Source: Microbacterium sorbitolivorans
GTDB lineage: Bacteria; Actinomycetota; Actinomycetes; Actinomycetales; Microbacteriaceae
DNA: 64,000 bases
Assembly (NCBI RefSeq): GCF_003327285.1
Contig: NZ_KZ848474.1
Coordinates: forward strand, 620,001 to 684,000
Direction of reading: 5' to 3'
Positions 1 to 64,000 of the stretch are shown in pieces. Positions within the stretch are counted from its first letter, which is position 1. Each line of letters opens with the position of its first letter. Made by a program: the position numbers and the translations under genes. The notes under the pieces are model-generated. The model searched no databases. It was given only the letters and a program-made list of their open reading frames with translations, and was not told where the DNA came from.

Positions 1-765
1 CTCGCCCGGCTCGAGTACCACCTCGCCGGATCCGAGCAGCTCGGCGGCACCGGTCATGTGGCGTCCGTCTGAGAGCGCGTCGAAGAATTGCTCGTGGTTG
101 CCCGACCATGCGAGGTGTGTCGCCCAGACGCGCCCCGTGCGATTGGCGAAGCCCGCGGAGCCTGCCGCGACGAGGATCGACGAATCGTGTCCCGTGCGTC
201 CGTGGCGTCCCGAGCGCACCCACGTCCCGCGACGGATGTCATTTCGTTGTGGATGGTTCTCACGGCACCAGCGTCCCGTGAGATCGAGCAGCTCCGCCGC
301 GTCGTTCGGCACCGGCAGCGCGACCGCGAGCTCGTCGAGCTGGTACGGCGCGGCCCCGATGTTGCGCAGTTGGTTGCGTGTCTCCAGCAGACCCGACGGA
401 TGCAGGGTGAGGCGTGACGTGACTTCGATGCCTGCAGCCTCGTCGGCCTGTACGATCTCGGCGGTGCTGCCGTCGCACGCCGCCGACGTCACACGTAGCG
501 CGGGCGAGAAGTCGCGCCCGGCGCGACCGTCGATGACGCGGCTGCCTCGGAGGCCGGGGCGGCCGAGCCAGCCTGACGATGCCTGTGGCACGATGCCGGC
601 GACGACGGGGACGTCGAAGGCTGAGTGGGCGACGGGATCCGCGAGGGCATCCAGGGCGGGAAGATCGTCGCCGAGGTCGGCACCCCAGTGGACGATCTCG
701 GCCTCGCCCGTGTGGACAGCGACGAGGACGCTGACGCCGGCGGCGCGCAGGTGGAGAGGGGTCAT
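1..765 (-). CDS. Alpha-galactosidase, GH36 family, 5' part (runs off the window)
   Basis: Hydrolyses terminal alpha-1,6-galactosyl residues of melibiose, raffinose or galactomannan fragments in the cytosol. About 255 residues are visible from an ATG at 765; the frame stays open to base 1, so the catalytic barrel lies outside the window. What is visible matches the beta-sandwich N-terminal domain of GH36: a PVAHSAFDVPV segment near the start and a GRVWATHLAWSGNHEQFF stretch near residue 215, which is typical of the family. No signal peptide. It is the last visible gene of a minus-strand operon after the binding protein, 63 bp downstream of it and separated by a perfect hairpin. Family assignment is from motif recognition; substrate is inferred from the family and the adjacent transporter. 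Confidence 0.8.
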   Translation of the reverse strand, partial: MTPLHLRAAGVSVLVAVHTGEAEIVHWGADLGDDLPALDALADPVAHSAFDVPVVAGIVPQASSGWLGRPGLRGSRVIDGRAGRDFSPALRVTSAACDGSTAEIVQADEAAGIEVTSRLTLHPSGLLETRNQLRNIGAAPYQLDELAVALPVPNDAAELLDLTGRWCRENHPQRNDIRRGTWVRSGRHGRTGHDSSILVAAGSAGFANRTGRVWATHLAWSGNHEQFFDALSDGRHMTGAAELLGSGEVVLEPGE

Positions 766-789
766 GGTCTCGCTTTCGTGGCGGGTGAG

Positions 790-822
790 ATGGGTGGCGC
801 GGACGAGGTCCGCGCCACCCAT
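790..822 (-). terminator. Intercistronic hairpin between binding protein and alpha-galactosidase genes
   Basis: A perfect 15-bp stem (790-804 with 808-822) closes a 3-nt loop. There is no T-run on either side, and both flanking genes point the same way. It is more likely an mRNA stabiliser or partial attenuator that keeps binding-protein levels above those of the enzyme than a full terminator. Confidence 0.65.
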
Positions 823-828
823 CGGGGA

Positions 829-2148
829 TCATTCGAAGAGGGCGTTAACCTGGTCGTTCGCGTCGTCGAACGAGCTCGCGGGGGAGTCGCCCGTGAGCAC
901 GGCATCCGATGCCGGCTTCATGATGCCGACCACCTTCGCGGCGTTCTCGGCGATGGGGAACAGGAACGTCGTGCCGTCGTCGATGTGGGTCGTGAACGCC
1001 GACACGTCGACGCCCTTCTCGGCGAAGGCCTGTGCCGCGAGCTCGCTCGAACTCGTGATCGCCGGGAACACGACCGCGTGCCCCGCGACGACGTCCTGGC
1101 AGGCGGTTGAGGCGAGGTACTCGACCCACGCGAGCGACCCCTCGGGGTTCTCGGTGCCGGCCCAGATCGAGTCGGCGAGGCCGTTGAACATCGAGGCGCG
1201 CTCGCCCGATGGGCCGACGGGTGTCGGCGCGATGCCGAGATCGATGCCCTCGTAACCCGCGTACTGGCCGATCATCCAGGATCCGTTGGTGTTGATCGCG
1301 TTCTTGCCGGCACCGAAGTTGTCGGCCATCGACGCGCCGATCGTCGTCTCGAGCGGCGGCATGTAGCCCTTCTCGGCGAGCGACGCCCACCACTCGAAGG
1401 TCTCCTGGAACTCGGGCTGGTCGTAGTTGTAGTGGGTGCCCCACGGGTTCTGGTCGGTGTGGGTCCAGCCGAGCGTGGCGGTGAGGAACGACCACTCGGT
1501 CTGGCCCATGCCTTCGCCGGAGCCGTTGAGGCCGAGGCCGTACACGGCCACGTTGTCCTTGTCGAAGCCCGCCTCGTCGCCGCGCACGCCGTTCTCGTCG
1601 ACGGTGAGGCGGGCGATGACCTTCTCGTAGGATCCGCCGTCGTCGGGGTTCCAGTCGAGGCTCGCCATGTCCTCCTGGGTGAGCCCGGCGTCGGCGACCA
1701 TCTCCTTGTTGTAGAACAGCGCGACGGTGTCCCAGTCCTTCGGTAGACCGTAGCGGCTACCGTCCTGGCCCACCCAGAGGTCCGCAAGACCGTCGTTGTA
1801 GATCGATGTGTCGGCGTCCAGTTCGTCGAGCGAGAGAAGCTGCTCGGTCTTGACGAAGTCGGGGTACTTGCTGAGGTGATCGGTGAACACGTCGGGTGCG
1901 GTCCCGGCGGCCATTCCATTCGTGATCTTGCTCCAGTAGTCGTCCCAGCCGGTCTGCGTGACCTTGACGGTGACGTCTTCCTGCGAGGCGTTGAAGTCGT
2001 CCGCACACTGCTGATAGGCGGGCAGCTGGTTCGCGTCCCACAGCCAGTAGTCGACGACGCCCTCGTCGCCGCCCGACCCGCCGCCGCATGCCGTGAGGGC
2101 GAGGGCCGAAGCTCCGAGGAGCACCGTCGCTCCGAGTGTCTTCTTCAT
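829..2148 (-). CDS. Sugar ABC transporter substrate-binding lipoprotein (CUT1 type)
   Basis: A 439-residue extracellular solute-binding protein of the MalE/family 1 type. It begins MKKTLGATVLLG and has a lipobox ending at Cys21 (LTACGG), so it should be lipid-anchored outside the membrane. The body has the family pattern: Asp/Trp-rich ligand cleft segments and a C-terminal region with NGSWMIGQYAG. The ATG at 2148 is chosen over upstream in-frame codons because the signal peptide starts there. It follows the two permease genes (20-bp gap) and precedes the GH36 gene, which suggests an alpha-galactoside such as raffinose, melibiose or stachyose as the ligand. Substrate is inference. Confidence 0.85.
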   Translation of the reverse strand: MKKTLGATVLLGASALALTACGGGSGGDEGVVDYWLWDANQLPAYQQCADDFNASQEDVTVKVTQTGWDDYWSKITNGMAAGTAPDVFTDHLSKYPDFVKTEQLLSLDELDADTSIYNDGLADLWVGQDGSRYGLPKDWDTVALFYNKEMVADAGLTQEDMASLDWNPDDGGSYEKVIARLTVDENGVRGDEAGFDKDNVAVYGLGLNGSGEGMGQTEWSFLTATLGWTHTDQNPWGTHYNYDQPEFQETFEWWASLAEKGYMPPLETTIGASMADNFGAGKNAINTNGSWMIGQYAGYEGIDLGIAPTPVGPSGERASMFNGLADSIWAGTENPEGSLAWVEYLASTACQDVVAGHAVVFPAITSSSELAAQAFAEKGVDVSAFTTHIDDGTTFLFPIAENAAKVVGIMKPASDAVLTGDSPASSFDDANDQVNALFE

Positions 2149-2168
2149 GATGTTCTTCCTTTCGGGCA

Positions 2169-3089
2169 TCACTTGGTGCCGTTGAATCCGATGGAGTTGA
2201 CGATCCGCTTGCCGAAGATGGCGAAGAGGATCAGGACGGGCAAGGCGGATACCAGCGTTGCGGCCATGAGGCCGGACCAGTCGGGCGCGCCCTGCGGGGA
2301 CTGAGATTTGAAGACGCCGAGCCCGACGGTGAGCACGCGGGTGCTGTCGTCGGACGCTACGAGGAGCGGCCAGAAGTACTCGTTCCACTGCGTCATGAAC
2401 GTGAGCAGCGCGAGCGTCGCGAGCGGGGCCGCGGCATTCGGGAGGACGATCTGGAAGAAGATCCGCCAATGACGCGCGCCGTCGAGCATCGCGGCCTCTT
2501 CGACCTCGCGCGACATGCTCAGGAAGAACTGTCGCATGAAGAAGATCGCGAAGGGCGTCATGAACAGGAACGGCAGTACGAGACCCGTCATGGTGTTGAG
2601 CAGGCCGAGGTTGCGTACGAGGAGGAAGTTCGGCAGTGCCGTGAAGATTGGCGGGACCAGCACCGTCGCGAGGAACAAGCCGAAGACCTTGTCGCGCCCG
2701 CGCCACCTGAGGCGCGAGAACGCATACGCCGCCATGGAGCTGAAGAACACGGCGGATGCGGTCGTCACGGTCGCGAAGATCGCCGAGTTTCGCAGGTAGA
2801 TCCAGAAGTTGATCGACGCACCGGATCCGCCCTCTGCGAGCGCCTCGGCCGGCGACTGGAGGCCGAACACGCGCAGGAAGGATCCGACGTTGAAGTCGGC
2901 GGGGAGGAGGCTCGCTGAGTTCGCTGCGAGGGCGCCGTTCGTCGAGAGCGCCGTGCGCAGTACCCAGTAGAACGGAAGCACACTGACGGCGATCGCGAGG
3001 ACGAGCAGAGTCCAAGGGACGATCTGTCGCGGGGAGAAGCGGCGGGGGCGGCGTCGGGAGCCGGTGACGAGAGCGCGGGTTTCAGACAT
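2169..3089 (-). CDS. Sugar ABC transporter permease, MalG-like
   Basis: A 306-residue inner membrane permease of the CUT1 family with about six hydrophobic segments and a basic cytoplasmic N-terminus. The EAA loop that docks the ATPase is visible as EEAAMLDGARHWRIFFQIVLP. It pairs with the permease encoded 10 bp upstream to form the channel for the binding protein encoded downstream. No ATPase gene lies in the operon, as is usual for actinobacterial CUT1 systems energised by a shared MsiK/MalK-type ATPase. Confidence 0.88.
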   Translation of the reverse strand: MSETRALVTGSRRRPRRFSPRQIVPWTLLVLAIAVSVLPFYWVLRTALSTNGALAANSASLLPADFNVGSFLRVFGLQSPAEALAEGGSGASINFWIYLRNSAIFATVTTASAVFFSSMAAYAFSRLRWRGRDKVFGLFLATVLVPPIFTALPNFLLVRNLGLLNTMTGLVLPFLFMTPFAIFFMRQFFLSMSREVEEAAMLDGARHWRIFFQIVLPNAAAPLATLALLTFMTQWNEYFWPLLVASDDSTRVLTVGLGVFKSQSPQGAPDWSGLMAATLVSALPVLILFAIFGKRIVNSIGFNGTK

Positions 3090-3099
3090 CGGGAGCTCC

Positions 3100-4035
3100 T
3101 TAGGCCAGATCCGACTCGTTGCCGCGAAGCACCCGCATCTGGATGAATGCGACGGCGGCGAGGATGAGGAAGAGGATGACGGCGATGGCGGATCCGTATC
3201 CGAACTCCTGCTCGGAGAACGCCTTCTGCCAGATGTAGTACTGCAGCACGCGGCTCGCGTTGACGGGGCCGCCCTGCGTCGTGACCGCGACGGTGTCGAA
3301 CACCTGGAACGACCCCGTCATCGTGAGGATGAGGACGAGCGCGAGGACCGGACGCAGCAGGGGCAGCGTGATACGGCTGAACTGTTGGAACGGATTCGCG
3401 CCGTCGAGGCTCGCGGCCTCGTACACGGTGTTCGGGATCGATTGCAGGCCGGCGAAGATGAGAAGCGCGACGTAGCCCATGTGCCGCCAGGTGTTGATGA
3501 CGGCCTGGGTCGGGATCGCCCACTCCTGCGACCCGAAGAAGGCGACGCGGGGCATGCCGAGCCAGTCGATGACCTGGTTGACGATGCCGATGTTGTAGTC
3601 GAGCATCCAGAACCACAGCAGTGCCGCGATGACGTTGGCCATCAGGTAGGGCATGAGGAGCATGCCGCGGACCAAGGTCGATCTGGCGACGCGGTGCATG
3701 AGCAGCGCGAGGCCGAGGGCGAGCGTCGTCTGCAGCACGATGTTGATGAACACGTACTGAAGAGTGACGACGAGGGCGTTCCAGAACAGCGGATCCGCGA
3801 AGAGCCGCTCGTAGTTGTCGGTGCCGACCCACTCGGGGGAGCCGAGGATGCTGTACTCGGTGAAGCTGAGGTAGAGGCCGCGCAACGTGGGGAAGACGTA
3901 GAACGCGATGAGCCCCACGAACGCGGGGGCGATGAAGAACAGCGCGACCTTGAAGTCGCTCCGGTCTCGTCTGAGTCGTGCGCCGCCGTCGCGCTGTGCG
4001 CGAGCGCGGCCCACGACGATCGTCGTAGTTGCCAT
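3100..4035 (-). CDS. Sugar ABC transporter permease, MalF-like
   Basis: A 311-residue CUT1 permease with about six membrane segments after a basic tail. Its EAA loop reads YEAASLDGANPFQQFSRITLP. Two in-frame ATGs exist, at 4041 and 4035. The sequence GGAG sits only 3 nt before the first but 9 nt before the second, so 4035 is preferred (MATTTIVVG). It is the first gene of the minus-strand operon, with the promoter and operator at 4078-4106. Confidence 0.87.
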   Translation of the reverse strand: MATTTIVVGRARAQRDGGARLRRDRSDFKVALFFIAPAFVGLIAFYVFPTLRGLYLSFTEYSILGSPEWVGTDNYERLFADPLFWNALVVTLQYVFINIVLQTTLALGLALLMHRVARSTLVRGMLLMPYLMANVIAALLWFWMLDYNIGIVNQVIDWLGMPRVAFFGSQEWAIPTQAVINTWRHMGYVALLIFAGLQSIPNTVYEAASLDGANPFQQFSRITLPLLRPVLALVLILTMTGSFQVFDTVAVTTQGGPVNASRVLQYYIWQKAFSEQEFGYGSAIAVILFLILAAVAFIQMRVLRGNESDLA

Positions 4036-4077
4036 CTTCATACTCCGTCGTGATGCGATGGTCGGTGGATGACCGTT

Positions 4078-4106
4078 AAGTTACACGAGTCACCACTCTG
4101 GCACAA
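4078..4106 (-). promoter_or_regulatory. Promoter of the alpha-galactoside transporter operon
   Basis: On the minus strand a TTGTGC box (4101-4106) and a TAACTT box (4078-4083) are 17 bp apart. The left operator arm (4079-4092) covers the -10 box and part of the spacer, as expected for repression. Boxes are read by eye. Confidence 0.5.
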
Positions 4107-4172
4107 GTAGTGAAATAAGCTCTGATTAATCGATGAATTTAACGCAAAGTATGATGCTTGACTCGTGTAACT
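4079..4172. promoter_or_regulatory. Paired LacI-type operator: 14-bp inverted arms 80 bp apart
   Basis: AGTTACACGAGTCA at 4079-4092 is repeated as its exact reverse complement at 4159-4172. The arm centres are 80 bp apart, close to an integral number of helical turns, and the arms lie in the two divergent promoters. The obvious candidate regulator is the LacI protein encoded at 5438-6451. DNA looping between the arms is inference. Confidence 0.65.
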
Positions 4173-4186
4173 AGCCGTGACAAACT
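4158..4186 (+). promoter_or_regulatory. Promoter of the oxidoreductase-lacI operon, probably leaderless
   Basis: TTGACT (4158-4163), a 17-bp spacer and CAAACT (4181-4186) put the start of transcription at about 4193-4194, exactly at the ATG of the next gene. The right operator arm overlaps the -35 box. There is no Shine-Dalgarno sequence before that ATG, which fits a leaderless message. Confidence 0.5.
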
Positions 4187-4193
4187 GCCGCGT

Positions 4194-5441
4194 ATGACAT
4201 TCACGACCTTCTCCCTAGGCATCGTCGGCGCGGGACAGTTCTCCGGCCAGTTCGCGAAGCTCTTCCGCGCCCACCCGCTCGTCTCGAGCGTGTGGGTAAC
4301 CGATGTCGTACCCGAGCGCGCACGCGAGCTCGCCGAGCGAGAGCGACTCGATGGAACCATGGAGAGCTTCGACGAGATGCTCGCCAGCGACGTCGACGCC
4401 GTCGCGATCTTCACGCAGCGCTGGACGCACGGCCCCCTCGTCGTGCGCGCGCTCGAAGCGGGCAAGCACGTCTACTCGGCCGTTCCGATGGCGATCTCCG
4501 AGGAGGAGATCCGCGCGATCATCGACGCGGTCCGCGCGACGGGTCTGACCTACATGATGGGCGAGACGAGCTACTACAACCCGGCGACCGTCTACGCTCG
4601 CGCGCGTCGGCGCGACGGATCCTTCGGGCGGATCTTCTACGCCGAGGGCGATTATGTGCACGACATGGACCTCGGCTTCTATGCCGCATACCAGTATTCG
4701 GGTGGTGAGGAGTGGAAGCGCACCGCGAGTTACCCTCCGATGCTTTACCCGACCCACTCGGTCGGCGGCGTGCTCGGTGCGATCGGTGGCCGTGCGACCA
4801 GCGTGAGCTGTATCGGCGTGCGCGACGAGCGCGGCGACGGCGTCTTTGACCGGGAGATCAGCATGTTCGACAACGATTTCTCCAACGCGACGGCTCTGTT
4901 CGAGCTCGACGGCGGCGGCAGCATGCGCATCAACGAGTTCCGTCGCATCGGCTATCCGTCACACCTCCGCGAGTCGCGGTTCCGCTACTTCGGCACGGAG
5001 GGGAGTTTCGAACAGCTCGTACACGCTGCCGTCTGGCAGAACAAGGAAGGGTACGAGGACGTCAGCGACAAGTTGGAGACGAAGCCGACCATGTCTCCCG
5101 ACGACCCGTCGCTGGCGGGCGTGGATCCCGCCCTGCGGGACGCGTTCATCTCCGGGCTCGCGCCCGTGCACGACGCCTCGCGGCTCCCGGAGGAGCTCCG
5201 ACGGCTCCCGAGCGGCCACGAGGGCAGCCACCACTTCCTCGTCGACGACTTTGCTCGTGCGGTGGCGACGCGCACGCTGCCGCCCGTCCATGCCTGGGAG
5301 GCGGCGCGGTACACGCTGCCAGGCATTATCGCGCATCAATCGGCGCTCCGCGGAGGAGAGCGGCTCGAGATCCCCGATCTCGGCGATGCTCCCAGCTCGG
5401 AAGCGATTGCGACGGAGGCACCGCTCGCGAACCTAGAATGA
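4194..5441 (+). CDS. Gfo/Idh/MocA family oxidoreductase
   Basis: A 415-residue NAD(P)-dependent sugar or polyol dehydrogenase. The Rossmann fold opens with GIVGAGQFSG (residues 9-18), followed by the family's EAGKHVY segment near residue 88. The usual E-K-P catalytic motif is changed here: residues 95-98 read SAVP, so the conserved lysine is missing. Activity may therefore be altered, or the lysine supplied elsewhere. The start at 4194 is preferred over 4158 because the longer form would overlap the operator. It overlaps the lacI gene by ATGA. It may act on the galactose or inositol-type product of imported sugar; that is inference. Confidence 0.8.
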   Translation: MTFTTFSLGIVGAGQFSGQFAKLFRAHPLVSSVWVTDVVPERARELAERERLDGTMESFDEMLASDVDAVAIFTQRWTHGPLVVRALEAGKHVYSAVPMAISEEEIRAIIDAVRATGLTYMMGETSYYNPATVYARARRRDGSFGRIFYAEGDYVHDMDLGFYAAYQYSGGEEWKRTASYPPMLYPTHSVGGVLGAIGGRATSVSCIGVRDERGDGVFDREISMFDNDFSNATALFELDGGGSMRINEFRRIGYPSHLRESRFRYFGTEGSFEQLVHAAVWQNKEGYEDVSDKLETKPTMSPDDPSLAGVDPALRDAFISGLAPVHDASRLPEELRRLPSGHEGSHHFLVDDFARAVATRTLPPVHAWEAARYTLPGIIAHQSALRGGERLEIPDLGDAPSSEAIATEAPLANLE

Positions 5442-6451
5442 CATTCGTGTCCAGTCCACCACAGGCGCCGTCCGGCCGTGCGACCCGTAGCGATGTCGCG
5501 CGGCTCGCCGGGGTGAGCCCCGCGGTGGTTAGCTACGTCGTCAACGGCACCAAGCGCGTCGGTCCCGACACCGAGGCGCGCGTGCGCGACGCCGTCGCGC
5601 GGCTCGGATACCGACCGAATCCGTCCGCCCGCGCGCTACGGCTCGGCTCGACGGAGACGCTCGGCATGATCGTGCCGAGCGTGATGAACCCGTACTTCTC
5701 CCACCTCGCGCACGAGGTCGAGCTCGCGGCCGCGAAGCGCGGGTATGCGTTACTGACCGCCAACGCGGACGGGTCGCTCGCCGCCGAGCGGCGTCACCTC
5801 GAGTACCTCTCGGCGCGGCTCGTCGACGGCATTTTCCTCTGTAGCTCGACACACGATCCGGATCTGCGCGATGTCGATCTGCAGGGGATCCCGATCGTCT
5901 TGCTCAACCACAGCGCCGCATCGCCATCGCGCGACGCGGTCGGTCCCGATCTGGTCGACGGCGCACGCATCGCTGTCGAGCACCTCGTCGGTCACGGGCA
6001 CGAGAGGATCGGTCTCGTCGTGGGGCGCGCGACGGGCACAGAGGAGGACGGCCGCGAGACGGGATGGCGACGCACGCTCGAGCGGCTCGCCCTGCCGCCG
6101 GGGCCGATCGGCCGCGGCGAGTTCTCTCCCGACGGCGGATACGAGGCGATGCGCTGGCTGATGCGGTCGGGCGATGTGCCGCCGGCGCTTTTTGTGAGCT
6201 CGGATCAGATGGCGCGGGGCGTCCTCAAAGCGGCACACGAGGCCGGCATCCGGGTGCCCGAAGACCTCGCGATCGTGTCGTTCGACGGATCGATCGACGC
6301 GGTCTACAGCTGGCCGACGCTGACGAGCGTCGCGCAGCCCGTTGCTGAGATGGCGGAGGCAGCCGTCGACGCCCTCCTCGACACCTCAAGCCAGATGAGG
6401 AACCGCATCATGACCGCGTCGCTCGTTATCGGTGCGTCCTGCGGGTGCTGA
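5438..6451 (+). CDS. LacI family transcriptional regulator
   Basis: A 337-residue repressor. The N-terminal helix-turn-helix reads RSDVARLAGVSPAVVSYVVN, followed by the hinge region (RLGYRPNPSARALR) and a periplasmic-binding-protein-like sensor domain. It is translationally coupled to the oxidoreductase by an ATGA overlap. It probably binds the inverted arms at 4079-4172 and so controls both the transporter/galactosidase operon and its own operon. The inducer is unknown, probably a galactoside or galactose. Confidence 0.87.
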   Translation: MTFVSSPPQAPSGRATRSDVARLAGVSPAVVSYVVNGTKRVGPDTEARVRDAVARLGYRPNPSARALRLGSTETLGMIVPSVMNPYFSHLAHEVELAAAKRGYALLTANADGSLAAERRHLEYLSARLVDGIFLCSSTHDPDLRDVDLQGIPIVLLNHSAASPSRDAVGPDLVDGARIAVEHLVGHGHERIGLVVGRATGTEEDGRETGWRRTLERLALPPGPIGRGEFSPDGGYEAMRWLMRSGDVPPALFVSSDQMARGVLKAAHEAGIRVPEDLAIVSFDGSIDAVYSWPTLTSVAQPVAEMAEAAVDALLDTSSQMRNRIMTASLVIGASCGC

Positions 6452-6505
6452 CGAGGGCGAGGCCGTGCTGCGGGTGACCGAGGTCGTGCGCCTCTAACAG
6501 ATCAT

Positions 6506-6556
6506 CAATTCTCCGCGCGTTCATCTGCGAATCACAGATGACCGCGCGGAGAATTG
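6506..6556. terminator. Long hairpin between convergent lacI and ATPase genes
   Basis: Arms of 22 nt (6506-6527 and 6535-6556) pair with one mismatch around a 7-nt loop. It lies 54 bp past the lacI stop and 12 bp past the stop of the convergent ATPase gene, so it probably ends transcription from both sides. There is no long T-run, as is common for high-G+C terminators. Confidence 0.65.
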
Positions 6557-6568
6557 CAGAGTTAGGGG

Positions 6569-7915
6569 TTAGGCGCCCTGGAAGCCCCGCGCCACCGACG
6601 CCGCGGCCGCGAGCCAGGCACGCTGGGTCGCGGGGCGCAGCGCGCTGTAGTGCAGGTGTCCGTCGATCATCGCCGGGTCGAAGGGAACCTGCACGACGTC
6701 GCGCGTCAGCTGCTTGTACCCGTCGACGATGCGGCGCACCTCGGATGCCGTCGAGCGCTGGTCGGCCTGGCTCACGACCGCGACCGCGTTGCGCGCCAGC
6801 GCCGCCGAGCGCTCGTCGCGCTCGGTGAGGGCGTCGAGCAGCAGGGCGCCGGCCTCGGCGTGCTCGTCGCGCGTCGTCGTCGCGACGACGAGCTGGTCGG
6901 TGTGGTCGATCATGCGCTGCCACAGCGGATCCGACTCGTCGTTGCCCGAGTCCATGACCACGAGTCGGTAGTAGCGGGCCGCGACCGAGTAGATGCGGTC
7001 GACGTCCTCGGCCGACACGCGCTGCTCCGACGCGAGCGCGATGGGCTGCGAGCGCAGCACGTCGAAGCGGTCCTGGCGCTGGTGGTGTACGAAGTTGGCG
7101 ACGTCAGCGGCCTGCGCGTCCGCCGACAGCAGGTGGTCCGACGCGCCCAGCATGTCGTGCAGGGTCGCCTCGTGGGGGCCCTGCTCGGTGCGCCAGCCGA
7201 GCGTTCCGCGCGTCTGGTTGTTGTCCCACGCGAGCACGCCGGCGCCACCGAAGCGCGCGAAAACGGCCGCGAGCAGGATCGTCGTCGGCGTCTTGCCGCT
7301 GCCGCCCTTACCGTTCACGACCGCGATCGTGCGCGGGCCAGGCCAGTGGTGTGCGACGTCCATCTGGTCGGTGCGCTCCGAGCGCTCCTCCGCGCCGGGC
7401 GCCATGCGGATGCCCATGCGGGTCATCGCGCCGCGGAAGCCGCGCGTCGCCGGATCCTCGCGGTTGTCGTTGTCGTGCGCGCTCGTCAGGAACGTCTCGC
7501 GCTCGGCCCGCACGACGCGGGCGTCGTGCGCGGGGCGCGGGTTCGCGGATCCGCGAACAGGGCCGGCCGCGGAGCGCGCCGGGGCGGGCTCGGTCGGTGC
7601 CGCCGGTGCCGCCGCCGCGGGGCGCGCGGGCGCGGATCCGTACGCGTTCGGGGATCCGCCGGCCGGGGCGGCGAACTCGACGTGCTCGTCGCCGTCGACG
7701 ACGAGCGGCCAGGTTCCGTCGGGCTCGGTGACGATCACGCGGATGGGCGTATCGAGCTGCCGGGCAATCTGCGCCGTGAGGTGCACGATCTCGCGCCGCG
7801 CGTCTTCTGCGGAGGTCGTCGAGATGGCGTGGGGGGTCTCGTCGACGACGAGGACTGCGGATCCGTCGGGGTGGATCGTTGCATTGAGGCCGTCGTCGTT
7901 AGAGCTGTCGCGCAT
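6569..7915 (-). CDS. MinD/ParA-like P-loop ATPase with long N-terminal extension
   Basis: A 448-residue protein. Residues 1-80 form a small predicted alpha/beta domain. Residues 85-190 are an Ala/Pro-rich and charged linker. The ATPase domain starts near 195 with a deviant Walker A, KGGSGKT at 203-209, which is the signature of the MinD/ParA/SIMIBI class, followed by a conserved AWDNN segment and a VVMDSGND Walker B-like strand. No parB or min gene is adjacent, so a chromosome-partition role is unlikely. Proteins of this layout occur in actinobacteria, sometimes near type VII secretion genes (EspI-like), but none are seen here. Function unknown. It carries six GGATCC words in 1.35 kb. Confidence 0.8.
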   Translation of the reverse strand: MRDSSNDDGLNATIHPDGSAVLVVDETPHAISTTSAEDARREIVHLTAQIARQLDTPIRVIVTEPDGTWPLVVDGDEHVEFAAPAGGSPNAYGSAPARPAAAAPAAPTEPAPARSAAGPVRGSANPRPAHDARVVRAERETFLTSAHDNDNREDPATRGFRGAMTRMGIRMAPGAEERSERTDQMDVAHHWPGPRTIAVVNGKGGSGKTPTTILLAAVFARFGGAGVLAWDNNQTRGTLGWRTEQGPHEATLHDMLGASDHLLSADAQAADVANFVHHQRQDRFDVLRSQPIALASEQRVSAEDVDRIYSVAARYYRLVVMDSGNDESDPLWQRMIDHTDQLVVATTTRDEHAEAGALLLDALTERDERSAALARNAVAVVSQADQRSTASEVRRIVDGYKQLTRDVVQVPFDPAMIDGHLHYSALRPATQRAWLAAAASVARGFQGA

Positions 7916-8110
7916 GGCGTCCCTTCGGGCATGTGTGGAGTTTCCAGCCTATCCATCCGGTCGCAATATGACCGCGGTGGCGACCACGTCGCGCGTCTTA
8001 CCTTCTACGCAAAAAACATGATTCTTGCCATCGCGTGTGATCTTAAAGAGCAAACTACCTTCGCTATTGTCGAAAGTATTCCGCTTGCCCCCAAAGAAGA
8101 GAGCCATCGC
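7916..8110 (+). promoter_or_regulatory. AT-richer leader between divergent ATPase and gapB-type genes
   Basis: A 195-bp divergent intergenic region. The part from about 8005 to 8105 is distinctly richer in A and T than its surroundings, with runs of A, and ends in AAGAAGAGAG, a plausible ribosome-binding site 7 nt before the GTG at 8111. It should hold the dehydrogenase promoter. I could not assign a single convincing -10/-35 pair. Confidence 0.4.
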
Positions 8111-9589
8111 GTGAGCACCCTCTACGACACCAACCGCATCGAATGGAACCGGCAGGAGGAGATCGCGGAGCGGATGATCCCGCTGATCGGCCGGCTCTAC
8201 CGCGCGGATGGCCTCGTGACGAACCTCCTCGGCCGCCGCATCATCAACTGCTCGCCGGCCGAGATCCTGCAGGCGCATCGCTTCACGCGCGAGACGGGCG
8301 ACGAGATACTGGATCCCGAAAAGACGTACGCGATGCTCGCCGCGCTCGAGGGCGTGCCCTGCGGGCCCGCCTCGCTCGACGTCGCACGCCTCGTGCGCGA
8401 GTTCGACGCCGAGAACGGATCCTGGGATGCGGCCGCGCTCGCGGGCTTCCTCCGTGAGCGGCTCGCGGAGGCGATCGAGGCGACCCGCGCGGATCCGACC
8501 GACGTCGTGCTCTACGGTTTCGGCCGCATCGGGCGCCTCGTCGCCCGGCTGCTCATCGCGCACCAGGGGGCGGGCGACGGGCTGCGCCTGCGCGCGATCG
8601 TCGTGCGCCGCGGATCCGCCGACGACCTCGTGAAGCGCGCCGAACTGCTGCGCCGCGACAGCGTGCACGGGCCCTTCGCGGGCACGATCGAGGTCGACGC
8701 CGAGCGCGAGACGATCCTCGCGAACGGCACGCTGATCCAGGTGATCTACTCCGACGACCCGGCGTCGGTCGACTACACGCGGTACGGGATCCACGACGCG
8801 ATCGTCGTCGACAACACCGGCCGCTGGCGCGACGAGGAGGGCCTCTCGCGGCACCTGCTCGCGCCGGGCGCCTCGCGCGTGCTGCTGACGGCGCCCGGCA
8901 AGGGCGACATCAAGAACATCGTCTTCGGCGTGAACAGCGACCGGATCGATGAGGACGACTCGATCGTGTCGGCGGCCTCGTGCACGACCAACGCGATCAC
9001 GCCCGTGCTCGCGGCGCTCGACGCGGCCTACGGTGTCGAGCGGGGCCACGTCGAGACGGTGCACTCGTTCACGAACGACCAGAACCTCATCGATAACTTC
9101 CACAAGGGCGCGCGCCGCGGCCGCGCGGCGACGCTCAACATGGTGATCACCGAGACGGGCGCGGCGAAGGCCGTCGCGAAGGCGCTGCCGCAGCTCGAGG
9201 GTCGGCTCACGGGCAGCGCCATCCGGGTGCCGACGCCCAACGTGTCGCTCGCGATCCTCAATCTCGAGCTGGGTCGCGACGTGACCCGTGACGAGCTCAA
9301 CGCCTACCTGCGTCAGACGGCACTGACGTCGCCGCTTCGCCAGCAGATCGATTTCAGCGAGAACCCCGACGCCGTCTCGAGCGATTTCGTGGGCACGAAC
9401 CGGGCGGGCATCGTCGACGGGCTCGCGACGCTCGCGTCGGGCGACAACCGCGCGATTCTTTACGTCTGGTACGACAACGAGTTCGGCTACTCGGGCCAGG
9501 TCGTGCGGGTGCTCGAGCGCATGGCGGGCGTGCACCCGGCGATCCTGCCGCACCGCGTGCCGGTCCACGCGGAGGCCGCGCTGGTGTGA
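8111..9589 (+). CDS. gapB: Glyceraldehyde-3-phosphate dehydrogenase, GapB-like long form
   Basis: Converts glyceraldehyde 3-phosphate and 1,3-bisphosphoglycerate in glycolysis or gluconeogenesis. The protein has 492 residues, about 130 more than classic GapA, because of an N-terminal extension as in Corynebacterium GapB. The Rossmann motif LYGFGRIGRLVARLL is near residue 134, the catalytic Cys is 291 in SAASCTTNAITPVL, and WYDNEFGYSGQ is near the end. The second beta strand ends AIVVRRG instead of the NAD-binding Asp, which suggests NADP preference and an anabolic role (inference). Start: GTG at 8111 with a purine-rich site upstream. Monocistronic, closed by the hairpin at 9594. Confidence 0.88.
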   Translation: MSTLYDTNRIEWNRQEEIAERMIPLIGRLYRADGLVTNLLGRRIINCSPAEILQAHRFTRETGDEILDPEKTYAMLAALEGVPCGPASLDVARLVREFDAENGSWDAAALAGFLRERLAEAIEATRADPTDVVLYGFGRIGRLVARLLIAHQGAGDGLRLRAIVVRRGSADDLVKRAELLRRDSVHGPFAGTIEVDAERETILANGTLIQVIYSDDPASVDYTRYGIHDAIVVDNTGRWRDEEGLSRHLLAPGASRVLLTAPGKGDIKNIVFGVNSDRIDEDDSIVSAASCTTNAITPVLAALDAAYGVERGHVETVHSFTNDQNLIDNFHKGARRGRAATLNMVITETGAAKAVAKALPQLEGRLTGSAIRVPTPNVSLAILNLELGRDVTRDELNAYLRQTALTSPLRQQIDFSENPDAVSSDFVGTNRAGIVDGLATLASGDNRAILYVWYDNEFGYSGQVVRVLERMAGVHPAILPHRVPVHAEAALV

Positions 9590-9593
9590 AGTA

Positions 9594-9651
9594 AGGGGTG
9601 GGTCGCCAAGAAATGCCGCCTCGAGGCGGCATTTCTTGGCGACCCACCCCT
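9594..9651. terminator. Perfect 27-bp hairpin between convergent genes
   Basis: Arms 9594-9620 and 9625-9651 are perfect reverse complements of 27 nt around a TCGA tetraloop. It lies 4 bp past the gapB stop and 13 bp before the stop of the convergent phosphoesterase, so it probably serves as a bidirectional terminator. The perfection and length are unusual for a simple terminator. Confidence 0.75.
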
Positions 9652-9664
9652 CCACCCCCACGCC

Positions 9665-10384
9665 TCAGTAGGTGAACGGGGCCGTGTCGACCGGCACGAC
9701 CTTGACGCCCGAGGAGCGCAGGCGCACCTCGTTGTAGCCGTGGGGCCCCGCCTCCGACTTGCGGCGACCGTAGGGGCTGCCGCTGTAGGCGGCGTTGCCG
9801 AAGAGCATGCGGTTGTGCACGTGGCCGAGGGCCCAGTAGTCGTAGCCCCTGGCCTCGAGCACCTCGAGCGTCGTCGGCGCGATGTCGCGGCGGCTGTGCT
9901 CGCCCGTGAGGCTCGTGTGCAGCACGCCGATGTTGCGCAGCCCCGCGAGGGGCTTGGGGTAGCCGGCGGCGAGGTCGCGCGGCTCGTTCGGGTCCTTGAT
10001 CGACTGCGCGTGCACCGCGACGCCGAGGTCGTGCCAGACGAGCGTCGTTGGGGCCTTCGCCCGCGCGACCCACGTGTTGGGCGTCGTCTCGGTGCGGGTG
10101 AAGAGCTTGTCCTCCGCGTCGTGGTTACCCGAGATGAGCGCAACCGGCAGCTCGGCGGCCTCGAAGCGTTCGAGGATCCGCCGGAAGGTGCGCACGGGGC
10201 GCTTGCCGGCGGCGGCGCGGTCGTACACGTCGCCCGCGATGATGACCGCGTCGTATCCGCCGTCCTCGATGCTGGCCACCATCTCCTCGATCGCGTCGTA
10301 GGGCGCCTCGACGGGGTCGAAGAGCTCCGCGCCCTTGAGCTCGGCGCCGATGTGCAGGTCGGAGACGTGGGCGATGCGGATCAT
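9665..10384 (-). CDS. SbcD/Mre11-like metallophosphoesterase
   Basis: A 239-residue calcineurin-like phosphoesterase with all metal motifs: DLH (Asp9, His11), GDVYDR (Asp52), SGNHD (Asn87, His88) and a late GHVHN. The spacing resembles the nuclease domain of YhaO/SbcD repair exonucleases, but it lacks the capping domain of full-length SbcD (about 400 residues). No SbcC-like ATPase is near. The ATG overlaps the stop of the permease gene (ATGA), so it is the last gene of a ferric-type transporter operon. It could instead be a phosphodiesterase acting on an imported organophosphate. Function of the pairing is unclear. Confidence 0.8.
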   Translation of the reverse strand: MIRIAHVSDLHIGAELKGAELFDPVEAPYDAIEEMVASIEDGGYDAVIIAGDVYDRAAAGKRPVRTFRRILERFEAAELPVALISGNHDAEDKLFTRTETTPNTWVARAKAPTTLVWHDLGVAVHAQSIKDPNEPRDLAAGYPKPLAGLRNIGVLHTSLTGEHSRRDIAPTTLEVLEARGYDYWALGHVHNRMLFGNAAYSGSPYGRRKSEAGPHGYNEVRLRSSGVKVVPVDTAPFTY

Positions 10385-12075
10385 CCGAAGCGCTTCTCCG
10401 ACTGGCGCCGGCGCCACGCCTCGATGACGACGAGCACGATCGTCGATCCGACGACGCCGATCACGGTCATTGCCATCGCCTCGGCGCGGTGGCCCTGGTC
10501 GAACTCGCTGATGATCCAGGGCGAGAGCAGGTCCATCGACGCGGGGCGCACGAGGGACGACAGTACCACCTCGCGGATCCCGATCAGGAAGGCGAGGAGC
10601 CATCCCGAGACGATGCCGGGGACGAGCAACGGCAGGGTGATTCTGCGGAAGCTCGACCACGGCCCGGCGCCCGACATCGTGGCCGCCTCGAGGAGGCGGT
10701 TGTCGATGCCCGAGCGCGCCGACTTCACGTTCTGCACGACCATCGGCAGGAAGATGATCGTGTAGGCGATGACGAGCATCCACCCCGTGTTGTAGGGCGT
10801 CGCCGGCAGCCAGCGGGCGTTCCAGAAGAAGATGAAGCCGATCGCGAGAACGATCGCCGGGACGGTGTCGGGCGCGACGGCGAGCATGTCGATGACACGC
10901 GAGGTCGCGGTGCGGCGCCGCGCGATCACGAGGGCGACGGCGACGCCGATCACGGTCGAGAGCGTCGCCGAGACGAGCGAGAAGCCGGCGCTGTTGAGCA
11001 GCGCCTCGAGCCCGCCGCCCGGGCGCAACACGATGCCGAAGTAGTCGAAGGTGAGGTTGCTGAGCGAGAGCGACTGCGACCGCAGCATCGTCATGGCACC
11101 GAGCACAACCGAGACGTAGGGGATGACGATCGCGAGCAGCGCGACGACGCCGAACCAGGCCCAGCCGGCCACGCGGGCGGGGCCGAGCGAGACCGTCGTG
11201 CGGCGCGAGGCGCGGCCGCCGAACGGGGTGGGGTTCCGTCCGATCCACTGCTGCAGGCCCCACACCGTGACGCCGAGGGCGAGCAGAACGCTCGAGAACG
11301 CGGCGGCGCTCGGGAAGTCGAGCGGGTCGATCGTGACGTCGGCGTACACCTTCGACACGAGGACGGGGAAGCCGATCTGGTTTCCGATCGTGACGGGCGC
11401 GCCGAACTCGCCGGCCGCGCGGATGAACACGATCAGGGCTCCGAGCGAGAAGCTCGACGACGTGAGCGGGGCGAGGATCCGCGTGAAGCGTTGCCAGGCG
11501 GAGGCACCCGCGATGCGGGCCATCTCGTCGGAGCTCGCCGGGAGCGTGTCGAGGTGGTTGCGCAGGATCAGGTAGAGGAAGGGGAACACCTCGCACGCCA
11601 TGATGAGCGCCATGCCCGCGGGCGTCTGGATGCCGCGGCTGATCGCGGTGCCGACGGATCCGAAGAGCTGCTCGGCGAGTCCGTTCACGCGCGTGAAGTC
11701 GAGCCAGGCGAGCGAGGCGACGTACGGCGGCGTCATGAACGGGATCATGATGGCGACGTCGATCCAGCGGTGGTCGCGCATCGTCGTCCACGACATGACG
11801 AACGCGAGCGGCGCCGCGAGCAGGGTCGAGAACGCGACGACCATCACGCCGAGGAGGACGGTGTTGGTGAGGATCCGCAGGTTCGCCGGATCCGCGAGCT
11901 CGCCTAGCGCGGATGGCTGGCCGTCGTAGCCGGTGACGGCGCGCACGAGCACCGCCACGAGCGGTGCAGCGACGCCGACGAGCAGGATCAGCAGGAGGCC
12001 GAGCGACGAGCCCGCGACGCGGCGCCGCCGCCCCGAACGAGCCGGGGCGGCGGGCCTGGTGACGCTGAGGGTCAC
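10381..12075 (-). CDS. ABC transporter permease, two fused domains, ferric/aminoethylphosphonate type
   Basis: A 564-residue membrane protein with two consecutive permease halves (about twelve hydrophobic segments), the architecture of FbpB/SfuB/AfuB iron permeases and of some phosphonate and thiamine systems. Two EAA-type loops are visible: DEMARIAGASAWQRFTRILAP and LLEAATMSGAGPWSSFRRITLP. It starts at GTG 12075, overlapping the binding-protein stop by GTGA. One polypeptide supplies both channel halves, so no second permease gene is needed. Confidence 0.87.
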   Translation of the reverse strand: MTLSVTRPAAPARSGRRRRVAGSSLGLLLILLVGVAAPLVAVLVRAVTGYDGQPSALGELADPANLRILTNTVLLGVMVVAFSTLLAAPLAFVMSWTTMRDHRWIDVAIMIPFMTPPYVASLAWLDFTRVNGLAEQLFGSVGTAISRGIQTPAGMALIMACEVFPFLYLILRNHLDTLPASSDEMARIAGASAWQRFTRILAPLTSSSFSLGALIVFIRAAGEFGAPVTIGNQIGFPVLVSKVYADVTIDPLDFPSAAAFSSVLLALGVTVWGLQQWIGRNPTPFGGRASRRTTVSLGPARVAGWAWFGVVALLAIVIPYVSVVLGAMTMLRSQSLSLSNLTFDYFGIVLRPGGGLEALLNSAGFSLVSATLSTVIGVAVALVIARRRTATSRVIDMLAVAPDTVPAIVLAIGFIFFWNARWLPATPYNTGWMLVIAYTIIFLPMVVQNVKSARSGIDNRLLEAATMSGAGPWSSFRRITLPLLVPGIVSGWLLAFLIGIREVVLSSLVRPASMDLLSPWIISEFDQGHRAEAMAMTVIGVVGSTIVLVVIEAWRRRQSEKRFG

Positions 12076-13142
12076 GAGTTCAAGTAGCGCTCGACGAAGG
12101 TCTCGAGCACGTCGGCGCCGTTCGCGGCGACGTCGTCGAGGGTGTAGTCGAGCAGCGTGATGTCGCTCAGGGCCTTCGCGCCGTCGGCGACGGCGACCTC
12201 GGACTGCGAGGGGATCATGTTGGCCGCGGACGAGATGGCCTGGCCCTGCTGCGAGAACATGAAGTCTTCGAACGCCTTCGCGTTGTCGACGTTCTGCGCG
12301 TCCTTCAGGATGAAGAGGGGGCGCGGCGAGACGGTGGTGCCCGACGAGGGGAGCACGACCTCGAGCGACTCGCCCTTGGCGATCGCCGAGTAGGCCGAGT
12401 AGTCGACGCCACCGAACACGACGCCGTGGGATCCGGCGGTCACGTCGTCGAGAGCCGGGCCGTTCGCGCCCTGCACGACCATGCCGTTCTCGAAGAGGCC
12501 GTCGAAAAGGTCCCACGTCGCGTCCTCGCCCTGCGACGAGACGAGCGCCGCGATGAGGTCGCGGGCGGTGCCCGACTCGCGGGGGTCGGGCATGATGACC
12601 TGATCCTTGTAGGCCGGTTCCGTCAGGTCGGCCCAGTCGGCCGGGACCTCGTCAATGACGTTCGTGTTGACGACGAGCGTGAGGGCGGATCCGTCGCGGC
12701 CGATGAAGGCGTCGTCCGGGCCGATCCACTCGGGGATGATCGTGTCGTAGCCGAAGGGCTGGTACGAGAGGGTGCGGCCCGCGTCGGCGTACTTCGCGGC
12801 CGGAGCCCACGAGGCGAGGTAGACGAGGTCGGCCTGCGGGTTGTCCCACTCGGCGTCGAGTTTCGCGGTGATCTTGCCCGTCTCGCCGGCGAAGACGTTG
12901 ACGGTGACGCCCGTCTCGGCCTCGAACTCGGCGACGAGGTTGTCGGTCAGGCCCTGCGGGTTGGCCGAGTAGATGGTGACCTCGCCCTCGAGGCCCTCCG
13001 AGGCCTCCCAGAAGAGCGACGAGTCGTCCGCCGCGGGGGCGGGCGTCGAGGCGGAGGTGGTCTCTTCAACGGATCCGCAACCCGCGAGGGCGACGGCGGC
13101 GAGGGCGACGCCGGAAACGGCGATCAGGGTACGACGGAGCAT
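12072..13142 (-). CDS. ABC transporter substrate-binding lipoprotein, ferric/phosphonate type
   Basis: A 356-residue extracellular binding protein of the FbpA/FutA/PhnS superfamily (EGEVTIYSANPQGLTDNL at the start of the mature domain). It has a signal peptide with lipobox Cys22 (LALAGCG-type) and so is a lipoprotein. Tyrosines that could bind iron are present (VDYSAYSAI), but I cannot separate iron from 2-aminoethylphosphonate or thiamine by eye. A good ribosome-binding site, AAGGAAAA, precedes the ATG. No Fur/DtxR-like box was recognised upstream of the operon, which slightly weakens an iron role. Confidence 0.82.
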   Translation of the reverse strand: MLRRTLIAVSGVALAAVALAGCGSVEETTSASTPAPAADDSSLFWEASEGLEGEVTIYSANPQGLTDNLVAEFEAETGVTVNVFAGETGKITAKLDAEWDNPQADLVYLASWAPAAKYADAGRTLSYQPFGYDTIIPEWIGPDDAFIGRDGSALTLVVNTNVIDEVPADWADLTEPAYKDQVIMPDPRESGTARDLIAALVSSQGEDATWDLFDGLFENGMVVQGANGPALDDVTAGSHGVVFGGVDYSAYSAIAKGESLEVVLPSSGTTVSPRPLFILKDAQNVDNAKAFEDFMFSQQGQAISSAANMIPSQSEVAVADGAKALSDITLLDYTLDDVAANGADVLETFVERYLNS

Positions 13143-13158
13143 GGTGTTTTCCTTGAAA

Positions 13159-14226
13159 TTAAGGGAGGGAGATCAGGTCGTCGGCGTGAACGCTGAGGGT
13201 GACCTTTTCGCCCGTGCTGTGGGGCTGGAAGGAAGGAAAGGACCAGGGGGTGTCGACGCCGGCGACGGCGGCGCGCACGTGGTGGGATCCGCCGCGGTAG
13301 GTCGACGAGAGGACGGTCGCCTCGATGTGGATCCGGCCGGGCTCGGATCCCTCGCGCACGCGCTCGGGGCGCACGCCGACGCGGCCGGTCGTCGACACGG
13401 GGCCGAGCGGGAGGGCGTTGAAGGTGCCGATGAAGTTCGCGACGAAGAGATCCGCGGGGGTCTCGTAGACCTCCTGCGGCGAGGCCGCCTGCCGCACGGA
13501 TCCGCTCTCGAGAACGACGATGCGATCGGAGATGCTCATCGCCTCCTCCTGATCGTGCGTGACGAAGATCGTCGTGACACCGAGGGCGCGCACGAGATCC
13601 GAGAGCTCCTCGCGGAGCTGCACCTTGAGGGCGGCGTCGAGGGCCGAGAACGGCTCGTCCATGAGGAGCACGTCGGGGCGCGCCACGAGGGCGCGGGCGA
13701 CGGCGACGCGCTGCTGCTGTCCGCCCGACAGCTGGTGGGGCATCTTCTCGCCGAACGAGGTCAGGCCGACGAGCGCGAGGGCGCGGTCGACCTTCTCGGC
13801 GACGCCCTGTTCGCGGGCGACGCGTAGCGGAAAGGCGACGTTTTCGAACGCGCTGAGGTGCGGCCACAGCGCGAGATCCTGAAACACCATGCCGAGCTGG
13901 CGCTTGCGTGCGGGGACGTCGACGCCGGCGGCGGCATCGAAGATGACGCGGTCGTCGAAGCGTAGGGATCCGGCCTGCGGGGTCTCGAGGCCCGCGATGC
14001 AGCGCAGCAGGGTCGACTTTCCGCAGCCCGAGGGGCCGAGCACGCTCACGAACTCGCCCGGCTCGAGGACGATGCTCGTGGGCTGCAGGCCCGTGCCGTC
14101 GCCGAAGACGCGGGAGAGCCCATCAATGGCGATCCTCGTGCCGACGGAGGTCGCGGCGCCTGCAGGGTCGAGAAGTGCAGAAGTCACGTGTGGCGACGAA
14201 ACCCCACTTGGGTGACCGGTTTCCAT
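13159..14226 (-). CDS. ABC transporter ATPase, FbpC/PotA type with C-terminal TOBE region
   Basis: A 355-residue ATP-binding subunit. Walker A GPSGCGKS is at residues 64-71, a Q-loop at MVFQD, signature LSGGQQQR at 166-173, Walker B LLMDEP at 187-192 and switch His in FVTHDQEEA. The C-terminal 110 residues form a TOBE-like regulatory domain (GVRPERVR). First gene of the operon ATPase-binding protein-permease-phosphoesterase, 16 bp before the next gene. The ATG at 14226 is the longest start; a GTG near codon 14 would remove a non-conserved tail and is possible. Confidence 0.88.
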
Positions 14227-14295
14227 TCATTCGATGAACGCGAAGTGAATGCGGTGCGCGACACTAAGATTGATTCATGACCAAGAGGAGGGGCC

Positions 14296-14856
14296 GTGTG
14301 GCGCAACGCTGACGCAGTCGACGAGGGCGTATCGATCGCCCTCGCTGCCGTGCGCCTCCAGGTCAAGAACCGCATCCTCGTCGACACGATCGTCGACGGC
14401 GACGACTTTGCGCGCGAGGTCTTCGGTGGCGACGCCCGGGAGGCGCTGCTGGCGCTCGCCTCGGAGCAGGACGAGGCCGCCGCGACGATGAGCAAGGCCC
14501 GCGCGAAGGCCTGGGGCAAGCACAGCGACCCCCACGGCACGCACGACTACCGCGATCGCGACGTGCGCAACCTGCGCCGCCGCGCCAAGCAGTACGCCGG
14601 CGTCGCGAAGAAGCTGCGCGCCATCGCGGTCGACGACGAACAGATCACCAAGATCGTCGAGGAGGCGCGCGACGCCGCCTGGCACGATGTCGAAAACAAC
14701 ATCGACAACCGCCTGCGCATCGAGGCCATGCGGCCCGACGACGACCCCGACTACGAGAAGATGCGCGAGGCGCGCATGCAGGCGCTCATGAGCGTCGACC
14801 TGCAGAAGCTCTCGAGTGAGACGAAGGCGCGAGCAAAGAAGCATAGCTCCAGCTGA
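14296..14856 (+). CDS. Conserved actinobacterial protein of unknown function
   Basis: A 186-residue, highly charged and mostly alpha-helical protein with no signal peptide or membrane segment. Related proteins of this size are widespread in Microbacteriaceae and are often mislabelled asparagine synthase; I see no ATP pyrophosphatase motif to support that. The GTG at 14296 is chosen because AGGAGG stands 5 nt upstream. A TAAGAT box at 14265-14270 could be its -10. It is divergent from the ABC transporter operon and sits before tRNA-Arg. Function unknown. Confidence 0.75.
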   Translation: MWRNADAVDEGVSIALAAVRLQVKNRILVDTIVDGDDFAREVFGGDAREALLALASEQDEAAATMSKARAKAWGKHSDPHGTHDYRDRDVRNLRRRAKQYAGVAKKLRAIAVDDEQITKIVEEARDAAWHDVENNIDNRLRIEAMRPDDDPDYEKMREARMQALMSVDLQKLSSETKARAKKHSSS

Positions 14857-14939
14857 CGCTCAGACACGCCCGACGGCGGGGAACGATTTCGCTTTTCCCC
14901 GCGGATCGCGGTAAGTTATATGAGTTGCCACGGCAACGG

Positions 14940-15012
14940 GCGCCCGTAGCTCAATGGATAGAGCATCTGACTACGGATCAGAAGGTTAGGGGTTCGAGTC
15001 CCTTCGGGCGCA
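14940..15012 (+). tRNA. tRNA-Arg, anticodon ACG
   Basis: A full cloverleaf of 73 nt. The 7-bp acceptor stem GCGCCCG pairs with CGGGCGC, the D arm is GCTC/GAGC, the anticodon stem TCTGA/TCAGA carries loop CTACGGA with anticodon ACG, and the T arm has TTCGAGT. Discriminator A is at 15012 and CCA is not encoded. ACG is normally edited to ICG and reads CGU/CGC/CGA. Confidence 0.97.
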
Positions 15013-15036
15013 CACTGTGTTGAGACAGTAACTAAA

Positions 15037-15068
15037 ACGAAAACCCGCGGAATCCCGCGGGTTTTCGT
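15037..15068 (+). terminator. Intrinsic terminator after tRNA-Arg
   Basis: A 14-bp stem (15037-15050 with 15055-15068) with a 4-nt loop. The right arm contains a GTTTTC tract and the region continues T-rich, giving a conventional terminator 25 bp after the tRNA. It is also placed to stop transcription of the convergent hipA gene. Confidence 0.8.
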
Positions 15069-15104
15069 CGTTTCTGGGGACTGTCTTCCGTATGCCTCGG
15101 CGTG

Positions 15105-16400
15105 CTACCTGAGTACGTCGACTACTCGGCGCGTCTGCGCGTATGTGGCGTGCGGGTAGAGCTCGACCGCTGGGAGCTCTTTGAGGCGTTCCGGGAGCGA
15201 ATCGATCGCTACCGCGACGGCAGCCTGGAGGTCTGCGGCGATTTGGCTGGCGAACTCCCGCAGGTGTCCTTCGGTGAGCCCAGCGTCAGCCTCGAGTCGC
15301 CGGATGCTGTCGGCGTTGAACGTGCCGACCGTGTTCGCTCCGTCGACGCCGAAGGCGAGTTCAATGTTGTCGAAGAAGGCGGGGTCGTGGGTGAGGATTT
15401 GATCCCGCGGCTTAAAGGGGAGCGCGCTGTTGAGGTCGTAGAACGGGGAGAGCACGCTTCGGCCGGGCACGTGGGTGAGCGAGTAGTTTTTGGCATGGCC
15501 ATCGTTGTGGCCGACGATCCAAGAGAACACGTGTAGCTCTGCGAACCGCTCCTTTGCATCCTTTGCATCGGCGGCGTTGAGGTTGCGGTCGAAGACTGTG
15601 AAGAATTCGCGATAGCCGGGGCCGCCGTCGGACTCGTACTTCTGGATATGCGAAGTTCCGGTGGCCTGCGCAAGGTCTTCCTGGTGGAGTCGGCCGATCG
15701 CGCCGCCGGAGTCAAATCGGTCGAAGCGTTCTACGACGAGGACGTGCTCTCCGTCGAACTCGGCGATGACGGACGCGGCCGCGTCGATTCCGAGTAGGCG
15801 CGCGACTTGAAGCGTGATGTGCTCGGTAACGTCGGAGCCCGGCAGCGGCTGGATTCCAGGCTTGAAGATGTGTGTCGACGGCTGCCTTCCGGAGGGCTCG
15901 AACCACCGGCCATCGCGGAGAGCGAGCGCGAATTTCCCCTGCGCGCCGCCGAGCGAGAAGCCTTCTTCGATGGCGCGGTGTTGCAGCCAGTCGGTGTCGT
16001 CGCGGCGGATCTGCCGAATTCGGTCGCCGATCTCGTTCTCGGTGAGTGGTGTCAGGGTTTCCTTGCGCCTCGGCAACCCGCCTGCGGGATAAAACTCAAG
16101 TGCGCCGGCAACATCGGCCCCGTAGACGGAGAGCAGGTCGAAGGTGTTGTCGCTGGATAGCTTTGCTTCTCGCGCCCACCGGGAACGTACGTCGGCGCGA
16201 TCGGGTAGGAGGTTGTCGAGGAACCTCTTGGCGTCGCTGGTTCCGAATGGCGCCAGGAGGACGGGGAGTGTCACGGAGATGGGTACGGGGTTCTTCGACT
16301 CGACGTACGCAGGCAGGTATCGAAGTTGGAGGTTCTCGCCTCGTCGAGTGATCGTGGCGACATGGATGTCGTAGAGGTACACATCTAGGGCGCGGGTCAT
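15105..16400 (-). CDS. hipA: HipA-family serine/threonine kinase toxin
   Basis: A 431-residue HipA-like kinase. The E. coli homologue phosphorylates glutamyl-tRNA synthetase and causes growth arrest. Visible elements are an N-terminal couple_HipA-type domain, the loop FSLGGAQGKFALA (equivalent of the autophosphorylation loop), IFKPG with the ATP-binding lysine, the catalytic HNDGHAKN motif with Asp about residue 300, and FYDLNSALPF for metal binding. All key residues appear present, so the kinase is probably active. It overlaps hipB by ATGA. Base composition is less GC-skewed than its neighbours and it lacks GGATCC, which with the adjacent tRNA suggests horizontal acquisition. Confidence 0.88.
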   Translation of the reverse strand: MTRALDVYLYDIHVATITRRGENLQLRYLPAYVESKNPVPISVTLPVLLAPFGTSDAKRFLDNLLPDRADVRSRWAREAKLSSDNTFDLLSVYGADVAGALEFYPAGGLPRRKETLTPLTENEIGDRIRQIRRDDTDWLQHRAIEEGFSLGGAQGKFALALRDGRWFEPSGRQPSTHIFKPGIQPLPGSDVTEHITLQVARLLGIDAAASVIAEFDGEHVLVVERFDRFDSGGAIGRLHQEDLAQATGTSHIQKYESDGGPGYREFFTVFDRNLNAADAKDAKERFAELHVFSWIVGHNDGHAKNYSLTHVPGRSVLSPFYDLNSALPFKPRDQILTHDPAFFDNIELAFGVDGANTVGTFNADSIRRLEADAGLTEGHLREFASQIAADLQAAVAVAIDSLPERLKELPAVELYPHATYAQTRRVVDVLR

Positions 16401-16786
16401 TCGCCACCTCTTGCATTGGCTGGGGGCCCGACTTCCGTCGCTCCCGGCGGAACGACGACGGATCCGGGGATAGTGAGGTGCCCGGAGAGTCCGCGGGAGG
16501 CTATGCGCTTCGCGAGCGCGTCGGCCGCGGCCTCGGCGGCGCTCCCCGTGGCGGCAGCGGCGGGAACGTTGGTACGGCGTTCGGTGAGGGCGTCCAAGCG
16601 GATGCCGAGGTAGTCGAGGATGAGCAGCACCGTGTTGAAAGAGGTGCCGCCGTCGCCGCGCTCGAGGCGGGCGAGAGACTGGCGGGTGATGCCGACCGCG
16701 CCAGCGACGTCCTGCTGGGTGAGGTCGCGCTGGACACGGGCATTCTTGACCAGGCGGGCGAGATCCGATGGTGTTTGTAGCTTCAC
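16397..16786 (-). CDS. hipB: HipB-like antitoxin / Xre-family regulator
   Basis: A 129-residue protein with an Xre helix-turn-helix (LTQQDVAGAVGITRQSLARLE) and an Ala-rich, probably flexible C-terminal tail. It should bind and inhibit HipA and repress the operon. Start: GTG at 16786, preceded by GGGGTGG. An ATG at 16822 is also in frame but falls inside the direct-repeat operators and has no ribosome-binding site. Divergent from the YhgE/Pip operon. Confidence 0.8.
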   Translation of the reverse strand: MKLQTPSDLARLVKNARVQRDLTQQDVAGAVGITRQSLARLERGDGGTSFNTVLLILDYLGIRLDALTERRTNVPAAAATGSAAEAAADALAKRIASRGLSGHLTIPGSVVVPPGATEVGPPANARGGE

Positions 16787-16802
16787 GTCGGCCACCCCAA
16801 TC

Positions 16803-16843
16803 TTGTTCGAAAAATGACACATGGTTGTGTTGTTCGAAAAATG
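16803..16843 (-). promoter_or_regulatory. Direct-repeat operators of hipBA
   Basis: The 14-nt word TTGTTCGAAAAATG occurs at 16803-16816 and exactly again at 16830-16843, 27 bp apart; each contains palindromic TTCGAA. They lie just upstream of hipB, so they are likely HipB autoregulatory sites. Confidence 0.6.
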
Positions 16844-16916
16844 TACCACCGTCCCGATGTGCTGTAAATAGAACATCGGCCAACTCGCGCCCTGCGGCGC
16901 AACCCTGAAAGTAACT

Positions 16917-16947
16917 TGCACATCGATGTGCACCTTGTGCGTATACT
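16917..16947 (+). promoter_or_regulatory. Operator palindrome and -10 box of the YhgE/Pip-tetR operon
   Basis: TGCACATCGATGTGCA (16917-16932) is a perfect 16-bp palindrome. TATACT (16942-16947) is a good -10 box and would start transcription at 16954-16955, at the GTG of the first gene, so the message is probably leaderless. The palindrome covers the -35 region and is a natural site for the TetR regulator encoded as the third gene. Confidence 0.6.
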
Positions 16948-16954
16948 CGTTCGC

Positions 16955-19561
16955 GTGAGAAAGAGTTTGCAGGTCTTGGGGCGCGACGCGATGCGACTCG
17001 TCCGTCAGCGCAGGGTGTGGGTCATCGTCATCGGTGTGCTCATCACGCCTGCGCTGTACGCGTGGTTCAACATCAACGCGTTCTGGGATCCGTACTCGAA
17101 CACCTCGAGCGTAAACGTCGCCGTCGTCAACCTCGACGAGGGCGCCGATTCTGACCTCACCGGCCCGCTCGATGTCGGCGAGGAGGTCGTCGCCAAGCTC
17201 AAGGACAACGACGAGCTCGGCTGGGTCTTTATGGATGAGGGCGAGGCGCAGGACGCAGTCAAGCGCGGCGACGTCTACGCCACGATCGTCATCCCGTCAG
17301 ACTTCAGCGCCGACCTCGTGAGCATTACGACCGACGAGTTCACGCAGCCCGCGCTGCAGTACTACGTGAACGAGAAGGCGAGCGCGATCGCGCCGAAGAT
17401 CACCGACGTCGGCGCCTCGCAGCTCGACGCGCAGATCACGAGCTCGTTTACCGAGCAGGTCGCCGAGGCCGTCTCCGACGCGCTGAAGGAGGCCGGCGAC
17501 GACACCGAGGGGCGCCTGGAGGGCGCGAAGACCGACTCCCTCAACGCCTTCGACGAGGCGACGCAGACGATCGATTCGGCGCGCGAAGAACTCACCGGGC
17601 AGGCCGCCTCGCTCGACGAATCCCGCGGTTCGCTGGCCTCGGCGTCTTCCACGCTCTCCGACGTCGACACGACGCTCGGCGACGTGCAGGTCGCGATCGA
17701 GCAGGCGAAGTCGCTCATCGCCGAGGCGCAGGATCAGGTGATCGCGTTCACCGACGCCGCGACCTCGGCCTACGTCGACGGCACGACGCAGCTCGCCGAT
17801 GCCGCGGCCGCGGCGAACCTCGTCGTGACCGACCTCGGCGAGGTCGCCGACAAGGTGGGCCTCCGCGTCGACGGCGCCATCGAGCAGGTCAGCGCCGTCG
17901 TCGAGGCGAACGCCACCGCGATCGCGCGCCTGCAGGAGATCGTCGACACGGCCGAGCTCGATGAGGCCACGACCCAGCGGCTGACCGAGGTCATCGACAC
18001 GCTCCAGCAGCGCAACGAGACCGATCAGCAGCTCCTCGCCGACCTCCAGAACCTCAACGACTCGGCGGGCGGCATGGCCGACGCGATCCAGGCGTCTGCC
18101 GACTCCGTCACCCAGGCGGTCAACGAGGCGCAGGGCGCCGCGACCGACCTCCGTTCGGCCCTCACCTCGACGGTGCCGGCGCTCAACAGCGCGATGTCGT
18201 CGCTCTCGACGAGCGCGGGAGAGTTCTCCGCCGCGATCGACGGCCAGCGCGACCAGCTCGTCCAGGCGCAGCAGCTGCTGGCCGAGCTCGACACCCAGCT
18301 CGTCTCGACCTCCGAGGCGCTCACGGCCCTCGACGGCAACCTCGCGGGGATCCAGGACGAGCTGCAGCTGGCCCGCACCGACATCTCCGCCCTCAGCGCG
18401 GCGTCGGAGTGGAGCGCTCTCAGCACGATCACCGGCCTCGACTCGGCCCAGATCGCGCAGTTCGTCGCCTCGCCCGTCGAGGTGTCCACACACGTTGTCT
18501 TCCCGATCGCGACCTATGGCTCTGCCATGGCCGCGCTCTTCACCAACCTGTCGCTGTGGATCGGCGCGTTCGTGCTCATGGTCATCTTCCGCACGGAGGT
18601 CGATACCGAGGGCATCGAGGGCATCACGGTGCGGCAGGCCTACTTCGGTCGTTTCTTCCTCTTCGCGATCTTTGCGGTGATTCAGGCGCTGATCGTCTGC
18701 ATCGGAAACCTCGTCATCGGGATCCAGGTGGTGAGCGCGGCGGCGTTCGTCGGCACGGGCGTGCTCGTCGCCCTCGCCTACGTCAGCATCGTCTACGCCC
18801 TCTGCGTCGCGTTCGGCCACGTCGGCCGCGGCCTCTGCATCCTGTTCGTGATCATGCAGATCCCGGGCGCCTCGGGTCTGTACCCGATCGAGATGATGCC
18901 CGGGTTCTTCCGCGCCATCTACCCGTTCCTGCCCTTCACCTACGGTATCGACGCGATGCGCGAGACCATCGCCGGCTTCTACGGCAGCGACTACTGGCAG
19001 TTCCTCGGCGTGCTCGCCGTGTTCGTGCTCGGCGCCTTTATCGTCGGCCTCGTGGTGCGCCGCCGCTTTGCCAGCCTCAACGCGGTCTTCAACCGCGAGG
19101 TCGTCGCCACCGATTTGCTGGTCGGCGAGAAGGTGCAGATCGTCGGCGGCGGCTACCGCCTGCCCGACCTGATCCGCGCGCTTTCCGACCGCGAGGAGTA
19201 CCGCGACGAGCTGGCCCGCCGATCCGAGCCGTTCACGCGCCGGTATCCCGCGATGCTGCGCACGACCGTGATCGCCGGCATCGCGGGCCTCGTCGTGATC
19301 GGCGTCATCGCCTGGCTCGTACCGGGCGGCAAGGCGAGCCTGCTCGGTGTGTGGCTGCTGTGGACCCTGCTCGTGATCGGCGTGCTCGTGACCCTCGAAT
19401 ACTTCAAGCAGAGCTTCGCCCGTGCGGGAGAGGTCGCGTCGCTCGGCGACGACGAGCTCCGCCGCGCGGTGGTGAGCGAAGGATCCCGCACTCGCGTTGC
19501 CGCGGGCGCCGACGGATCCGTCATACCCGAGACGGCCACAGACGGAGGAGACCGCGCATGA
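16955..19561 (+). CDS. YhgE/Pip family membrane protein, first paralogue
   Basis: An 868-residue membrane protein. One N-terminal membrane segment (VWVIVIGVLITPALYAWFNI) is followed by a long extracellular region of about 500 residues rich in Ala, Asp and Gln with heptad-like coiled-coil content, then about six membrane segments of the ABC-2-like type in the C-terminal part. The family includes phage infection protein Pip and the EsaA-like type VII component; many members are poorly characterised. The GTG at 16955 matches the predicted transcription start. An ATGA overlap couples it to the next gene. Confidence 0.83.
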   Translation: MRKSLQVLGRDAMRLVRQRRVWVIVIGVLITPALYAWFNINAFWDPYSNTSSVNVAVVNLDEGADSDLTGPLDVGEEVVAKLKDNDELGWVFMDEGEAQDAVKRGDVYATIVIPSDFSADLVSITTDEFTQPALQYYVNEKASAIAPKITDVGASQLDAQITSSFTEQVAEAVSDALKEAGDDTEGRLEGAKTDSLNAFDEATQTIDSAREELTGQAASLDESRGSLASASSTLSDVDTTLGDVQVAIEQAKSLIAEAQDQVIAFTDAATSAYVDGTTQLADAAAAANLVVTDLGEVADKVGLRVDGAIEQVSAVVEANATAIARLQEIVDTAELDEATTQRLTEVIDTLQQRNETDQQLLADLQNLNDSAGGMADAIQASADSVTQAVNEAQGAATDLRSALTSTVPALNSAMSSLSTSAGEFSAAIDGQRDQLVQAQQLLAELDTQLVSTSEALTALDGNLAGIQDELQLARTDISALSAASEWSALSTITGLDSAQIAQFVASPVEVSTHVVFPIATYGSAMAALFTNLSLWIGAFVLMVIFRTEVDTEGIEGITVRQAYFGRFFLFAIFAVIQALIVCIGNLVIGIQVVSAAAFVGTGVLVALAYVSIVYALCVAFGHVGRGLCILFVIMQIPGASGLYPIEMMPGFFRAIYPFLPFTYGIDAMRETIAGFYGSDYWQFLGVLAVFVLGAFIVGLVVRRRFASLNAVFNREVVATDLLVGEKVQIVGGGYRLPDLIRALSDREEYRDELARRSEPFTRRYPAMLRTTVIAGIAGLVVIGVIAWLVPGGKASLLGVWLLWTLLVIGVLVTLEYFKQSFARAGEVASLGDDELRRAVVSEGSRTRVAAGADGSVIPETATDGGDRA

Positions 19562-21753
19562 GGGACATCCTGCACCTGACCCGCCGCGACATCCGGCGCG
19601 CCACCTCGAGCGTGATGGCCGTGATCGTCATCTTCGGCCTCGTCGTGATCCCGTCGCTGTTCACGTGGTTCAACGTGATCGCCAGCTGGGATCCGTTCTC
19701 GAACACGAAGAACCTCAAGGTCGCCGTCGCGAGCGCCGACGAGGGCTACCTGAACGACCTCGTCCCGATTCGCATCAACATCGGCGACAAGGTTCTTTCT
19801 GAGCTTCGCGCCAACGACGACCTCGACTGGGTCATCACGACGGAAGACGACGCGATCGACGGCACGAAGTCGGGCGAGTACTACGCCGCCCTCGTGTTGC
19901 CGGCATCGTTCAGCACCGACATGATGACGTTCTACTCGGACGACGTCGAGCACACGAGCCTCGCGTATTACACGAACGAGAAGAAGAACGCGCTCGCGCC
20001 GAAGATCACCGATCAGGGCGCCGACGGCGTCTCGCAGCAGATCAACGAGGTCTTCACCGAGACGCTCAGCGACATCGCGCTCAGCGTCGTCTCGTCGCTC
20101 TCCGACTACCTCACCGACGTCGACACGCAGGCGGCGCTCACCCGCCTCGAGGCCCGCATCGGCGGCGTGGCCACGCAGCTGCGCGGCGGCGCGCAGACGG
20201 CCGACATGTTCACGAGCCTGCTCGAGTCGACGATCCCGCTCGTCGACGGGGCCTCGTCGCTCATCACCTCGTCCGGATCCGCGTTCGAGGACGCGTCGAG
20301 CGCGGTGGGCGGCGGAGCGGCCGCGGTCGACGAGCTCGGCGACGTGCTCGCGTCGTCGACGCAGGCGCTCTCCGACGCGATCTCGCGCACGGCCGCCGGC
20401 TACGACGCTGTCGGCGCGCGCATCGACGAGCTCTTCGCGCAGGGCGCGCAGCTCAGCGATAGCCAGGTGCAGGTGATCGACACGCTGGCAGGCCGCATGC
20501 AGGACCAGATCGACCACTACACCGAGCTGCGTAACCGGCTCGAGAACGAGATCCGCCCGATCCTGCCGGACGAGGCGCAGGACGCCTTCAGCGCGGTGCT
20601 CGAGCGCATCGATGCCGCGATCGCCGCCCAGCAGTCGGCGCACGACCGCGTCGCCCAGGCGGGGCAGGACATCGCCGACGGCTCGGCGGAGCGCCAGGCG
20701 AAGCACGACGAGATCACCGCGTCGATCGACGCCGCGAAGCAGGCGCTGCAGAGCGCGCAGGATTCGTACACGGGCTCGCTACAGCCGAAGCTCGACGAGC
20801 TCGCCGCGACGCTTTCGGTGATCGGGGCGGACGTCTCGTCGATCGGCGACGACCTGTCGGCCGCGGCCGACAGGCTGGCCGGCTCGGCCGGCGGCCTCCG
20901 CGACACCCTGACGGGCGCGCAGGAATCCACGCAGCGGATCTCGGAGTCGCTCACCGAGACGGCCGAGACGTTCGACAAGGTCGAGGCGGCCCTCGCCGAC
21001 GCCGCCAAGACCGGCGACCTCAGCGCGCTGAACGACATCATCGGTTCGGATCCGAGCGTGCTGGCGACCTCGCTCGCGCAGCCCCTGCGCGTCGACCGCA
21101 CGGCCGTGTTCCCGATCGTCAGCTTCGGCGCGGGAATGGCGCCGCTCTACATGGCGCTCGCGCTCTGGGTCGGTGCGCTGCTCATGACGGTCGCGATCCG
21201 CGTCGACGTGAACGCCGACACCCTGCCGGACCGGCCGGAGCTCTCGCCGACGAAGAAGTACCTCGGCCGCTACGGCATCTTCGGCCTGATCGGGCTCGCG
21301 CAGAGCACGCTCGTGACGCTCGGCCTCATCCTGTTCATCCAGGTCGAGCCGGCGAACGCGTTCCTGCTGATCCTCGCCGGCTGGGTCACATCGCTCGTGT
21401 TCACGCTGCTGATCTACACGGCGGTCGTCGCGCTCGGAAACGCGGGCAAGGCGCTCGCGGTGCTGGTGCTCGTCATCCAGGTCTCCGGATCCGGTGGCGC
21501 GTACCCGCTGCAGCTGCTACCGGAGTGGTTCCAGAACATCTCGCCGTTCCTGCCCGCGACGCACGCCGTCGCCGCGATGCGCTCGGCCATCGCCGGCGTC
21601 TACGCGAGCGACTTCTGGATCTCGCTCGGCACGCTCGCGCTCTTCGTTGTCCCCGCGCTGCTCGTGGGACTCGTGCTGCGGCGCCCGCTGATGTCGTTCA
21701 CGCAGGGCCTGTCGAAGGCCATCGAGTCGACGAAGCTGATGTCACCGTCATGA
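19558..21753 (+). CDS. YhgE/Pip family membrane protein, second paralogue
   Basis: A 731-residue paralogue of the preceding protein with the same plan: membrane segment near residues 20-42 ending PSLFTWFNVIASWDPFSNT, an extracellular coiled-coil-rich region, and about six C-terminal membrane segments. Segments such as WDPxSNT, NEKxxALAPKITD and YPFLPxT/SPFLPAT recur in both proteins, so they are a diverged tandem duplication, perhaps forming a heteromeric exporter or surface complex. Coupled by ATGA to genes on both sides. Confidence 0.83.
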   Translation: MRDILHLTRRDIRRATSSVMAVIVIFGLVVIPSLFTWFNVIASWDPFSNTKNLKVAVASADEGYLNDLVPIRINIGDKVLSELRANDDLDWVITTEDDAIDGTKSGEYYAALVLPASFSTDMMTFYSDDVEHTSLAYYTNEKKNALAPKITDQGADGVSQQINEVFTETLSDIALSVVSSLSDYLTDVDTQAALTRLEARIGGVATQLRGGAQTADMFTSLLESTIPLVDGASSLITSSGSAFEDASSAVGGGAAAVDELGDVLASSTQALSDAISRTAAGYDAVGARIDELFAQGAQLSDSQVQVIDTLAGRMQDQIDHYTELRNRLENEIRPILPDEAQDAFSAVLERIDAAIAAQQSAHDRVAQAGQDIADGSAERQAKHDEITASIDAAKQALQSAQDSYTGSLQPKLDELAATLSVIGADVSSIGDDLSAAADRLAGSAGGLRDTLTGAQESTQRISESLTETAETFDKVEAALADAAKTGDLSALNDIIGSDPSVLATSLAQPLRVDRTAVFPIVSFGAGMAPLYMALALWVGALLMTVAIRVDVNADTLPDRPELSPTKKYLGRYGIFGLIGLAQSTLVTLGLILFIQVEPANAFLLILAGWVTSLVFTLLIYTAVVALGNAGKALAVLVLVIQVSGSGGAYPLQLLPEWFQNISPFLPATHAVAAMRSAIAGVYASDFWISLGTLALFVVPALLVGLVLRRPLMSFTQGLSKAIESTKLMSPS

Positions 21754-22385
21754 CCGATACAGAGACGAAGCCGGCCTCCGTGCGGCCGCGCCGCAGCGAC
21801 GCGACCGCCAACCGCGAGGCGCTCATCGGCGCGGCGCAGTCGCTGCTCGCGGTCGACCCGAACGCCTCGCTCGACGCGATCGCGCAGGCCGCAAAGCTGT
21901 CGCGCCGCGCGCTCTACGGGCATTTCCCCGACCGCGAGAGCCTGCTCGACGAGGTGATCGCGCGCGGCGCCCAGCGGTTCAACGCGGTGGCGGAAGAGAC
22001 CGACGATCCGGATCCGCGGGTTGCGATCGCGGGGCTCGCGGCGCGGCTGTGGCGCGAGGCTTCCGCCGTGCGGGCGGCCGCGAACATCGCGCTCGAGAAC
22101 GCGCACGTTCTCGGCACCGTGCGGGCGCTGGCGCCGCTGCGCCGTCGCGTGCGCGCGCTCGTCAAGGCCGGTATCGAGTCTGGCGCGTTCCGCGGTGACA
22201 TGTCAGACAGGGTGCTCGCGTTTCTTGTGGAGGAGACGGCGCGCGCGACGCTCCGCGAGCGCCGGCTGACGTCGAAGGATGGCGCCTCCACGGTTGTTCG
22301 TGTCGTGCTGAGCATCGTCGGCGTGCCCTGGACCGAGCAGGTTGCGCTGCTCGAGGCACACCCGGAGATCGTCGCGGCGGGGTGA
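21750..22385 (+). CDS. TetR family transcriptional regulator
   Basis: A 211-residue regulator. The N-terminal helix-turn-helix spans about residues 38-70 (SLDAIAQAAKLSRRALYGHF) and is followed by an all-helical ligand domain. It is the third gene of the YhgE/Pip operon, coupled by ATGA, so it probably represses its own operon through the palindrome at 16917-16932. Ligand unknown; such regulators often sense a compound exported by the neighbouring proteins. Confidence 0.85.
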   Translation: MTDTETKPASVRPRRSDATANREALIGAAQSLLAVDPNASLDAIAQAAKLSRRALYGHFPDRESLLDEVIARGAQRFNAVAEETDDPDPRVAIAGLAARLWREASAVRAAANIALENAHVLGTVRALAPLRRRVRALVKAGIESGAFRGDMSDRVLAFLVEETARATLRERRLTSKDGASTVVRVVLSIVGVPWTEQVALLEAHPEIVAAG

Positions 22386-22426
22386 GGGGACGTTTGCGGG
22401 TCCGCAGCGTGGACTGATGCGATGAG

Positions 22427-22650
22427 ATGAGGGCCCCGGCATCGATCTGGGTCACCACACAGGATTGGTTCCGCGGAGTCCTGAGGCATTACGTCGCCCA
22501 TGCCAGCGCGAAGCTCACCGCTGCAAATCGTCTTGAGATGGTTGGCGCCATCGTCGATGACTGGTCAGGGCCGCGTCGCCGAGCGATTCCATATGGCGCT
22601 CGGAGGCCTCTCACCCATCGACCGCGCCCTCAGGGTGCACAGGCGGAACC
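22427..22650 (+). pseudogene. Decayed IS481-like transposase N-terminus
   Basis: Between tetR and the metY-type gene, one frame reads HASAKLTAANRLEMVGAIVDDW, then the reading shifts by one base and continues GQGRVAERFHMAL and GLSPIDRALRVHRR. Together these resemble the start of IS481-family transposases (HANAxLTxxxRLxxxxxIVxDGW, then xRVAERFxV helix-turn-helix, then a DRSSRPHRSP-like stretch) with a frameshift and an internal deletion. No catalytic domain or terminal inverted repeats are seen. The similarity is by eye only. Confidence 0.42.
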
Positions 22651-22658
22651 CCTACGTA

Positions 22659-23948
22659 TCAGAGCGTCGCGTCGAGGGCTCGCGTGAGGTCGCGGATGAG
22701 GTCGTCGGCCCTCTCGATTCCGATCGAGAGGCGCACGAGCCCCGGCGTGATGCCGAGATCGAGGCGCTCGGGCTCGGTGAGCTTCGCGTGAATCGTGCTG
22801 CCCGTGTGGATCGCGAGGGTGCGCACGTCGCCGATGTGGGTCATGTGGCTCACGAGCTCGAGCGAGTCGACGAACGTGCGCGCGGCCTCGCGGCCGCCGG
22901 CGAGGTCAATCGAGATGATGGATCCGGCGCCGTCCGGCAGGTACTTGTCGGAGAGCGCGCGGTACGGGCTGCCCGCGAGACCGGGGTAGTGCACGGCCGT
23001 GAGCGCCGGGTGGCCCTCGAGCGCCTCGGCGATGCGCTGCGCGTTCTGCACGTGGCGCTCCATGCGCAGCGAGAGCGTCTCGATGCCGTGGAGCAACAGG
23101 AAGGTGCTCGTCGGCGGCACCGTCGGGCCGTACTCGAGCACGATCACCGAGCGCAGGTAGGCGCCGTACGCGCCGGATCCGTACCGATCGGTGAACGACT
23201 GTTCACCGCGGGATCCGGGCTGGGTCAGCTGCGGGAAGCGGTCGGCGTGCGCGGCCCAGTCGAAGCGGCCGCCGTCGACGATCGCGCCGCCGATCACGGC
23301 GCCGTGGCCCGCGAGCCACTTCGACGTCGAGTGGATGACGATGTGCGCGCCGAACTCGAAGGGGCGCTGCAGGTAGGGCGTCGCCACGGTGTTGTCGACG
23401 ACGAGCGGGATGCCGGCGCGGTCGGCGACCTCGGCCAGCTTCTTGAGATCGACGACCTCGCCGAGCGGGTTCGGAATCGACTCGGTGTAGATCGCCTTGG
23501 TGTTCGGCCGCACCCGCGCGAGCCACTCGTCGACCGTCGCCGATTCGTCGATCGCCTCGAACGAGAGGCCCTGGCGCACGAGCGCCCCGCGGAACATCTC
23601 GCGCGTGCCCTCGTAGAGCTTCTTCGTCGTGAGGATGTGGTCGCCCGCAGACGCGAGGGCGAAGAGCGCCGCCGCGATGGCCGCCTGCCCGCTCGCGACG
23701 AGCACCGCGTCGGTGCCGCCCTCGAGGTCTGCGAGCCGCCGGGCCGCGACGACGTTGGTCGGGTTGTCGTTGCGCGAGTATGCGCGGCGCGTGCTGCGCC
23801 CCGCGAACCGCTCGACGCCGTCTTCGAAGCTGTCGAACTGGTAGCCCGCCGTCTGGTAGATCGGCGTGATGCGGGCCGACGCCTCGGCGTCGATGATCTC
23901 GCCCGCGTGCACCTGGCGGGTCTCGAAACCGTACTGCTCGTTCGTCAT
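22659..23948 (-). CDS. metY: O-acetylhomoserine sulfhydrylase (MetY type)
   Basis: A 429-residue PLP enzyme of the Cys/Met metabolism family that makes homocysteine (or methionine) from O-acetylhomoserine and sulfide. Motifs: YSRNDNPTNVVAARRLADLEGG, PNPLGEVVDL and the Schiff-base Lys210 in IHSTSKWLAGHG. The length and the absence of the cystathionine-synthase insert favour sulfhydrylase. The ATG at 23948 overlaps the stop of the upstream patB-type gene by ATGA, forming a sulfur amino acid pair. Confidence 0.87.
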   Translation of the reverse strand: MTNEQYGFETRQVHAGEIIDAEASARITPIYQTAGYQFDSFEDGVERFAGRSTRRAYSRNDNPTNVVAARRLADLEGGTDAVLVASGQAAIAAALFALASAGDHILTTKKLYEGTREMFRGALVRQGLSFEAIDESATVDEWLARVRPNTKAIYTESIPNPLGEVVDLKKLAEVADRAGIPLVVDNTVATPYLQRPFEFGAHIVIHSTSKWLAGHGAVIGGAIVDGGRFDWAAHADRFPQLTQPGSRGEQSFTDRYGSGAYGAYLRSVIVLEYGPTVPPTSTFLLLHGIETLSLRMERHVQNAQRIAEALEGHPALTAVHYPGLAGSPYRALSDKYLPDGAGSIISIDLAGGREAARTFVDSLELVSHMTHIGDVRTLAIHTGSTIHAKLTEPERLDLGITPGLVRLSIGIERADDLIRDLTRALDATL

Positions 23949-25108
23949 CGTGCTACCGCCTCGCCCATCGCCGTCAGTGCCTCCGCCAGGATCGGCCGCG
24001 GCGTCGCGAACACGATCCTCACGAAATCTTCGTACCCGCGGCCGAGCAGGCGCCCCTCGGTGAGGGTCACCCCGGCCTTCTCGCGGAAGAACTCTGCGGG
24101 AGCCTCGGGCAGGCCGAGCGCGGCCACGTCGATCCACCCGATGTAGGTCGCCTCGGGGGCGCGGTAAACGGATCCGGGAAGGTTCTCGGCGAGGAGGGTC
24201 GCGAGCGCGCGGCGGTTGCCGTCGAGGTAGGCGACGACCTCGTCAAGCCACGGCTTGCCGTGGCGGTAGGCGGCCGTCGAGGCGACGACGCCGAGCGTCG
24301 CCGCGCCGTGCGGCACCGAGAAGCCGAGCTTGGCGTAGGTGGCCTGGTCTGCGTCGTTCGAGGTGATGAGCTGGGCCGTCTTGAGGCCCGGCAGGTTCCA
24401 GGCCTTCGATGCGCTCGTGCCCGTGATCGTGTGGGCGGCCGCGGCCTCGGAGACCGACGCGTACGGCACGAACTCACGCCCGTCGAAGCGCAGCGGGGCG
24501 TGGATCTCGTCGGCGAAGACCCGGCCGCCGTGGCGCTCGACCACCTCGGAGATCGCCAGGAGCTCGTCGCGGCCCGTCACGGTGCCGGTCGGGTTGTGCG
24601 GGTTACAGAGGATCAGCGTGCGGGCGCCCGACGCGAAGGCCTCGTCGATGCGCTCGAGGTCGTAGCTCCACCGGCCGTCGACCTCGACGCCCGGCACCTC
24701 GATGACGGGGTGGCCGATCGACGGCAGGAAGCTGAGGAACGGCATGTAGGCGGGCGTCGGCACGATCACGGCGGATCCGGCCGGCGCGTACTCGGCCATC
24801 ACCACGCCGAGCGCGGCCATGACGTCGGAGACCGCGTGCACGCGATCCGGATCCACCGACCAGCCGTACTCGGACGCCATCCACCCCGCGGTGGCCTCGC
24901 CCAGCTCGGCCGCGAGCGGCGGCGACAGGTAGCCGAGCGTGCCGTCGTCGACCGCGCGGTGCAGCGCCTCGGCGACGGGAGGCGCGACCCCAAAGTCCAT
25001 CTCGGCAACCCACGCGCCGATGGTGCCCGGATGCAGACTCCACTTTCGGCTCTCGGGACGGTCGAGGCTCGCCCTCGTGATGGCGTCGAAGGGATGCGTT
25101 GTCGTCAT
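23945..25108 (-). CDS. patB: PatB/MalY-type aminotransferase, probable cystathionine beta-lyase
   Basis: A 387-residue fold-type I PLP enzyme that cleaves C-S bonds of cystathionine or cysteine conjugates. Motifs: WVAEMDFGVAPPV, LLCNPHNPTG-like LCNPHNPTG at 168-176, VFADEIHAPL and the Schiff-base Lys235 in GTSASKAWNLPGLK, all characteristic of MalY/PatB. ATG at 25108 is preceded by AGAGG. In tandem with the MetY-type gene it would complete transsulfuration or sulfur salvage. Confidence 0.86.
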   Translation of the reverse strand: MTTTHPFDAITRASLDRPESRKWSLHPGTIGAWVAEMDFGVAPPVAEALHRAVDDGTLGYLSPPLAAELGEATAGWMASEYGWSVDPDRVHAVSDVMAALGVVMAEYAPAGSAVIVPTPAYMPFLSFLPSIGHPVIEVPGVEVDGRWSYDLERIDEAFASGARTLILCNPHNPTGTVTGRDELLAISEVVERHGGRVFADEIHAPLRFDGREFVPYASVSEAAAAHTITGTSASKAWNLPGLKTAQLITSNDADQATYAKLGFSVPHGAATLGVVASTAAYRHGKPWLDEVVAYLDGNRRALATLLAENLPGSVYRAPEATYIGWIDVAALGLPEAPAEFFREKAGVTLTEGRLLGRGYEDFVRIVFATPRPILAEALTAMGEAVAR

Positions 25109-25210
25109 GGCCTCTGGTTTCGGGGTGGGGATGCGGTGCTCTGACCACCCTATGCGGGGGCTCGGGCGCGAACGGAATGCCCCGTTCACGCGACGACATA
25201 ATTGATCCCC

Positions 25211-25639
25211 TTACTCGAGCGCGTCTTCGAGCAGGCGCAGGATCTCGAGCGCGGCGCCCGGGTCGACCGAGTCCGGGATGGCGGATCCGAGCCCCGCGAC
25301 CCAGTGCTCATGGAGGCGTCTGATGGTCTCGGCCGCGGTGTCGGTCAGCACGTACCTCACGACGCGGCGATCCTCGGTGCTGCTCTCGCGCCGCAGGAGC
25401 TCCTTCTCGACGAGCGAGCGGAGTACCGTGCTCGCGTTGCTCGTGCGCAGGTCGAGGTCGGCCGCGAGGTGCGACGAGGTGATCCCGGGATTGTGATCGA
25501 TGTGCCGCATGACGTGTGCCTCGAGCGGTGTCAGTGTGATGATCTGCGGATCCTGCTGCATGCGCACGTTGAGCTTGCGGGCGACGTGCACGATGCGGTC
25601 GGCCAGCTCGATCAAGTCTTCGTCGCGGGAGGAGGTCAT
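25211..25639 (-). CDS. MarR family transcriptional regulator
   Basis: A 142-residue winged-helix regulator (ITSSHLAADLDLRTSNASTVL recognition region, then the wing STEDRRVVRYVLT). It is divergent from the MFS exporter gene, with a shared inverted repeat in the 55-bp intergenic region, so it most likely represses the exporter and itself. It reads towards patB, 102 bp away, and may co-transcribe with it. Confidence 0.87.
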   Translation of the reverse strand: MTSSRDEDLIELADRIVHVARKLNVRMQQDPQIITLTPLEAHVMRHIDHNPGITSSHLAADLDLRTSNASTVLRSLVEKELLRRESSTEDRRVVRYVLTDTAAETIRRLHEHWVAGLGSAIPDSVDPGAALEILRLLEDALE

Positions 25640-25658
25640 GCGTCCATCCTACGTTCAC

Positions 25659-25694
25659 TTGACTTTAGAAACATAGTTATGTTGTCATAATTAT
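25659..25694 (+). promoter_or_regulatory. Shared marR/exporter operator and promoter
   Basis: A -35 box TTGACT (25659-25664) stands 17-18 bp before a weak -10 (TTGTCA/TGTCAT), putting the start at the exporter ATG (25695). The inverted repeat ATAGTTATG-TTGT-CATAATTAT (25673-25694, 8 of 9 pairs) ends right at the ATG and also overlaps minus-strand boxes for marR. Expected MarR site. Confidence 0.55.
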
Positions 25695-26894
25695 ATGACG
25701 ACGACCGAACCCGTGCGCACAACCACCACGCCATCGCAGGGCGGAGGGATCGGCACAGCGACCCTGATCGCACTCGCGTTGCTCGCGGCCGTTGCCCCAT
25801 TCGGCACCGACCTCTATCTCTCCGCCTTCCCCGCCATGACGAGCGACCTCGCGACGAGCGCCACCGGCGTGCAGCTCTCGCTGACCGCGTTCCTCGTGGG
25901 CGCGGGTGTCGGCCAGGTGCTTTTCGGGCCTTGGTCGGACCGCATCGGGCGCATGACGCCGCTGCTCACCGGGCTCGTGGTCTTCATCGCCGCCAGCGTT
26001 GTTGCCGTGGCGGCCGGGAGCATCGAGGTTCTCGTCATCGCCCGCCTCGCGCAGGGCCTCGGTGGCGCCGCCGGGATGGTGATCGGCCGCGCCATGATCC
26101 TCGACCGCGAATCCGGCCCGGCCGCCGCCCGTGCGCTCAACCTCATGATGATGATCGGCGGCGTCGCACCCGTCATCGCGCCCCTCACCGGAAGCCTCCT
26201 GGCCGACGCGATCGGGTGGCGCGGCCTGCTCGCGATCGTCGGAGCCCTCGGCGTGCTCTCGCTCGCCGCAACGCTCGCCTTCGTGCGCGAATCGCGACCG
26301 AAGGCGGTGCGGGTCGCCGGCACCGGCGGATCCTGGTCCGGGCTGCTCAGTCGCGGATACGTCGGCCCCGTGGTCGCCTTCGGTTTCAGCATGGCGGTCA
26401 TGATGGCCTACATCTCGGCCTCGCCGTTCGTCTATCAGGACATGATCGGGCTCTCGACGCCGATGTACGGCCTGGCGTTCGCGGTCAACGCGATCGGCCT
26501 CATCGTCGCGACGGCGATCTCGTCGCGCCTGACCCGCCGGTTCTCGATCCGCGCGCTCACGGCCGCGGGCCTCGTGATCAGCCTCGCGGCGGTGGTCGTG
26601 ATCCTCGTCCTGACGCTTACCGGCGCGCCCGCGGCGTGGCTGATGCTTCCCCTCTTCCTCGCGATCGCGCCGCTGGGCCTCGTGTTCGGCAACGCCACGG
26701 CCCTCGCCCTCTCGGCCGTTCCGCCCGCGGCGACGGGAGCCGCCTCCGCCTTCCTCGGGCTGCTGCAGTTCGTGCTCGCCGGCATCGTTGCCGCCCTCGT
26801 CGGCGACGGATCCACCCTGCCCCTTGCCCTCACGATGCTCGCCTCGGCGATCATCGCCCTGCTGGGCCTCGCGCTGGGGCGGAAGCGGGCGTAG
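25695..26894 (+). CDS. Bcr/CflA family MFS drug exporter
   Basis: A 399-residue major facilitator with about twelve membrane segments. The motif A loop reads GPWSDRIGRMTPLL after helix 2; the region FGTDLYLSAFPAM is typical of the Bcr/CflA subfamily that exports bicyclomycin, chloramphenicol or sulfonamides. No ribosome-binding site precedes the ATG, which fits the predicted leaderless start. Controlled by the divergent MarR. Ends with TAG directly followed by a repeat hairpin. Confidence 0.87.
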   Translation: MTTTEPVRTTTTPSQGGGIGTATLIALALLAAVAPFGTDLYLSAFPAMTSDLATSATGVQLSLTAFLVGAGVGQVLFGPWSDRIGRMTPLLTGLVVFIAASVVAVAAGSIEVLVIARLAQGLGGAAGMVIGRAMILDRESGPAAARALNLMMMIGGVAPVIAPLTGSLLADAIGWRGLLAIVGALGVLSLAATLAFVRESRPKAVRVAGTGGSWSGLLSRGYVGPVVAFGFSMAVMMAYISASPFVYQDMIGLSTPMYGLAFAVNAIGLIVATAISSRLTRRFSIRALTAAGLVISLAAVVVILVLTLTGAPAAWLMLPLFLAIAPLGLVFGNATALALSAVPPAATGAASAFLGLLQFVLAGIVAALVGDGSTLPLALTMLASAIIALLGLALGRKRA

Positions 26895-27028
26895 CTTCCG
26901 GTCGCACAATCTGTCCCTCCGCGGGCCGGGAGGAGCAGTTTGAGCGACTGGAGCAGCCAAGGCCGTGGTTCCGGTTCGGGAATCTGCTCTAGAAATGGCC
27001 GGGAGGAGCAGATTTCCGAACGGGAAAC
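26895..27028. repeat. Two-unit hairpin repeat array between convergent genes
   Basis: Two imperfect hairpins of about 60 bp (26895-26953 and 26968-27028), about 73 bp apart, occupy the whole gap between the exporter stop and the convergent lacI stop. Arms carry the pattern GTTCCGGT...GCTC and GAGCAG...GGAAC. Same family as the five units at 36143-36494. Probably act as bidirectional terminators or are mobile REP-like elements. Confidence 0.75.
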
Positions 27029-27030
27029 AG

Positions 27031-28071
27031 CTAGAGCGACCTCGCCGGGCCCGTTGACGCCCTCGTTACCAGGCGCGGGGTTGAATCTAGGAAGGCTCCG
27101 GCGGCGCGGCCGTCGATCGCATCGAAGAGGCGGCGGCCGACGTGGGATCCGAAGCCGATGACGTCGTGGCTCAGCGCGGTCAGGCGGGGGAAGGTGTGCT
27201 CGCAAAGCACCGAGTCGTCCCACGCGATGATCGACACGTCGTCGGGCACGCGCAGCCCGAGCTCCATCGCGACGGTGAGCCCCGCGACGGCCATGATGTC
27301 GTTGTCCGAGACGAAGGCGGTCGGCGGTTCGGGCGAGGTGAGCGCCGACCGGAAGGCCGCCGCACCCGCCTGCGCCGTGTAGTCGGTGCGCAGCATGAGC
27401 CCCTCGAGGCCGAGCTCTTGCATCTCGACGGCGTAGGCATCGTCACGGATCCGCGTGTGCGCGAGCCCCTCGGCTCCCGCGATGCGCGCGATGCGGCGGT
27501 GCCCGAGCGCCGCCAGGTATCGCACCGACTCGCGCATCGAGGTGGCGTCGTCGGTCCAGACGTTCGGCAGCCCGCCGGCGACCGACGGATCCCCCACCAC
27601 GAGCACCGGAAGCGACGAGTCTTCCTCGAACATGCGGATCCGCGGGTCGTTGTCGCGCACGTCGACGAGAACGACGCCGTCGACCCGGCGCGATCGGCGC
27701 CACCGGTCGAGCGTCGCGATCTCCTCTTCGGGCGACGGCACCACCTGCAGCAGCAGGCCGTATCCGCGCTTGGAGAGCTCCTCCTCGAGACCGAAGAGGA
27801 AGCGCATATAGAACGACTCGATACCAAGCGCCCGCGGGTCGCGCGCCAGCACCATGCCCACGACGCTCGTCGACGCCCCGGCGAGCGATCGCGCGGCGCT
27901 CGTCGGACGCCAGCCCATCTCGTCGGCGATTGCGAGCACCCGCTCGCGCGTCTCCTCGGAGACCCCCTTGCGCCCGTTCAGCGCGAACGAGACGGCGCTG
28001 ATCGACAGGCCGGCACGCTCCGCGACGTCGTTGATCGTGACGCGCTTGAGGTGGGGAACTGAGGAGGGCAC
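27031..28071 (-). CDS. LacI family transcriptional regulator, end of the mannoside operon
   Basis: A 346-residue repressor. The helix-turn-helix VTINDVAERAGLSISAVSFALN is followed by the hinge MGWRPTSAARSLAG and a sugar-binding sensor domain. GTG start at 28071. It lies 41 bp after the kinase gene and reads in the same direction, so it is the last gene of the mannoside operon; a second LacI gene is divergent at the operon head. The stop codon abuts a repeat hairpin. Confidence 0.86.
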   Translation of the reverse strand: MPSSVPHLKRVTINDVAERAGLSISAVSFALNGRKGVSEETRERVLAIADEMGWRPTSAARSLAGASTSVVGMVLARDPRALGIESFYMRFLFGLEEELSKRGYGLLLQVVPSPEEEIATLDRWRRSRRVDGVVLVDVRDNDPRIRMFEEDSSLPVLVVGDPSVAGGLPNVWTDDATSMRESVRYLAALGHRRIARIAGAEGLAHTRIRDDAYAVEMQELGLEGLMLRTDYTAQAGAAAFRSALTSPEPPTAFVSDNDIMAVAGLTVAMELGLRVPDDVSIIAWDDSVLCEHTFPRLTALSHDVIGFGSHVGRRLFDAIDGRAAGAFLDSTPRLVTRASTGPARSL

Positions 28072-28112
28072 GTCAAAACCCTACGCCGAGCGGCGCCGCG
28101 GGGCGCGCACCA

Positions 28113-29210
28113 TCAGGATCCGGAGACCGCGATCGACGCGCCCGCGTGCAGCGCGTGCCCGCTCGGCAGCTCCGCGAGGCGCTCGGCGCCGTCGAGCCCG
28201 TCGCCGTCTGCGGCGACCACCCGCGCGCTGGGCCGCCCGTGCGCGAGCGCGCGCTCGAAGGATCCGCGGATCAGCTCCGAGCGGAACACCCCGCCGATCG
28301 CTGCGACGGGTTCGTCAGCGGATCCCGCGGACGTCCCGCGCCCCGCGACGCCGGATCCCGCGCGCTCACCGCGCGACGGCGCGGCCGCGCCCGAGCGAGC
28401 CGCGCCGGATCCGGAAGTCGGCTCGCTCGCGCGATCGAGGTCCGCGGCGCCGTGCCCCGCGCTCAACCCCGCGCCGGATCCGGAAGCAGGTCCGACCCCC
28501 GCGCCGGATCCGCCATCAACCCGCGCGAGACCCGCGATCACGGACGCGGCGAGCTCGGCGCCCGCGCGCCATGCGATGCGCGCCGCGACCTCGTCGGTGC
28601 CGGCGTGGGCGTCGACGGCCGCCGCGAGCGACGCGACGACGCTCACGCGGTTGGGGTCGCTCTGCAGATCGATGTAGGCGTCTTCGAGATCGGGCCATCG
28701 CTCGCGCACGACGCCCACGAGCGCCGTCGCGGGCCCTCGGCCGTCGTGCGCGCGCATGACGGCGTCGAGGGCCTCGCGGCCGATCCAGTAGGCACTGCCG
28801 GCGTCGCCCATGATATTGCCCCAGCCGTCGACGCGCGCGATGCGCGTCGCGCCGACGGCGAGGGCGACGGCGCCGGTTCCCGAGGCGATGACGGCTCCGG
28901 TGCGGTCGCCGAGCGCCCCGAGGTAGGAGGTGATCGAGTCGTGGGCGAGCAGGATCCGCCGGGGGCGGGATCCGGGAAGCGCGGCCAGCAGCGCGGCCGC
29001 GTCGGCCTCCGCCGAGGTCAGCCCGGACACCCCGAACGACAGGCTGTCGATCGGGTCATCGCCCGCGAGCGCCTCGACGACCGCGACGAGCTGCGGGATG
29101 AGCGGCTCGTGCGTGCGCACCCCGGGGAAGAGGCGATCGGCCGCGCCGGCGCCCCGCGCCTTGATGCCGGTCTGGCCCGCGTCGATGGCGAGGCGCAGGC
29201 CCGCGCTCAC
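28113..29210 (-). CDS. BadF/BcrA-type sugar kinase (GlcNAc kinase-like) with a low-complexity insert
   Basis: A 365-residue ASKHA-fold ATPase similar to N-acetylglucosamine kinases; it would phosphorylate the monosaccharide released by the upstream GH2 enzyme. Phosphate-binding motifs are LAIDAGQTGIKA (residues 7-18) and IASGTGAVALAV (108-119); GWGNIMGDAGSAYWIG is the family hallmark. Residues about 232-300 are a Gly/Ser/Ala-rich insert in the C-terminal half (28311-28516) whose DNA holds five GGATCC words in about 200 bp. GTG start overlaps the GH2 stop by GTGA. Confidence 0.8.
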   Translation of the reverse strand: MSAGLRLAIDAGQTGIKARGAGAADRLFPGVRTHEPLIPQLVAVVEALAGDDPIDSLSFGVSGLTSAEADAAALLAALPGSRPRRILLAHDSITSYLGALGDRTGAVIASGTGAVALAVGATRIARVDGWGNIMGDAGSAYWIGREALDAVMRAHDGRGPATALVGVVRERWPDLEDAYIDLQSDPNRVSVVASLAAAVDAHAGTDEVAARIAWRAGAELAASVIAGLARVDGGSGAGVGPASGSGAGLSAGHGAADLDRASEPTSGSGAARSGAAAPSRGERAGSGVAGRGTSAGSADEPVAAIGGVFRSELIRGSFERALAHGRPSARVVAADGDGLDGAERLAELPSGHALHAGASIAVSGS

Positions 29211-31693
29211 CGACCGACCACCAGCTGGTTCGCGGTGCGGGTGACCTCGGCGCGCAGGATCTGCTCGACGGCGAGCTCGCGGATCCCGGACACCCGGAAC
29301 ACGCCCGTCTCGCCCGGCAGGAGGGTGACGAGGCCGCGGTCGACCGCCGCGTCCGGGGCGATCTTGTCGACGAGCAGCGTGATGTCGCGCGCGAGTGCCC
29401 CGGCGGTGATCGCGACGTCGAACGCGTCGTCGCCCGCGCGGGTCACGGTCGCCGAGAGCGACGGATCCTGCAGCGCGCTGTCGCGCGGCTCGTCGAACCA
29501 CCACACGCCGCGCTGGCCAAGCGCCTCGGCCGTGAGCGCCACGGCCGCGTCGGTCTCGGCGAGCTCGGCCGGTACGTCGACCCGCACGGTCGACCAGGCG
29601 TCGATCGACGCGGGCACCGAAACCGATGCCGCGACCGTGCCGTCGAAGCCCACGCGCCGCAGCACGACGTCGCCCGACCACGCCTCGGCCGTCTCGTTCG
29701 TCAGCGCGACGACGAGGCCGTCGCCCGACGGCTGCACCGACACGGCGCGGGGCGCGAACGCCTTCCTCAGCGCGAAGAGCAGGGGCTTCTCGCGGCCATC
29801 GCCGTCGATCGCCGCCCACGAGGTGACGGGCCAGCAGTCGTTGAGCTGCCAGACCACGGCGCCCGCGGTGTACGGCGCGTGCGAGCGGAACCACTCGAGC
29901 GCGCAGAGCACGGCGTCGGCCTGGTTGAGCTGCATCGCCCAGTGCCACGTCTCCATGTCTTCGGGCTTGCGGTAGTGCGGCACGAGGCCGCCCGTGAGCT
30001 TCGCGTTGCCGTCGATCGCCTTCTGGTGCACGATCATGCCGGGCGACTCGGGCGTCAGCGGGGCGTCACTGATCGACCGCGTCAGGGTGCTCCACGCGGG
30101 CGGACCCTGCCAGCCGAACTCGGCGACGAAGCGCGGGCGGTGGTTGCGGTAGGTGCTCCAGTCGAGGCGGTTCCACTGCTCCCAGAGGTGCATGGTGCCG
30201 TGCGTCTCGGCGTTGGGGTGCGGCCCGGTCTGGGCCTCGCCGTCCCACCCCATGCCGGGGCTGAACGGGCTGCCGGGCGCGTAGGGCACGTGCGGGGCGA
30301 TCTCGGCGATCGTTTTAGGCAGCAGCTCGTAGTAGTAGTGCGCGCCCCAGGTCTTGCCGTCGAGGCGCTCGTTCCAGCCCCAGTCTTCGAAGCCCCACAG
30401 GTTCTCGTTGTTGCCGGTCAAGAGCACGAGCGACGCGTGGTGCGCGATGCGGGCGACGTTGTCGCGCGCCTCGGCCTCGATCTCGCCGCGCAGCGGCTCC
30501 TCCTCCGGGTAGGCCGCGCAGGCGAAGAGGAAGTCTTGCCAGGTCAGCAGGCCCAGCTCGTCGGAGAGCTCGAAGAAGTCGTCGGCCTCGTAGATGCCGC
30601 CGCCCCACACGCGGATCAGGTTGACGTTCGCGGCCTTCGCCTGCTCGAGGCGCCGGCGGTAACGGTCGCGGTCGACGCGCGTCGGGAACGCGTCATCGGG
30701 GATCCAGTTGACGCCCTTCACGAAGATCGGGCGGTCGTTGACGACGAGCTGGAAGGGCGCGCCGGCCTCGTCGGGTTCGGTGTCCCAGCGCAGGCTGCGG
30801 AAGCCGACCTTCCGCGACGCGGAATCGATCGGATCCGTGCCCGCGCGCAGCTCGATGTCGACGTCGTAGAGCGGCTGCTCGCCGTGGCCCGCGGGCCACC
30901 AGCGCTCGGCGTGCTCGAGCTCGACCGTCAGCGAGACGGCGTCGTCTCCCTCGGCGATCTCGACGGTGCGCTCGACGCCCGCGACCGAGACGGCGAGCGT
31001 GAGCGCGCCGGCGCTGGCGCGGACGAGGTCGGCGTCCACGCGGACGAGCCCGCCGGATCCGTCGGGTTCGGCGCGCACGAGCACGCGATCCAGGCGCGCG
31101 GCCGACCACGACTCCAACCGCACGGGGCGCCAGATGCCGCTCGTTGCGGTCGAGATGCCCCAGTCCCAGCCGAAGCTGCAGGCCGACTTGCGGATCGCCT
31201 CGTACGGCAGCGGGTAGGGCCGCTCGCGCGAACCGAGGATCACGCTCTGCTCGTTCGCGTATCGGATGGGGCTGCGGAAGTCGACGGCGAGGGTGTTCGC
31301 GCCCTCGGCGAGGATGTCCGTCACGTCGAGGCGCCACTGGCGGTGCTGGTTCGCGACCTCGGCGAGCACCCGGCCGTTGAGGCTGATGGTCGCGACGGTG
31401 TCGACTCCCTCGAATACGATCTCGTGGCGGTCCGATGCCGCCAGCTGCGCGGCCGAGACGTCGAAGGTCGTCTCGTAGCTCCAGTCGACGAGGCCGATCC
31501 AGGCGAGGCGCGACTCGTTGTCGTCGAGGTACGGATCCGGGATGAGCCCGGCCGCGAGGAGGTCGAGGTGAATGACCCCCGGCACGGTTGCCGGCACGGC
31601 GGATCCGGGAACCTCGGCGGGCCCGCGCGCCGCGCGGACCTGCCAGCCGTCCGAGAGCGGGCGGCGGGTGAGAGAGGGGTAAACGGCGGTCAC
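29207..31693 (-). CDS. Beta-mannosidase, GH2 family
   Basis: An 828-residue enzyme that removes beta-1,4-mannose from the non-reducing end of mannooligosaccharides. Domains: N-terminal beta-sandwich (about 20-190), Ig-like domain, TIM barrel (about 310-640), C-terminal beta domains. Acid/base Glu430 lies in TGNNENLWG and nucleophile Glu525 in FVAEFGWQG, the beta-mannosidase rather than beta-galactosidase pattern, as is SCSFGWDWG-like ACSFGWDWG near residue 170. No signal peptide, so it acts on imported oligomers. GTG start overlaps the permease stop by GTGA. Confidence 0.9.
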   Translation of the reverse strand: MTAVYPSLTRRPLSDGWQVRAARGPAEVPGSAVPATVPGVIHLDLLAAGLIPDPYLDDNESRLAWIGLVDWSYETTFDVSAAQLAASDRHEIVFEGVDTVATISLNGRVLAEVANQHRQWRLDVTDILAEGANTLAVDFRSPIRYANEQSVILGSRERPYPLPYEAIRKSACSFGWDWGISTATSGIWRPVRLESWSAARLDRVLVRAEPDGSGGLVRVDADLVRASAGALTLAVSVAGVERTVEIAEGDDAVSLTVELEHAERWWPAGHGEQPLYDVDIELRAGTDPIDSASRKVGFRSLRWDTEPDEAGAPFQLVVNDRPIFVKGVNWIPDDAFPTRVDRDRYRRRLEQAKAANVNLIRVWGGGIYEADDFFELSDELGLLTWQDFLFACAAYPEEEPLRGEIEAEARDNVARIAHHASLVLLTGNNENLWGFEDWGWNERLDGKTWGAHYYYELLPKTIAEIAPHVPYAPGSPFSPGMGWDGEAQTGPHPNAETHGTMHLWEQWNRLDWSTYRNHRPRFVAEFGWQGPPAWSTLTRSISDAPLTPESPGMIVHQKAIDGNAKLTGGLVPHYRKPEDMETWHWAMQLNQADAVLCALEWFRSHAPYTAGAVVWQLNDCWPVTSWAAIDGDGREKPLLFALRKAFAPRAVSVQPSGDGLVVALTNETAEAWSGDVVLRRVGFDGTVAASVSVPASIDAWSTVRVDVPAELAETDAAVALTAEALGQRGVWWFDEPRDSALQDPSLSATVTRAGDDAFDVAITAGALARDITLLVDKIAPDAAVDRGLVTLLPGETGVFRVSGIRELAVEQILRAEVTRTANQLVVGR

Positions 31694-32508
31694 TTGACGG
31701 CTCCTGCAACGAGGCCCTTGTAAATCCACTTCTGGAGGAACATGAAGGCGATGACGGTTGGGATGATGACGACGATGGTGGCGGCGGCGATGAGCTCCCA
31801 CTGCGCGCCGAAGGGGCCCTTGAAGCGGAACAGCGCTGTCGAGATGAGCGGCTCCGACTGCAGGTAGAGGAACGGCAGGTAGAACTCGTTGTAGATCGCG
31901 ATGCCCTTGATGATGACGACCGTCGCGATGGCGGGCTTCAGCAGGGGCAGGATGATTCGCCAGTAGATCGTCCAGCGGTTCGCGCCGTCGAGCAGCGCCG
32001 CCTCGTCGAGCGAGACGGGGATCGACTGCATGAACTGGATGAAGATGTAGATCGCGATGATGTCGGTGCCCATGAAGAGCAGCACGAGCGCGGCCTTCGT
32101 GTTGTACAGGCCCAGGCCGTTGATGATCTGGAACGTGGCGACCTGGCTGGTCACGCTCGGGATGAGCGTCGCGATGAGGAACAGGCCCATGATGAGCTTG
32201 CGCCCGCGGAACTCGAAGCGGTCGACGGCGTATGCCGCCATGGTGCCGATAAGGATCGTTCCGGTGAGCGAGATCGCCAGCACGATCGTCGTGTTGACGA
32301 AACCCTGCAGCATGTCGGCCTTGTCGATCGCCGTCACGAAGTTCGAGAAGTTGAACCAGTTCTCGGGCGGCGTGAGCGGGCCGGTGTTGCTGTATTCCTC
32401 GCTCGTCTTGAGGCTGGCGAAGAGGACGACGGAGAGCGGGAGCAGCACGAGCACCGCGGCGATGATGAGCGACGCGTACTTGAGGGTGGGGGCGAGTGCA
32501 CGTTTCAT
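31690..32508 (-). CDS. Sugar ABC transporter permease, MalG-like (mannoside locus)
   Basis: A 272-residue CUT1 permease with about six membrane segments. EAA loop: DEAALLDGANRWTIYWRIILP. The start overlaps the upstream permease stop by ATGA and its own stop overlaps the GH2 start, so the module is tightly coupled. Likely imports beta-mannooligosaccharides given the GH2 beta-mannosidase next to it. Confidence 0.88.
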   Translation of the reverse strand: MKRALAPTLKYASLIIAAVLVLLPLSVVLFASLKTSEEYSNTGPLTPPENWFNFSNFVTAIDKADMLQGFVNTTIVLAISLTGTILIGTMAAYAVDRFEFRGRKLIMGLFLIATLIPSVTSQVATFQIINGLGLYNTKAALVLLFMGTDIIAIYIFIQFMQSIPVSLDEAALLDGANRWTIYWRIILPLLKPAIATVVIIKGIAIYNEFYLPFLYLQSEPLISTALFRFKGPFGAQWELIAAATIVVIIPTVIAFMFLQKWIYKGLVAGAVK

Positions 32509-33464
32509 GTCAGGTCGACCTTCTCGTCGGGGAAGAACTTGCGCTGGAGCCACGTGACGATCAGTACGATGGCGAGGAGGATGACGGCCATCGCCGACGC
32601 GAGCCCGACCTGCCGGAACTGGAACGCCGTCTGCACCGTCTGGATCACGAAGGTCGACGTGCCGTTGGCGCCCGACGTCATGATGTAGGGGATCTCGAAG
32701 ACCGACAGGCTGCCCGAGATCGCGAGGATGAACGAGAGCCCGATGATGCGGCGGATGCCCGGGAAGATGATGAAGCGGAACTGCGCCCACTTGCCGGCGC
32801 CGTCGAGCTCGGCCGCCTCATACAGCTCGGACGGGATCGACTGGATCGCGCCCAGGAACAGCACGAAGTTGAGGCCCGTGTAGCGCCAGACCGACGTCGA
32901 CGCGAGCGAGAAGTTCGCGATCGACGAGTCGCCGAGCCACTGCGGCGGATCCGCGAGCCCGAACCAGCCGAGCACGGTGTCGAGCGTGCCGCCGGGCTGG
33001 AACAGGTAGAGGAAGACGAAGCCGATGGCGACGCCGTTGATGAGGTACGGGAAGAAGAGGATTCCGCGGAAGAAGTTCGAAAAGCGCGTCGAGAAGCTGA
33101 GGAGCGCCGCGAAGTAGAGCGCGATCGCCATCTGCACGAACGAGGCGACGAAGTAGTACAGGCTCACCCCGAACACCGCGAAGATCTTCGGGTTCGTGAA
33201 GACCTCGATGTAGTTATCGAGGCCGACGAAGTCGTCGACCTTGCCGAAACCGGTCCAGTTGTTGAGGCTGTACCAGATCATGTTGGCGGCCGGCGCGTAG
33301 GTCAGCAGCATGAGCAGACCGACCGCGACCGCCACGAAGAGGTACGGCGTGAGGGCCGTCAGCAGCTGGCGCCCCGAGGCCGTGCCCCGGTGGGGTCGTC
33401 GGCCGCGACCGCCCGTCGTGAGGGTGACCGTGGCGTCTTCGCTCACGGCTGGGGGTGTGCTCAT
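32505..33464 (-). CDS. Sugar ABC transporter permease, MalF-like (mannoside locus)
   Basis: A 319-residue CUT1 permease with about six membrane segments after a basic cytoplasmic tail. EAA loop: YEAAELDGAGKWAQFRFIIFP. Start at 33464 is supported by AGGAGA 6 nt upstream. It is separated from the binding-protein gene by 133 bp that contain a strong hairpin and four phased GGATCC words. Confidence 0.88.
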   Translation of the reverse strand: MSTPPAVSEDATVTLTTGGRGRRPHRGTASGRQLLTALTPYLFVAVAVGLLMLLTYAPAANMIWYSLNNWTGFGKVDDFVGLDNYIEVFTNPKIFAVFGVSLYYFVASFVQMAIALYFAALLSFSTRFSNFFRGILFFPYLINGVAIGFVFLYLFQPGGTLDTVLGWFGLADPPQWLGDSSIANFSLASTSVWRYTGLNFVLFLGAIQSIPSELYEAAELDGAGKWAQFRFIIFPGIRRIIGLSFILAISGSLSVFEIPYIMTSGANGTSTFVIQTVQTAFQFRQVGLASAMAVILLAIVLIVTWLQRKFFPDEKVDLT

Positions 33465-33498
33465 GTTGCGTCTCCTGGGTTCTTTCGCGCACGGCTGG

Positions 33499-33534
33499 TG
33501 CGGCCGGCGGGCTTGGGGGCGCCCGCCGGCCGCA
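33499..33534 (-). terminator. Intercistronic hairpin after the mannoside binding-protein gene
   Basis: A perfect 14-bp G+C stem (33499-33512 with 33521-33534) and an 8-nt loop between binding-protein and permease genes, with no T-run on the transcribed side. Expected to protect the binding-protein mRNA or reduce read-through. Confidence 0.65.
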
Positions 33535-33543
33535 GGTTTTTCG

Positions 33544-33587
33544 GGATCCGTTTTCCGGATCCGTTTGCGGGATCCGGTTTTGGATCC
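33544..33587. repeat. Phased array of four GGATCC words
   Basis: GGATCC at 33544, 33557, 33570 and 33582, i.e. every 12-13 bp, within a degenerate 13-bp tandem unit GGATCCGTTTTCC. It starts 11 bp past the binding-protein stop codon and precedes the intercistronic hairpin in the direction of transcription. Confidence 0.85.
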
Positions 33588-33597
33588 GCTGGCGGCG

Positions 33598-34914
33598 TTA
33601 GCCGGCGAGCTGGTCGACCGCGGATCCCCAGCGCTCGTTGAGGTCGGCGAAGAAGGAATCCTTGTCGCCATCGGCCTGGCCGCGGGCGACATCGACGAGC
33701 TGCTGGCGGTAGATGTTGCCCCAGATGTCGACCTGCGACGCGTCGGCGACCGAGCTCAGCAGCCCCTCTTCGCCCTCGGGCGCCGGGTCGTTCTCGATGA
33801 GTTGCACGCCCGCGTCCTCGAGCGAGGAGAGGTTATCGGGCAGGTCGGCCGACTTCACGGCCGAGATCATGCCCTGCGAGTCGGTGAAGCCCGAGTCTTC
33901 GATGAGCCAGTCGAGCCACGCGTGGGCCGCGGTCTTGTGCGACGAGTTCTTGTTGATCGCGAGCTTGTAATCGCCGCCGATCGTCGAGAACTGCTCGCCG
34001 TCCTTCGACGACGGGAAAGCCATGAATCCGATGACGTCCTCGGACGCGCCGGCATCGGTCGCGGCGGTCTGCAGCTGCGAGATCGCCCACGAGCCGAGCA
34101 CCATCGATCCGATCTTGCCGGTCGCGAGGTCGGTCTTCGACTGCTCCCAGTTGGTCGTGAGCGGGTCGGCCTCGTTGAGGCCGGCGGCCACGACGTCGTA
34201 CAGCAGCGAGTCGATCGCGTAGATGTCGGTGCCCTCGGTCCAGGGCGCCTTGTCGTGGGCCATCTCGTTCTGCGCGCCGGAGTTACCCGTGATCGCGTCG
34301 ATGTTCGACGTCCACTGGCCGCCGAGCGGCCAGCCGTCCTTGTAGTTCGTGTAGAAGGGCGTCGCGTCGGTCTCGGAGGCGATCTTCTCGAGCGCGTCGA
34401 GGAACTCGTCTTCCGTCGTGGGCAGCTCGGTGATGCCGGCGGCCTCGAAGACGTCCTTGTTGTAGATCACGCCGTTGGCGGTGCCGCCGAGCGCGAGGCC
34501 GTAGACGTCGCCGCCGTAGGCCTTCTCCGAGACGAAGCGGTAGTCGTCCGTCAGCTCGTCGACGGTGCCGAGCGGCTCGAAGAAGTCGGGGAATTGGTCG
34601 GCGGGAACCTCGGGGATCAGCAGCACGTCGCCGTAGCCGTTGGGGCTGCTCATGCGGGTGCGGACGTCGTCGGCGTAGTTGGTGATCGCCTCGACCGTGA
34701 CGTTGATGTCGGGGTAGGTCTTCTGGAACTCCGCGACGTACGCGTCCCAGGTGCCGTCGGCCTCGAGGTCCGTGCGGTTGGTCAGGAACGTGATGTCGCC
34801 CGAGAAGTCGCCGTCGTCGCCGGACTGGTCGGACGAGCCGCCAGAGCACGACGTGAGCGTCAGCGCCAGCGCCGCCGTTCCAGCCAGGGCAATCATTGCC
34901 TTGCGTGTAGCCAT
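33598..34914 (-). CDS. Sugar ABC transporter substrate-binding lipoprotein (mannoside locus)
   Basis: A 438-residue CUT1 binding protein. Signal peptide with lipobox Cys23 (LTLTSCSGG). Mature part begins with a Ser/Asp-rich linker and DITFLTNRTDLE. The start at 34914 is chosen because GGAGGAG stands 7 nt upstream, better than the ATG at 34929. It heads the operon binding protein-permeases-GH2-kinase-lacI. Ligand inferred as beta-mannooligosaccharide from the operon. Confidence 0.87.
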   Translation of the reverse strand: MATRKAMIALAGTAALALTLTSCSGGSSDQSGDDGDFSGDITFLTNRTDLEADGTWDAYVAEFQKTYPDINVTVEAITNYADDVRTRMSSPNGYGDVLLIPEVPADQFPDFFEPLGTVDELTDDYRFVSEKAYGGDVYGLALGGTANGVIYNKDVFEAAGITELPTTEDEFLDALEKIASETDATPFYTNYKDGWPLGGQWTSNIDAITGNSGAQNEMAHDKAPWTEGTDIYAIDSLLYDVVAAGLNEADPLTTNWEQSKTDLATGKIGSMVLGSWAISQLQTAATDAGASEDVIGFMAFPSSKDGEQFSTIGGDYKLAINKNSSHKTAAHAWLDWLIEDSGFTDSQGMISAVKSADLPDNLSSLEDAGVQLIENDPAPEGEEGLLSSVADASQVDIWGNIYRQQLVDVARGQADGDKDSFFADLNERWGSAVDQLAG

Positions 34915-34978
34915 GTGATGTCTCCTCATTGATGACGGGGTATCGCACCGACGCTCAGGGCCGCGGCGGAGTGATGTC

Positions 34979-35016
34979 AGCGTAGGACAATTGATCCGCT
35001 TTTGTAAAGCGCTTCA
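34979..35016 (-). promoter_or_regulatory. Promoter and LacI-type operator of the mannoside operon
   Basis: On the minus strand TTTACA (35003-35008), 18 bp, TACGCT (34979-34984). TAAAGCGCTTCA (35005-35016) with core AAGCGCTT is a typical LacI-family palindrome and overlaps the -35 box. Either of the two LacI proteins of the locus could bind. Confidence 0.55.
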
Positions 35017-35111
35017 GTAATTTCTGTCCGATCGTGTCCTCCCGTTTTTTCAGGCGACGCCCGTGATTACGCGGAAGGCGGGAGCCCGTGGTGAACTAAT
35101 GTCCTTCGTCG

Positions 35112-35129
35112 ACTAAAGTATCTTTTAGT
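35112..35129 (+). promoter_or_regulatory. Inverted repeat before the divergent lacI gene
   Basis: ACTAAA-GTATCT-TTTAGT (arms 35112-35117 and 35124-35129) lies 17 bp before the lacI start. Possible autoregulatory site distinct from the GC-centred operator at 35005. Confidence 0.4.
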
Positions 35130-35146
35130 ACACAAGGGAGTTGCTC

Positions 35147-36154
35147 GTGACCATCCACCAACGCGCGACGTTGCAGGACGTCGGACGGCTCGCCGGAGTG
35201 AGCCCGAAGACCGTCTCGCGCGTCTTCAATCACCGCGACCAGGTCGCGCCCGAGACCGTCGAAATCGTGCTCGCGGCGGCGAAGCGCCTGCGGTTCCGGC
35301 CGAACACGCTCGCGCGCGGGCTGCGCCGCGGCGGCACCAACACCGTCGGCTTCATGATGGGCGAGCTCGGCAACCCGTTCTATTACAAGATCGCCGAGGG
35401 CATGGAGCGCGAGCTCGCCGGACACGGGTACGCCCTCATCGTCGCGACAACCGACGACACCGCCGAGGGCGAACAGCGGGTCGCCGACGCGCTGCTCGCC
35501 CAGCGGATCGGAGCCCTCGTGCTCGTGCCCGCGTCGCCCGACCAGTCGCACCTCGAGGGCGAGCGCCAACTCGGCACCCCGATCATCGCGATCGACCGGC
35601 CGGCGCGAAACGTCGTCGCCGACTCGATCGTGCTCGACAACAGGTTCGGCACCGAGGAGGCCACGCGGCGCCTGCTCGCCCGCGGCCATCGGCGCATCGC
35701 CTACGCCTGCAGCCCCGCGTCGGTCTACTCGCAGGCCGAGCGCATCGCGGGCTATCGCGCCGCGATGGCGTCGGCCGGCGTGACCGACACCTCGGCGTGG
35801 GAGCGCCTCGAGGATGACCGCACGGTGTCGCTCGAGCGCATCGTCGGATCGCTCCTGGACGCGCCCGAGCCGCCGACCGCCCTCATCTGCGGCAACAACC
35901 GCATGACGATCGGGGCGCTCCGCGCCCTCCGCGGGCGCCACGACGACCACACCGCACTCGTCGGATTCGACGACTTCGACACCGCCGACGTCATCGGCGT
36001 CACCGCGATCACCTACGACCCGGTAGAGGTGGGCCGCCGCGCGGCCCGCCTCGCCCTCGCCCGCATCGCGGATCCATCGGGCTTCAGCCAGCAAATCACG
36101 ATGCCCACCTGGATCGTCGAGCGCGGCACGGGTGAGCGCCCCGTTCCGGTTTGA
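35147..36154 (+). CDS. LacI family transcriptional regulator, divergent from the mannoside operon
   Basis: A 335-residue repressor. Helix-turn-helix LQDVGRLAGVSPKTVSRVFN, hinge LRFRPNTLARGLRRGG, then the sensor domain. GTG at 35147 is preferred over TTG at 35141 because GGGAG ends 6 nt upstream. The final codons (RPVPV, stop) are formed by the left arm of a repeat hairpin, so the element has created or overwritten the C-terminus. Likely controls the divergent mannoside operon. Confidence 0.87.
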   Translation: MTIHQRATLQDVGRLAGVSPKTVSRVFNHRDQVAPETVEIVLAAAKRLRFRPNTLARGLRRGGTNTVGFMMGELGNPFYYKIAEGMERELAGHGYALIVATTDDTAEGEQRVADALLAQRIGALVLVPASPDQSHLEGERQLGTPIIAIDRPARNVVADSIVLDNRFGTEEATRRLLARGHRRIAYACSPASVYSQAERIAGYRAAMASAGVTDTSAWERLEDDRTVSLERIVGSLLDAPEPPTALICGNNRMTIGALRALRGRHDDHTALVGFDDFDTADVIGVTAITYDPVEVGRRAARLALARIADPSGFSQQITMPTWIVERGTGERPVPV

Positions 36155-36494
36155 GAATCGGTCCCTTATCGGCTGGGGAGGAGCAGTTTCCCAAACGGGA
36201 ACCTTGGGCGGCCGGGTTCCGGTTTGGAAATCTGCTGTTCGTTGGTGTGGGAGCAGCAGTTATCCGAACGGGAGCGTGGGGTGTCCGGTTCCGGTTTGAG
36301 AATCGGTCCTTTGCCGGCTGGGGAAGAGCAGTTTTTCGAATGGGAACCTTGGCTGCCCGGGTTCCGGTCGCGCAATCGGTCGTTCCGGTACCCCGGGAGC
36401 AGCCGTTTGCGCGACGGGAGCGTCTCGCGTCCGGTTCCGGCCGCCCAATCGGTCATTCCGGCACCCCCGGAGCAGCAGATTGAGCGACCGGAAC
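36143..36494. repeat. Five tandem hairpin units, 72-73 bp period, between convergent genes
   Basis: Units at 36143-36202, 36216-36275, 36288-36347, 36361-36421 and 36434-36494, with 12-13-bp linkers. Each is an imperfect palindrome: left arm GTTCCGG..., right arm ...AGCAG...CGGGAAC. The arms vary between units but stay complementary, e.g. GGTCGCGCAA with TTGCGCGAC in unit 4 and GGTTTGAGAA with TTCCCAAAC in unit 1. The array runs from inside the lacI stop region to the stop codon of the histidine kinase. Confidence 0.85.
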
Positions 36495-37924
36495 TAGGGG
36501 GTGGACAGCGGCAGCGCCACCGTGAAGCTAGCCCCGCCGGTGTCGCTCGACACCTCGACGGTGCCGCCGTGGGCCTGCACGATCGCGGAGACGATCGAGA
36601 GGCCGAGGCCGGCGCCGCCGGAGGCGCGGTCGCGGGCGGATCCGCCGCGTGCGAAGCGGTCGAACAGGCGCGGCAGCACGTCGGGCGCGATGCCGGGGCC
36701 CTCGTCGGCGACGGTGATGCGGGCGTGGGTGTCGTCGTGGGTGACGCTCGTCGTCACGCGGGTTCCGGGCGGGGTGTGCATGCGCGCGTTGCCGAGGAGG
36801 TTGATGACGACCTGACGGATCCGCCCCGGGTCGCCGACGATCTCGACGGCCTCGTCGACCTCGACGAGCCACTCGCGGGTTGGATCCGCGGCGTGCGCGT
36901 CGTCGACGCTCTCGATCGCGATGAGCGCGAGGTCGACGGGTTCGTGCCGCAGCTCCTGGCCGGCGTCGAGGCGGGCGAGCAGCAGCAGGTCGTCGACGAG
37001 GCGGCCCATACGTTCGGCCTCCGACTCGATGCGGTCGAGCGACCGTGCCGGATCCGCGCCGTCGGCGAGCGCGAGCTGCGCGTATCCGCGGATCGACGCG
37101 AGCGGCGTGCGTAGCTCGTGGCTGGCGTCGGCGATGAACGCGCGCAGGCGATCCTCGCTCTCCTGGCGCGCGCCGAGCGCGTCTTCGACGTTGGTGAGCA
37201 GGGCGTCGAGCGCGGCGCCCACCCGCCCGACCTCCGTGCGCGGATCATCGGCGAGCTCGACGCGCTCGGGGAGCGTCACGGCACCCTCGGCGAGCGAGCG
37301 CTGCGAGACGCGCTCGGCGGTGTCGGCGATGCGCCGCAGCGGGTGGGTCAGCGTGCTGACGAGCAGCGCGATTCCGGCGGCGGCGATGATGATCGCGGTG
37401 AGGGTGACGGCGCCGAGAATCGCGCCGAGCGAGGTGAGGGTCGCCGTGACGTCGCGCGTCGACTTTCCCGACACCACGACGCTGTCGTCGACGGTGCGGT
37501 CGGCGACGCGGAAGGATCCGATGGTGCCGCCGAGGTCGACGGTAACGGGCTCGGTCGTCGATTCGACGGCGTCCCAGAGCGTCTGATGCTGCGTCGCGGT
37601 GAGCGAGACGGCGTCGCCGTCGGGGCCGACGTACGACGAGCTGATGACGGATCCGTCGCTGCCGAACACGACGCTCAGCGTATCGATGCGGGGCCGGGGA
37701 CCGGATCCGGAGGGTGCGTCGGAGCCGGGACCTCCGGGGCCGGGTTTGACCGCGAGGTCGAGCCCCACCTGCACGTCTTGGTTGAGGCGTTCGTCGAGCG
37801 AGGCGCGTAGCGCGAAGACCGTCGCGGCCGCCGAGAGCAGCAGCGTGACGAGCACGAGCAGGGTGACGCCGACGATGAGCCGGCGGCGCAGCGGCCAGCG
37901 GCGGATCGCGCCCGCCAGGCTCAC
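36494..37924 (-). CDS. Sensor histidine kinase
   Basis: A 476-residue membrane kinase. Membrane segments at about 13-38 and 165-190 flank an extracellular sensor of about 125 residues that is Gly/Pro-rich near 60-78. HAMP follows, then the phospho-acceptor His269 in ASHELRTPLAS, an N box (INLLGNARMHTPPG), G1 (DEGPGIAPD) and G2 (GGAGLGLSIV). Complete. GTG start overlaps the response regulator stop by GTGA. Divergent from the DUF3500 lipoprotein gene, a likely target. Confidence 0.9.
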   Translation of the reverse strand: MSLAGAIRRWPLRRRLIVGVTLLVLVTLLLSAAATVFALRASLDERLNQDVQVGLDLAVKPGPGGPGSDAPSGSGPRPRIDTLSVVFGSDGSVISSSYVGPDGDAVSLTATQHQTLWDAVESTTEPVTVDLGGTIGSFRVADRTVDDSVVVSGKSTRDVTATLTSLGAILGAVTLTAIIIAAAGIALLVSTLTHPLRRIADTAERVSQRSLAEGAVTLPERVELADDPRTEVGRVGAALDALLTNVEDALGARQESEDRLRAFIADASHELRTPLASIRGYAQLALADGADPARSLDRIESEAERMGRLVDDLLLLARLDAGQELRHEPVDLALIAIESVDDAHAADPTREWLVEVDEAVEIVGDPGRIRQVVINLLGNARMHTPPGTRVTTSVTHDDTHARITVADEGPGIAPDVLPRLFDRFARGGSARDRASGGAGLGLSIVSAIVQAHGGTVEVSSDTGGASFTVALPLSTP

Positions 37925-38652
37925 GGCGTGGCCGGCTTGATCGTGTAGCCGACGCTGCGCACCGTGTGGATCATCGCGGGGCCGAGCGAGTCGATCTTCT
38001 TGCGCAGATACGAGATATAGATTTCGACGACGCCCGACTTGCCGCCGAAGTCGTAGCTCCAGACGTTGTCGAGGATCTGGGCGCGGGTGAGCACCTGGCG
38101 CTGGTTCTGCATGAGGTAGCGCAGCAGGTCGAACTCTTTCGCGGTGAGCGTGATGGGCACCCCGCCGCGCTGCACCTCGTAGCTGCGCTCGTCGAGCACG
38201 AGGTCGCCGACGACCAGGGGCTCGTCTTCGTTGCGCGCGCCCACATAGCGCCGCGCCATTCCGCGTACGCGCGCCACGACCTCCTGCAGGTTAAAGGGCT
38301 TCGTGACGTAGTCGTCGCCGCCGGCGGTGATCGCCTCGATGCGGTCGTCGACGCCATCCTTCGCTGTGAGGAACAGCACGGGAACGTCGTTGCCGGTGGT
38401 GCGCAGGCGCCGCAGCACCTCGAGGCCATCGATGCCGGGCATCATCATGTCGAGAATCACGACGTCGGGCGCGAACTCGCGCACGGTGTTGAGGCCGTCT
38501 TGCCCGTTGTTCGCCGACTCGACCTGCCACCCCTCGTTCTGCAGTGCCATGGTGAGGAGCTCGGCGAGGTTGCGCTCATCGTCGACGACCACGGCCCTCA
38601 CGGGGCTGCCGTCGATTCGCGTGAAGGCCTGGGGAGACGCCGCACTAGTCAT
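37921..38652 (-). CDS. OmpR/PhoB-family response regulator
   Basis: A 243-residue regulator. The receiver domain has Asp24-Asp25, phospho-acceptor Asp68 (VVILDMMMPG), Thr96 and Lys118; the C-terminal winged helix ends VEIYISYLRKKID...HTVRSVGYTIK. Translationally coupled to its kinase. A 9-bp inverted repeat sits just upstream in the shared region with the DUF3500 gene and may be its binding site. Confidence 0.92.
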   Translation of the reverse strand: MTSAASPQAFTRIDGSPVRAVVVDDERNLAELLTMALQNEGWQVESANNGQDGLNTVREFAPDVVILDMMMPGIDGLEVLRRLRTTGNDVPVLFLTAKDGVDDRIEAITAGGDDYVTKPFNLQEVVARVRGMARRYVGARNEDEPLVVGDLVLDERSYEVQRGGVPITLTAKEFDLLRYLMQNQRQVLTRAQILDNVWSYDFGGKSGVVEIYISYLRKKIDSLGPAMIHTVRSVGYTIKPATP

Positions 38653-38656
38653 GGCT

Positions 38657-38717
38657 TAAGTGTCGCGCATCCCGGAGGCTTCGAGTGGCGGGACGCGGCA
38701 AGTCTTATCGACACTTA
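38657..38717. promoter_or_regulatory. Inverted repeat between response regulator and DUF3500 genes
   Basis: TAAGTGTCG (38657-38665) is repeated inverted as CGACACTTA (38709-38717), 52 bp apart, in the 139-bp divergent region. Candidate sites for the response regulator or paired promoter elements. Confidence 0.45.
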
Positions 38718-38791
38718 GCGGGCTTCATATCGTTCGTGAATATCGGGCCCGTTGTATGGGATCCAGACAGCAACCGACGAAGGAGAACGCC

Positions 38792-40090
38792 ATGCTGACT
38801 GCAAAGACGAAGAAGCTGACCCTCGGCGCCGCAAGCCTCGCGCTCGCGGCCAGCATGATCCTCACCGGGTGCGCCGCGGCGTCCGGGGGAGCGACGACGA
38901 CGACCACGACGAGCACCTCGAGCAGCACGGCCGCCTCGAGCTACTCGAGTGACAGCGACGACGCGGCGACGACGAGCGAGACGATCTCGAGCGTCTCGAC
39001 GGCGGTCGAGTCGTTCCTCGCGACCCTGAGCGACGAGCAGCGCGAGACCGTGCTCTATGCCTACGACGACGAGACGAAGACGACGTCCTGGTCGAACTTC
39101 CCCGCCACCTTCGTCGAGCGCGCGGGCCTGAACCTCAACGACCTCACCTCGGAGCAGCGCGCCGCGGCGATGGCGGTGCTCGAGGCGCTCCTGAGCGACG
39201 AGGCGTACGAGACCATCACCGGCATCATGGGCGGCGACGAGTACCTGCTCGAGAACTCGAGCAGCACCGAGACCTCGCTCGGCCAGTACTACATCGCGTT
39301 CTTCGGCGACCCGACGAGCGACGACGCCTTCGAGGTGCAGTTCGGCGGACACCACCTCGGCATCAACGCGACCCTCGAGGTCACCGAGAACGCGATCACC
39401 TTCGCCCCGACGCACCTCGGCGTGCAGCCCGCGGTCTACACCGACTCCGAGGGCAACGAGGTGCAGCCCTTCGACGGCATCTACACCGACGCCTTCGCGT
39501 TCTTCGACAGCCTGACCGACGAGCAACAGGCGACCCTGACCTCGGGCGACGTCAGCATGTGCGCTCCCGGCGACACGTGCGACTTCAGCACGGGCGACGG
39601 CCTGACGGGCGCCGACCTCACCGACGAGCAGCGCGAGCTCCTGCTCGATCTCATCGCGAACTGGGCCGGAATGGCCGACGAGGAGACCACGGCCGACGCC
39701 CTCGCGAAGATCGAGGCGACCCTCGAAGACACCGTCATCGCGTGGTCCGGGGAGACGAGCTACGACATGAGCACGGGCGACGGCATCTCGTTCTCGATCT
39801 CGGGCCCGAACGTCTACATCGCCTTCCAGGCGCAGCAGGGATCCGCGGGTGCGGACGTCGACGGCGTCTCGACCTCCGGATGGGGTCACGTGCACACCAT
39901 CTACCGCGACCCGAGCAACGACTACGCGAACAGCGTGACGCAGCAGGCCGCGTCCGGCATGTCCGGCGGCCCCGCGGACGGATCCTCGGATGGCGGCTTC
40001 CCGGGCGGCGACCTCCCCGACGGCGCCGCCCCTGGCGACGGCGAGATGCCGACGGACGCGCCGGCGGACGACGCCACGGCGACCGAGTAA
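38792..40090 (+). CDS. DUF3500 family lipoprotein
   Basis: A 432-residue secreted lipoprotein. Signal peptide with lipobox Cys27 (MILTGCAAA), a Thr/Ser-rich linker (35-60), then a domain with the family signatures FGGHHLGINATL and VHTIYRDPSNDY, matching DUF3500. The C-terminus is a Gly/Pro/Asp-rich low-complexity tail. Strong AAGGAGAA site before ATG 38792. Histidines in GGHHLG hint at metal binding. Molecular function unknown. Divergent from the two-component system; a terminator follows. Confidence 0.82.
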   Translation: MLTAKTKKLTLGAASLALAASMILTGCAAASGGATTTTTTSTSSSTAASSYSSDSDDAATTSETISSVSTAVESFLATLSDEQRETVLYAYDDETKTTSWSNFPATFVERAGLNLNDLTSEQRAAAMAVLEALLSDEAYETITGIMGGDEYLLENSSSTETSLGQYYIAFFGDPTSDDAFEVQFGGHHLGINATLEVTENAITFAPTHLGVQPAVYTDSEGNEVQPFDGIYTDAFAFFDSLTDEQQATLTSGDVSMCAPGDTCDFSTGDGLTGADLTDEQRELLLDLIANWAGMADEETTADALAKIEATLEDTVIAWSGETSYDMSTGDGISFSISGPNVYIAFQAQQGSAGADVDGVSTSGWGHVHTIYRDPSNDYANSVTQQAASGMSGGPADGSSDGGFPGGDLPDGAAPGDGEMPTDAPADDATATE

Positions 40091-40107
40091 CCCGCTCCCC
40101 TCAGACC

Positions 40108-40150
40108 GCGAGAGCACCCTCGATGCTGCCGAGGGTGCTCTCGCCTTTTC
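40108..40150 (+). terminator. Intrinsic terminator after the DUF3500 gene
   Basis: Perfect 15-bp stem (40108-40122 with 40130-40144), 7-nt loop, then CTTTTC. Good candidate for a factor-independent terminator. Confidence 0.8.
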
Positions 40151-40228
40151 ATGCAGGAGGCCGCCCCGTTCACCCTCCGGACACCCGCGCGACACCGCGC
40201 GTGACGGATCCGCGTGTTCACTGGCGCG

Positions 40229-40897
40229 ATGGGTTTAAGGTCTCGCGTTTTCATCGGTTCGATCGCAGTCGCGGTGGTCGCGCTGCTCGCCGGCTGCACG
40301 GCGCCGGACACGGCGGATCCGGCGCCGGCAACCGCGAGCCCGGCCCAGCAAACCCCGACCGTGGATCCGTACGCGCCGGTTCCCGAGCCGGGCCGCACAA
40401 TCGAGGCGGATCCGCCCGCGGAGGCGCGGGATCTCGCGGGCTGGGTCGTCGCGCTTGTCGTGTCGAGCGACGACGCCGAGTCGCGCTCACTGACCGACGC
40501 CGCGCGGGAGGCGGCCGAGCGCGAGGGCGCGCTCGTCGAGGAGTTCGTGGCTGACGGGGGAGCGATCACCGTCGAGTCGGCGTTCGACGACGCGCTCGCC
40601 GTGGAGCCCGACGTCGTGATCGGGCTGGGGGAGCGCACGTCCGACGTGTTCTCGTACCTGACGGCGCAGTGGCTCGACCAGCAGTTCCTCATCGTCGGCG
40701 CGCAGCTGCCAGAACCGACCGATAACGTGACCGCCGTCATCTGGGAGGGCGCGACGTCGCGCGGATCCGGGGCCCCGGCCGACGGGGATCTCGACGCCGC
40801 CGGGACGACGCCGGCGCGCGTCGCGGGCGCGATCGCGGCGGGTCTCGGATCCGTCGCCGACGGCACGACGGGCGTCGTCCTGAACCTCGCAGAGTGA
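40229..40897 (+). CDS. Small lipoprotein with a periplasmic-binding-like domain
   Basis: A 222-residue protein. Signal peptide with lipobox ALLAGC (Cys23), a Pro/Ala-rich linker to about residue 60, then a Rossmann-like alternation (VVALVVSSDD, DVVIGLGERTSDV, FLIVGAQLP) resembling one lobe of BMP-family substrate-binding proteins; it is too short for two full lobes. GTG at 40214 is an alternative start. No ribosome-binding site stands out. Function unknown. Confidence 0.65.
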   Translation: MGLRSRVFIGSIAVAVVALLAGCTAPDTADPAPATASPAQQTPTVDPYAPVPEPGRTIEADPPAEARDLAGWVVALVVSSDDAESRSLTDAAREAAEREGALVEEFVADGGAITVESAFDDALAVEPDVVIGLGERTSDVFSYLTAQWLDQQFLIVGAQLPEPTDNVTAVIWEGATSRGSGAPADGDLDAAGTTPARVAGAIAAGLGSVADGTTGVVLNLAE

Positions 40898-41054
40898 CGA
40901 CTTCGCCTCGTCGTTAGGTGAACGACACTCGTTGTTCATGAGGGGGTCGGGTGGGGGTCATCTGACCTCTCCAACGTGTTGCGGGTGCGTTTTTGTAACG
41001 TACCAATCCCTCTCACGCTCAGATCGGAGCTCCCCCTTGCTGATCACTGACAGC

Positions 41055-43781
41055 ATGCCGCGTCCCCCCGCCGCGGCACCACAGCGCCGCGTCCTTCGGC
41101 GCACCGTCACCGGCGCGATTCTCTTTTCGCTGACCGCCGGATCCTTCGCCGCAGTCTCCCTCCCCGCCGCCGCGGCCGAGACGCCGGAGGGATCCTCGTC
41201 GATCGCCGCCGCGGCCGAGCCCGTGCGCATCGAGGCCGAGAGCTACACCGGCACGAACAACGGCACCGAGATCAACGGCCGCGTGATCGACACCGGCGTC
41301 GAGACGAGCGGGGCCGCCTCGGGCGGCTCGCGCGTCAAGAACACCTTCGACGGCGCCGAGATCTCGTACGACAACGTCGACTTCGGTTCGTCGGCGCTCT
41401 CGACGCTGACGGTGCGCTACGTCGTCAACGAGGGCCGCAGCGGCCTGAACTCGTCGATCGACGTGTACCTCGACGAGAAGACCGACGAGAACAAGGTCGC
41501 CACGGTCGCGCTGCCCTCGACGGGCAACGACTGGGAGGCATACGGCGAGACGACGGTCGACCTGCTGCGCGAGGTCTCGGGCCAGCACACGGTCATCGTC
41601 GTCATGCACGCCGACCCGAAGACGGGCGAGGCCGACGGCTACCCCAACTACGTCGGCAACCTCGACTACCTCGAGTTCGGCCTCGCGCCGCTGCCCGACA
41701 CCTACCTGACGAGCGAGAGCTCGTGGAGCTACTCCGACAACGGCACGGATCCGTCGGGCGACGGTTCGCTGGCGTGGACGACGGCCGACTTCGCCGACTG
41801 GAAGCAGGCGGCGGGTCCGTTCGGATCCAAGCGCGGGGAGGCAGACCTCGGAAGCGGCTTCGTCGCGAACACGCTGCTGCAGTACCTGCTCGAGGGCTCG
41901 ACCAACACGGTGCCGACGTACCACTTCCGCACGGATGTCGACCTCGAGGCCGACGACCTCGCCCGCCTCGAGTCGCTCGAGGCGACCGTGACGTACGACG
42001 ACGCCGTGCGCGTCTACGTCAACGGCGAGATGGTCGCCGGGTTCGCGGACGGCCGCGTCGACGAGGCCGAGAACCAGAACCTCACCTACGCGGGCGAGAG
42101 CGCCGGCAACCCGGTGACGAGCACGTTCCAGATTCCCGCCGAGGCGCTCGTCGCCGGCGAGAACCAGATCGCCGTCTCGCTCTACCAGGACCGCGAGACG
42201 AGCAGCGACATCTACTTCGACTGGCAGTCGCTCGCCCCGGTGGAAGACCAGCCCGACCGCCAGGCCGAGATCACCGACATCGTGCTGGGCGTCGGCTCCA
42301 CCGAGGCCGACCGCAACATCGCCTGGTACTCCGACATCGACGTGCCGCAGACGGCGCAGATCGCGAAGGCCGCCGACGTGCAGGACGGTGTCTTCCCGGA
42401 GGCGGCCGTCACGGTCGAGACGACCGACGGTGGCCAGACGACGAGCGGCGAGTACTTCCGCGACGCCGACTTCTCGGGCCTCGAGCCGAACACCGAGTAC
42501 GCCTACCGCGTCGGTAGCGACGAGACCGGCTGGTCGACGGTGTCGAACTTCCGGACGCAGGACTTCGAGGGCGACTTCGAGTTCCTCTTCTTCGGTGACC
42601 CGCAGGTGGGCGCATCGGGCAACCTCGCCTCGGACGAGGCCGGCTGGGTCGATACCGTGAACGTCGCGACGCAGACCTACCCCGACGCCGAGCTGCTCTT
42701 CTCGGCGGGCGACCAGGTCAACACCGCCAGCAGCGAGTCGGAGTACACCTCGTTCCTCGCCCCGACGCAGATCCGTGAGATCCCGCTCGTCGCCACGAAC
42801 GGTAACCACGACGTCGGATCGAAGGCGTACCTGCAGCACTTCAACATCCCGAACGAAGACCTCGAGTCGGGTGCGGCCGGCAGCTCGAGCGCCTCGGGCG
42901 GCGACTACTGGTTCATCTACAAGGACGTGCTGTTCATCAACATCAACTCGAACAGCCGCGACTACGCCTCGCACAACGCCTTCATGGAAAAGGTCGTCGC
43001 CGAGCAGGGCGACAAGGCCAAGTGGAAGGTCCTCGCCTTCCACCACTCGATCTACTCGGCCGCCGTGCACGCCACCGATAGCGACATCATCGACCGCCGT
43101 AACTCGATGCCCGAGAAGATCTCGGAACTCGGCATCGACATGGTGCTGATGGGTCACGACCACCACTACACGCGCAGCTACCTCATCAACGACGGTCAGA
43201 TCGCCGACCCGGAGGAGCAGGCGGCCTCCGAGAGCGTCGTGGCCGGCCCCGGCGACGTGCTCTACGTCACCGCGAACTCGGCCAGTGGCTCGAAGTACTA
43301 CAACGTCAACACGGGTACCGACCTGTGGTGGTCGTCGGTGCGCAACCAGGAGAAGGTGCGCAACTACTCGGCGATCGAGGTCACCGACGACACCCTCACG
43401 GTCCGCACGCTGCGCAGCCAGGCCAACGGCACCGCCAGCCCGGTCAACAGCGTGGTCGACGAGGTCGTTCTCAGCCGCGCCGACGAGGCCGCCGACGAGC
43501 TCGACATCGAGGCCGCGGCGAGCACCCGCTCGATCGCCGGCAAGCAGTACGTGTCGGTGAAGGTGACCAACAACGCTGAGGTCGCCGTGGACATCGTCGT
43601 CGAGACCGAGTTCGGCTCGAAAACGTTCACGAACGTCCAGCCCGGCGCCTCGGCGAACGCGTCGATCAACTCGCGCGCGACCGCCATCGAGGCGGGCGAG
43701 GCGACGGTGACCGCGACCGCCGACGTCGATGGCGAGCAGCAGACCGTCACCAAGACGGCCCCCTACTCGGCCGCTGGCTAA
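41055..43781 (+). CDS. Secreted purple-acid-type phosphatase with N-terminal CBM and shared C-terminal module
   Basis: A 908-residue secreted protein. Signal peptide to about residue 41 (AAAAE cleavage). A CBM6/36-like carbohydrate-binding domain (VRIEAESY, about 57-200), a beta-rich domain, an Fn3-like domain, then a metallophosphatase: GDPQ (Asp515), GDQ (Asp553), GNHD (Asn584, His585), FHHS and GHDHH (His701, His703). The last 90 residues (about 816-908, AGKQYVSVKVTNNAEVAVD) recur at the end of the GH92 protein encoded at 45573. No membrane or sorting anchor. TTG at 41037, with GGAG 9 nt upstream, is an alternative start. Confidence 0.85.
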   Translation: MPRPPAAAPQRRVLRRTVTGAILFSLTAGSFAAVSLPAAAAETPEGSSSIAAAAEPVRIEAESYTGTNNGTEINGRVIDTGVETSGAASGGSRVKNTFDGAEISYDNVDFGSSALSTLTVRYVVNEGRSGLNSSIDVYLDEKTDENKVATVALPSTGNDWEAYGETTVDLLREVSGQHTVIVVMHADPKTGEADGYPNYVGNLDYLEFGLAPLPDTYLTSESSWSYSDNGTDPSGDGSLAWTTADFADWKQAAGPFGSKRGEADLGSGFVANTLLQYLLEGSTNTVPTYHFRTDVDLEADDLARLESLEATVTYDDAVRVYVNGEMVAGFADGRVDEAENQNLTYAGESAGNPVTSTFQIPAEALVAGENQIAVSLYQDRETSSDIYFDWQSLAPVEDQPDRQAEITDIVLGVGSTEADRNIAWYSDIDVPQTAQIAKAADVQDGVFPEAAVTVETTDGGQTTSGEYFRDADFSGLEPNTEYAYRVGSDETGWSTVSNFRTQDFEGDFEFLFFGDPQVGASGNLASDEAGWVDTVNVATQTYPDAELLFSAGDQVNTASSESEYTSFLAPTQIREIPLVATNGNHDVGSKAYLQHFNIPNEDLESGAAGSSSASGGDYWFIYKDVLFININSNSRDYASHNAFMEKVVAEQGDKAKWKVLAFHHSIYSAAVHATDSDIIDRRNSMPEKISELGIDMVLMGHDHHYTRSYLINDGQIADPEEQAASESVVAGPGDVLYVTANSASGSKYYNVNTGTDLWWSSVRNQEKVRNYSAIEVTDDTLTVRTLRSQANGTASPVNSVVDEVVLSRADEAADELDIEAAASTRSIAGKQYVSVKVTNNAEVAVDIVVETEFGSKTFTNVQPGASANASINSRATAIEAGEATVTATADVDGEQQTVTKTAPYSAAG

Positions 43782-43792
43782 CACCCACTTTC

Positions 43793-43820
43793 GGTGCCCG
43801 CGGCTGACGCCGCGGGCACC
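43793..43820 (+). terminator. Hairpin between phosphatase and WxL-like genes
   Basis: Perfect 12-bp stem (43793-43804 with 43809-43820), TGAC loop, followed by CCTTTC. Weak T-tract, so an attenuator within a co-directional cluster or a terminator. Confidence 0.6.
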
Positions 43821-43840
43821 CCTTTCAAGGAGATAAAGAC

Positions 43841-44455
43841 ATGAAGAAGTCTGTTGTACTGCGCGGAAGCGCAATCGCTTTCGGCGCCGCGCTGCTCGTT
43901 TCCGCCGGATCCGCCGCGCTCGCGGCCGAGACCGAGCAGGGCGAGTCGCAGGGCGTCGACGTCGAGGTGCAGATCGACCCGATCGAGGGCCAGGGCGCCC
44001 TCGCGATGACGGTCGCCGCCTCCTCGACGAGCCTCGAGGAGAACGGCTCGACCGAGCTCGAGCGCGTGTTCACCGGCACGCTCCCCACCGTCACGGTCAC
44101 CGACACCCGCGCCGCCGATGAGGTTCCCGCCGACGCGGCCTGGTACGTCGTCGGCACGGCGAGCGACTTCTACGACGACGTCAACGACCAGACGATCGCC
44201 GCGAGCCACCTCGGCTGGTCGCCGCAGCTCGTCGCCGGTGAGGGCGAGGGTGAGGCCTACGTTGAGGTCGGTGGCGACGTCACCCCGTCGGACCCGGGTC
44301 TCGTCGACCAGGAGCTGCTGTACCTCGCCGAGTCGAGCGAGGCGAACGCCGGCGGTGGCGTGTTCAGCGCGACCGCGAACCTCGACCTCGTCGTGCCGGC
44401 GGACGTGCCCGCGGGCACGTACTCGTCGACCATCACGCTGTCGCTGTTCGAGTAA
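43841..44455 (+). CDS. WxL-domain-like secreted surface protein
   Basis: A 204-residue secreted protein. Signal peptide ending about residue 29 (ALAAE). The body has the layout of WxL surface proteins: a VTVTDTRAAD segment, AAWYVVGTASDF, ASHLGWSPQL, and a final LDLVVPADVPAGTYSSTITLSL strand. It is followed by a DUF916-like partner, as in Gram-positive WxL clusters, where such proteins bind peptidoglycan non-covalently. AAGGAG ribosome-binding site upstream. Role as a surface scaffold is inference. Confidence 0.72.
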   Translation: MKKSVVLRGSAIAFGAALLVSAGSAALAAETEQGESQGVDVEVQIDPIEGQGALAMTVAASSTSLEENGSTELERVFTGTLPTVTVTDTRAADEVPADAAWYVVGTASDFYDDVNDQTIAASHLGWSPQLVAGEGEGEAYVEVGGDVTPSDPGLVDQELLYLAESSEANAGGGVFSATANLDLVVPADVPAGTYSSTITLSLFE

Positions 44456-44462
44456 GTCACCC

Positions 44463-44498
44463 GATGGGCGGGGCGGGCATGCGCCCGCCCCGCCCATC
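44463..44498 (+). terminator. Perfect hairpin between WxL-like and DUF916-like genes
   Basis: 16-bp perfect stem (44463-44478 with 44483-44498), 4-nt loop, no T-run, 16 bp before the next start codon. Likely intercistronic stabiliser or attenuator. Confidence 0.6.
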
Positions 44499-44513
44499 AC
44501 TTCGGAGGTCCCC

Positions 44514-45551
44514 ATGAGATCCATATCGATCGCCGCCGCGCTCGCGGCCGCATCATTCATCGCCCTCCTGGGCGCGAGCCCCGCCGCCGCGACAACGGAG
44601 GACGAGCCGATCACCTGGTCGGTGCGCCCCGGCGACGACGCCGGCGAAGACGGGCGCGCGTGGGTCGAGTGGGACGCGGATCCGGGGGAGGCCCTCACCG
44701 AGCACATGGTCGTCACGAACCACGGCTCGACCGACGTCGAGTTCCAGCTCTCGGCAGCCGACGGCTACTTCACCGACACCGGCCGGTTCAACATGCTCCC
44801 CTCCGACACTGAGTCGGTCGACGCGGGCACGTGGATCGACCTGCCAGAGAGCGTCGTCGTCGCCGCGGGCGGATCCGAGATCGTACCGTTCACCGTCACG
44901 GTGCCGGAAGACGCGACCCCAGGCGACCACCCCGCGGGCGTCGCCGCGAGCGTGCTCTCCGATGGATCCGGCACCATCGGGGTCGAGTCGCGCGTCGGCT
45001 TCCGCGTGATGACCCGCGTCGAGGGCGAGCTCGCCCCGGCGCTCGCCGCCGCCGCGACCGCGACGTACGACGGCGACATCAACCCCTTCTCGCCCGGCAC
45101 CATCGAGGTTGCATACGAGATCGAGAACACCGGAAACACGCGGCTGCAGACGCAGCCGTCCGCGACCGTCTCGGGCCCCTTCGGGCTCGGATCCCAGACC
45201 ATCGAGGCCGAGGCGATCGCCGAGATCGCACCAGGCGAGACCCGCCGCGGCACCGTGCGGATCCGGTCTGCCTGGCCGCTCTTCACCTACGACGTGATCG
45301 TCGAGGCCGAGCCGGAGGCCGTGTCGGACGAGCTCGCTTTCGACCGCGCCGAGGCCGCCCGCGCGGAGATCTCGGTCGCCGCCATGCCCTGGCCGCAGCT
45401 CGTCGTCATCGCCCTCGCGATCGCCCTCATTCTCTGGGGCATCGCACACCGCCGCCGCGAGCGCGAGAGGGTCGCCCGACTCATCGCGCAGGCGCGCGAA
45501 GACGCCCTCGCCGAGGCGAGCGCGTCGGACATTCCCGCCCCAGCACACTGA
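44514..45551 (+). CDS. DUF916-like secreted protein with C-terminal membrane anchor
   Basis: A 345-residue protein: signal peptide (to about 26), two Ig-like beta domains (ITWSVRPGDD...; IEVAYEIENTGNTRLQ), one membrane segment near residue 295 (WPQLVVIALAIALILWGIA) and a basic cytoplasmic tail. The layout matches DUF916/WxL-interacting proteins. GGAGG 5 nt before the ATG. With the WxL-like protein it may hold secreted enzymes of the cluster at the surface. Confidence 0.75.
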   Translation: MRSISIAAALAAASFIALLGASPAAATTEDEPITWSVRPGDDAGEDGRAWVEWDADPGEALTEHMVVTNHGSTDVEFQLSAADGYFTDTGRFNMLPSDTESVDAGTWIDLPESVVVAAGGSEIVPFTVTVPEDATPGDHPAGVAASVLSDGSGTIGVESRVGFRVMTRVEGELAPALAAAATATYDGDINPFSPGTIEVAYEIENTGNTRLQTQPSATVSGPFGLGSQTIEAEAIAEIAPGETRRGTVRIRSAWPLFTYDVIVEAEPEAVSDELAFDRAEAARAEISVAAMPWPQLVVIALAIALILWGIAHRRRERERVARLIAQAREDALAEASASDIPAPAH

Positions 45552-45572
45552 TATTGAGGACTCCCCCGATCC

Positions 45573-48500
45573 ATGTCTCTTGCACTCCGCTCCCGCTCCC
45601 TGCTCGCCGCAGGCGCCGTGGCCGCCATCATCGGCGGTGGGCTGACCGCCGCGGTGCCGCCGGCCGTGGCCGAAGGCTCGACCGATTACGCCGCCCTCGT
45701 CAATACCTTCGTCTCGACCGAAGATGACTTCGGGCAGGATCTCGTCGGCGCCGAGGCGCCGAACTCGATCGTCAAGATCAACCCGATGACGGTGTCGGGC
45801 CGCTCGCACTCGGGCTACGACTATGCCGAAGACCAGATCGCGGGCTTCACGCACACGAACCTCAACGGCGTGGGCGGATCCGGTGGCGGCGGCGACCTGC
45901 TCGTGGTGCCGACGTACGAGACGTACTCGAGCCGCCCGGCGACCGACAGTTACGCCAAGACGTTCAGCCACGACGCCGAAGAGGCATCGCCCGGCTATTA
46001 CTCGGTCGACCTACAGACGGGCGAGGGCGCGATTCGCGCCGAGGCGACGACCGACGTGCGCACGGGACAGGACCGCTTCACCTTCCCGGCAGCCGGATCC
46101 GCTTCGCTCGTCGTCGACCTGCGCAATAACTTCACGAGTCGCAAGGGCGCCTCGCTCGACGTGGTGATGCTCGACGACGGCCGGGCGTCGCTCGCGGGCG
46201 ACTTCACGGGGCACTTCAATGGCTACGACTACAAGATGTATTACTACGTCGAGACAACCGACGAGGTCGACGGCGTGCGCACGTGGGGCGGTGACGGCGC
46301 GCTCGGCGACGCGGCACACCGTGACGGCACCGACATCGGCGCGGTCATCGACGTCGATGTGGCGGCGGGCGAGCAGGTAGGCCTGACGGTCGCCGTCTCG
46401 CCGATCAGCGTCGAGCAGGCGCGGATCGACCTGGCCGCCGAGATGGGCGAGCGCAGTTTCGACGAGGTGCGCGACGAGACGCGCGCCGACTGGAACGAGC
46501 TGCTCGGCCGCGTCGACGTGACGGCGTCTGCGACGAGCGACCCCGACGGCGAGCTCCAGGAGCTGTTCTACACGCACCTGTACCGCATGTTCGGCTCGCC
46601 CATGAACGCGACGAGCACGAGCGGCACCTACCGCGGCCTTGACGGCGAGGTGCACGACGCCGACGGTTACGTGCACTACGACGGCTGGGGTTTCTGGGAC
46701 GACTTCCGCAAGTACGAGGTGCTCGCGATCGCCTACCACGACGTCTTCGGAGACATGGCGCAGTCGATCGTCGACCTGTATGCGACCTTCGCGAACAGCG
46801 GCGCCTCGTCGCTGTCGGGAGTCACCCATTCGGTTCCGACGGTGCGCTTCGAGCGCGCCGCCGTCGTCGTCGCCGACGCGATCGCCAAGGGCGCGCACCT
46901 CGACGGTCTGGCGGAGGCGTGGCCCGGCCTCGTGTCGCAGTCTCAGGGCGGATACGCGAACGAAGACAACGAGCGCCGCGGCTATGTCGCGAACGAGGTC
47001 GACGACACCCTCGGCACCGCCTACGACGACTGGGCCATGGCGACGATCGCCGACGCGCTCGGCAAGTCCGACGAGGCCGGCGCCTATCGCCTGCGCGCCG
47101 CCAACTGGACGAACATCTATAAGGACGACGCGGTCACCCTCGCTGATGGCGAGAAGACGGGCCTGATCTTCCCGAAGGACGCGAACGGATCCTGGATCTC
47201 CGCGGATCCGGAGCGTTTCGAGGCCGGCAACGTCTACCAGGGCACGCTCTGGCAGTATCACTGGTACGCCGCCCCCGACATGGGCGGCCTCATCGAGAAG
47301 ATGGGTGGCGAGGAGACGACCCTGAGCGCGCTGAGCTTCATGTTCGGCGAGCAGGCCCCCGACGACGGCTCGCGCATGCTGCACGCCAACGCGAACGAGA
47401 TCGATCTGCAGGCGCCGTACCTGTTCAACTACGTCGGCGCCCCGTCGAAGACGCAGTACTGGGTGCGCAACATCTACACGAAGGAAACCTGGAACCGCTA
47501 CATCGCGACCGGATCTACGCACGAGTACCCCTCGGGCGGCGGCGAGTTCACCCCGCCGATCAAGACGAAGGTGTTCACGAACACCCCGCAGGGCTTCCTG
47601 CCCACGATGGACAACGACACTGGCACGATGTCGTCGACCTTCGTGTCGGCGGCGCTCGGTCTCTTCCCGGTGCTCGCCGGATCCGACGAGTACCAGATCG
47701 GCACGCCGTTCTTCGAGAACGTGCGCATCAGCTACCCGACGGGCCGCACGCTCGACATCTCGGCCGACGGGGTAGCGCCCGACGCGTTCTACGTGCAGTC
47801 GGCGACGCTGAACGGCGAGCCGTTCGACCGCACGTGGGTCACGTATGACCAGCTCACCGCGGGCGGCGAGCTGGCCTTCGTGATGGGCACGGATCCCTCG
47901 GAGTGGGCGGCCGATTCGGTCGCCTCCTCGTCGCTGAGCGACGAGCTGCCGAGCTCGGTATACGACCCGATCAGCGCGATCTCGGTGTCGTCTCGCGAGT
48001 TCCGCGAGGCGGGCGCGGGCGACGGCACGATCGACAACACCATCGAGCTGCGGATCGCGAACGGCACGTTCGCCGGATCCGACGGCGGCGATCTCTCGGC
48101 GGCCATCACGGCCGAGCACCTCCCCGCGGGCCTCAGCCTCGTGGCGACCCGCACCGGATCCCGCACCGTGGCGCTCGAGCTCGCCGGCACCGCCGAGGCA
48201 TCCGCCCCGCTCGACAGCATCGACGACCTCGCGCTGACAATCTCGGACGACGCGTTCTCGCGAAAGCCGTCGAACGGCACGCGCGAGTTCGCCCTCAAGG
48301 TGAGCTTCGACGACGCCGCGGTCACCGCCGACGTGACGCGGCTGAAGGCCGCGGACGACGGCGCGCTCGACGCCTCGGTGACGCTCACCGTGAGGGGCGC
48401 CGGCTTCGCGGGCGCCGCGGGCCGCGACCTCATCGCCGACGGCGCGCTGGCGCTCGCGGGCCTGCCGGAGACCGTGACGTCCTCCGCGGTCGTGCAGGAC

Positions 48501-50000
48501 GCCTCGACGCTCGTGCTGAGCCTCGGCGGTTCGATCGGCGACGCCCGCCGCGCCTCGTTCGCGCTGAACTTCACCGACGCGGCCTTCGACGGCGCGGCGG
48601 CCACGGCCGTGCGCGGCGACGGCATCTCCGGGCTCGGTTCGTTCGTGATCGAGCGCGACCAGCGCTGGCGCCAGCAGCTCGAGGCGCTCGCCGCCGAGGC
48701 GGCTCTCGTCGTGCGCGGATCCTATTCGGCCGCGTCCTTCGACGCGTTCGACGCGGCCCGCGGATCCGCCGCAGACGTTCTCTCGAACGCCGCCGCGACC
48801 GACGATGAGCTGCGCGCGGCGTTCGTGGCGCTCGAGCGCACGGCCGGCGCGCTCGAGATCGAGTCGATCTCGCCGCGCGTGCGGGTCGAGGCCGAAACCT
48901 ACGATGCCGACAACGGCGGTGGCCTGAAGAAGGAGGGCGGCGACGCCCCCGCCGGAAACGTCGGCGGCACGTGGGACGGCGGAACGCTCGAGTACCGCGA
49001 CCGCCAATTCGGATCCGAGCCGCTCACGCACGTGACCGTCAGCACCTCGACGCGCGACGAGCGCGTGGGCGATAACCGCCGACTCGAGTTCTACCTCGAC
49101 GAGGTGAGCGACGCGTCGCGGATCGGATCCGTCGAGTTGCCGAAGACCGGCGGCTGGGACCGATACGTCGAGACGACGGCCGCGCTCGACCAGCCGGTGT
49201 CAGACGACCACACCCTCATCGTCGTCATGCGCACCGACGCCGTCGAGGGCCAGGAGTACGCCTACGTCTCGAACCTGCAGTGGTTCGAGTTCGGCCCCGA
49301 CCCCGCGCCCGAGGGCGACGTCGACCTGACGCCGCTCCGCGACGCCATCGCGGCCGCCGAGGCCCTGCGCGCCGACGAGGAACGGTACGTCTCGTTCGAC
49401 TTCGCCGTCTTCGTCCAGGCGCTCGACCGGGCGGTCGCCGTCGCCGCGGCGGGCGACGTCACGCAGGAACGTGCCGACGAGGCCCAGCGGGTGCTCGACC
49501 TCGCGACCGCGCAGCTCGAGTGGCGGCCCGCCCGCCAGCTGCCGCTGCTCATCGCGCGTGCCGAGGCCGTGGATCCGGATGCCTACCCCGCCGACGATGT
49601 CGCGGCCGTGAACGCGGCGCTCGACGCGGCCCGCGCCGTCGGATCCGACGCGAGCTACGAGCAGTTCGCCGAGGCGGCGGGCGCGCTGGAGGCGGCGCTC
49701 GACGCGCTCGGCGGCCCCGAGGATCCGGGGCTCAACGTCACGGTCGAGGCCGCCACGCGCACGGTCGCGGGCAAGCAGTACGTCTCGGTGCGCGTCACGA
49801 ACGATGCGGCCGTCGCCGTGGACGTCGTGGTCGACACGGCATACGGATCCAAGACCTTCGCGGGCGTTCAGCCGGGAGACACGGCGAGCGTGTCGGTCAA
49901 CTCGCGCCTGACGGCGATCCCCGCGGGCGAGGTCACCGTCACGGTGACGGGCGGTGACGCGACCGTCACGCGGACCGCCACGTACGACGCGGGGGGCTAA
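45573..50000 (+). CDS. Secreted multidomain GH92 alpha-mannosidase
   Basis: A 1475-residue exo-alpha-mannosidase that removes alpha-1,2 (or related) mannose from mannans or N-glycans. Signal peptide to about 34; GH92 domains about 40-790, with family segments GFTHTNLNG, GYVHYDGWGFWDDFRKYE, NEVDDTLGTAYDDW and MDNDTGTMSSTFV; two Ig-like repeats (about 810-1010); a CBM-like domain (VRVEAETY, about 1104-1245); FIVAR-like helical repeats (about 1250-1385); and a C-terminal module from about 1387 (AGKQYVSVRVTNDAAVAVD) shared with the phosphatase at 41055. No sorting signal. Calcium-dependent catalysis is a family property. Confidence 0.9.
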   Translation: MSLALRSRSLLAAGAVAAIIGGGLTAAVPPAVAEGSTDYAALVNTFVSTEDDFGQDLVGAEAPNSIVKINPMTVSGRSHSGYDYAEDQIAGFTHTNLNGVGGSGGGGDLLVVPTYETYSSRPATDSYAKTFSHDAEEASPGYYSVDLQTGEGAIRAEATTDVRTGQDRFTFPAAGSASLVVDLRNNFTSRKGASLDVVMLDDGRASLAGDFTGHFNGYDYKMYYYVETTDEVDGVRTWGGDGALGDAAHRDGTDIGAVIDVDVAAGEQVGLTVAVSPISVEQARIDLAAEMGERSFDEVRDETRADWNELLGRVDVTASATSDPDGELQELFYTHLYRMFGSPMNATSTSGTYRGLDGEVHDADGYVHYDGWGFWDDFRKYEVLAIAYHDVFGDMAQSIVDLYATFANSGASSLSGVTHSVPTVRFERAAVVVADAIAKGAHLDGLAEAWPGLVSQSQGGYANEDNERRGYVANEVDDTLGTAYDDWAMATIADALGKSDEAGAYRLRAANWTNIYKDDAVTLADGEKTGLIFPKDANGSWISADPERFEAGNVYQGTLWQYHWYAAPDMGGLIEKMGGEETTLSALSFMFGEQAPDDGSRMLHANANEIDLQAPYLFNYVGAPSKTQYWVRNIYTKETWNRYIATGSTHEYPSGGGEFTPPIKTKVFTNTPQGFLPTMDNDTGTMSSTFVSAALGLFPVLAGSDEYQIGTPFFENVRISYPTGRTLDISADGVAPDAFYVQSATLNGEPFDRTWVTYDQLTAGGELAFVMGTDPSEWAADSVASSSLSDELPSSVYDPISAISVSSREFREAGAGDGTIDNTIELRIANGTFAGSDGGDLSAAITAEHLPAGLSLVATRTGSRTVALELAGTAEASAPLDSIDDLALTISDDAFSRKPSNGTREFALKVSFDDAAVTADVTRLKAADDGALDASVTLTVRGAGFAGAAGRDLIADGALALAGLPETVTSSAVVQDASTLVLSLGGSIGDARRASFALNFTDAAFDGAAATAVRGDGISGLGSFVIERDQRWRQQLEALAAEAALVVRGSYSAASFDAFDAARGSAADVLSNAAATDDELRAAFVALERTAGALEIESISPRVRVEAETYDADNGGGLKKEGGDAPAGNVGGTWDGGTLEYRDRQFGSEPLTHVTVSTSTRDERVGDNRRLEFYLDEVSDASRIGSVELPKTGGWDRYVETTAALDQPVSDDHTLIVVMRTDAVEGQEYAYVSNLQWFEFGPDPAPEGDVDLTPLRDAIAAAEALRADEERYVSFDFAVFVQALDRAVAVAAAGDVTQERADEAQRVLDLATAQLEWRPARQLPLLIARAEAVDPDAYPADDVAAVNAALDAARAVGSDASYEQFAEAAGALEAALDALGGPEDPGLNVTVEAATRTVAGKQYVSVRVTNDAAVAVDVVVDTAYGSKTFAGVQPGDTASVSVNSRLTAIPAGEVTVTVTGGDATVTRTATYDAGG

Positions 50001-50005
50001 GCGAA

Positions 50006-50038
50006 CGGTGGCGCGGGCGGGGGAGCCCCGCGCCACCG
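50006..50038. terminator. Terminator hairpin between convergent GH92 and cotH genes
   Basis: 12-bp perfect stem (50006-50017 with 50027-50038) in the 45-bp gap between the two stop codons. Confidence 0.7.
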
Positions 50039-50045
50039 AACGGGT

Positions 50046-51737
50046 TTACGACTCGTCGGCCTCGGGGGACGCGGTCACTTCGGCGCCGGGCGCTCGAGTT
50101 GTCGCCGTGTCACCCGAGAGCGTCTGCGAGATCGAGTCGGCCTCGCTCTGGAGCGTGTCGGCGTCGATCAGGTCGCTCGCCTGCTCGGAGAGCAGGTCGA
50201 CGAGCTCGTCGAGGTATGCCTGTGCGTCGCCGCTGTCGTAGATCGACTCGGTGAGGTCGGCGAGCGAGTCGTTGTACAGCTGCGTGAAGTCGTCGTTCTC
50301 GAGGAAGCGCGACGACAGCGTGTTGTTGCCGCCCATCATGCCGCCGCCCTGGCCCATATTGCCCTGGCCCATGCCGCCGGGGCCGCGGGTCGTCTGGCCG
50401 TCGCCATTCGTCTCGGTGTCGCCCTGCGGCATGTCGTCGGGCATTTCCATGCCCTCGGGGAAATCCATGCCCTCGGGCATCTCCGCACCGTCCGGTAGCT
50501 CCATGCCCTCGGGCATTTCGGGGGCGTTTCCGTCGCCCTGCTGGCCGAAGTCTCCGCCGCCGCCACCGGGGGCGAAGCCTCCGCCGCCGCCCATGCCGCC
50601 GTATGACAGGTTCTGATCCCACGCGACGACCGTCATGAGGCCGGTGTCGGGGTCGTAGTGGAGGTACGAGTTATTGCCGGGGCCGTCGATGTCGTCGGTG
50701 TTGGCGACGAGGTCCTGCACCGCGAGGTAGTCGGCGAACGAGTCGACGTCGAGGTAATCGGAGAGCTGCTCGGCGAACTCCTCGTCGGTCGAGTTGTTGA
50801 TGAAGTCGAGGAACTCGATGAGCGGCGCATACTCCTCATCTTCGGAGAGGCCGTCGGCGTCGTACTTGACGTCAAACGCGTCGGTGTACTCGGTGTAGTC
50901 GTCGCCGCGGTACGAGTAGTCGCCCGACGCATCGGCCTTGTAGGTGATGCCGGTGCCGCCGAACTCGTCTTCGTTCCACGCGTCGTCGTCGGGTAGATCG
51001 AGCACGAGGCGAAGCTGCTCGTCGCCACCGTTGACACTGAGCCGCACGTATGCGGCCTCCTCGGCGGCGACACCCGCCTCGTCGAGCACCTGAAGAGCGA
51101 CGGCCTCGTTGAGCGACGACTCGGTGTTGTTGCCGCGCACGACGAAGTCGGAGCGGCCGGAGTACTGCTGCCCGTCGACATACTTGTCGAGGCGGATCAG
51201 CCACGGGAGCGAGGCCGGGTCATCGGCGGTTCCGTCGCCGTCACCCTCGTCGAACGTCGGCTCGTCCGGGGCCGCGCTCTCGGCGGTGTCGTCTTCCGAC
51301 GTGGTGTCGTCTTCCGTCGCGGTGTCGTCTTCAGACGTCGCCTCGTCGTCGGTGGTCGATGTGGCCGGTGCGTCCTGGCCACCGGTCGTGCCCCCGATGC
51401 CGCGCAGACTCGAGTTGCCCTTGAGGCGCAGGCCCACGTTCTCGAAGGTCTCGCCGTCGATCGTGACGGTCGCGCTCATCCAGTCCTTATCCCCGCTCTC
51501 GGCGTAGGTCGCGAGCATCGCCCGGTAGTCGGCATCGTCGAACTCCACCGAGACGGTGTGCACTTCGTCCGCCGAGAAGAACGCCGATTCGGTGCCGGAG
51601 GCGGACGCCGACTCTCCGATGGTCGTGCAACCTGCGGCGACAAGGGCGACAGCCGCGAGGCTGGCGGTGACGGCGGTGACGCGGGGCGCGCGGGCCGGCG
51701 TCAGGAAGTGCTTGCGTGAGGATTCGGATGGGGTCAT
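50046..51737 (-). CDS. CotH-family kinase lipoprotein with acidic and Met/Gly-rich repeats
   Basis: A 563-residue protein. Signal peptide with lipobox Cys37 (LVAAGC). CotH fold: RLKGNSS near 104-110, WLIRLDKYVDGQQY, SSLNEAVALQVLDEAG, NNSYLHYD and WDQN (Asp374), the atypical-kinase residues known from spore-coat CotH. Two low-complexity insertions: a Glu/Asp/Thr tract with EDDT repeats (about 128-178) and a Gly/Met/Pro segment (381-470) with four MPEGM/FPEGM-like units. CotH proteins occur with DUF3500 and polyphosphate genes in actinobacteria. ATG at 51737 is preferred as the signal peptide start. Confidence 0.85.
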   Translation of the reverse strand: MTPSESSRKHFLTPARAPRVTAVTASLAAVALVAAGCTTIGESASASGTESAFFSADEVHTVSVEFDDADYRAMLATYAESGDKDWMSATVTIDGETFENVGLRLKGNSSLRGIGGTTGGQDAPATSTTDDEATSEDDTATEDDTTSEDDTAESAAPDEPTFDEGDGDGTADDPASLPWLIRLDKYVDGQQYSGRSDFVVRGNNTESSLNEAVALQVLDEAGVAAEEAAYVRLSVNGGDEQLRLVLDLPDDDAWNEDEFGGTGITYKADASGDYSYRGDDYTEYTDAFDVKYDADGLSEDEEYAPLIEFLDFINNSTDEEFAEQLSDYLDVDSFADYLAVQDLVANTDDIDGPGNNSYLHYDPDTGLMTVVAWDQNLSYGGMGGGGGFAPGGGGGDFGQQGDGNAPEMPEGMELPDGAEMPEGMDFPEGMEMPDDMPQGDTETNGDGQTTRGPGGMGQGNMGQGGGMMGGNNTLSSRFLENDDFTQLYNDSLADLTESIYDSGDAQAYLDELVDLLSEQASDLIDADTLQSEADSISQTLSGDTATTRAPGAEVTASPEADES

Positions 51738-51803
51738 GAGAACCAGCGAACCAGCCCGGCATAACCGGGGCATTCATGCAATTTATGAACTGGCCAAGAC
51801 TGC

Positions 51804-51965
51804 ATGGTCTGCGATCCATGGCGCACGCGCGGGCCTCATGACGAGGAGTTCGATGATGTTCCGCTGAGGAATCCTGCTCGACTGCGGAATGCGCCGGTGG
51901 CAGTCCGCAAAGTGAGTCCGGATGCTTTGGAGGCCACCTGCAGGTGGAGGATGATGGTGCTGTGA
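51804..51965 (+). CDS. Small open frame, possible gene remnant
   Basis: A 53-residue frame (MVCDPWRTRG...CRWRMMVL) whose stop overlaps a GTG of the next frame by GTGA. It has no recognised domain and may be the tail of a lost gene. Confidence 0.25.
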   Translation: MVCDPWRTRGPHDEEFDDVPLRNPARLRNAPVAVRKVSPDALEATCRWRMMVL

Positions 51966-52321
51966 TTGGGTACGAAGCGAGTGTCTTTCTCGGCGACGCC
52001 CGTGTCGGGGGGTGGTTTTGCACGAGGTCTGTCTCGTTCGGTCCGAACGATGACCTGTGGGGGCTCCTGCCCCCGGGAGAAGTGCTGCTCGCTCATGGCG
52101 ACGGGTACCCGTTTGAGACGGTCACTCGGGTGGGGCCGCTGCTCGCGATGATTCATGCACACCTGCAGGCAGAACTGTTCTCACGGGATGCCCTTCACAT
52201 CTCTCCGTGGGATCGCAGAGGTGGCGACGAACGTCAGGCACATTTCGAGCCCCTCCTTACCGCGTTGGGCGCGGCCAACGCGGGAGAGGTCGTTGTGATT
52301 CGGGAGTACGACCAGTCTTGA
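51962..52321 (+). CDS. Hypothetical protein
   Basis: A 119-residue protein (VIGYEASVFLGDARVGGW...VVVIREYDQS), no signal peptide or membrane segment, mixed alpha/beta by composition. A longer form from GTG 51944 adds six residues; GGAGG lies 11 nt before 51962. Not recognised. With the flanking acetyltransferase it forms a segment without GGATCC and with milder GC skew, which suggests recent acquisition. Confidence 0.5.
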   Translation: MIGYEASVFLGDARVGGWFCTRSVSFGPNDDLWGLLPPGEVLLAHGDGYPFETVTRVGPLLAMIHAHLQAELFSRDALHISPWDRRGGDERQAHFEPLLTALGAANAGEVVVIREYDQS

Positions 52322-52401
52322 CCGTGCCTGAGCCCCCGAGTTGGCTCAGCGTAACGCCGTCCTCATGTTCGCGTCGCCGCACCGCCCTAGGCTGGCACCC
52401 G

Positions 52402-52866
52402 ATGGATGTGACTTTGCGACCGAGTGTCCCCGGCGATATCGACTGGCTCGTGGAGCTGCGCGCCGTCGTCCTGCGACACGATCTTGAACGACTCGGTCGA
52501 TACGACGACGTGCGGGTTCGGGAGCGGATGCGCGCCAGCTTTGTTCCCGCATGGACCCGGATCGTCATGGCGGATGGAGCAGAGGTGGGGTCGATCACGA
52601 CCCGACCGGACGGCGAAGCCCGCTGGATCGAGCACTTCTATCTTGCGCCGGAGGCGCAGAGCAGGGGGATCGGCACCATTGTTCTTCGGACGGTGCTCGA
52701 CGAGCCTCATCACGGCGCCACCCGGCTCAACGTCTTGCAGGGGAGCGCCGCTCGTCGTCTCTACGAGAGACTCGGGTTCGTCGTCGAGAGCGAGGACGAG
52801 ATCGACGTCTTCATGAGGCTGCGAGAACTTCCCGGCCCCTTCGAACGCGCGGCGGGACGACGGTAG
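52402..52866 (+). CDS. GNAT family N-acetyltransferase
   Basis: A 154-residue acetyltransferase. The acetyl-CoA loop reads FYLAPEAQSRGIGTIVL (Q/R-x-x-G-x-G/A); the C-terminal GSAARRLYERLGFV is the usual last strand-helix. ATG at 52402 starts the conserved core VTLRPSVPGDIDWL. Substrate unknown. Confidence 0.82.
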   Translation: MDVTLRPSVPGDIDWLVELRAVVLRHDLERLGRYDDVRVRERMRASFVPAWTRIVMADGAEVGSITTRPDGEARWIEHFYLAPEAQSRGIGTIVLRTVLDEPHHGATRLNVLQGSAARRLYERLGFVVESEDEIDVFMRLRELPGPFERAAGRR

Positions 52867-52872
52867 CGGGCC

Positions 52873-53607
52873 TTACGACAGCGCCGCTCTCAGAACCTCG
52901 GCGAACGCCTCGGGCTGGTCGTTCATCACGAAGTGCTGCGCGCCGGCGATGCGTACGTCACGCACCCCGCTCGCCGTGATCTCGCCGAGCGCCGCGTAGT
53001 CGCGCAGCTCGCCGCGCACGAGCGTCGTCGGCACGGGCATGCTCGCGAGCTGCTCATGCAGTCGTGAGGCGTGCTCGTCGCCGAGCGCGCGGGCGCAGCG
53101 CACGAGCGCGATCGGATCCGTGAGCTTCACGTCGGCGCGGCGCCAGGGATCCTCGCGGGCCAGGAGCTCGCGCCACCCGCCCGAGGCGAGCGTGTCTTCT
53201 GGTGTCGATGCGATGTCGCCGGGCGTTGCCGGGTAGATGTCGATTGCCGGTTCGACGAGCACCGAGCGCCGCACGAGCTCCGGGTGCCGGTGCGCGAGCG
53301 CGACCGCGACGGATCCGCCGAGGCTGTGCCCGACGATGTCAGCGGGCTCGCCGAGATCGCGGATCCCTCCCGCGACCGCGTCGGCGAGCTCGGGGAGCGT
53401 GTATCCGAAGTATTCGGGCGCATCGGATCGCCCGTGTCCGGGCAGATCGATGATGCGCGCGGGGCGGCCGAGGCGCTGTGCGGATGCGGCCCAGCTTGCC
53501 GCGCCGTGGCACCCGAGACCGTGCACGAACACCGCGGGCGTGCCGTCACCGGGGAGATCGATCCAGCGCAGGCGCGCGTCGCCGCTGAACGGATATCCGT
53601 CGCTCAT
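52873..53607 (-). CDS. Alpha/beta hydrolase
   Basis: A 244-residue hydrolase with oxyanion HGLGCHG, nucleophile Ser95 in GHSLGG, a later acidic residue, and catalytic His in GAQHFVMND. No signal peptide. It is divergent from the pectin transporter operon and its promoter region contains one of the two operator palindromes (53638-53653), so it is probably part of the pectin regulon, perhaps as an ester hydrolase of imported pectin fragments (inference). Confidence 0.83.
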   Translation of the reverse strand: MSDGYPFSGDARLRWIDLPGDGTPAVFVHGLGCHGAASWAASAQRLGRPARIIDLPGHGRSDAPEYFGYTLPELADAVAGGIRDLGEPADIVGHSLGGSVAVALAHRHPELVRRSVLVEPAIDIYPATPGDIASTPEDTLASGGWRELLAREDPWRRADVKLTDPIALVRCARALGDEHASRLHEQLASMPVPTTLVRGELRDYAALGEITASGVRDVRIAGAQHFVMNDQPEAFAEVLRAALS

Positions 53608-53637
53608 GGGTGCCTCTCGGTCGTGATTCTCGATTTA

Positions 53638-53653
53638 GAGTAACCGGTTACTC
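53638..53653. promoter_or_regulatory. LacI-type operator 1 of the pectin locus
   Basis: GAGTAACCGGTTACTC is a perfect 16-bp palindrome with the CG centre typical of LacI-family sites, 30 bp before the hydrolase start. Confidence 0.75.
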
Positions 53654-53716
53654 GAATTTCGCGAAAGCCCTTCCGCTCGGAGTGAAAGTGCGGTTACGAT
53701 GAGCGCACGGTTCATG

Positions 53717-53730
53717 AGTAACCGGTTACT
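53717..53730. promoter_or_regulatory. LacI-type operator 2 of the pectin locus
   Basis: AGTAACCGGTTACT, identical core to operator 1, centre 78 bp away, 37 bp before the binding-protein start. Two sites at near-integral helical spacing suggest looping. Confidence 0.75.
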
Positions 53731-53767
53731 TATGGTTGGCATCCCCGCCAGAAGACAGGACAGGTCA

Positions 53768-55084
53768 ATGAAGACTCCCACCAAGATCCGCATCGCAGCG
53801 GTCTCGTCAGTCGCCGTCGCGGCGCTGGCGATGACGGGCTGCGCCGTTAACCCCGCAGGAGGAAGCGGAGGCGACGCCGATGGCGACGTCACGCTCACCG
53901 TCATGGCGTGGGCCAATTCCGAGGAGGCCGCGAACTACGAGGCCGCATTCGACGTCTTCGAGGAGAAGAACCCGGGCGTCATCGTGAACCTCGAGTACTC
54001 AGACGTCGGCAGCTACTTCGACAAGCTCAACACCAAGTACGCCGCCGGTAGCCCGCCCGACGTCATGTTCCTCGTCGGCCGCAATCTCGGCGAATACACC
54101 GCCCGCGATGCGCTGCTGAACCTCGACGATTACGCCGATGAGATCGACTTCGACTCGATGGACCAGAGCCTGCTCGAAGCGAACCGCGTGAACGGCAACA
54201 CCTACGCCGTGCCGACGGGCGCAGGGGCGGTCGGCATCGCCGTGAACACCGCGATCCTCGACGAGTACGACATCCCGCTGCCCGACGACAAGACGTGGAC
54301 GTGGGACGACTTCGCCGACTGGTCGCGCTCGATCACCGAGGCATCCGGGGGAGAGGTGTACGGATCCCTGTTGAACATGGGATGGCCGCCGATCGTCACG
54401 ACGTTCGCGCGCCAGCAGGGCGAGGATCTGTACACGCAGGACGGCGAACTCGCCGTCTCGGAGGCGACGATGCTGGCGTGGTTCGAGAAGGTCGTCGACT
54501 ACAACGAGACCGGCGTGTTCGCACCGGCCGAGCTCGCCGACGACACGGGTGCGTTCTCGCCCGCGCAGTCGCCCCTCGGATCGGGCAAGATCGCGGCGAC
54601 GCTCGTGCCCGCGAACCAGCTCTCGTCGTATTCCGAGGTGCTCGACGGCAAGGCCGTGCTCGTGCGCCTGCCGGGCGAGACCGAGGGCGTGCGCCCCGGT
54701 CTGTCGGTGACGCCGGTTCTCGTGTGGGCGGCCGCCGCAGGTTCGAAGAACCCGGAGGAGGCAGCATCGCTCATCGACTTCCTGACGAACGACATCGACT
54801 CGTACACGGGGCGCGACGCGTTTCTCGGCGTGCCGATCAATACCGAGGTCGCGAAGCAGCTCGGCGAGACCCTGGGCGACGCCGATCAGCAGTTCGTCGA
54901 GTACGTCGCCGACTTGAGCGCCGAAGAGCACGACCCGCTCTACCTCGAGCCGGCCGGTGCGAGCGTCGTATCCGACCTCCTCGCAACCATCACGACCGAG
55001 GTCACCTTCGGTCGCACCTCGCCCGAGGACGCCGCGAAGGCCTTCATGACGCAGGCCGCCGACGCCCTCGCGCAGGCGGGCTGA
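53768..55084 (+). CDS. Sugar ABC transporter substrate-binding lipoprotein (pectin locus)
   Basis: A 438-residue CUT1 binding protein; signal peptide with lipobox Cys25 (LAMTGCAVN), then DVTLTVMAWANSEEAANYEAAF. ATG at 53768 begins the signal peptide; upstream in-frame codons lie inside the operator. Heads the operon binding protein-permeases-esterase. Ligand inferred to be oligogalacturonide or rhamnogalacturonan fragments from the esterases in the same regulon. Confidence 0.87.
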   Translation: MKTPTKIRIAAVSSVAVAALAMTGCAVNPAGGSGGDADGDVTLTVMAWANSEEAANYEAAFDVFEEKNPGVIVNLEYSDVGSYFDKLNTKYAAGSPPDVMFLVGRNLGEYTARDALLNLDDYADEIDFDSMDQSLLEANRVNGNTYAVPTGAGAVGIAVNTAILDEYDIPLPDDKTWTWDDFADWSRSITEASGGEVYGSLLNMGWPPIVTTFARQQGEDLYTQDGELAVSEATMLAWFEKVVDYNETGVFAPAELADDTGAFSPAQSPLGSGKIAATLVPANQLSSYSEVLDGKAVLVRLPGETEGVRPGLSVTPVLVWAAAAGSKNPEEAASLIDFLTNDIDSYTGRDAFLGVPINTEVAKQLGETLGDADQQFVEYVADLSAEEHDPLYLEPAGASVVSDLLATITTEVTFGRTSPEDAAKAFMTQAADALAQAG

Positions 55085-55091
55085 CCTCTCC

Positions 55092-55115
55092 GTGCGGGCG
55101 CTCCGGCGCCCGCAC
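55092..55115 (+). terminator. Intercistronic hairpin after the pectin binding-protein gene
   Basis: 10-bp stem (55092-55101 with 55106-55115), TCCG loop, no T-run, between binding-protein and permease genes. Third instance in this window of a hairpin right after a sugar binding-protein gene. Confidence 0.6.
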
Positions 55116-55136
55116 CCTTCCAGAAAGGAGATGGCG

Positions 55137-56093
55137 ATGAGCGCAGTCGCTCCTGCCATCGAACGGACCGCCGAGGAGACGGCACCCGTTCCGCCCGTGA
55201 CGGGCACCCGCAAGCGCCGGCGCCTCGACGACGACGGTATCGCCGGATACCTCTTCCTCGTGCCGTGGTTCATCGGCATGCTCTTCACCGTGATTCCGTT
55301 CGGTGTCTCGCTCTATCTCGCGTTCACCGACTACAACCTGCTGCAGGTACCGAATTTCACCGGGTTCGAGAACTTTATCCGGCTGTTCGAGGATCCGAAG
55401 ATCGTCAAGTCGGCCCAGGTCACGCTGCTCTACACGCTGTTCGCGGTGCCGCTCGGCCTGATCGCGGCGCTCGGCGTCGCGATGCTGCTGAACCGCGGCG
55501 TGCGCGGCCTGCCGATCTACCGCTCGGTGTTCTACCTGCCGTCGCTCATCGGCGGATCCGTCGCCGTCGTCATGCTGTGGCGCGCGATCTTCGGATACGA
55601 GGGCATCGTCAACAAGGCCCTCGCGGTCTTCGGTATCAAGGGCCCGGGCTGGGTGACCGACCCCGACTGGTCGATGGTCACCCTCATCACGCTCAGCATC
55701 TGGGGCTTCGGTGGATCCATGGTGATCTTCCTCGCCGGACTCCGGCAGATCCCCCGCAGCTACTACGAGGCGGCGTCGATCGACGGCGCGGGCGCGTGGC
55801 GCCAGTTCCGCTCGATCACGGCGCCGCTGCTGAGCCCCGTCGTGTTCTTCAACCTCGTGCTCGGCCTCATCGGTTCGCTACAGGTCTTCACTCAGGGCTA
55901 CGTCTTCAGCGGTGGCTCGGGCGGACCGGCCGACTCGACGCTGTTCTACAACCTCTACCTCTACCAGCAGGGGTTCCAGCGCTTCGATATGGGCTACGCC
56001 TCGGCGATGGCCTGGATCATGTTCGTCGTCATCGCGGCGTTCACCGCGCTGAACTTCCTCGTCTCCAAGTATTGGGTCTTTTACGATGACTGA
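55137..56093 (+). CDS. Sugar ABC transporter permease, MalF-like (pectin locus)
   Basis: A 318-residue CUT1 permease with about six membrane segments. EAA loop: YEAASIDGAGAWRQFRSITAP. ATG 55137 is chosen because AAAGGAG ends 6 nt upstream; ATG 55131 is directly adjacent to it. The last 8 bases overlap the next permease gene. Confidence 0.88.
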   Translation: MSAVAPAIERTAEETAPVPPVTGTRKRRRLDDDGIAGYLFLVPWFIGMLFTVIPFGVSLYLAFTDYNLLQVPNFTGFENFIRLFEDPKIVKSAQVTLLYTLFAVPLGLIAALGVAMLLNRGVRGLPIYRSVFYLPSLIGGSVAVVMLWRAIFGYEGIVNKALAVFGIKGPGWVTDPDWSMVTLITLSIWGFGGSMVIFLAGLRQIPRSYYEAASIDGAGAWRQFRSITAPLLSPVVFFNLVLGLIGSLQVFTQGYVFSGGSGGPADSTLFYNLYLYQQGFQRFDMGYASAMAWIMFVVIAAFTALNFLVSKYWVFYDD

Positions 56094-56997
56094 CACCTCG
56101 CTCATTCGCACCGGCCTGCGCGGAGCCGCGCAGAAGCTGCGCCTCGGCGGATACGAGGAGGAGCTCTCCGGAACCCCGCGCAGCCGCTTCACCCGCCACG
56201 TGATCCTCGTCGGTCTCGGTCTCGTCATGCTCTACCCGCTGCTGTGGATGATCTCGGCGTCGTTCAAGCCGAGCACCGATGTCTTCTCGGACACCGGCCT
56301 CATCCCCGCGATCTGGCAGGTCGACAACTACTCGACGGGGTGGACCGCGCTCTCGCAGCCGTTCCACGTGTACCTGTGGAACTCGCTCGTCATCGCGTTC
56401 TTCAACGTCGTGGGAAACCTGCTGTCGTGCTCGATGGCGGCTTACGCCTTCGCCCGGCTACGGTTCCGCGGTCGCAAAGTCTTCTTCACGGCGATGCTCG
56501 GGACGATGCTCCTGCCGGGCCAGGTGGTACTGATCCCGCAGTACGTGATCTTCGCGCAGCTCGGTTGGATCAACACCTACCTGCCGCTGACCGTGCCGGC
56601 GTTCTTTGCGACCAACGCGTTCTTCGTGTTCCTGCTCGTGCAGTTCATGCGCAACCTGCCGATGGAGTTGCAGGATGCGGCGAAGATCGACGGGGCTGGC
56701 GCCTTCCGCACCTACTGGAGCGTGATCATGCCGCTGACTGTGCCTGCGATGGCGACGGTCGCCATCTTCACCGCGATCTCGAGCTGGGGCGACTTCTTCG
56801 GCCCGCTGCTGTACCTGACGGACCCGAAGCTCTTCACGGTGCCGCTCGCCCTCAAGGAATTCGTGTCCTCGTCCGGATCCAGCTCGTGGGGCCCGATGTT
56901 CGCGATGTCGGTCGTCTCGCTGCTGCCGGTCGTGGCTTTCTTCTTCATCGGGCAGAAGTACCTCGTGAACGGCATCGCGACGACGGGCATGAAGTGA
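56086..56997 (+). CDS. Sugar ABC transporter permease, MalG-like (pectin locus)
   Basis: A 303-residue CUT1 permease with about six membrane segments; EAA loop LQDAAKIDGAGAFRTYWSVIMP. Overlaps both neighbours (8 bp upstream, GTGA downstream), so the operon is translationally coupled. Again no ATPase gene accompanies the pair. Confidence 0.88.
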   Translation: MTDTSLIRTGLRGAAQKLRLGGYEEELSGTPRSRFTRHVILVGLGLVMLYPLLWMISASFKPSTDVFSDTGLIPAIWQVDNYSTGWTALSQPFHVYLWNSLVIAFFNVVGNLLSCSMAAYAFARLRFRGRKVFFTAMLGTMLLPGQVVLIPQYVIFAQLGWINTYLPLTVPAFFATNAFFVFLLVQFMRNLPMELQDAAKIDGAGAFRTYWSVIMPLTVPAMATVAIFTAISSWGDFFGPLLYLTDPKLFTVPLALKEFVSSSGSSSWGPMFAMSVVSLLPVVAFFFIGQKYLVNGIATTGMK

Positions 56998-57776
56998 CGA
57001 CCCACATCGTCGTTCTGCTCGGGCAGTCGAACGCCAACGGATCCAACACCGATTACGAACCCGACGGTCGCGACGCCCGCGACCCGCGGATCCTCGTCTT
57101 TCCCGGATCCGGGCCCGATGCGGGGCGGATCGTGCCCGCACGCGAGCCCCTCGCCCCGATCGGCGCGCACCCGCCTGGGGGGATGGGGCCCGCGGGCCCG
57201 TTCGCCTCCCGCCTCGTCGAGATGTTGCCACCGGACGACCGCATCGTGATCGTGCCCATCACCATGGGCGGCACGGGCATGCGCTCGCACGGCAGTTATG
57301 CGGGCGTGTGGCTTCCGGGATTCACGAAGGAGGGGGCGCCGAACCTCTTTGAGATTGCTCTTGCGCAGATCTCGGAGGTGCTCGAAGCGGCGGACGATCC
57401 GCGCGTCGCCGTGATCAACGAGCCCCGCATCGCCGCGGTGCTGTGGCACCAGGGCGAGAGCGACGGGGGTCGGAGCGAGGGAGAGTATGCCGCCGATCTC
57501 GACCTCGTCGTGACCGAGCTGCGCCGGCGGATCCCGGACGCGGCGGGGGCGCCCTTCATCGTCGGGCAGCTCCCGCGCGACAGGCTGCGCGCGTTCCCGG
57601 ATCACCAGGGTGTCTGCGACGCCCTGCGCCGGCTCCCCGAGCGGATCCCGAACACGGGCTTCGCGGACGCGCCCCCGCTTGGACACGTCAACGACGGATC
57701 CACGCACCTGACCGCGGAGGGGCAGCGGCTCCTCGGAATCAACTATTTCGAGGCGTATCGGGAGCTCGTCGGGTGA
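56994..57776 (+). CDS. SGNH/sialate O-acetylesterase-like carbohydrate esterase
   Basis: A 260-residue esterase of the SASA (sialic acid-specific acetylesterase-like) group. Nucleophile Ser12 in GQSNANG, the typical WHQGESD motif near residue 149 and a late His in GSTHLT. No signal peptide, so cytosolic. In a pectin operon it would remove acetyl groups from imported galacturonan or rhamnogalacturonan fragments. GTG start overlaps the permease stop. Confidence 0.83.
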   Translation: MTTHIVVLLGQSNANGSNTDYEPDGRDARDPRILVFPGSGPDAGRIVPAREPLAPIGAHPPGGMGPAGPFASRLVEMLPPDDRIVIVPITMGGTGMRSHGSYAGVWLPGFTKEGAPNLFEIALAQISEVLEAADDPRVAVINEPRIAAVLWHQGESDGGRSEGEYAADLDLVVTELRRRIPDAAGAPFIVGQLPRDRLRAFPDHQGVCDALRRLPERIPNTGFADAPPLGHVNDGSTHLTAEGQRLLGINYFEAYRELVG

Positions 57777-57781
57777 AGGGT

Positions 57782-57808
57782 GGGGCGGACGCATGGAGCG
57801 TCCGCCCC
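57782..57808. terminator. Terminator between convergent esterase genes
   Basis: 11-bp stem (57782-57792 with 57798-57808) followed by CCGTCTTTTA on the plus strand. Good plus-strand intrinsic terminator; also sits at the 3' end of the convergent CE8-CE12 gene. Confidence 0.8.
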
Positions 57809-57816
57809 TCCGTCTT

Positions 57817-59361
57817 TTAGTCGATGACGCCGATGTCGCGCAGGCCTTCGGCGACCATTCCGGCGACGACGCGGGCGCCGACTTCTGAGAAGTGGGTGTC
57901 GTCGCGCTCGCCGTCGGGGTAGTACGGGTAGGCGCCCGGCTCGACCCACATGAACAGCTCCTTTGTACTCTCTTCGCCGAGCTCCTGCCAGCGGGCCGCC
58001 GACGCGCGTCCGAGATCGACGAGGGCGACGCCCTCCGCACGCGCCACGTCGCGCACCGCCTGCGGGTAGCCGCCGTGGGATGAGCGCAGGCGTCCGCCAT
58101 CGAAGGTGCGGCGCTCGACCGGCGTGAGGAGCACGGGGGTCGCGCCGCGCGAGCGCGCGGCGACGATAAACCGCCGCAGATTCGCGGGGTGGGCCGTGAA
58201 CGGATCCGCGAATCGATGATCCGGCTTCGGATCGTTGTGCCCGAAGCCGATTGCGAGGACGTCGCCCGCACGCAGGTCGGCGAGCGCGAGATCCCACCAG
58301 CCTTCGTCGATGAAGCTCTTCGTGCTCGCGCCCGAGATCGCCCGGTTGATCGTCTCGCGGCCCGTGAGCTCGCTCAGGTGATCGGCCCACCCGGCGCGCG
58401 GGGCGCGCTCGGCGGGGTACGGGCTCGCCGTCGAATCCGAGATCACGATGACGCGGCCCGCGCCCGCGGGTTCCGGATCCGCGAGCCAGCGGGCCGGATC
58501 CGGGGCGGTATCGAGCTGCGGGCCGGTGCCGTGCGCGCCCGGGCCGGTGTTCTCGAACTCGGCCAGCCGGGCGTCCTCCCACGCAAACCCGCCCATCTCG
58601 GTCCACGGATCCGGCGAGATGTGATCGCCGATCTCGCAGCGCGCGAAGATCGCCTGCCCGATCGCGTCGGGCTTGCCGCCGGGGTGCCAGGGGCGGCCGA
58701 GGTGTGCGGATCCGGGCTCGAGGGCCTCGCTCGTGAGCCGCACGCCCCAGAAGAGGAAGCCGCGCTCGTTCTCTATCGCGGTCGACGGCGCCGCAACGTA
58801 GCCCGGTGCGACGCTGCGGATCTCGCCGCCCTCGATGAGCGCGGTCGCCCGGCCGTACACGAAGTCGACGTCGCCCGTGATGAGGCAATCGCGCAGGTGC
58901 ACGCGGCGCACCGCCGCGAAGCTCGGCGCGTCGAGCAGCACGGTGTCTTGCTGCCCGAGGAGGTGGCACCCCTCGACGAGGATCCGGTCACCGAGCGTGC
59001 GCAGCGCGAGCGCCTGCTGGTCGGGGAGGGACGGATCCACGCGCTTATCGAACGTGTTCTCGATCGTGATGTCGCGGAGCGTGACGTTATCGGCGGCGAT
59101 CGTCAGCGTCGCGCACTCCTGTACGAACGGCATGCCCGTGCGGTCGCGATCGCCCTGGCGCAGGCCGAACGAGATCACGACGTCGGCCGGGTTTCCCGTC
59201 GCCGAGCGGATGACGAGGGGCGCTCGCCGCGGGGCGATCACGACGTGCTCGACGTACGTGCCGGGGTTGAGGACGATCTCGGTCGCCGCCTCGTCTTCGA
59301 GCGCGAGTGTGAGCGACGGCAGGAGGTCGGCGTCGTTACCGACCTCGAGGGTGTGAGACAT
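57817..59361 (-). CDS. Pectin methylesterase (CE8) fused to rhamnogalacturonan acetylesterase (CE12)
   Basis: A 514-residue two-domain enzyme. Residues 1-295 are a right-handed beta-helix CE8 pectinesterase: catalytic Asp139 (GQQDTVLL), Asp166 (GDVDFVYG), Arg223 (LGRPW). Residues 303-510 are an SGNH CE12 esterase: Ser310 (VISDSTAS), GHND (374-377) and DDTHFSE with Asp487 and His490. Both active sites appear intact. No signal peptide, so it should demethylate and deacetylate imported oligomers. ATG at 59361; a degenerate operator lies 15-28 bp upstream. Confidence 0.88.
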   Translation of the reverse strand: MSHTLEVGNDADLLPSLTLALEDEAATEIVLNPGTYVEHVVIAPRRAPLVIRSATGNPADVVISFGLRQGDRDRTGMPFVQECATLTIAADNVTLRDITIENTFDKRVDPSLPDQQALALRTLGDRILVEGCHLLGQQDTVLLDAPSFAAVRRVHLRDCLITGDVDFVYGRATALIEGGEIRSVAPGYVAAPSTAIENERGFLFWGVRLTSEALEPGSAHLGRPWHPGGKPDAIGQAIFARCEIGDHISPDPWTEMGGFAWEDARLAEFENTGPGAHGTGPQLDTAPDPARWLADPEPAGAGRVIVISDSTASPYPAERAPRAGWADHLSELTGRETINRAISGASTKSFIDEGWWDLALADLRAGDVLAIGFGHNDPKPDHRFADPFTAHPANLRRFIVAARSRGATPVLLTPVERRTFDGGRLRSSHGGYPQAVRDVARAEGVALVDLGRASAARWQELGEESTKELFMWVEPGAYPYYPDGERDDTHFSEVGARVVAGMVAEGLRDIGVID

Positions 59362-59375
59362 GGGTTCTCCAGCTA

Positions 59376-59389
59376 AGTAATCGGTTTCT
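59376..59389. promoter_or_regulatory. Degenerate pectin-locus operator
   Basis: AGTAATCGGTTTCT differs from AGTAACCGGTTACT at two positions. It lies between the divergent CE8-CE12 and lacI genes, so the regulator probably controls both. Confidence 0.6.
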
Positions 59390-59483
59390 TATATGATGAT
59401 GCATCGATCCGTGTCGACGCGCCGAAGATCGGCGGCGGGGCATGGTGCAATCGATGTGATCGAGTTGCACGGGAGGCACAGGC

Positions 59484-60515
59484 ATGGGAAACAAGCGAAT
59501 ACGGAAGAACCCCGTGCGGCCGATGCGGATTTCGGACATCGCCGAGCTCGCCGGCGTCTCGAACGCGACCGTCTCGCGCGTGATCAACGGCTTCTCGAGC
59601 GTGAACGAAGACATCGCGCAGCGCGTGCGCGACATCATCAAAGAGGTCGGGTACGTGCCCAGCCAGACCGCGAGGTCGCTGTCGCTCGGCGCGAGCCAGA
59701 CGATCGGCGTGGTGGTGCCCGATCTGTCGAACCCGATGTATCACGCCGTGCTCCGCGGCGTGCACCGTGCCGCCGCGGCCGACGGGTATCGCGTGCTCGT
59801 GGCCGACACCCTCGAGGAGACGCAGGGTGAGGCGGCCGTCGCCCTCGACATTCGCCATCGCACCGACGCGCTCGTGCTGATCGCGCCGCGCATGACCCGC
59901 CCCGAGCTGCTCGCGCTGCTCATGCGCGTGCACCCCGCGGCCGTCATCAATCGCACGACGGGCGAGAACGCGGTGGTCGCGCGCGTCGATTACGAGGCGG
60001 GGATCCAGACCCTCGCGGATCACCTGCGCGGGCTCGGGCACACCCGCATCGCGTTCCTCTCGGGCCCCGAGCACTCCCGCTCGAACCACGATCGGCAGCG
60101 CGGCCTCGAGACGTATCGCGCGGCGCACCCCGAGGTCGAGATCGTCGACATCCCCACGGGCAGCGGCTTCGACGACGGGCACCGCTCGTGGGAGGCGGTG
60201 CGGGAGTTCGGCGCGACGGCCGTCATGGCGTTCAACGACCTGGTTGCGCTCGGTCTCATCGGTCGCCTGACCGAGGAGGGCGTGCGCGTGCCCGATGACA
60301 TCTCCGTCGCGGGCTTCGACAACATCCCGTTCGCGCGCTACTCGAGCCCCGCGCTCACGACCATGGCGGTCGATCTTGGCGAAGTTGGGGCGAGCGCCTG
60401 GCGCGACCTCAAGCAGGAAATCGAGGGGATCGCTCGGCGCGAGGCAACGGTTTTCACCCCGGAGCTCGAGGCGCGGGCGAGTACCGGGGCGAAACCCTTA
60501 CGCGACGAAATCTGA
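59484..60515 (+). CDS. LacI family regulator of the pectin locus
   Basis: A 343-residue repressor: helix-turn-helix RISDIAELAGVSNATVSRVIN, hinge VGYVPSQTARSLSLG, and a sugar sensor domain. GGGAGG stands 7 nt before the ATG. Two exact and one degenerate palindrome of the form AGTAACCGGTTACT in this locus are the likely binding sites. Confidence 0.88.
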   Translation: MGNKRIRKNPVRPMRISDIAELAGVSNATVSRVINGFSSVNEDIAQRVRDIIKEVGYVPSQTARSLSLGASQTIGVVVPDLSNPMYHAVLRGVHRAAAADGYRVLVADTLEETQGEAAVALDIRHRTDALVLIAPRMTRPELLALLMRVHPAAVINRTTGENAVVARVDYEAGIQTLADHLRGLGHTRIAFLSGPEHSRSNHDRQRGLETYRAAHPEVEIVDIPTGSGFDDGHRSWEAVREFGATAVMAFNDLVALGLIGRLTEEGVRVPDDISVAGFDNIPFARYSSPALTTMAVDLGEVGASAWRDLKQEIEGIARREATVFTPELEARASTGAKPLRDEI

Positions 60516-60560
60516 CGTCTCGAGTTCGGTGATTGGGCCTCTGAGGACTACCGTGGAACC

Positions 60561-63230
60561 ATGCACAACCCCACTCCCACCGAGGTTCTCGACGTCGTCG
60601 GCCGTCTCGAGGCCGAGCAGGAGATCCCCGACGCAATGCGCGCAGACGTGCGCTTGCTCGGTCGGTTGCTCGGTCACGTCCTGATGGAGAGCGGATCCGA
60701 GGGTCTGTTCGAAGATGTCGAGCGCCTGCGCGCCGCGACGATCGAGGCCTATACGAGCCCCGCCTCCGACGCATTTGACCGCGCCGTCCAGATCGTCGAT
60801 TCGTTCGACCTTCAGCGCGCCGACGAGGTCGCCCGCGCCTTCACCGTCTACTTCCACCTCGTGAATCTTGCCGAGGAACGCCAGCGTGTGCGCACCCTGC
60901 GCGAGCGCGACGGTGTGCCGTCGCGCGACCCCCGTGGCACGGTCGCGGGCGCATACGCGGCGTTGATCGAGGAGATTGGCGTCGACGACGCGAAGGACCG
61001 CCTCGACGGCCTCGTGTTCCACCCCGTCTTCACGGCGCACCCGACCGAGGCTCGCCGCCGCGCGATCTCGACGAGCATCCGTCGCCTGACGGGCCTCGTC
61101 GACGAGCTCGCGGCCGGACCTCGCGGCGGTGCCGCAGAGCGCCGCACCCAGCGCCACATGCTCGAAGAGATTGATGCGCTGTGGCGCACCTCGCCGATCC
61201 GCCGCGACAAGCCCACCCCGGTCGACGAGGTGCGCAACATCATGGCGGTCTTCGACGACACGCTCTTCACCTCGGTTCCCGAGGTCTACCGCAACATCGA
61301 TGACGCGCTTCAGCGCCGCACCGCGGGCCTCGAAGAGCCGGTCGTGAAGCCCTTCGTGCGCGTTGGCACCTGGGTCGGCGGCGACCGCGACGGCAACCCG
61401 TTCGTCACCGCGAAGGTCACCCGCAAGGCCGCCGGCATCGCGAGCGAGCACGTCCTGACGCGCCTCGAGGGCGCAGCCGTCGAGGTCGGCCGAGGCCTCA
61501 CTCTCGGTCGCGAATCCACCCCGCCGAGCGACGCCCTCCAGCAGCTCTGGACGCGCCTGCGCAGCAATGATGAAGACGCTGCCGCCGAGATCGAGAAGCG
61601 CTCGCCGAACGAGCTGCACCGCGCCGTCGTGCTCATGCTCGCTCGCAAGATCGAGGCCACGCGCACGCGCAATGCCGACCTCGCATACAGCGCGCCGGAG
61701 GAACTCCTCCACGACCTCGCGGTCGTGCAGACCTCGCTGGTCGAGGCGGGGGCCGCCCGTCACGCATACGGCGCCCTGCAGGACTTCATCTGGCAGGTGA
61801 AGACTTTCGGATTCCACCTCGCAGAGCTCGAGGTTCGCCAGCACTCGGCGGTACACCGTAAGGTCCTCGCCGAGCTCGACGCCGGTGAGCCGCAGAGCGA
61901 GCAGACCGTCGAGGTGCTCGACGTGTTCCGCTCGATCGCGCACCTTCAGGAGCGCTTCGGCGCACGCGCCGCAGGCCGCTACGTTGTGTCGTTCACGCAG
62001 TCGGCCGATGACCTTGCCAACGTGCATCGCCTCGCGCGTTACGCCGTCGGTGAGGAGGGCACGCCGCCCGTCCTCGACGTCGTTCCGCTCTTCGAGACGT
62101 TCGATGACCTGCAGGCGGCCCCCGGGATCCTCGCCGAGATCGTCGAGCACCCCGCGTTCGCCGAGCGGCTCGCCGCTACCGGACGCAAGCTCGAGGTCAT
62201 GCTCGGTTACTCCGACTCGTCGAAGGACGTCGGCCCCGTTGCCGCGACCCTCGCGCTCTACGAGGCGCAGGCGAAGATCGCCGAGTGGGCGCAGGAGCAG
62301 CACATCGAGCTGACCCTCTTCCACGGTCGCGGCGGAGCCCTGGGACGCGGTGGCGGACCGGCGAATAGTGCGATCCTCGCGCAGCCGCCGCACTCGGTCG
62401 ACGGCCGCTTCAAGCTCACGGAGCAGGGTGAGGTGATCTTCGCCCGCTACGGTGACCCGGATATCGCTCAGCGCCACATCGACCAGGTCGCCGCGGCGAT
62501 CCTGACCGCGTCGGCGCCCTCGAACGAGGACACCAACCGCGGTGCCGCCGAGCGTTTCGCCGACATCGCGGCGCGCATGGAAACGACCTCGCGTGCCCGC
62601 TTCTTCGAGCTCGTGAAGGCCGATGGCTTCGCGCCGTGGTTCGCGACCGTCACGCCGATGGAAGAGATCGGTCTGCTGGCTCTCGGCTCGCGACCCGCGC
62701 GCCGCGGCCTGTCGGTCGAGTCGCTCGAAGACCTCCGCGCGATTCCGTGGGTGTTCGCATGGACGCAGGCCCGCATCAACCTCGCCGGTTGGTATGGCCT
62801 CGGCACGGCACTTGCCGACATCGGCGACCTTGCCCAGCTGCAGAAGGCGTACGCCGAGTGGCCGCTGTTCCGCACCATGATCGACAACGTCGGCATGAGC
62901 CTCGCGAAGACCGACGACCGTATCGCCCGCGAGTACCTCGCCCTCGGCGACCGCGACGACCTCGCCGCGCTCGTCACCGACGAGCTCGCGCTTACGCGCG
63001 AGTGGGTCGTCAAGATCGTGGGCGGCGACGGGCTGATCTCGAACAAGCCCGTGTTGCAGCGCGCCGTCAAGCTGCGCAGCCCCTACGTTGACGCGCTGTC
63101 GCTCCTGCAGCTCCGCGCCCTGCGTACCTTGCGTGACAACCCGAAGGACACCCCGGTGGATCCCGACGTGCAGCGCCTGCTCCTGCTCGCCGTCTCGGGC
63201 GTCGCCGCCGGTCTGCAGAACACGGGCTGA
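60561..63230 (+). CDS. ppc: Phosphoenolpyruvate carboxylase
   Basis: An 889-residue enzyme that carboxylates PEP to oxaloacetate to refill the TCA cycle. Catalytic His160 in FTAHPTEARRR, GGDRDGNPFVT, LGYSDSSKDVG, and the Arg/Gly loop FHGRGGALGRGGGP near residue 587; the C-terminus ends GLQNTG as in homotetrameric bacterial enzymes. Full length. Codon use is somewhat different from neighbours, with more CGT and GCA, consistent with high expression. Probably monocistronic, closed by the hairpin at 63286. Confidence 0.95.
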   Translation: MHNPTPTEVLDVVGRLEAEQEIPDAMRADVRLLGRLLGHVLMESGSEGLFEDVERLRAATIEAYTSPASDAFDRAVQIVDSFDLQRADEVARAFTVYFHLVNLAEERQRVRTLRERDGVPSRDPRGTVAGAYAALIEEIGVDDAKDRLDGLVFHPVFTAHPTEARRRAISTSIRRLTGLVDELAAGPRGGAAERRTQRHMLEEIDALWRTSPIRRDKPTPVDEVRNIMAVFDDTLFTSVPEVYRNIDDALQRRTAGLEEPVVKPFVRVGTWVGGDRDGNPFVTAKVTRKAAGIASEHVLTRLEGAAVEVGRGLTLGRESTPPSDALQQLWTRLRSNDEDAAAEIEKRSPNELHRAVVLMLARKIEATRTRNADLAYSAPEELLHDLAVVQTSLVEAGAARHAYGALQDFIWQVKTFGFHLAELEVRQHSAVHRKVLAELDAGEPQSEQTVEVLDVFRSIAHLQERFGARAAGRYVVSFTQSADDLANVHRLARYAVGEEGTPPVLDVVPLFETFDDLQAAPGILAEIVEHPAFAERLAATGRKLEVMLGYSDSSKDVGPVAATLALYEAQAKIAEWAQEQHIELTLFHGRGGALGRGGGPANSAILAQPPHSVDGRFKLTEQGEVIFARYGDPDIAQRHIDQVAAAILTASAPSNEDTNRGAAERFADIAARMETTSRARFFELVKADGFAPWFATVTPMEEIGLLALGSRPARRGLSVESLEDLRAIPWVFAWTQARINLAGWYGLGTALADIGDLAQLQKAYAEWPLFRTMIDNVGMSLAKTDDRIAREYLALGDRDDLAALVTDELALTREWVVKIVGGDGLISNKPVLQRAVKLRSPYVDALSLLQLRALRTLRDNPKDTPVDPDVQRLLLLAVSGVAAGLQNTG

Positions 63231-63285
63231 CGCATACTGGTTGCGCTTTGCGCTGACGCTTCGCGGTTACGCCTTGCGTGCGCGC

Positions 63286-63316
63286 CGAGGGCCCCTGGGA
63301 TTCCCAGGGGCCCTCG
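63286..63316. terminator. Bidirectional terminator between ppc and marR
   Basis: 14-bp perfect stem (63286-63299 with 63303-63316) and a 3-nt loop between the two convergent stop codons. Confidence 0.75.
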
Positions 63317-63321
63317 TGGCG

Positions 63322-63753
63322 TTACTGGCCCTCGCGGAGCTTCCGCGTCAGCGCGACGAGCTGGTCGAGCTCGTCGTTCGACAGCACCGACATGCGCTCG
63401 GCGATGTGGCGGCCGTGCGCGAGCGCGACCTCGCGGAACGTGCGGGCACCCATCTCGGTTGCGGTGACGAGGGATCCGCGACCGTCGTTCGGGTCCGGAC
63501 ACTTCGTCACCAGCCCGCGCACGACCATGCGGTCGACGAGCCGCGAGACGCTCGGTTGGCTGATGAGGAGGTTCGACGTGATGTCGCGCAGCCGCGCCGT
63601 GCGCTCGGGGGCGCGGGTGACAGTGAGGAGCACGTCGTACTCGCCTTGGTGGAGAGGGCCGTGCGTGAAGTCACTGGCGAAGCGTTCGAAGATCTCGTGT
63701 TGCGCTCGAAAGAGGCTCTCCCACGCCTCCACGGCAAGACGACGATCAGACAT
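63322..63753 (-). CDS. MarR family transcriptional regulator
   Basis: A 143-residue winged-helix regulator (LRDITSNLLISQPSVSRLVDRM recognition helix, wing DPNDGRGSLVTATEMG). ATG 63753 is chosen as the start of the conserved domain. Just upstream a GTATGCGTATAC near-palindrome (63763-63774) may be its operator, and further upstream lies a candidate structured RNA ending in a terminator. Ligand unknown. Confidence 0.85.
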   Translation of the reverse strand: MSDRRLAVEAWESLFRAQHEIFERFASDFTHGPLHQGEYDVLLTVTRAPERTARLRDITSNLLISQPSVSRLVDRMVVRGLVTKCPDPNDGRGSLVTATEMGARTFREVALAHGRHIAERMSVLSNDELDQLVALTRKLREGQ

Positions 63754-63793
63754 GCATTCAAGTGTATGCGTATACCGTCTCGAAAACGCGGAA

Positions 63794-63896
63794 GAGCCCG
63801 GTCGGAGTGTGCCCCGACCGGGCTCCTGTCCCTTGCACCAAGAGTTCCTGCAATCACATGCCGGTGACCGCCACAGCAAAACGATCACCGTGCAAG
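63794..63896 (-). ncRNA. Candidate structured small RNA or leader RNA
   Basis: Read on the minus strand: a promoter at 63900-63927; then GTGCAAG/CTTGCAC arms (63890-63896 with 63832-63838); an inner stem TCACCG/CGGTGA (63885-63890 with 63862-63867); then a 12-bp G+C hairpin (63794-63805 with 63814-63825) followed by TTCCGCGTTTTC, a terminator-like end. The transcript would be about 100 nt and end 40 nt before marR. I do not recognise a known RNA family. Confidence 0.4.
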
Positions 63897-63899
63897 AAC

Positions 63900-63927
63900 C
63901 ATATAACGACGAGGTAACGAGGTGCAA
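63900..63927 (-). promoter_or_regulatory. Putative promoter of the structured RNA
   Basis: TTGCAC (63922-63927) and TATATG (63900-63905) on the minus strand, 16 bp apart; start predicted near 63893. The -35 word repeats the GTGCAAG arm found in the RNA. Confidence 0.4.
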
Positions 63928-64000
63928 GCCTGTTCCGTTATGTTTCTGTTATTCATCGGGAATGCATAAGGGGGGCTCGGATTCGCGGGCCTGCGCGCCC
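63928..64000. other. Right edge, no gene seen
   Basis: About 70 bp without a supported coding frame; includes an A/T-rich stretch (63935-63970) that may hold the promoter of a plus-strand gene beyond the window. Confidence 0.4.

Follow-up and report, generated by a model that had tools for sequence, protein, structure and literature searches.

The Noc and SlmA sites of nucleoid occlusion, whose proteins inhibit FtsZ assembly, are spread over the chromosome and are thin or absent near the terminus; matS/MatP marks the terminus domain. The F plasmid sopC consists of tandem centromere repeats with a 43-bp period, and the integron attC sites, which go with an IntI integrase, have the core RYYYAAC..GTTRRRY. 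The window considered here is a whole stretch of 64,000 nucleotides from Microbacterium sorbitolivorans (contig NZ_KZ848474.1, positions 620,001 to 684,000); it contains an array of five palindromes from a dispersed family, which has something in common with each of these systems.

As with Noc and SlmA, dozens of short palindromic sites are scattered over the chromosome and become thin near the terminus (31, 18, 3 and 0 units in the quarters from origin to terminus, eight genomes taken together), the exceptions to terminus avoidance being the genome G106 and possibly the unit on contig C1 of M. sorbitolivorans itself; the differences are the half-site of about 20 bp, the helical arrays, the location behind genes, and a protein that is only putative. 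The confinement of a site family to one chromosomal domain recalls matS/MatP, but the Microbacterium sites are longer and mark the opposite half. Repetition in direct orientation with a step of some four turns of the helix (41-42 bp here) is shared with sopC, although in Microbacterium the sites are dispersed over up to ~1.5 Mb of the chromosome and do not form one cluster. Imperfect palindromes behind genes, with the outer part better conserved than the inner one, are also typical of attC; here the core, as read, is another one, and the genes on either side of the units are for the most part convergent or belong to operons, with ordinary functions. Finally, extragenic palindromes, regular two-type mosaic arrays and proximity to gene 3' ends are common to our family and REP/BIME sequences. 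The family does not fit the tag, length and transposase of REP/BIME as described in the consulted parts of PMC3733652 (which give a REP unit length of 20-40 bp) and PMC2817692: its dyad is 57 bp long, the GTAG/CGTC tag is missing, its own genome has no RAYT gene, and the units are origin-biased with helical spacing of half-sites. No published description of this repeat family was found in the open-licence literature at listing level.

The array and its family

The five-unit array (36142-36495) fills the convergent gap between a lacI-family gene and a sensor histidine kinase gene (Table 1). Its imperfect palindromes start at intervals of 73, 72, 73 and 73 bp, TRF reports a 73-bp tandem array over 36143-36368, and the predicted fold of the block 36130-36510 is better than that of every one of 100 dinucleotide shuffles (z -6.95); when the units are folded singly on the plus strand, z is from -3.35 to -7.45 for units 2-5, and unit 1 folds weakly (z -1.24). 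The spacings, TRF and the shuffle test thus bear out the preliminary description, which proposed five units with a period of ~73 bp. It also correctly connected the stop codons with the outer arms, as the lacI stop codon (36152-36154) is inside the first arm and that of the kinase (36494-36496, minus strand) touches the last one. Its distinction of two arm types stands as well, but the CGCG type comprises units 4 and 5, not unit 4 alone. An MFS gene and a lacI-family gene converge on the second array, which consists of two units (26894-27028) and fills the gap. The Rfam scan of the window gave no match at the arrays, its single match being a tRNA (14940-15012). Elsewhere in the window, 18-bp tandem repeats occur at 50437-50516 (4.4 copies) and 51285-51338 (3.0 copies).

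Table 1. Units of the two arrays and the genes next to them (window positions)
Feature	Position	Strand	Remarks
Unit 1, type A	36142..36203	+	arms TCCGGTTTGAGAATC.. / reverse ..CAAACGGGA; contains lacI stop codon
Unit 2, type A	36215..36276	+	
Unit 3, type A	36287..36348	+	
Unit 4, type B (CGCG arms)	36360..36422	+	
Unit 5, type B	36433..36495	+	end touches kinase stop codon
Second-array unit, type B	26894..26955	+	
Second-array unit, type A	26967..27028	+	
lacI-family regulator upstream of the five-unit array, ordinary neighbour	35141..36154	+	PF00356, PF00532 (scanned protein from 35147)
Sensor histidine kinase, convergent ordinary neighbour	36494..37924	-	PF02518, PF00512
MFS transporter preceding the second array, ordinary neighbour	25695..26894	+	PF07690
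lacI-family regulator, convergent neighbour of the second array	27031..28071	-	

With the array as a query, blastn produced 48 alignments in its own genome (E up to 1), and a covariance model built from the five window units produced 92 rows, in which most units are matched on both strands. The covariance search scored the best 150 of 842 first-look candidates, so further units may be missed. At least 48 units are present at 17 places: 33 units on contig C2 (nine places), 13 on C3 (six places), and one each on C6 and C1 (one place each); a very weak match at window position 32912 (E 0.41) was left out of this count, and the C1 match at 394.8 kb (E 0.02) proved to be a clear type B unit when read. 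The longest arrays have nine (L010) and eight (L009) units. Spacing within arrays is mostly 72-73 bp, with 63 (twice), 69, 71, 74 and one case of 127 bp. The 47 aligned units divide into 19 of type A (TCCGGTTYGGGAATCTGCTC-like arm) and 28 of type B (TCCGGTCGCGCAATCTGCTC-like arm), which can be mixed in one array (B-A-A-B-B-A-A-B-B in L010). The type is the same on both sides in 47/47 units, a count that may be inflated because the search model favours pairing arms, and each of these 47 units has an outer span of 56-57 bp. The genes flanking the arrays are ordinary and unlike each other (20 proteins scanned), which rules out a shared function of the neighbours. A blastn comparison of the window array with plasmids gave zero matches. 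Two stretches of unusual composition were noted in passing: G000:C1:495001-503000 (L262) has a G+C of 0.595 against ~0.69 and little called coding, and is perhaps an island or prophage; the contig end G000:C2:1-8000 (L271) has a G+C of 0.567 and zero called high-GC3 genes.

A pattern scan of genome contigs gave at least 116 stretches. The 80 matches listed are nearly all from Microbacterium; among them are a few from other Microbacteriaceae (Mycetocola, PS02344), and the Amycolatopsis and Micromonospora rows are apparently due to chance. Of the 149 genus genomes, 29 contain the pattern TCCGGTCGC N37-41 GCGACCGGA, with 1 to 33 copies in each, a few exact matches being chance ones (e.g., G014:C1:439133), and the reversed pattern has zero matches in the same 149 genomes. 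The units are thus by no means confined to the window. At the same time, a universal feature of the genus is rejected, since a comparable family is lacking in 400 kb of G004, read irrespective of where its origin is. A virus-borne element is ruled out, too: none of the four pattern matches in viral contigs is palindromic (11-13 of 22 pairs).

The outer part of the arm stays and the inner part varies by genome (GATATGACAGCC, AGTTCCTGCCGC, GCAAAAGCACCTT, GAACCTGGTCGCGA, AATTTCTCCCGC and others). At one orthologous intergenic site the unit is kept in eight genomes with differing inner arms, these loci having been chosen through having a unit. In another group of loci, read by eye, the unit lies between the genes of a sugar-binding protein and a permease. 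Locus L055 contains two GGGAGCGCTCCC palindromes (2936-2987) at a distance of 24 nt, a pair which presumably resembles a double LacI-family operator.

Half-sites, gene ends and the origin

Same-orientation half-sites in the loci of relatives are separated by distances that peak at 31, 41-42, 62 and 83-84 bp. In a scan of periods from 8.5 to 14 bp the best one is ~10.5 bp (R 0.42, none of 5000 jittered sets being as strong) for n=166 distances, which come partly from related copies, the related loci not being fully independent. The exact half-site search found 50 sites in G022, 14 in G005 and one in G106, with zero matches of the reversed pattern in these three genomes. In G022 and G005, neighbouring sites on the same strand are in all 13 cases separated by 31-32, 41-42 or 83-84 bp, i.e., by distances deviating at most 1 bp from multiples of 10.5; at G022:607500-607602 three half-sites form a direct tandem with a step of 42 bp. 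Extra half-sites outside the units of relatives mostly point inward (27 left-type upstream and 17 right-type downstream, vs 4 and 2 the other way). The reversed-arm control for them is not clean (13 matches vs 50, ten of one kind), and for this reason the half-site claim rests on the periodicity and the exact-site searches. The inverted spacing of 57 bp is partly imposed by the search pattern; in the loci of relatives it is accompanied by spacings of 45, 88 and 99 bp. The 15 pairs at 45-46 bp form a second inverted class, one helical turn below the common 57 bp.

The gene context was determined with our own simple gene caller for 97 units at 78 named loci of relatives: the flanking genes are convergent for 30 units, tandem for 48 and divergent for 3, another 9 units are at locus ends, and the placement is extragenic in that only 7 overlap a called gene. 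Gaps of at least 60 bp in the same loci number 61, 129 and 51, respectively. Divergent gaps are depleted of units (3/81 units vs 51/241 gaps, p 1e-4), and convergent gaps are slightly enriched (p 0.047). Among the tandem-gene units, 27 of 48 begin at a distance of 6-25 nt from the stop codon of the preceding gene. The view of the preliminary description that this is a REP-like family is supported by such dispersed extragenic palindromes preferring the 3' sides of genes.

The dnaA gene was placed in the own genome and in 20 others. The origin count covers eight genomes in which a single, nearly complete chromosome contig carries the units (G001, G005, G021, G022, G034, G094, G106 and G149), genomes in many contigs being outside it. 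In these eight, 49 of 52 units are in the origin-proximal half (31, 18, 3 and 0 by quarter), and the proportion is 40/43 if each cluster is counted once. Two pattern matches with little or no palindromic symmetry are not among the 52; if they are included, the result is 50/54, and one of the two, G005:470269, is in the last quarter. Of the three units in the terminus half, two belong to G106 (-1.40 and -1.35 Mb). In G022, the origin half contains 48 of 50 exact single half-sites. Sampled stretches of this genome were scanned with a half-site matrix (at least 18 bits). The 200 kb selected for their known units yielded 50 sites, another 200 kb on the origin side, deliberately placed clear of such units, yielded 0, and 300 kb of the terminus side yielded 1; the density of ordinary palindromes is even over these stretches (12.0, 10.5 and 10.7 per 100 kb), and half-sites of intermediate score are few. 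No replichore strand bias of the half-sites was observed (14+/11- and 16+/9-).

In M. sorbitolivorans, dnaA is at C2:441 kb, and C1, which makes up 39% of the genome, has one of the 17 places. In the gene-strand samples of C1, the coding bases amount to 47,946 on the plus vs 15,585 on the minus strand at 0-413 kb, 13,418 vs 23,014 at 450-683 kb, and, the opposite way again, 15,361 vs 11,766 at 720-863 kb, with 863-1193 kb being outside the sample. The strand switch near 405-450 kb hints that C1 may hold the terminus, the signal being mixed. If it does, the type B unit of C1 counts against a strict origin rule, since it would be near the terminus.

The proposed reading and its rivals

The reading we prefer, with a probability of about 0.42, is that the array would be one cluster of genome-wide double-stranded sites for a putative sequence-specific DNA-binding protein marking or organising the origin half of the chromosome. 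The dispersion, the half-site anatomy, the spacing, the 3' placement and the origin bias in eight genomes are observations; cooperative binding by the putative protein and its task in the origin half are what we infer. The element is a half-site of ~20 bp composed of the conserved TCCGGTCGC and a species-varying inner part. Half-sites are arranged mostly as inverted pairs of 56-58 bp, but also in tandem, spaced by whole helical turns, and the putative protein would bind them as double-stranded DNA, cooperatively along one face of the helix. The sites are found downstream of genes and clear of promoters, predominantly in the origin-proximal half; the task of the protein may be to mark, condense or position this half, or to keep the septum off it. 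The occurrence of the motif in only 29/149 genus genomes counts against this reading, as do the genomes with a single copy, because one copy is too few for a chromosome-wide task, the 400 kb of G004 with no comparable family, the three of 52 units in the terminus half, and the partial origin of the helical spacings from related copies. The strict 47/47 arm matching also counts against it, because a hairpin constraint would give the same. The wider proposal, that of an undescribed actinobacterial chromosome-domain system with a dedicated putative protein, a fast-evolving two-part half-site of ~20 bp, and inverted and tandem sites in helical phase at positions sheltered from transcription, serving nucleoid occlusion or origin-domain organisation, seems to us rather doubtful.

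The main rival is a REP/BIME-like mosaic repeat, i.e., non-autonomous mobile or gene-converting palindromes without a host function, whose transposase is lost or of another kind; we regard it as quite possible, if less so. It would account for the dispersed extragenic location, for the mixing of two types in arrays (as in L010), and for variable copy number and patchy occurrence with single copies in several genomes. Relatives also differ in having one gene flanked by units versus a single unit (L109, 3705-3761, vs L114, 4209-5408, L129, 5096-6268, and L139, 3726-5046; L069, 6683-6739, vs L138, 4623-5661), and homologous recombination between repeats would explain such differences. L118 lacks the unit that L111 and L137 carry, but it has no tidy junction, so it is not a clean empty site. 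Signs of mobility were sought with the following results. The Y1 transposase profile PF01797, positive in 10 of 14 control genomes, has 0 matches in the own genome; it is found in one of 149 genus genomes (G064:C15:20980-21342, L179), and that genome is without units by the pattern. A RAYT-driven REP is thus ruled out, which settles in the negative the earlier suggestion to look for a RAYT (TnpA-REP) gene. The absence of RAYT is nevertheless not decisive for the rival as a whole, because the CGTC-type REPs are said, in the parts of PMC3733652 consulted, to lack a dedicated transposase. The GTAG tag is near 3/47 own units and 1/97 units of relatives, and the CGTC tag near 4/47 and 15/97. Direct repeats of at least 4 nt flank 13/97 units vs 7-10/97 at shifted controls, with 10, 9 and 9/97 among these; as this is not above the controls, a target-site duplication like that of a TIR element or MITE is rejected. 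Thus neither a Y1 transposase, nor an end tag, nor a target duplication supports mobility above controls. The conserved location of the unit between the same genes in eight genomes (chosen for unit presence), the few intermediate-score sites in G022, the origin bias and the lack of a replichore strand bias also speak against this rival.

Alternatively, the same putative protein could halt RNA polymerase at gene ends, so that the sites would be protein-bound transcription roadblocks or terminators. The start of 27/48 tandem-gene units 6-25 nt past the stop codon, the somewhat enriched convergent and depleted divergent gaps, and the helical site spacing agree with this; but the origin bias would be left unexplained, and the genes flanking the own arrays share no function. 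We consider such a role improbable.

Still less probable, in our opinion, are RNA-level hairpins with a conserved fold, acting as bidirectional terminators or 3' mRNA stabilisers. The predicted folds are stable and lie behind stop codons, at one orthologous site the inner stems are complementary in spite of their differences from genome to genome, and the arm type is matched in the own genome (47/47). However, selection at the RNA level would favour G-T pairs, and their excess is absent: on the transcript strand, the stems of the 48 units between tandem genes have 33 G-T vs 44 A-C, and close behind the stop codon the trend is reversed if anything (16 vs 30). The sense strand is favoured by the predicted folding energy in only 20 of these 48 units. 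The identity of arms within the same unit does not exceed that across units in G014 (0.670/0.652, permutation p 0.25), G022 (0.662/0.673, p 0.76), G139 (0.671/0.687, p 0.83), or in the own genome for type A (0.754/0.747, p 0.37) and type B (0.700/0.685, p 0.19), i.e., there is no unit-specific covariation within these genomes or subtypes. In G014, two different half-site types are combined in 7 of the 21 units, and a further unit could be classified only in part. We presume that the arms are complementary because both follow one site consensus, being copies of the same site. Hence the RNA fold as the conserved feature is rejected for the lack of a G-U bias and of unit-specific covariation, and two points of the preliminary description are not supported. 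The first is that the fold is conserved more than the sequence: the types match in 47/47 units, yet no excess of compensatory changes was found inside either subtype. The second is the terminator or RNA-element reading, to which the direct-only half-site tandems, the helical spacing and the origin bias are also opposed. Judged from sequence, the flat covariation, the absent G-U bias, the direct tandems and the helical spacing are the properties of predicted double-stranded protein-binding sites.

As to attC-like recombination sites moving single genes, the differences by one unit-flanked gene (L109 vs L114/L129/L139 and L069 vs L138) could be read in this way, but the end motif GTTCCGG..CCGGAAC, as read, does not seem to fit the attC core, convergent genes of an ordinary kind flank many of the units, and homologous recombination between repeats would explain the gene differences, so we attach very little credence to it.

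Significance

If the family is a set of protein-binding sites, as we prefer to think, these sites in the origin half would serve as bait for isolating a protein with a possible Noc/SlmA-like role. Such a bait matters because Actinobacteria such as C. glutamicum are described, in the part of PMC3566199 consulted, as having no Noc and SlmA homologues. The half-site with a species-varying inner and a constant outer part would provide a natural series for studying the joint change of a protein and its site. Even if the family is a mobile repeat, its avoidance of the terminus half and its helical spacing need an explanation.
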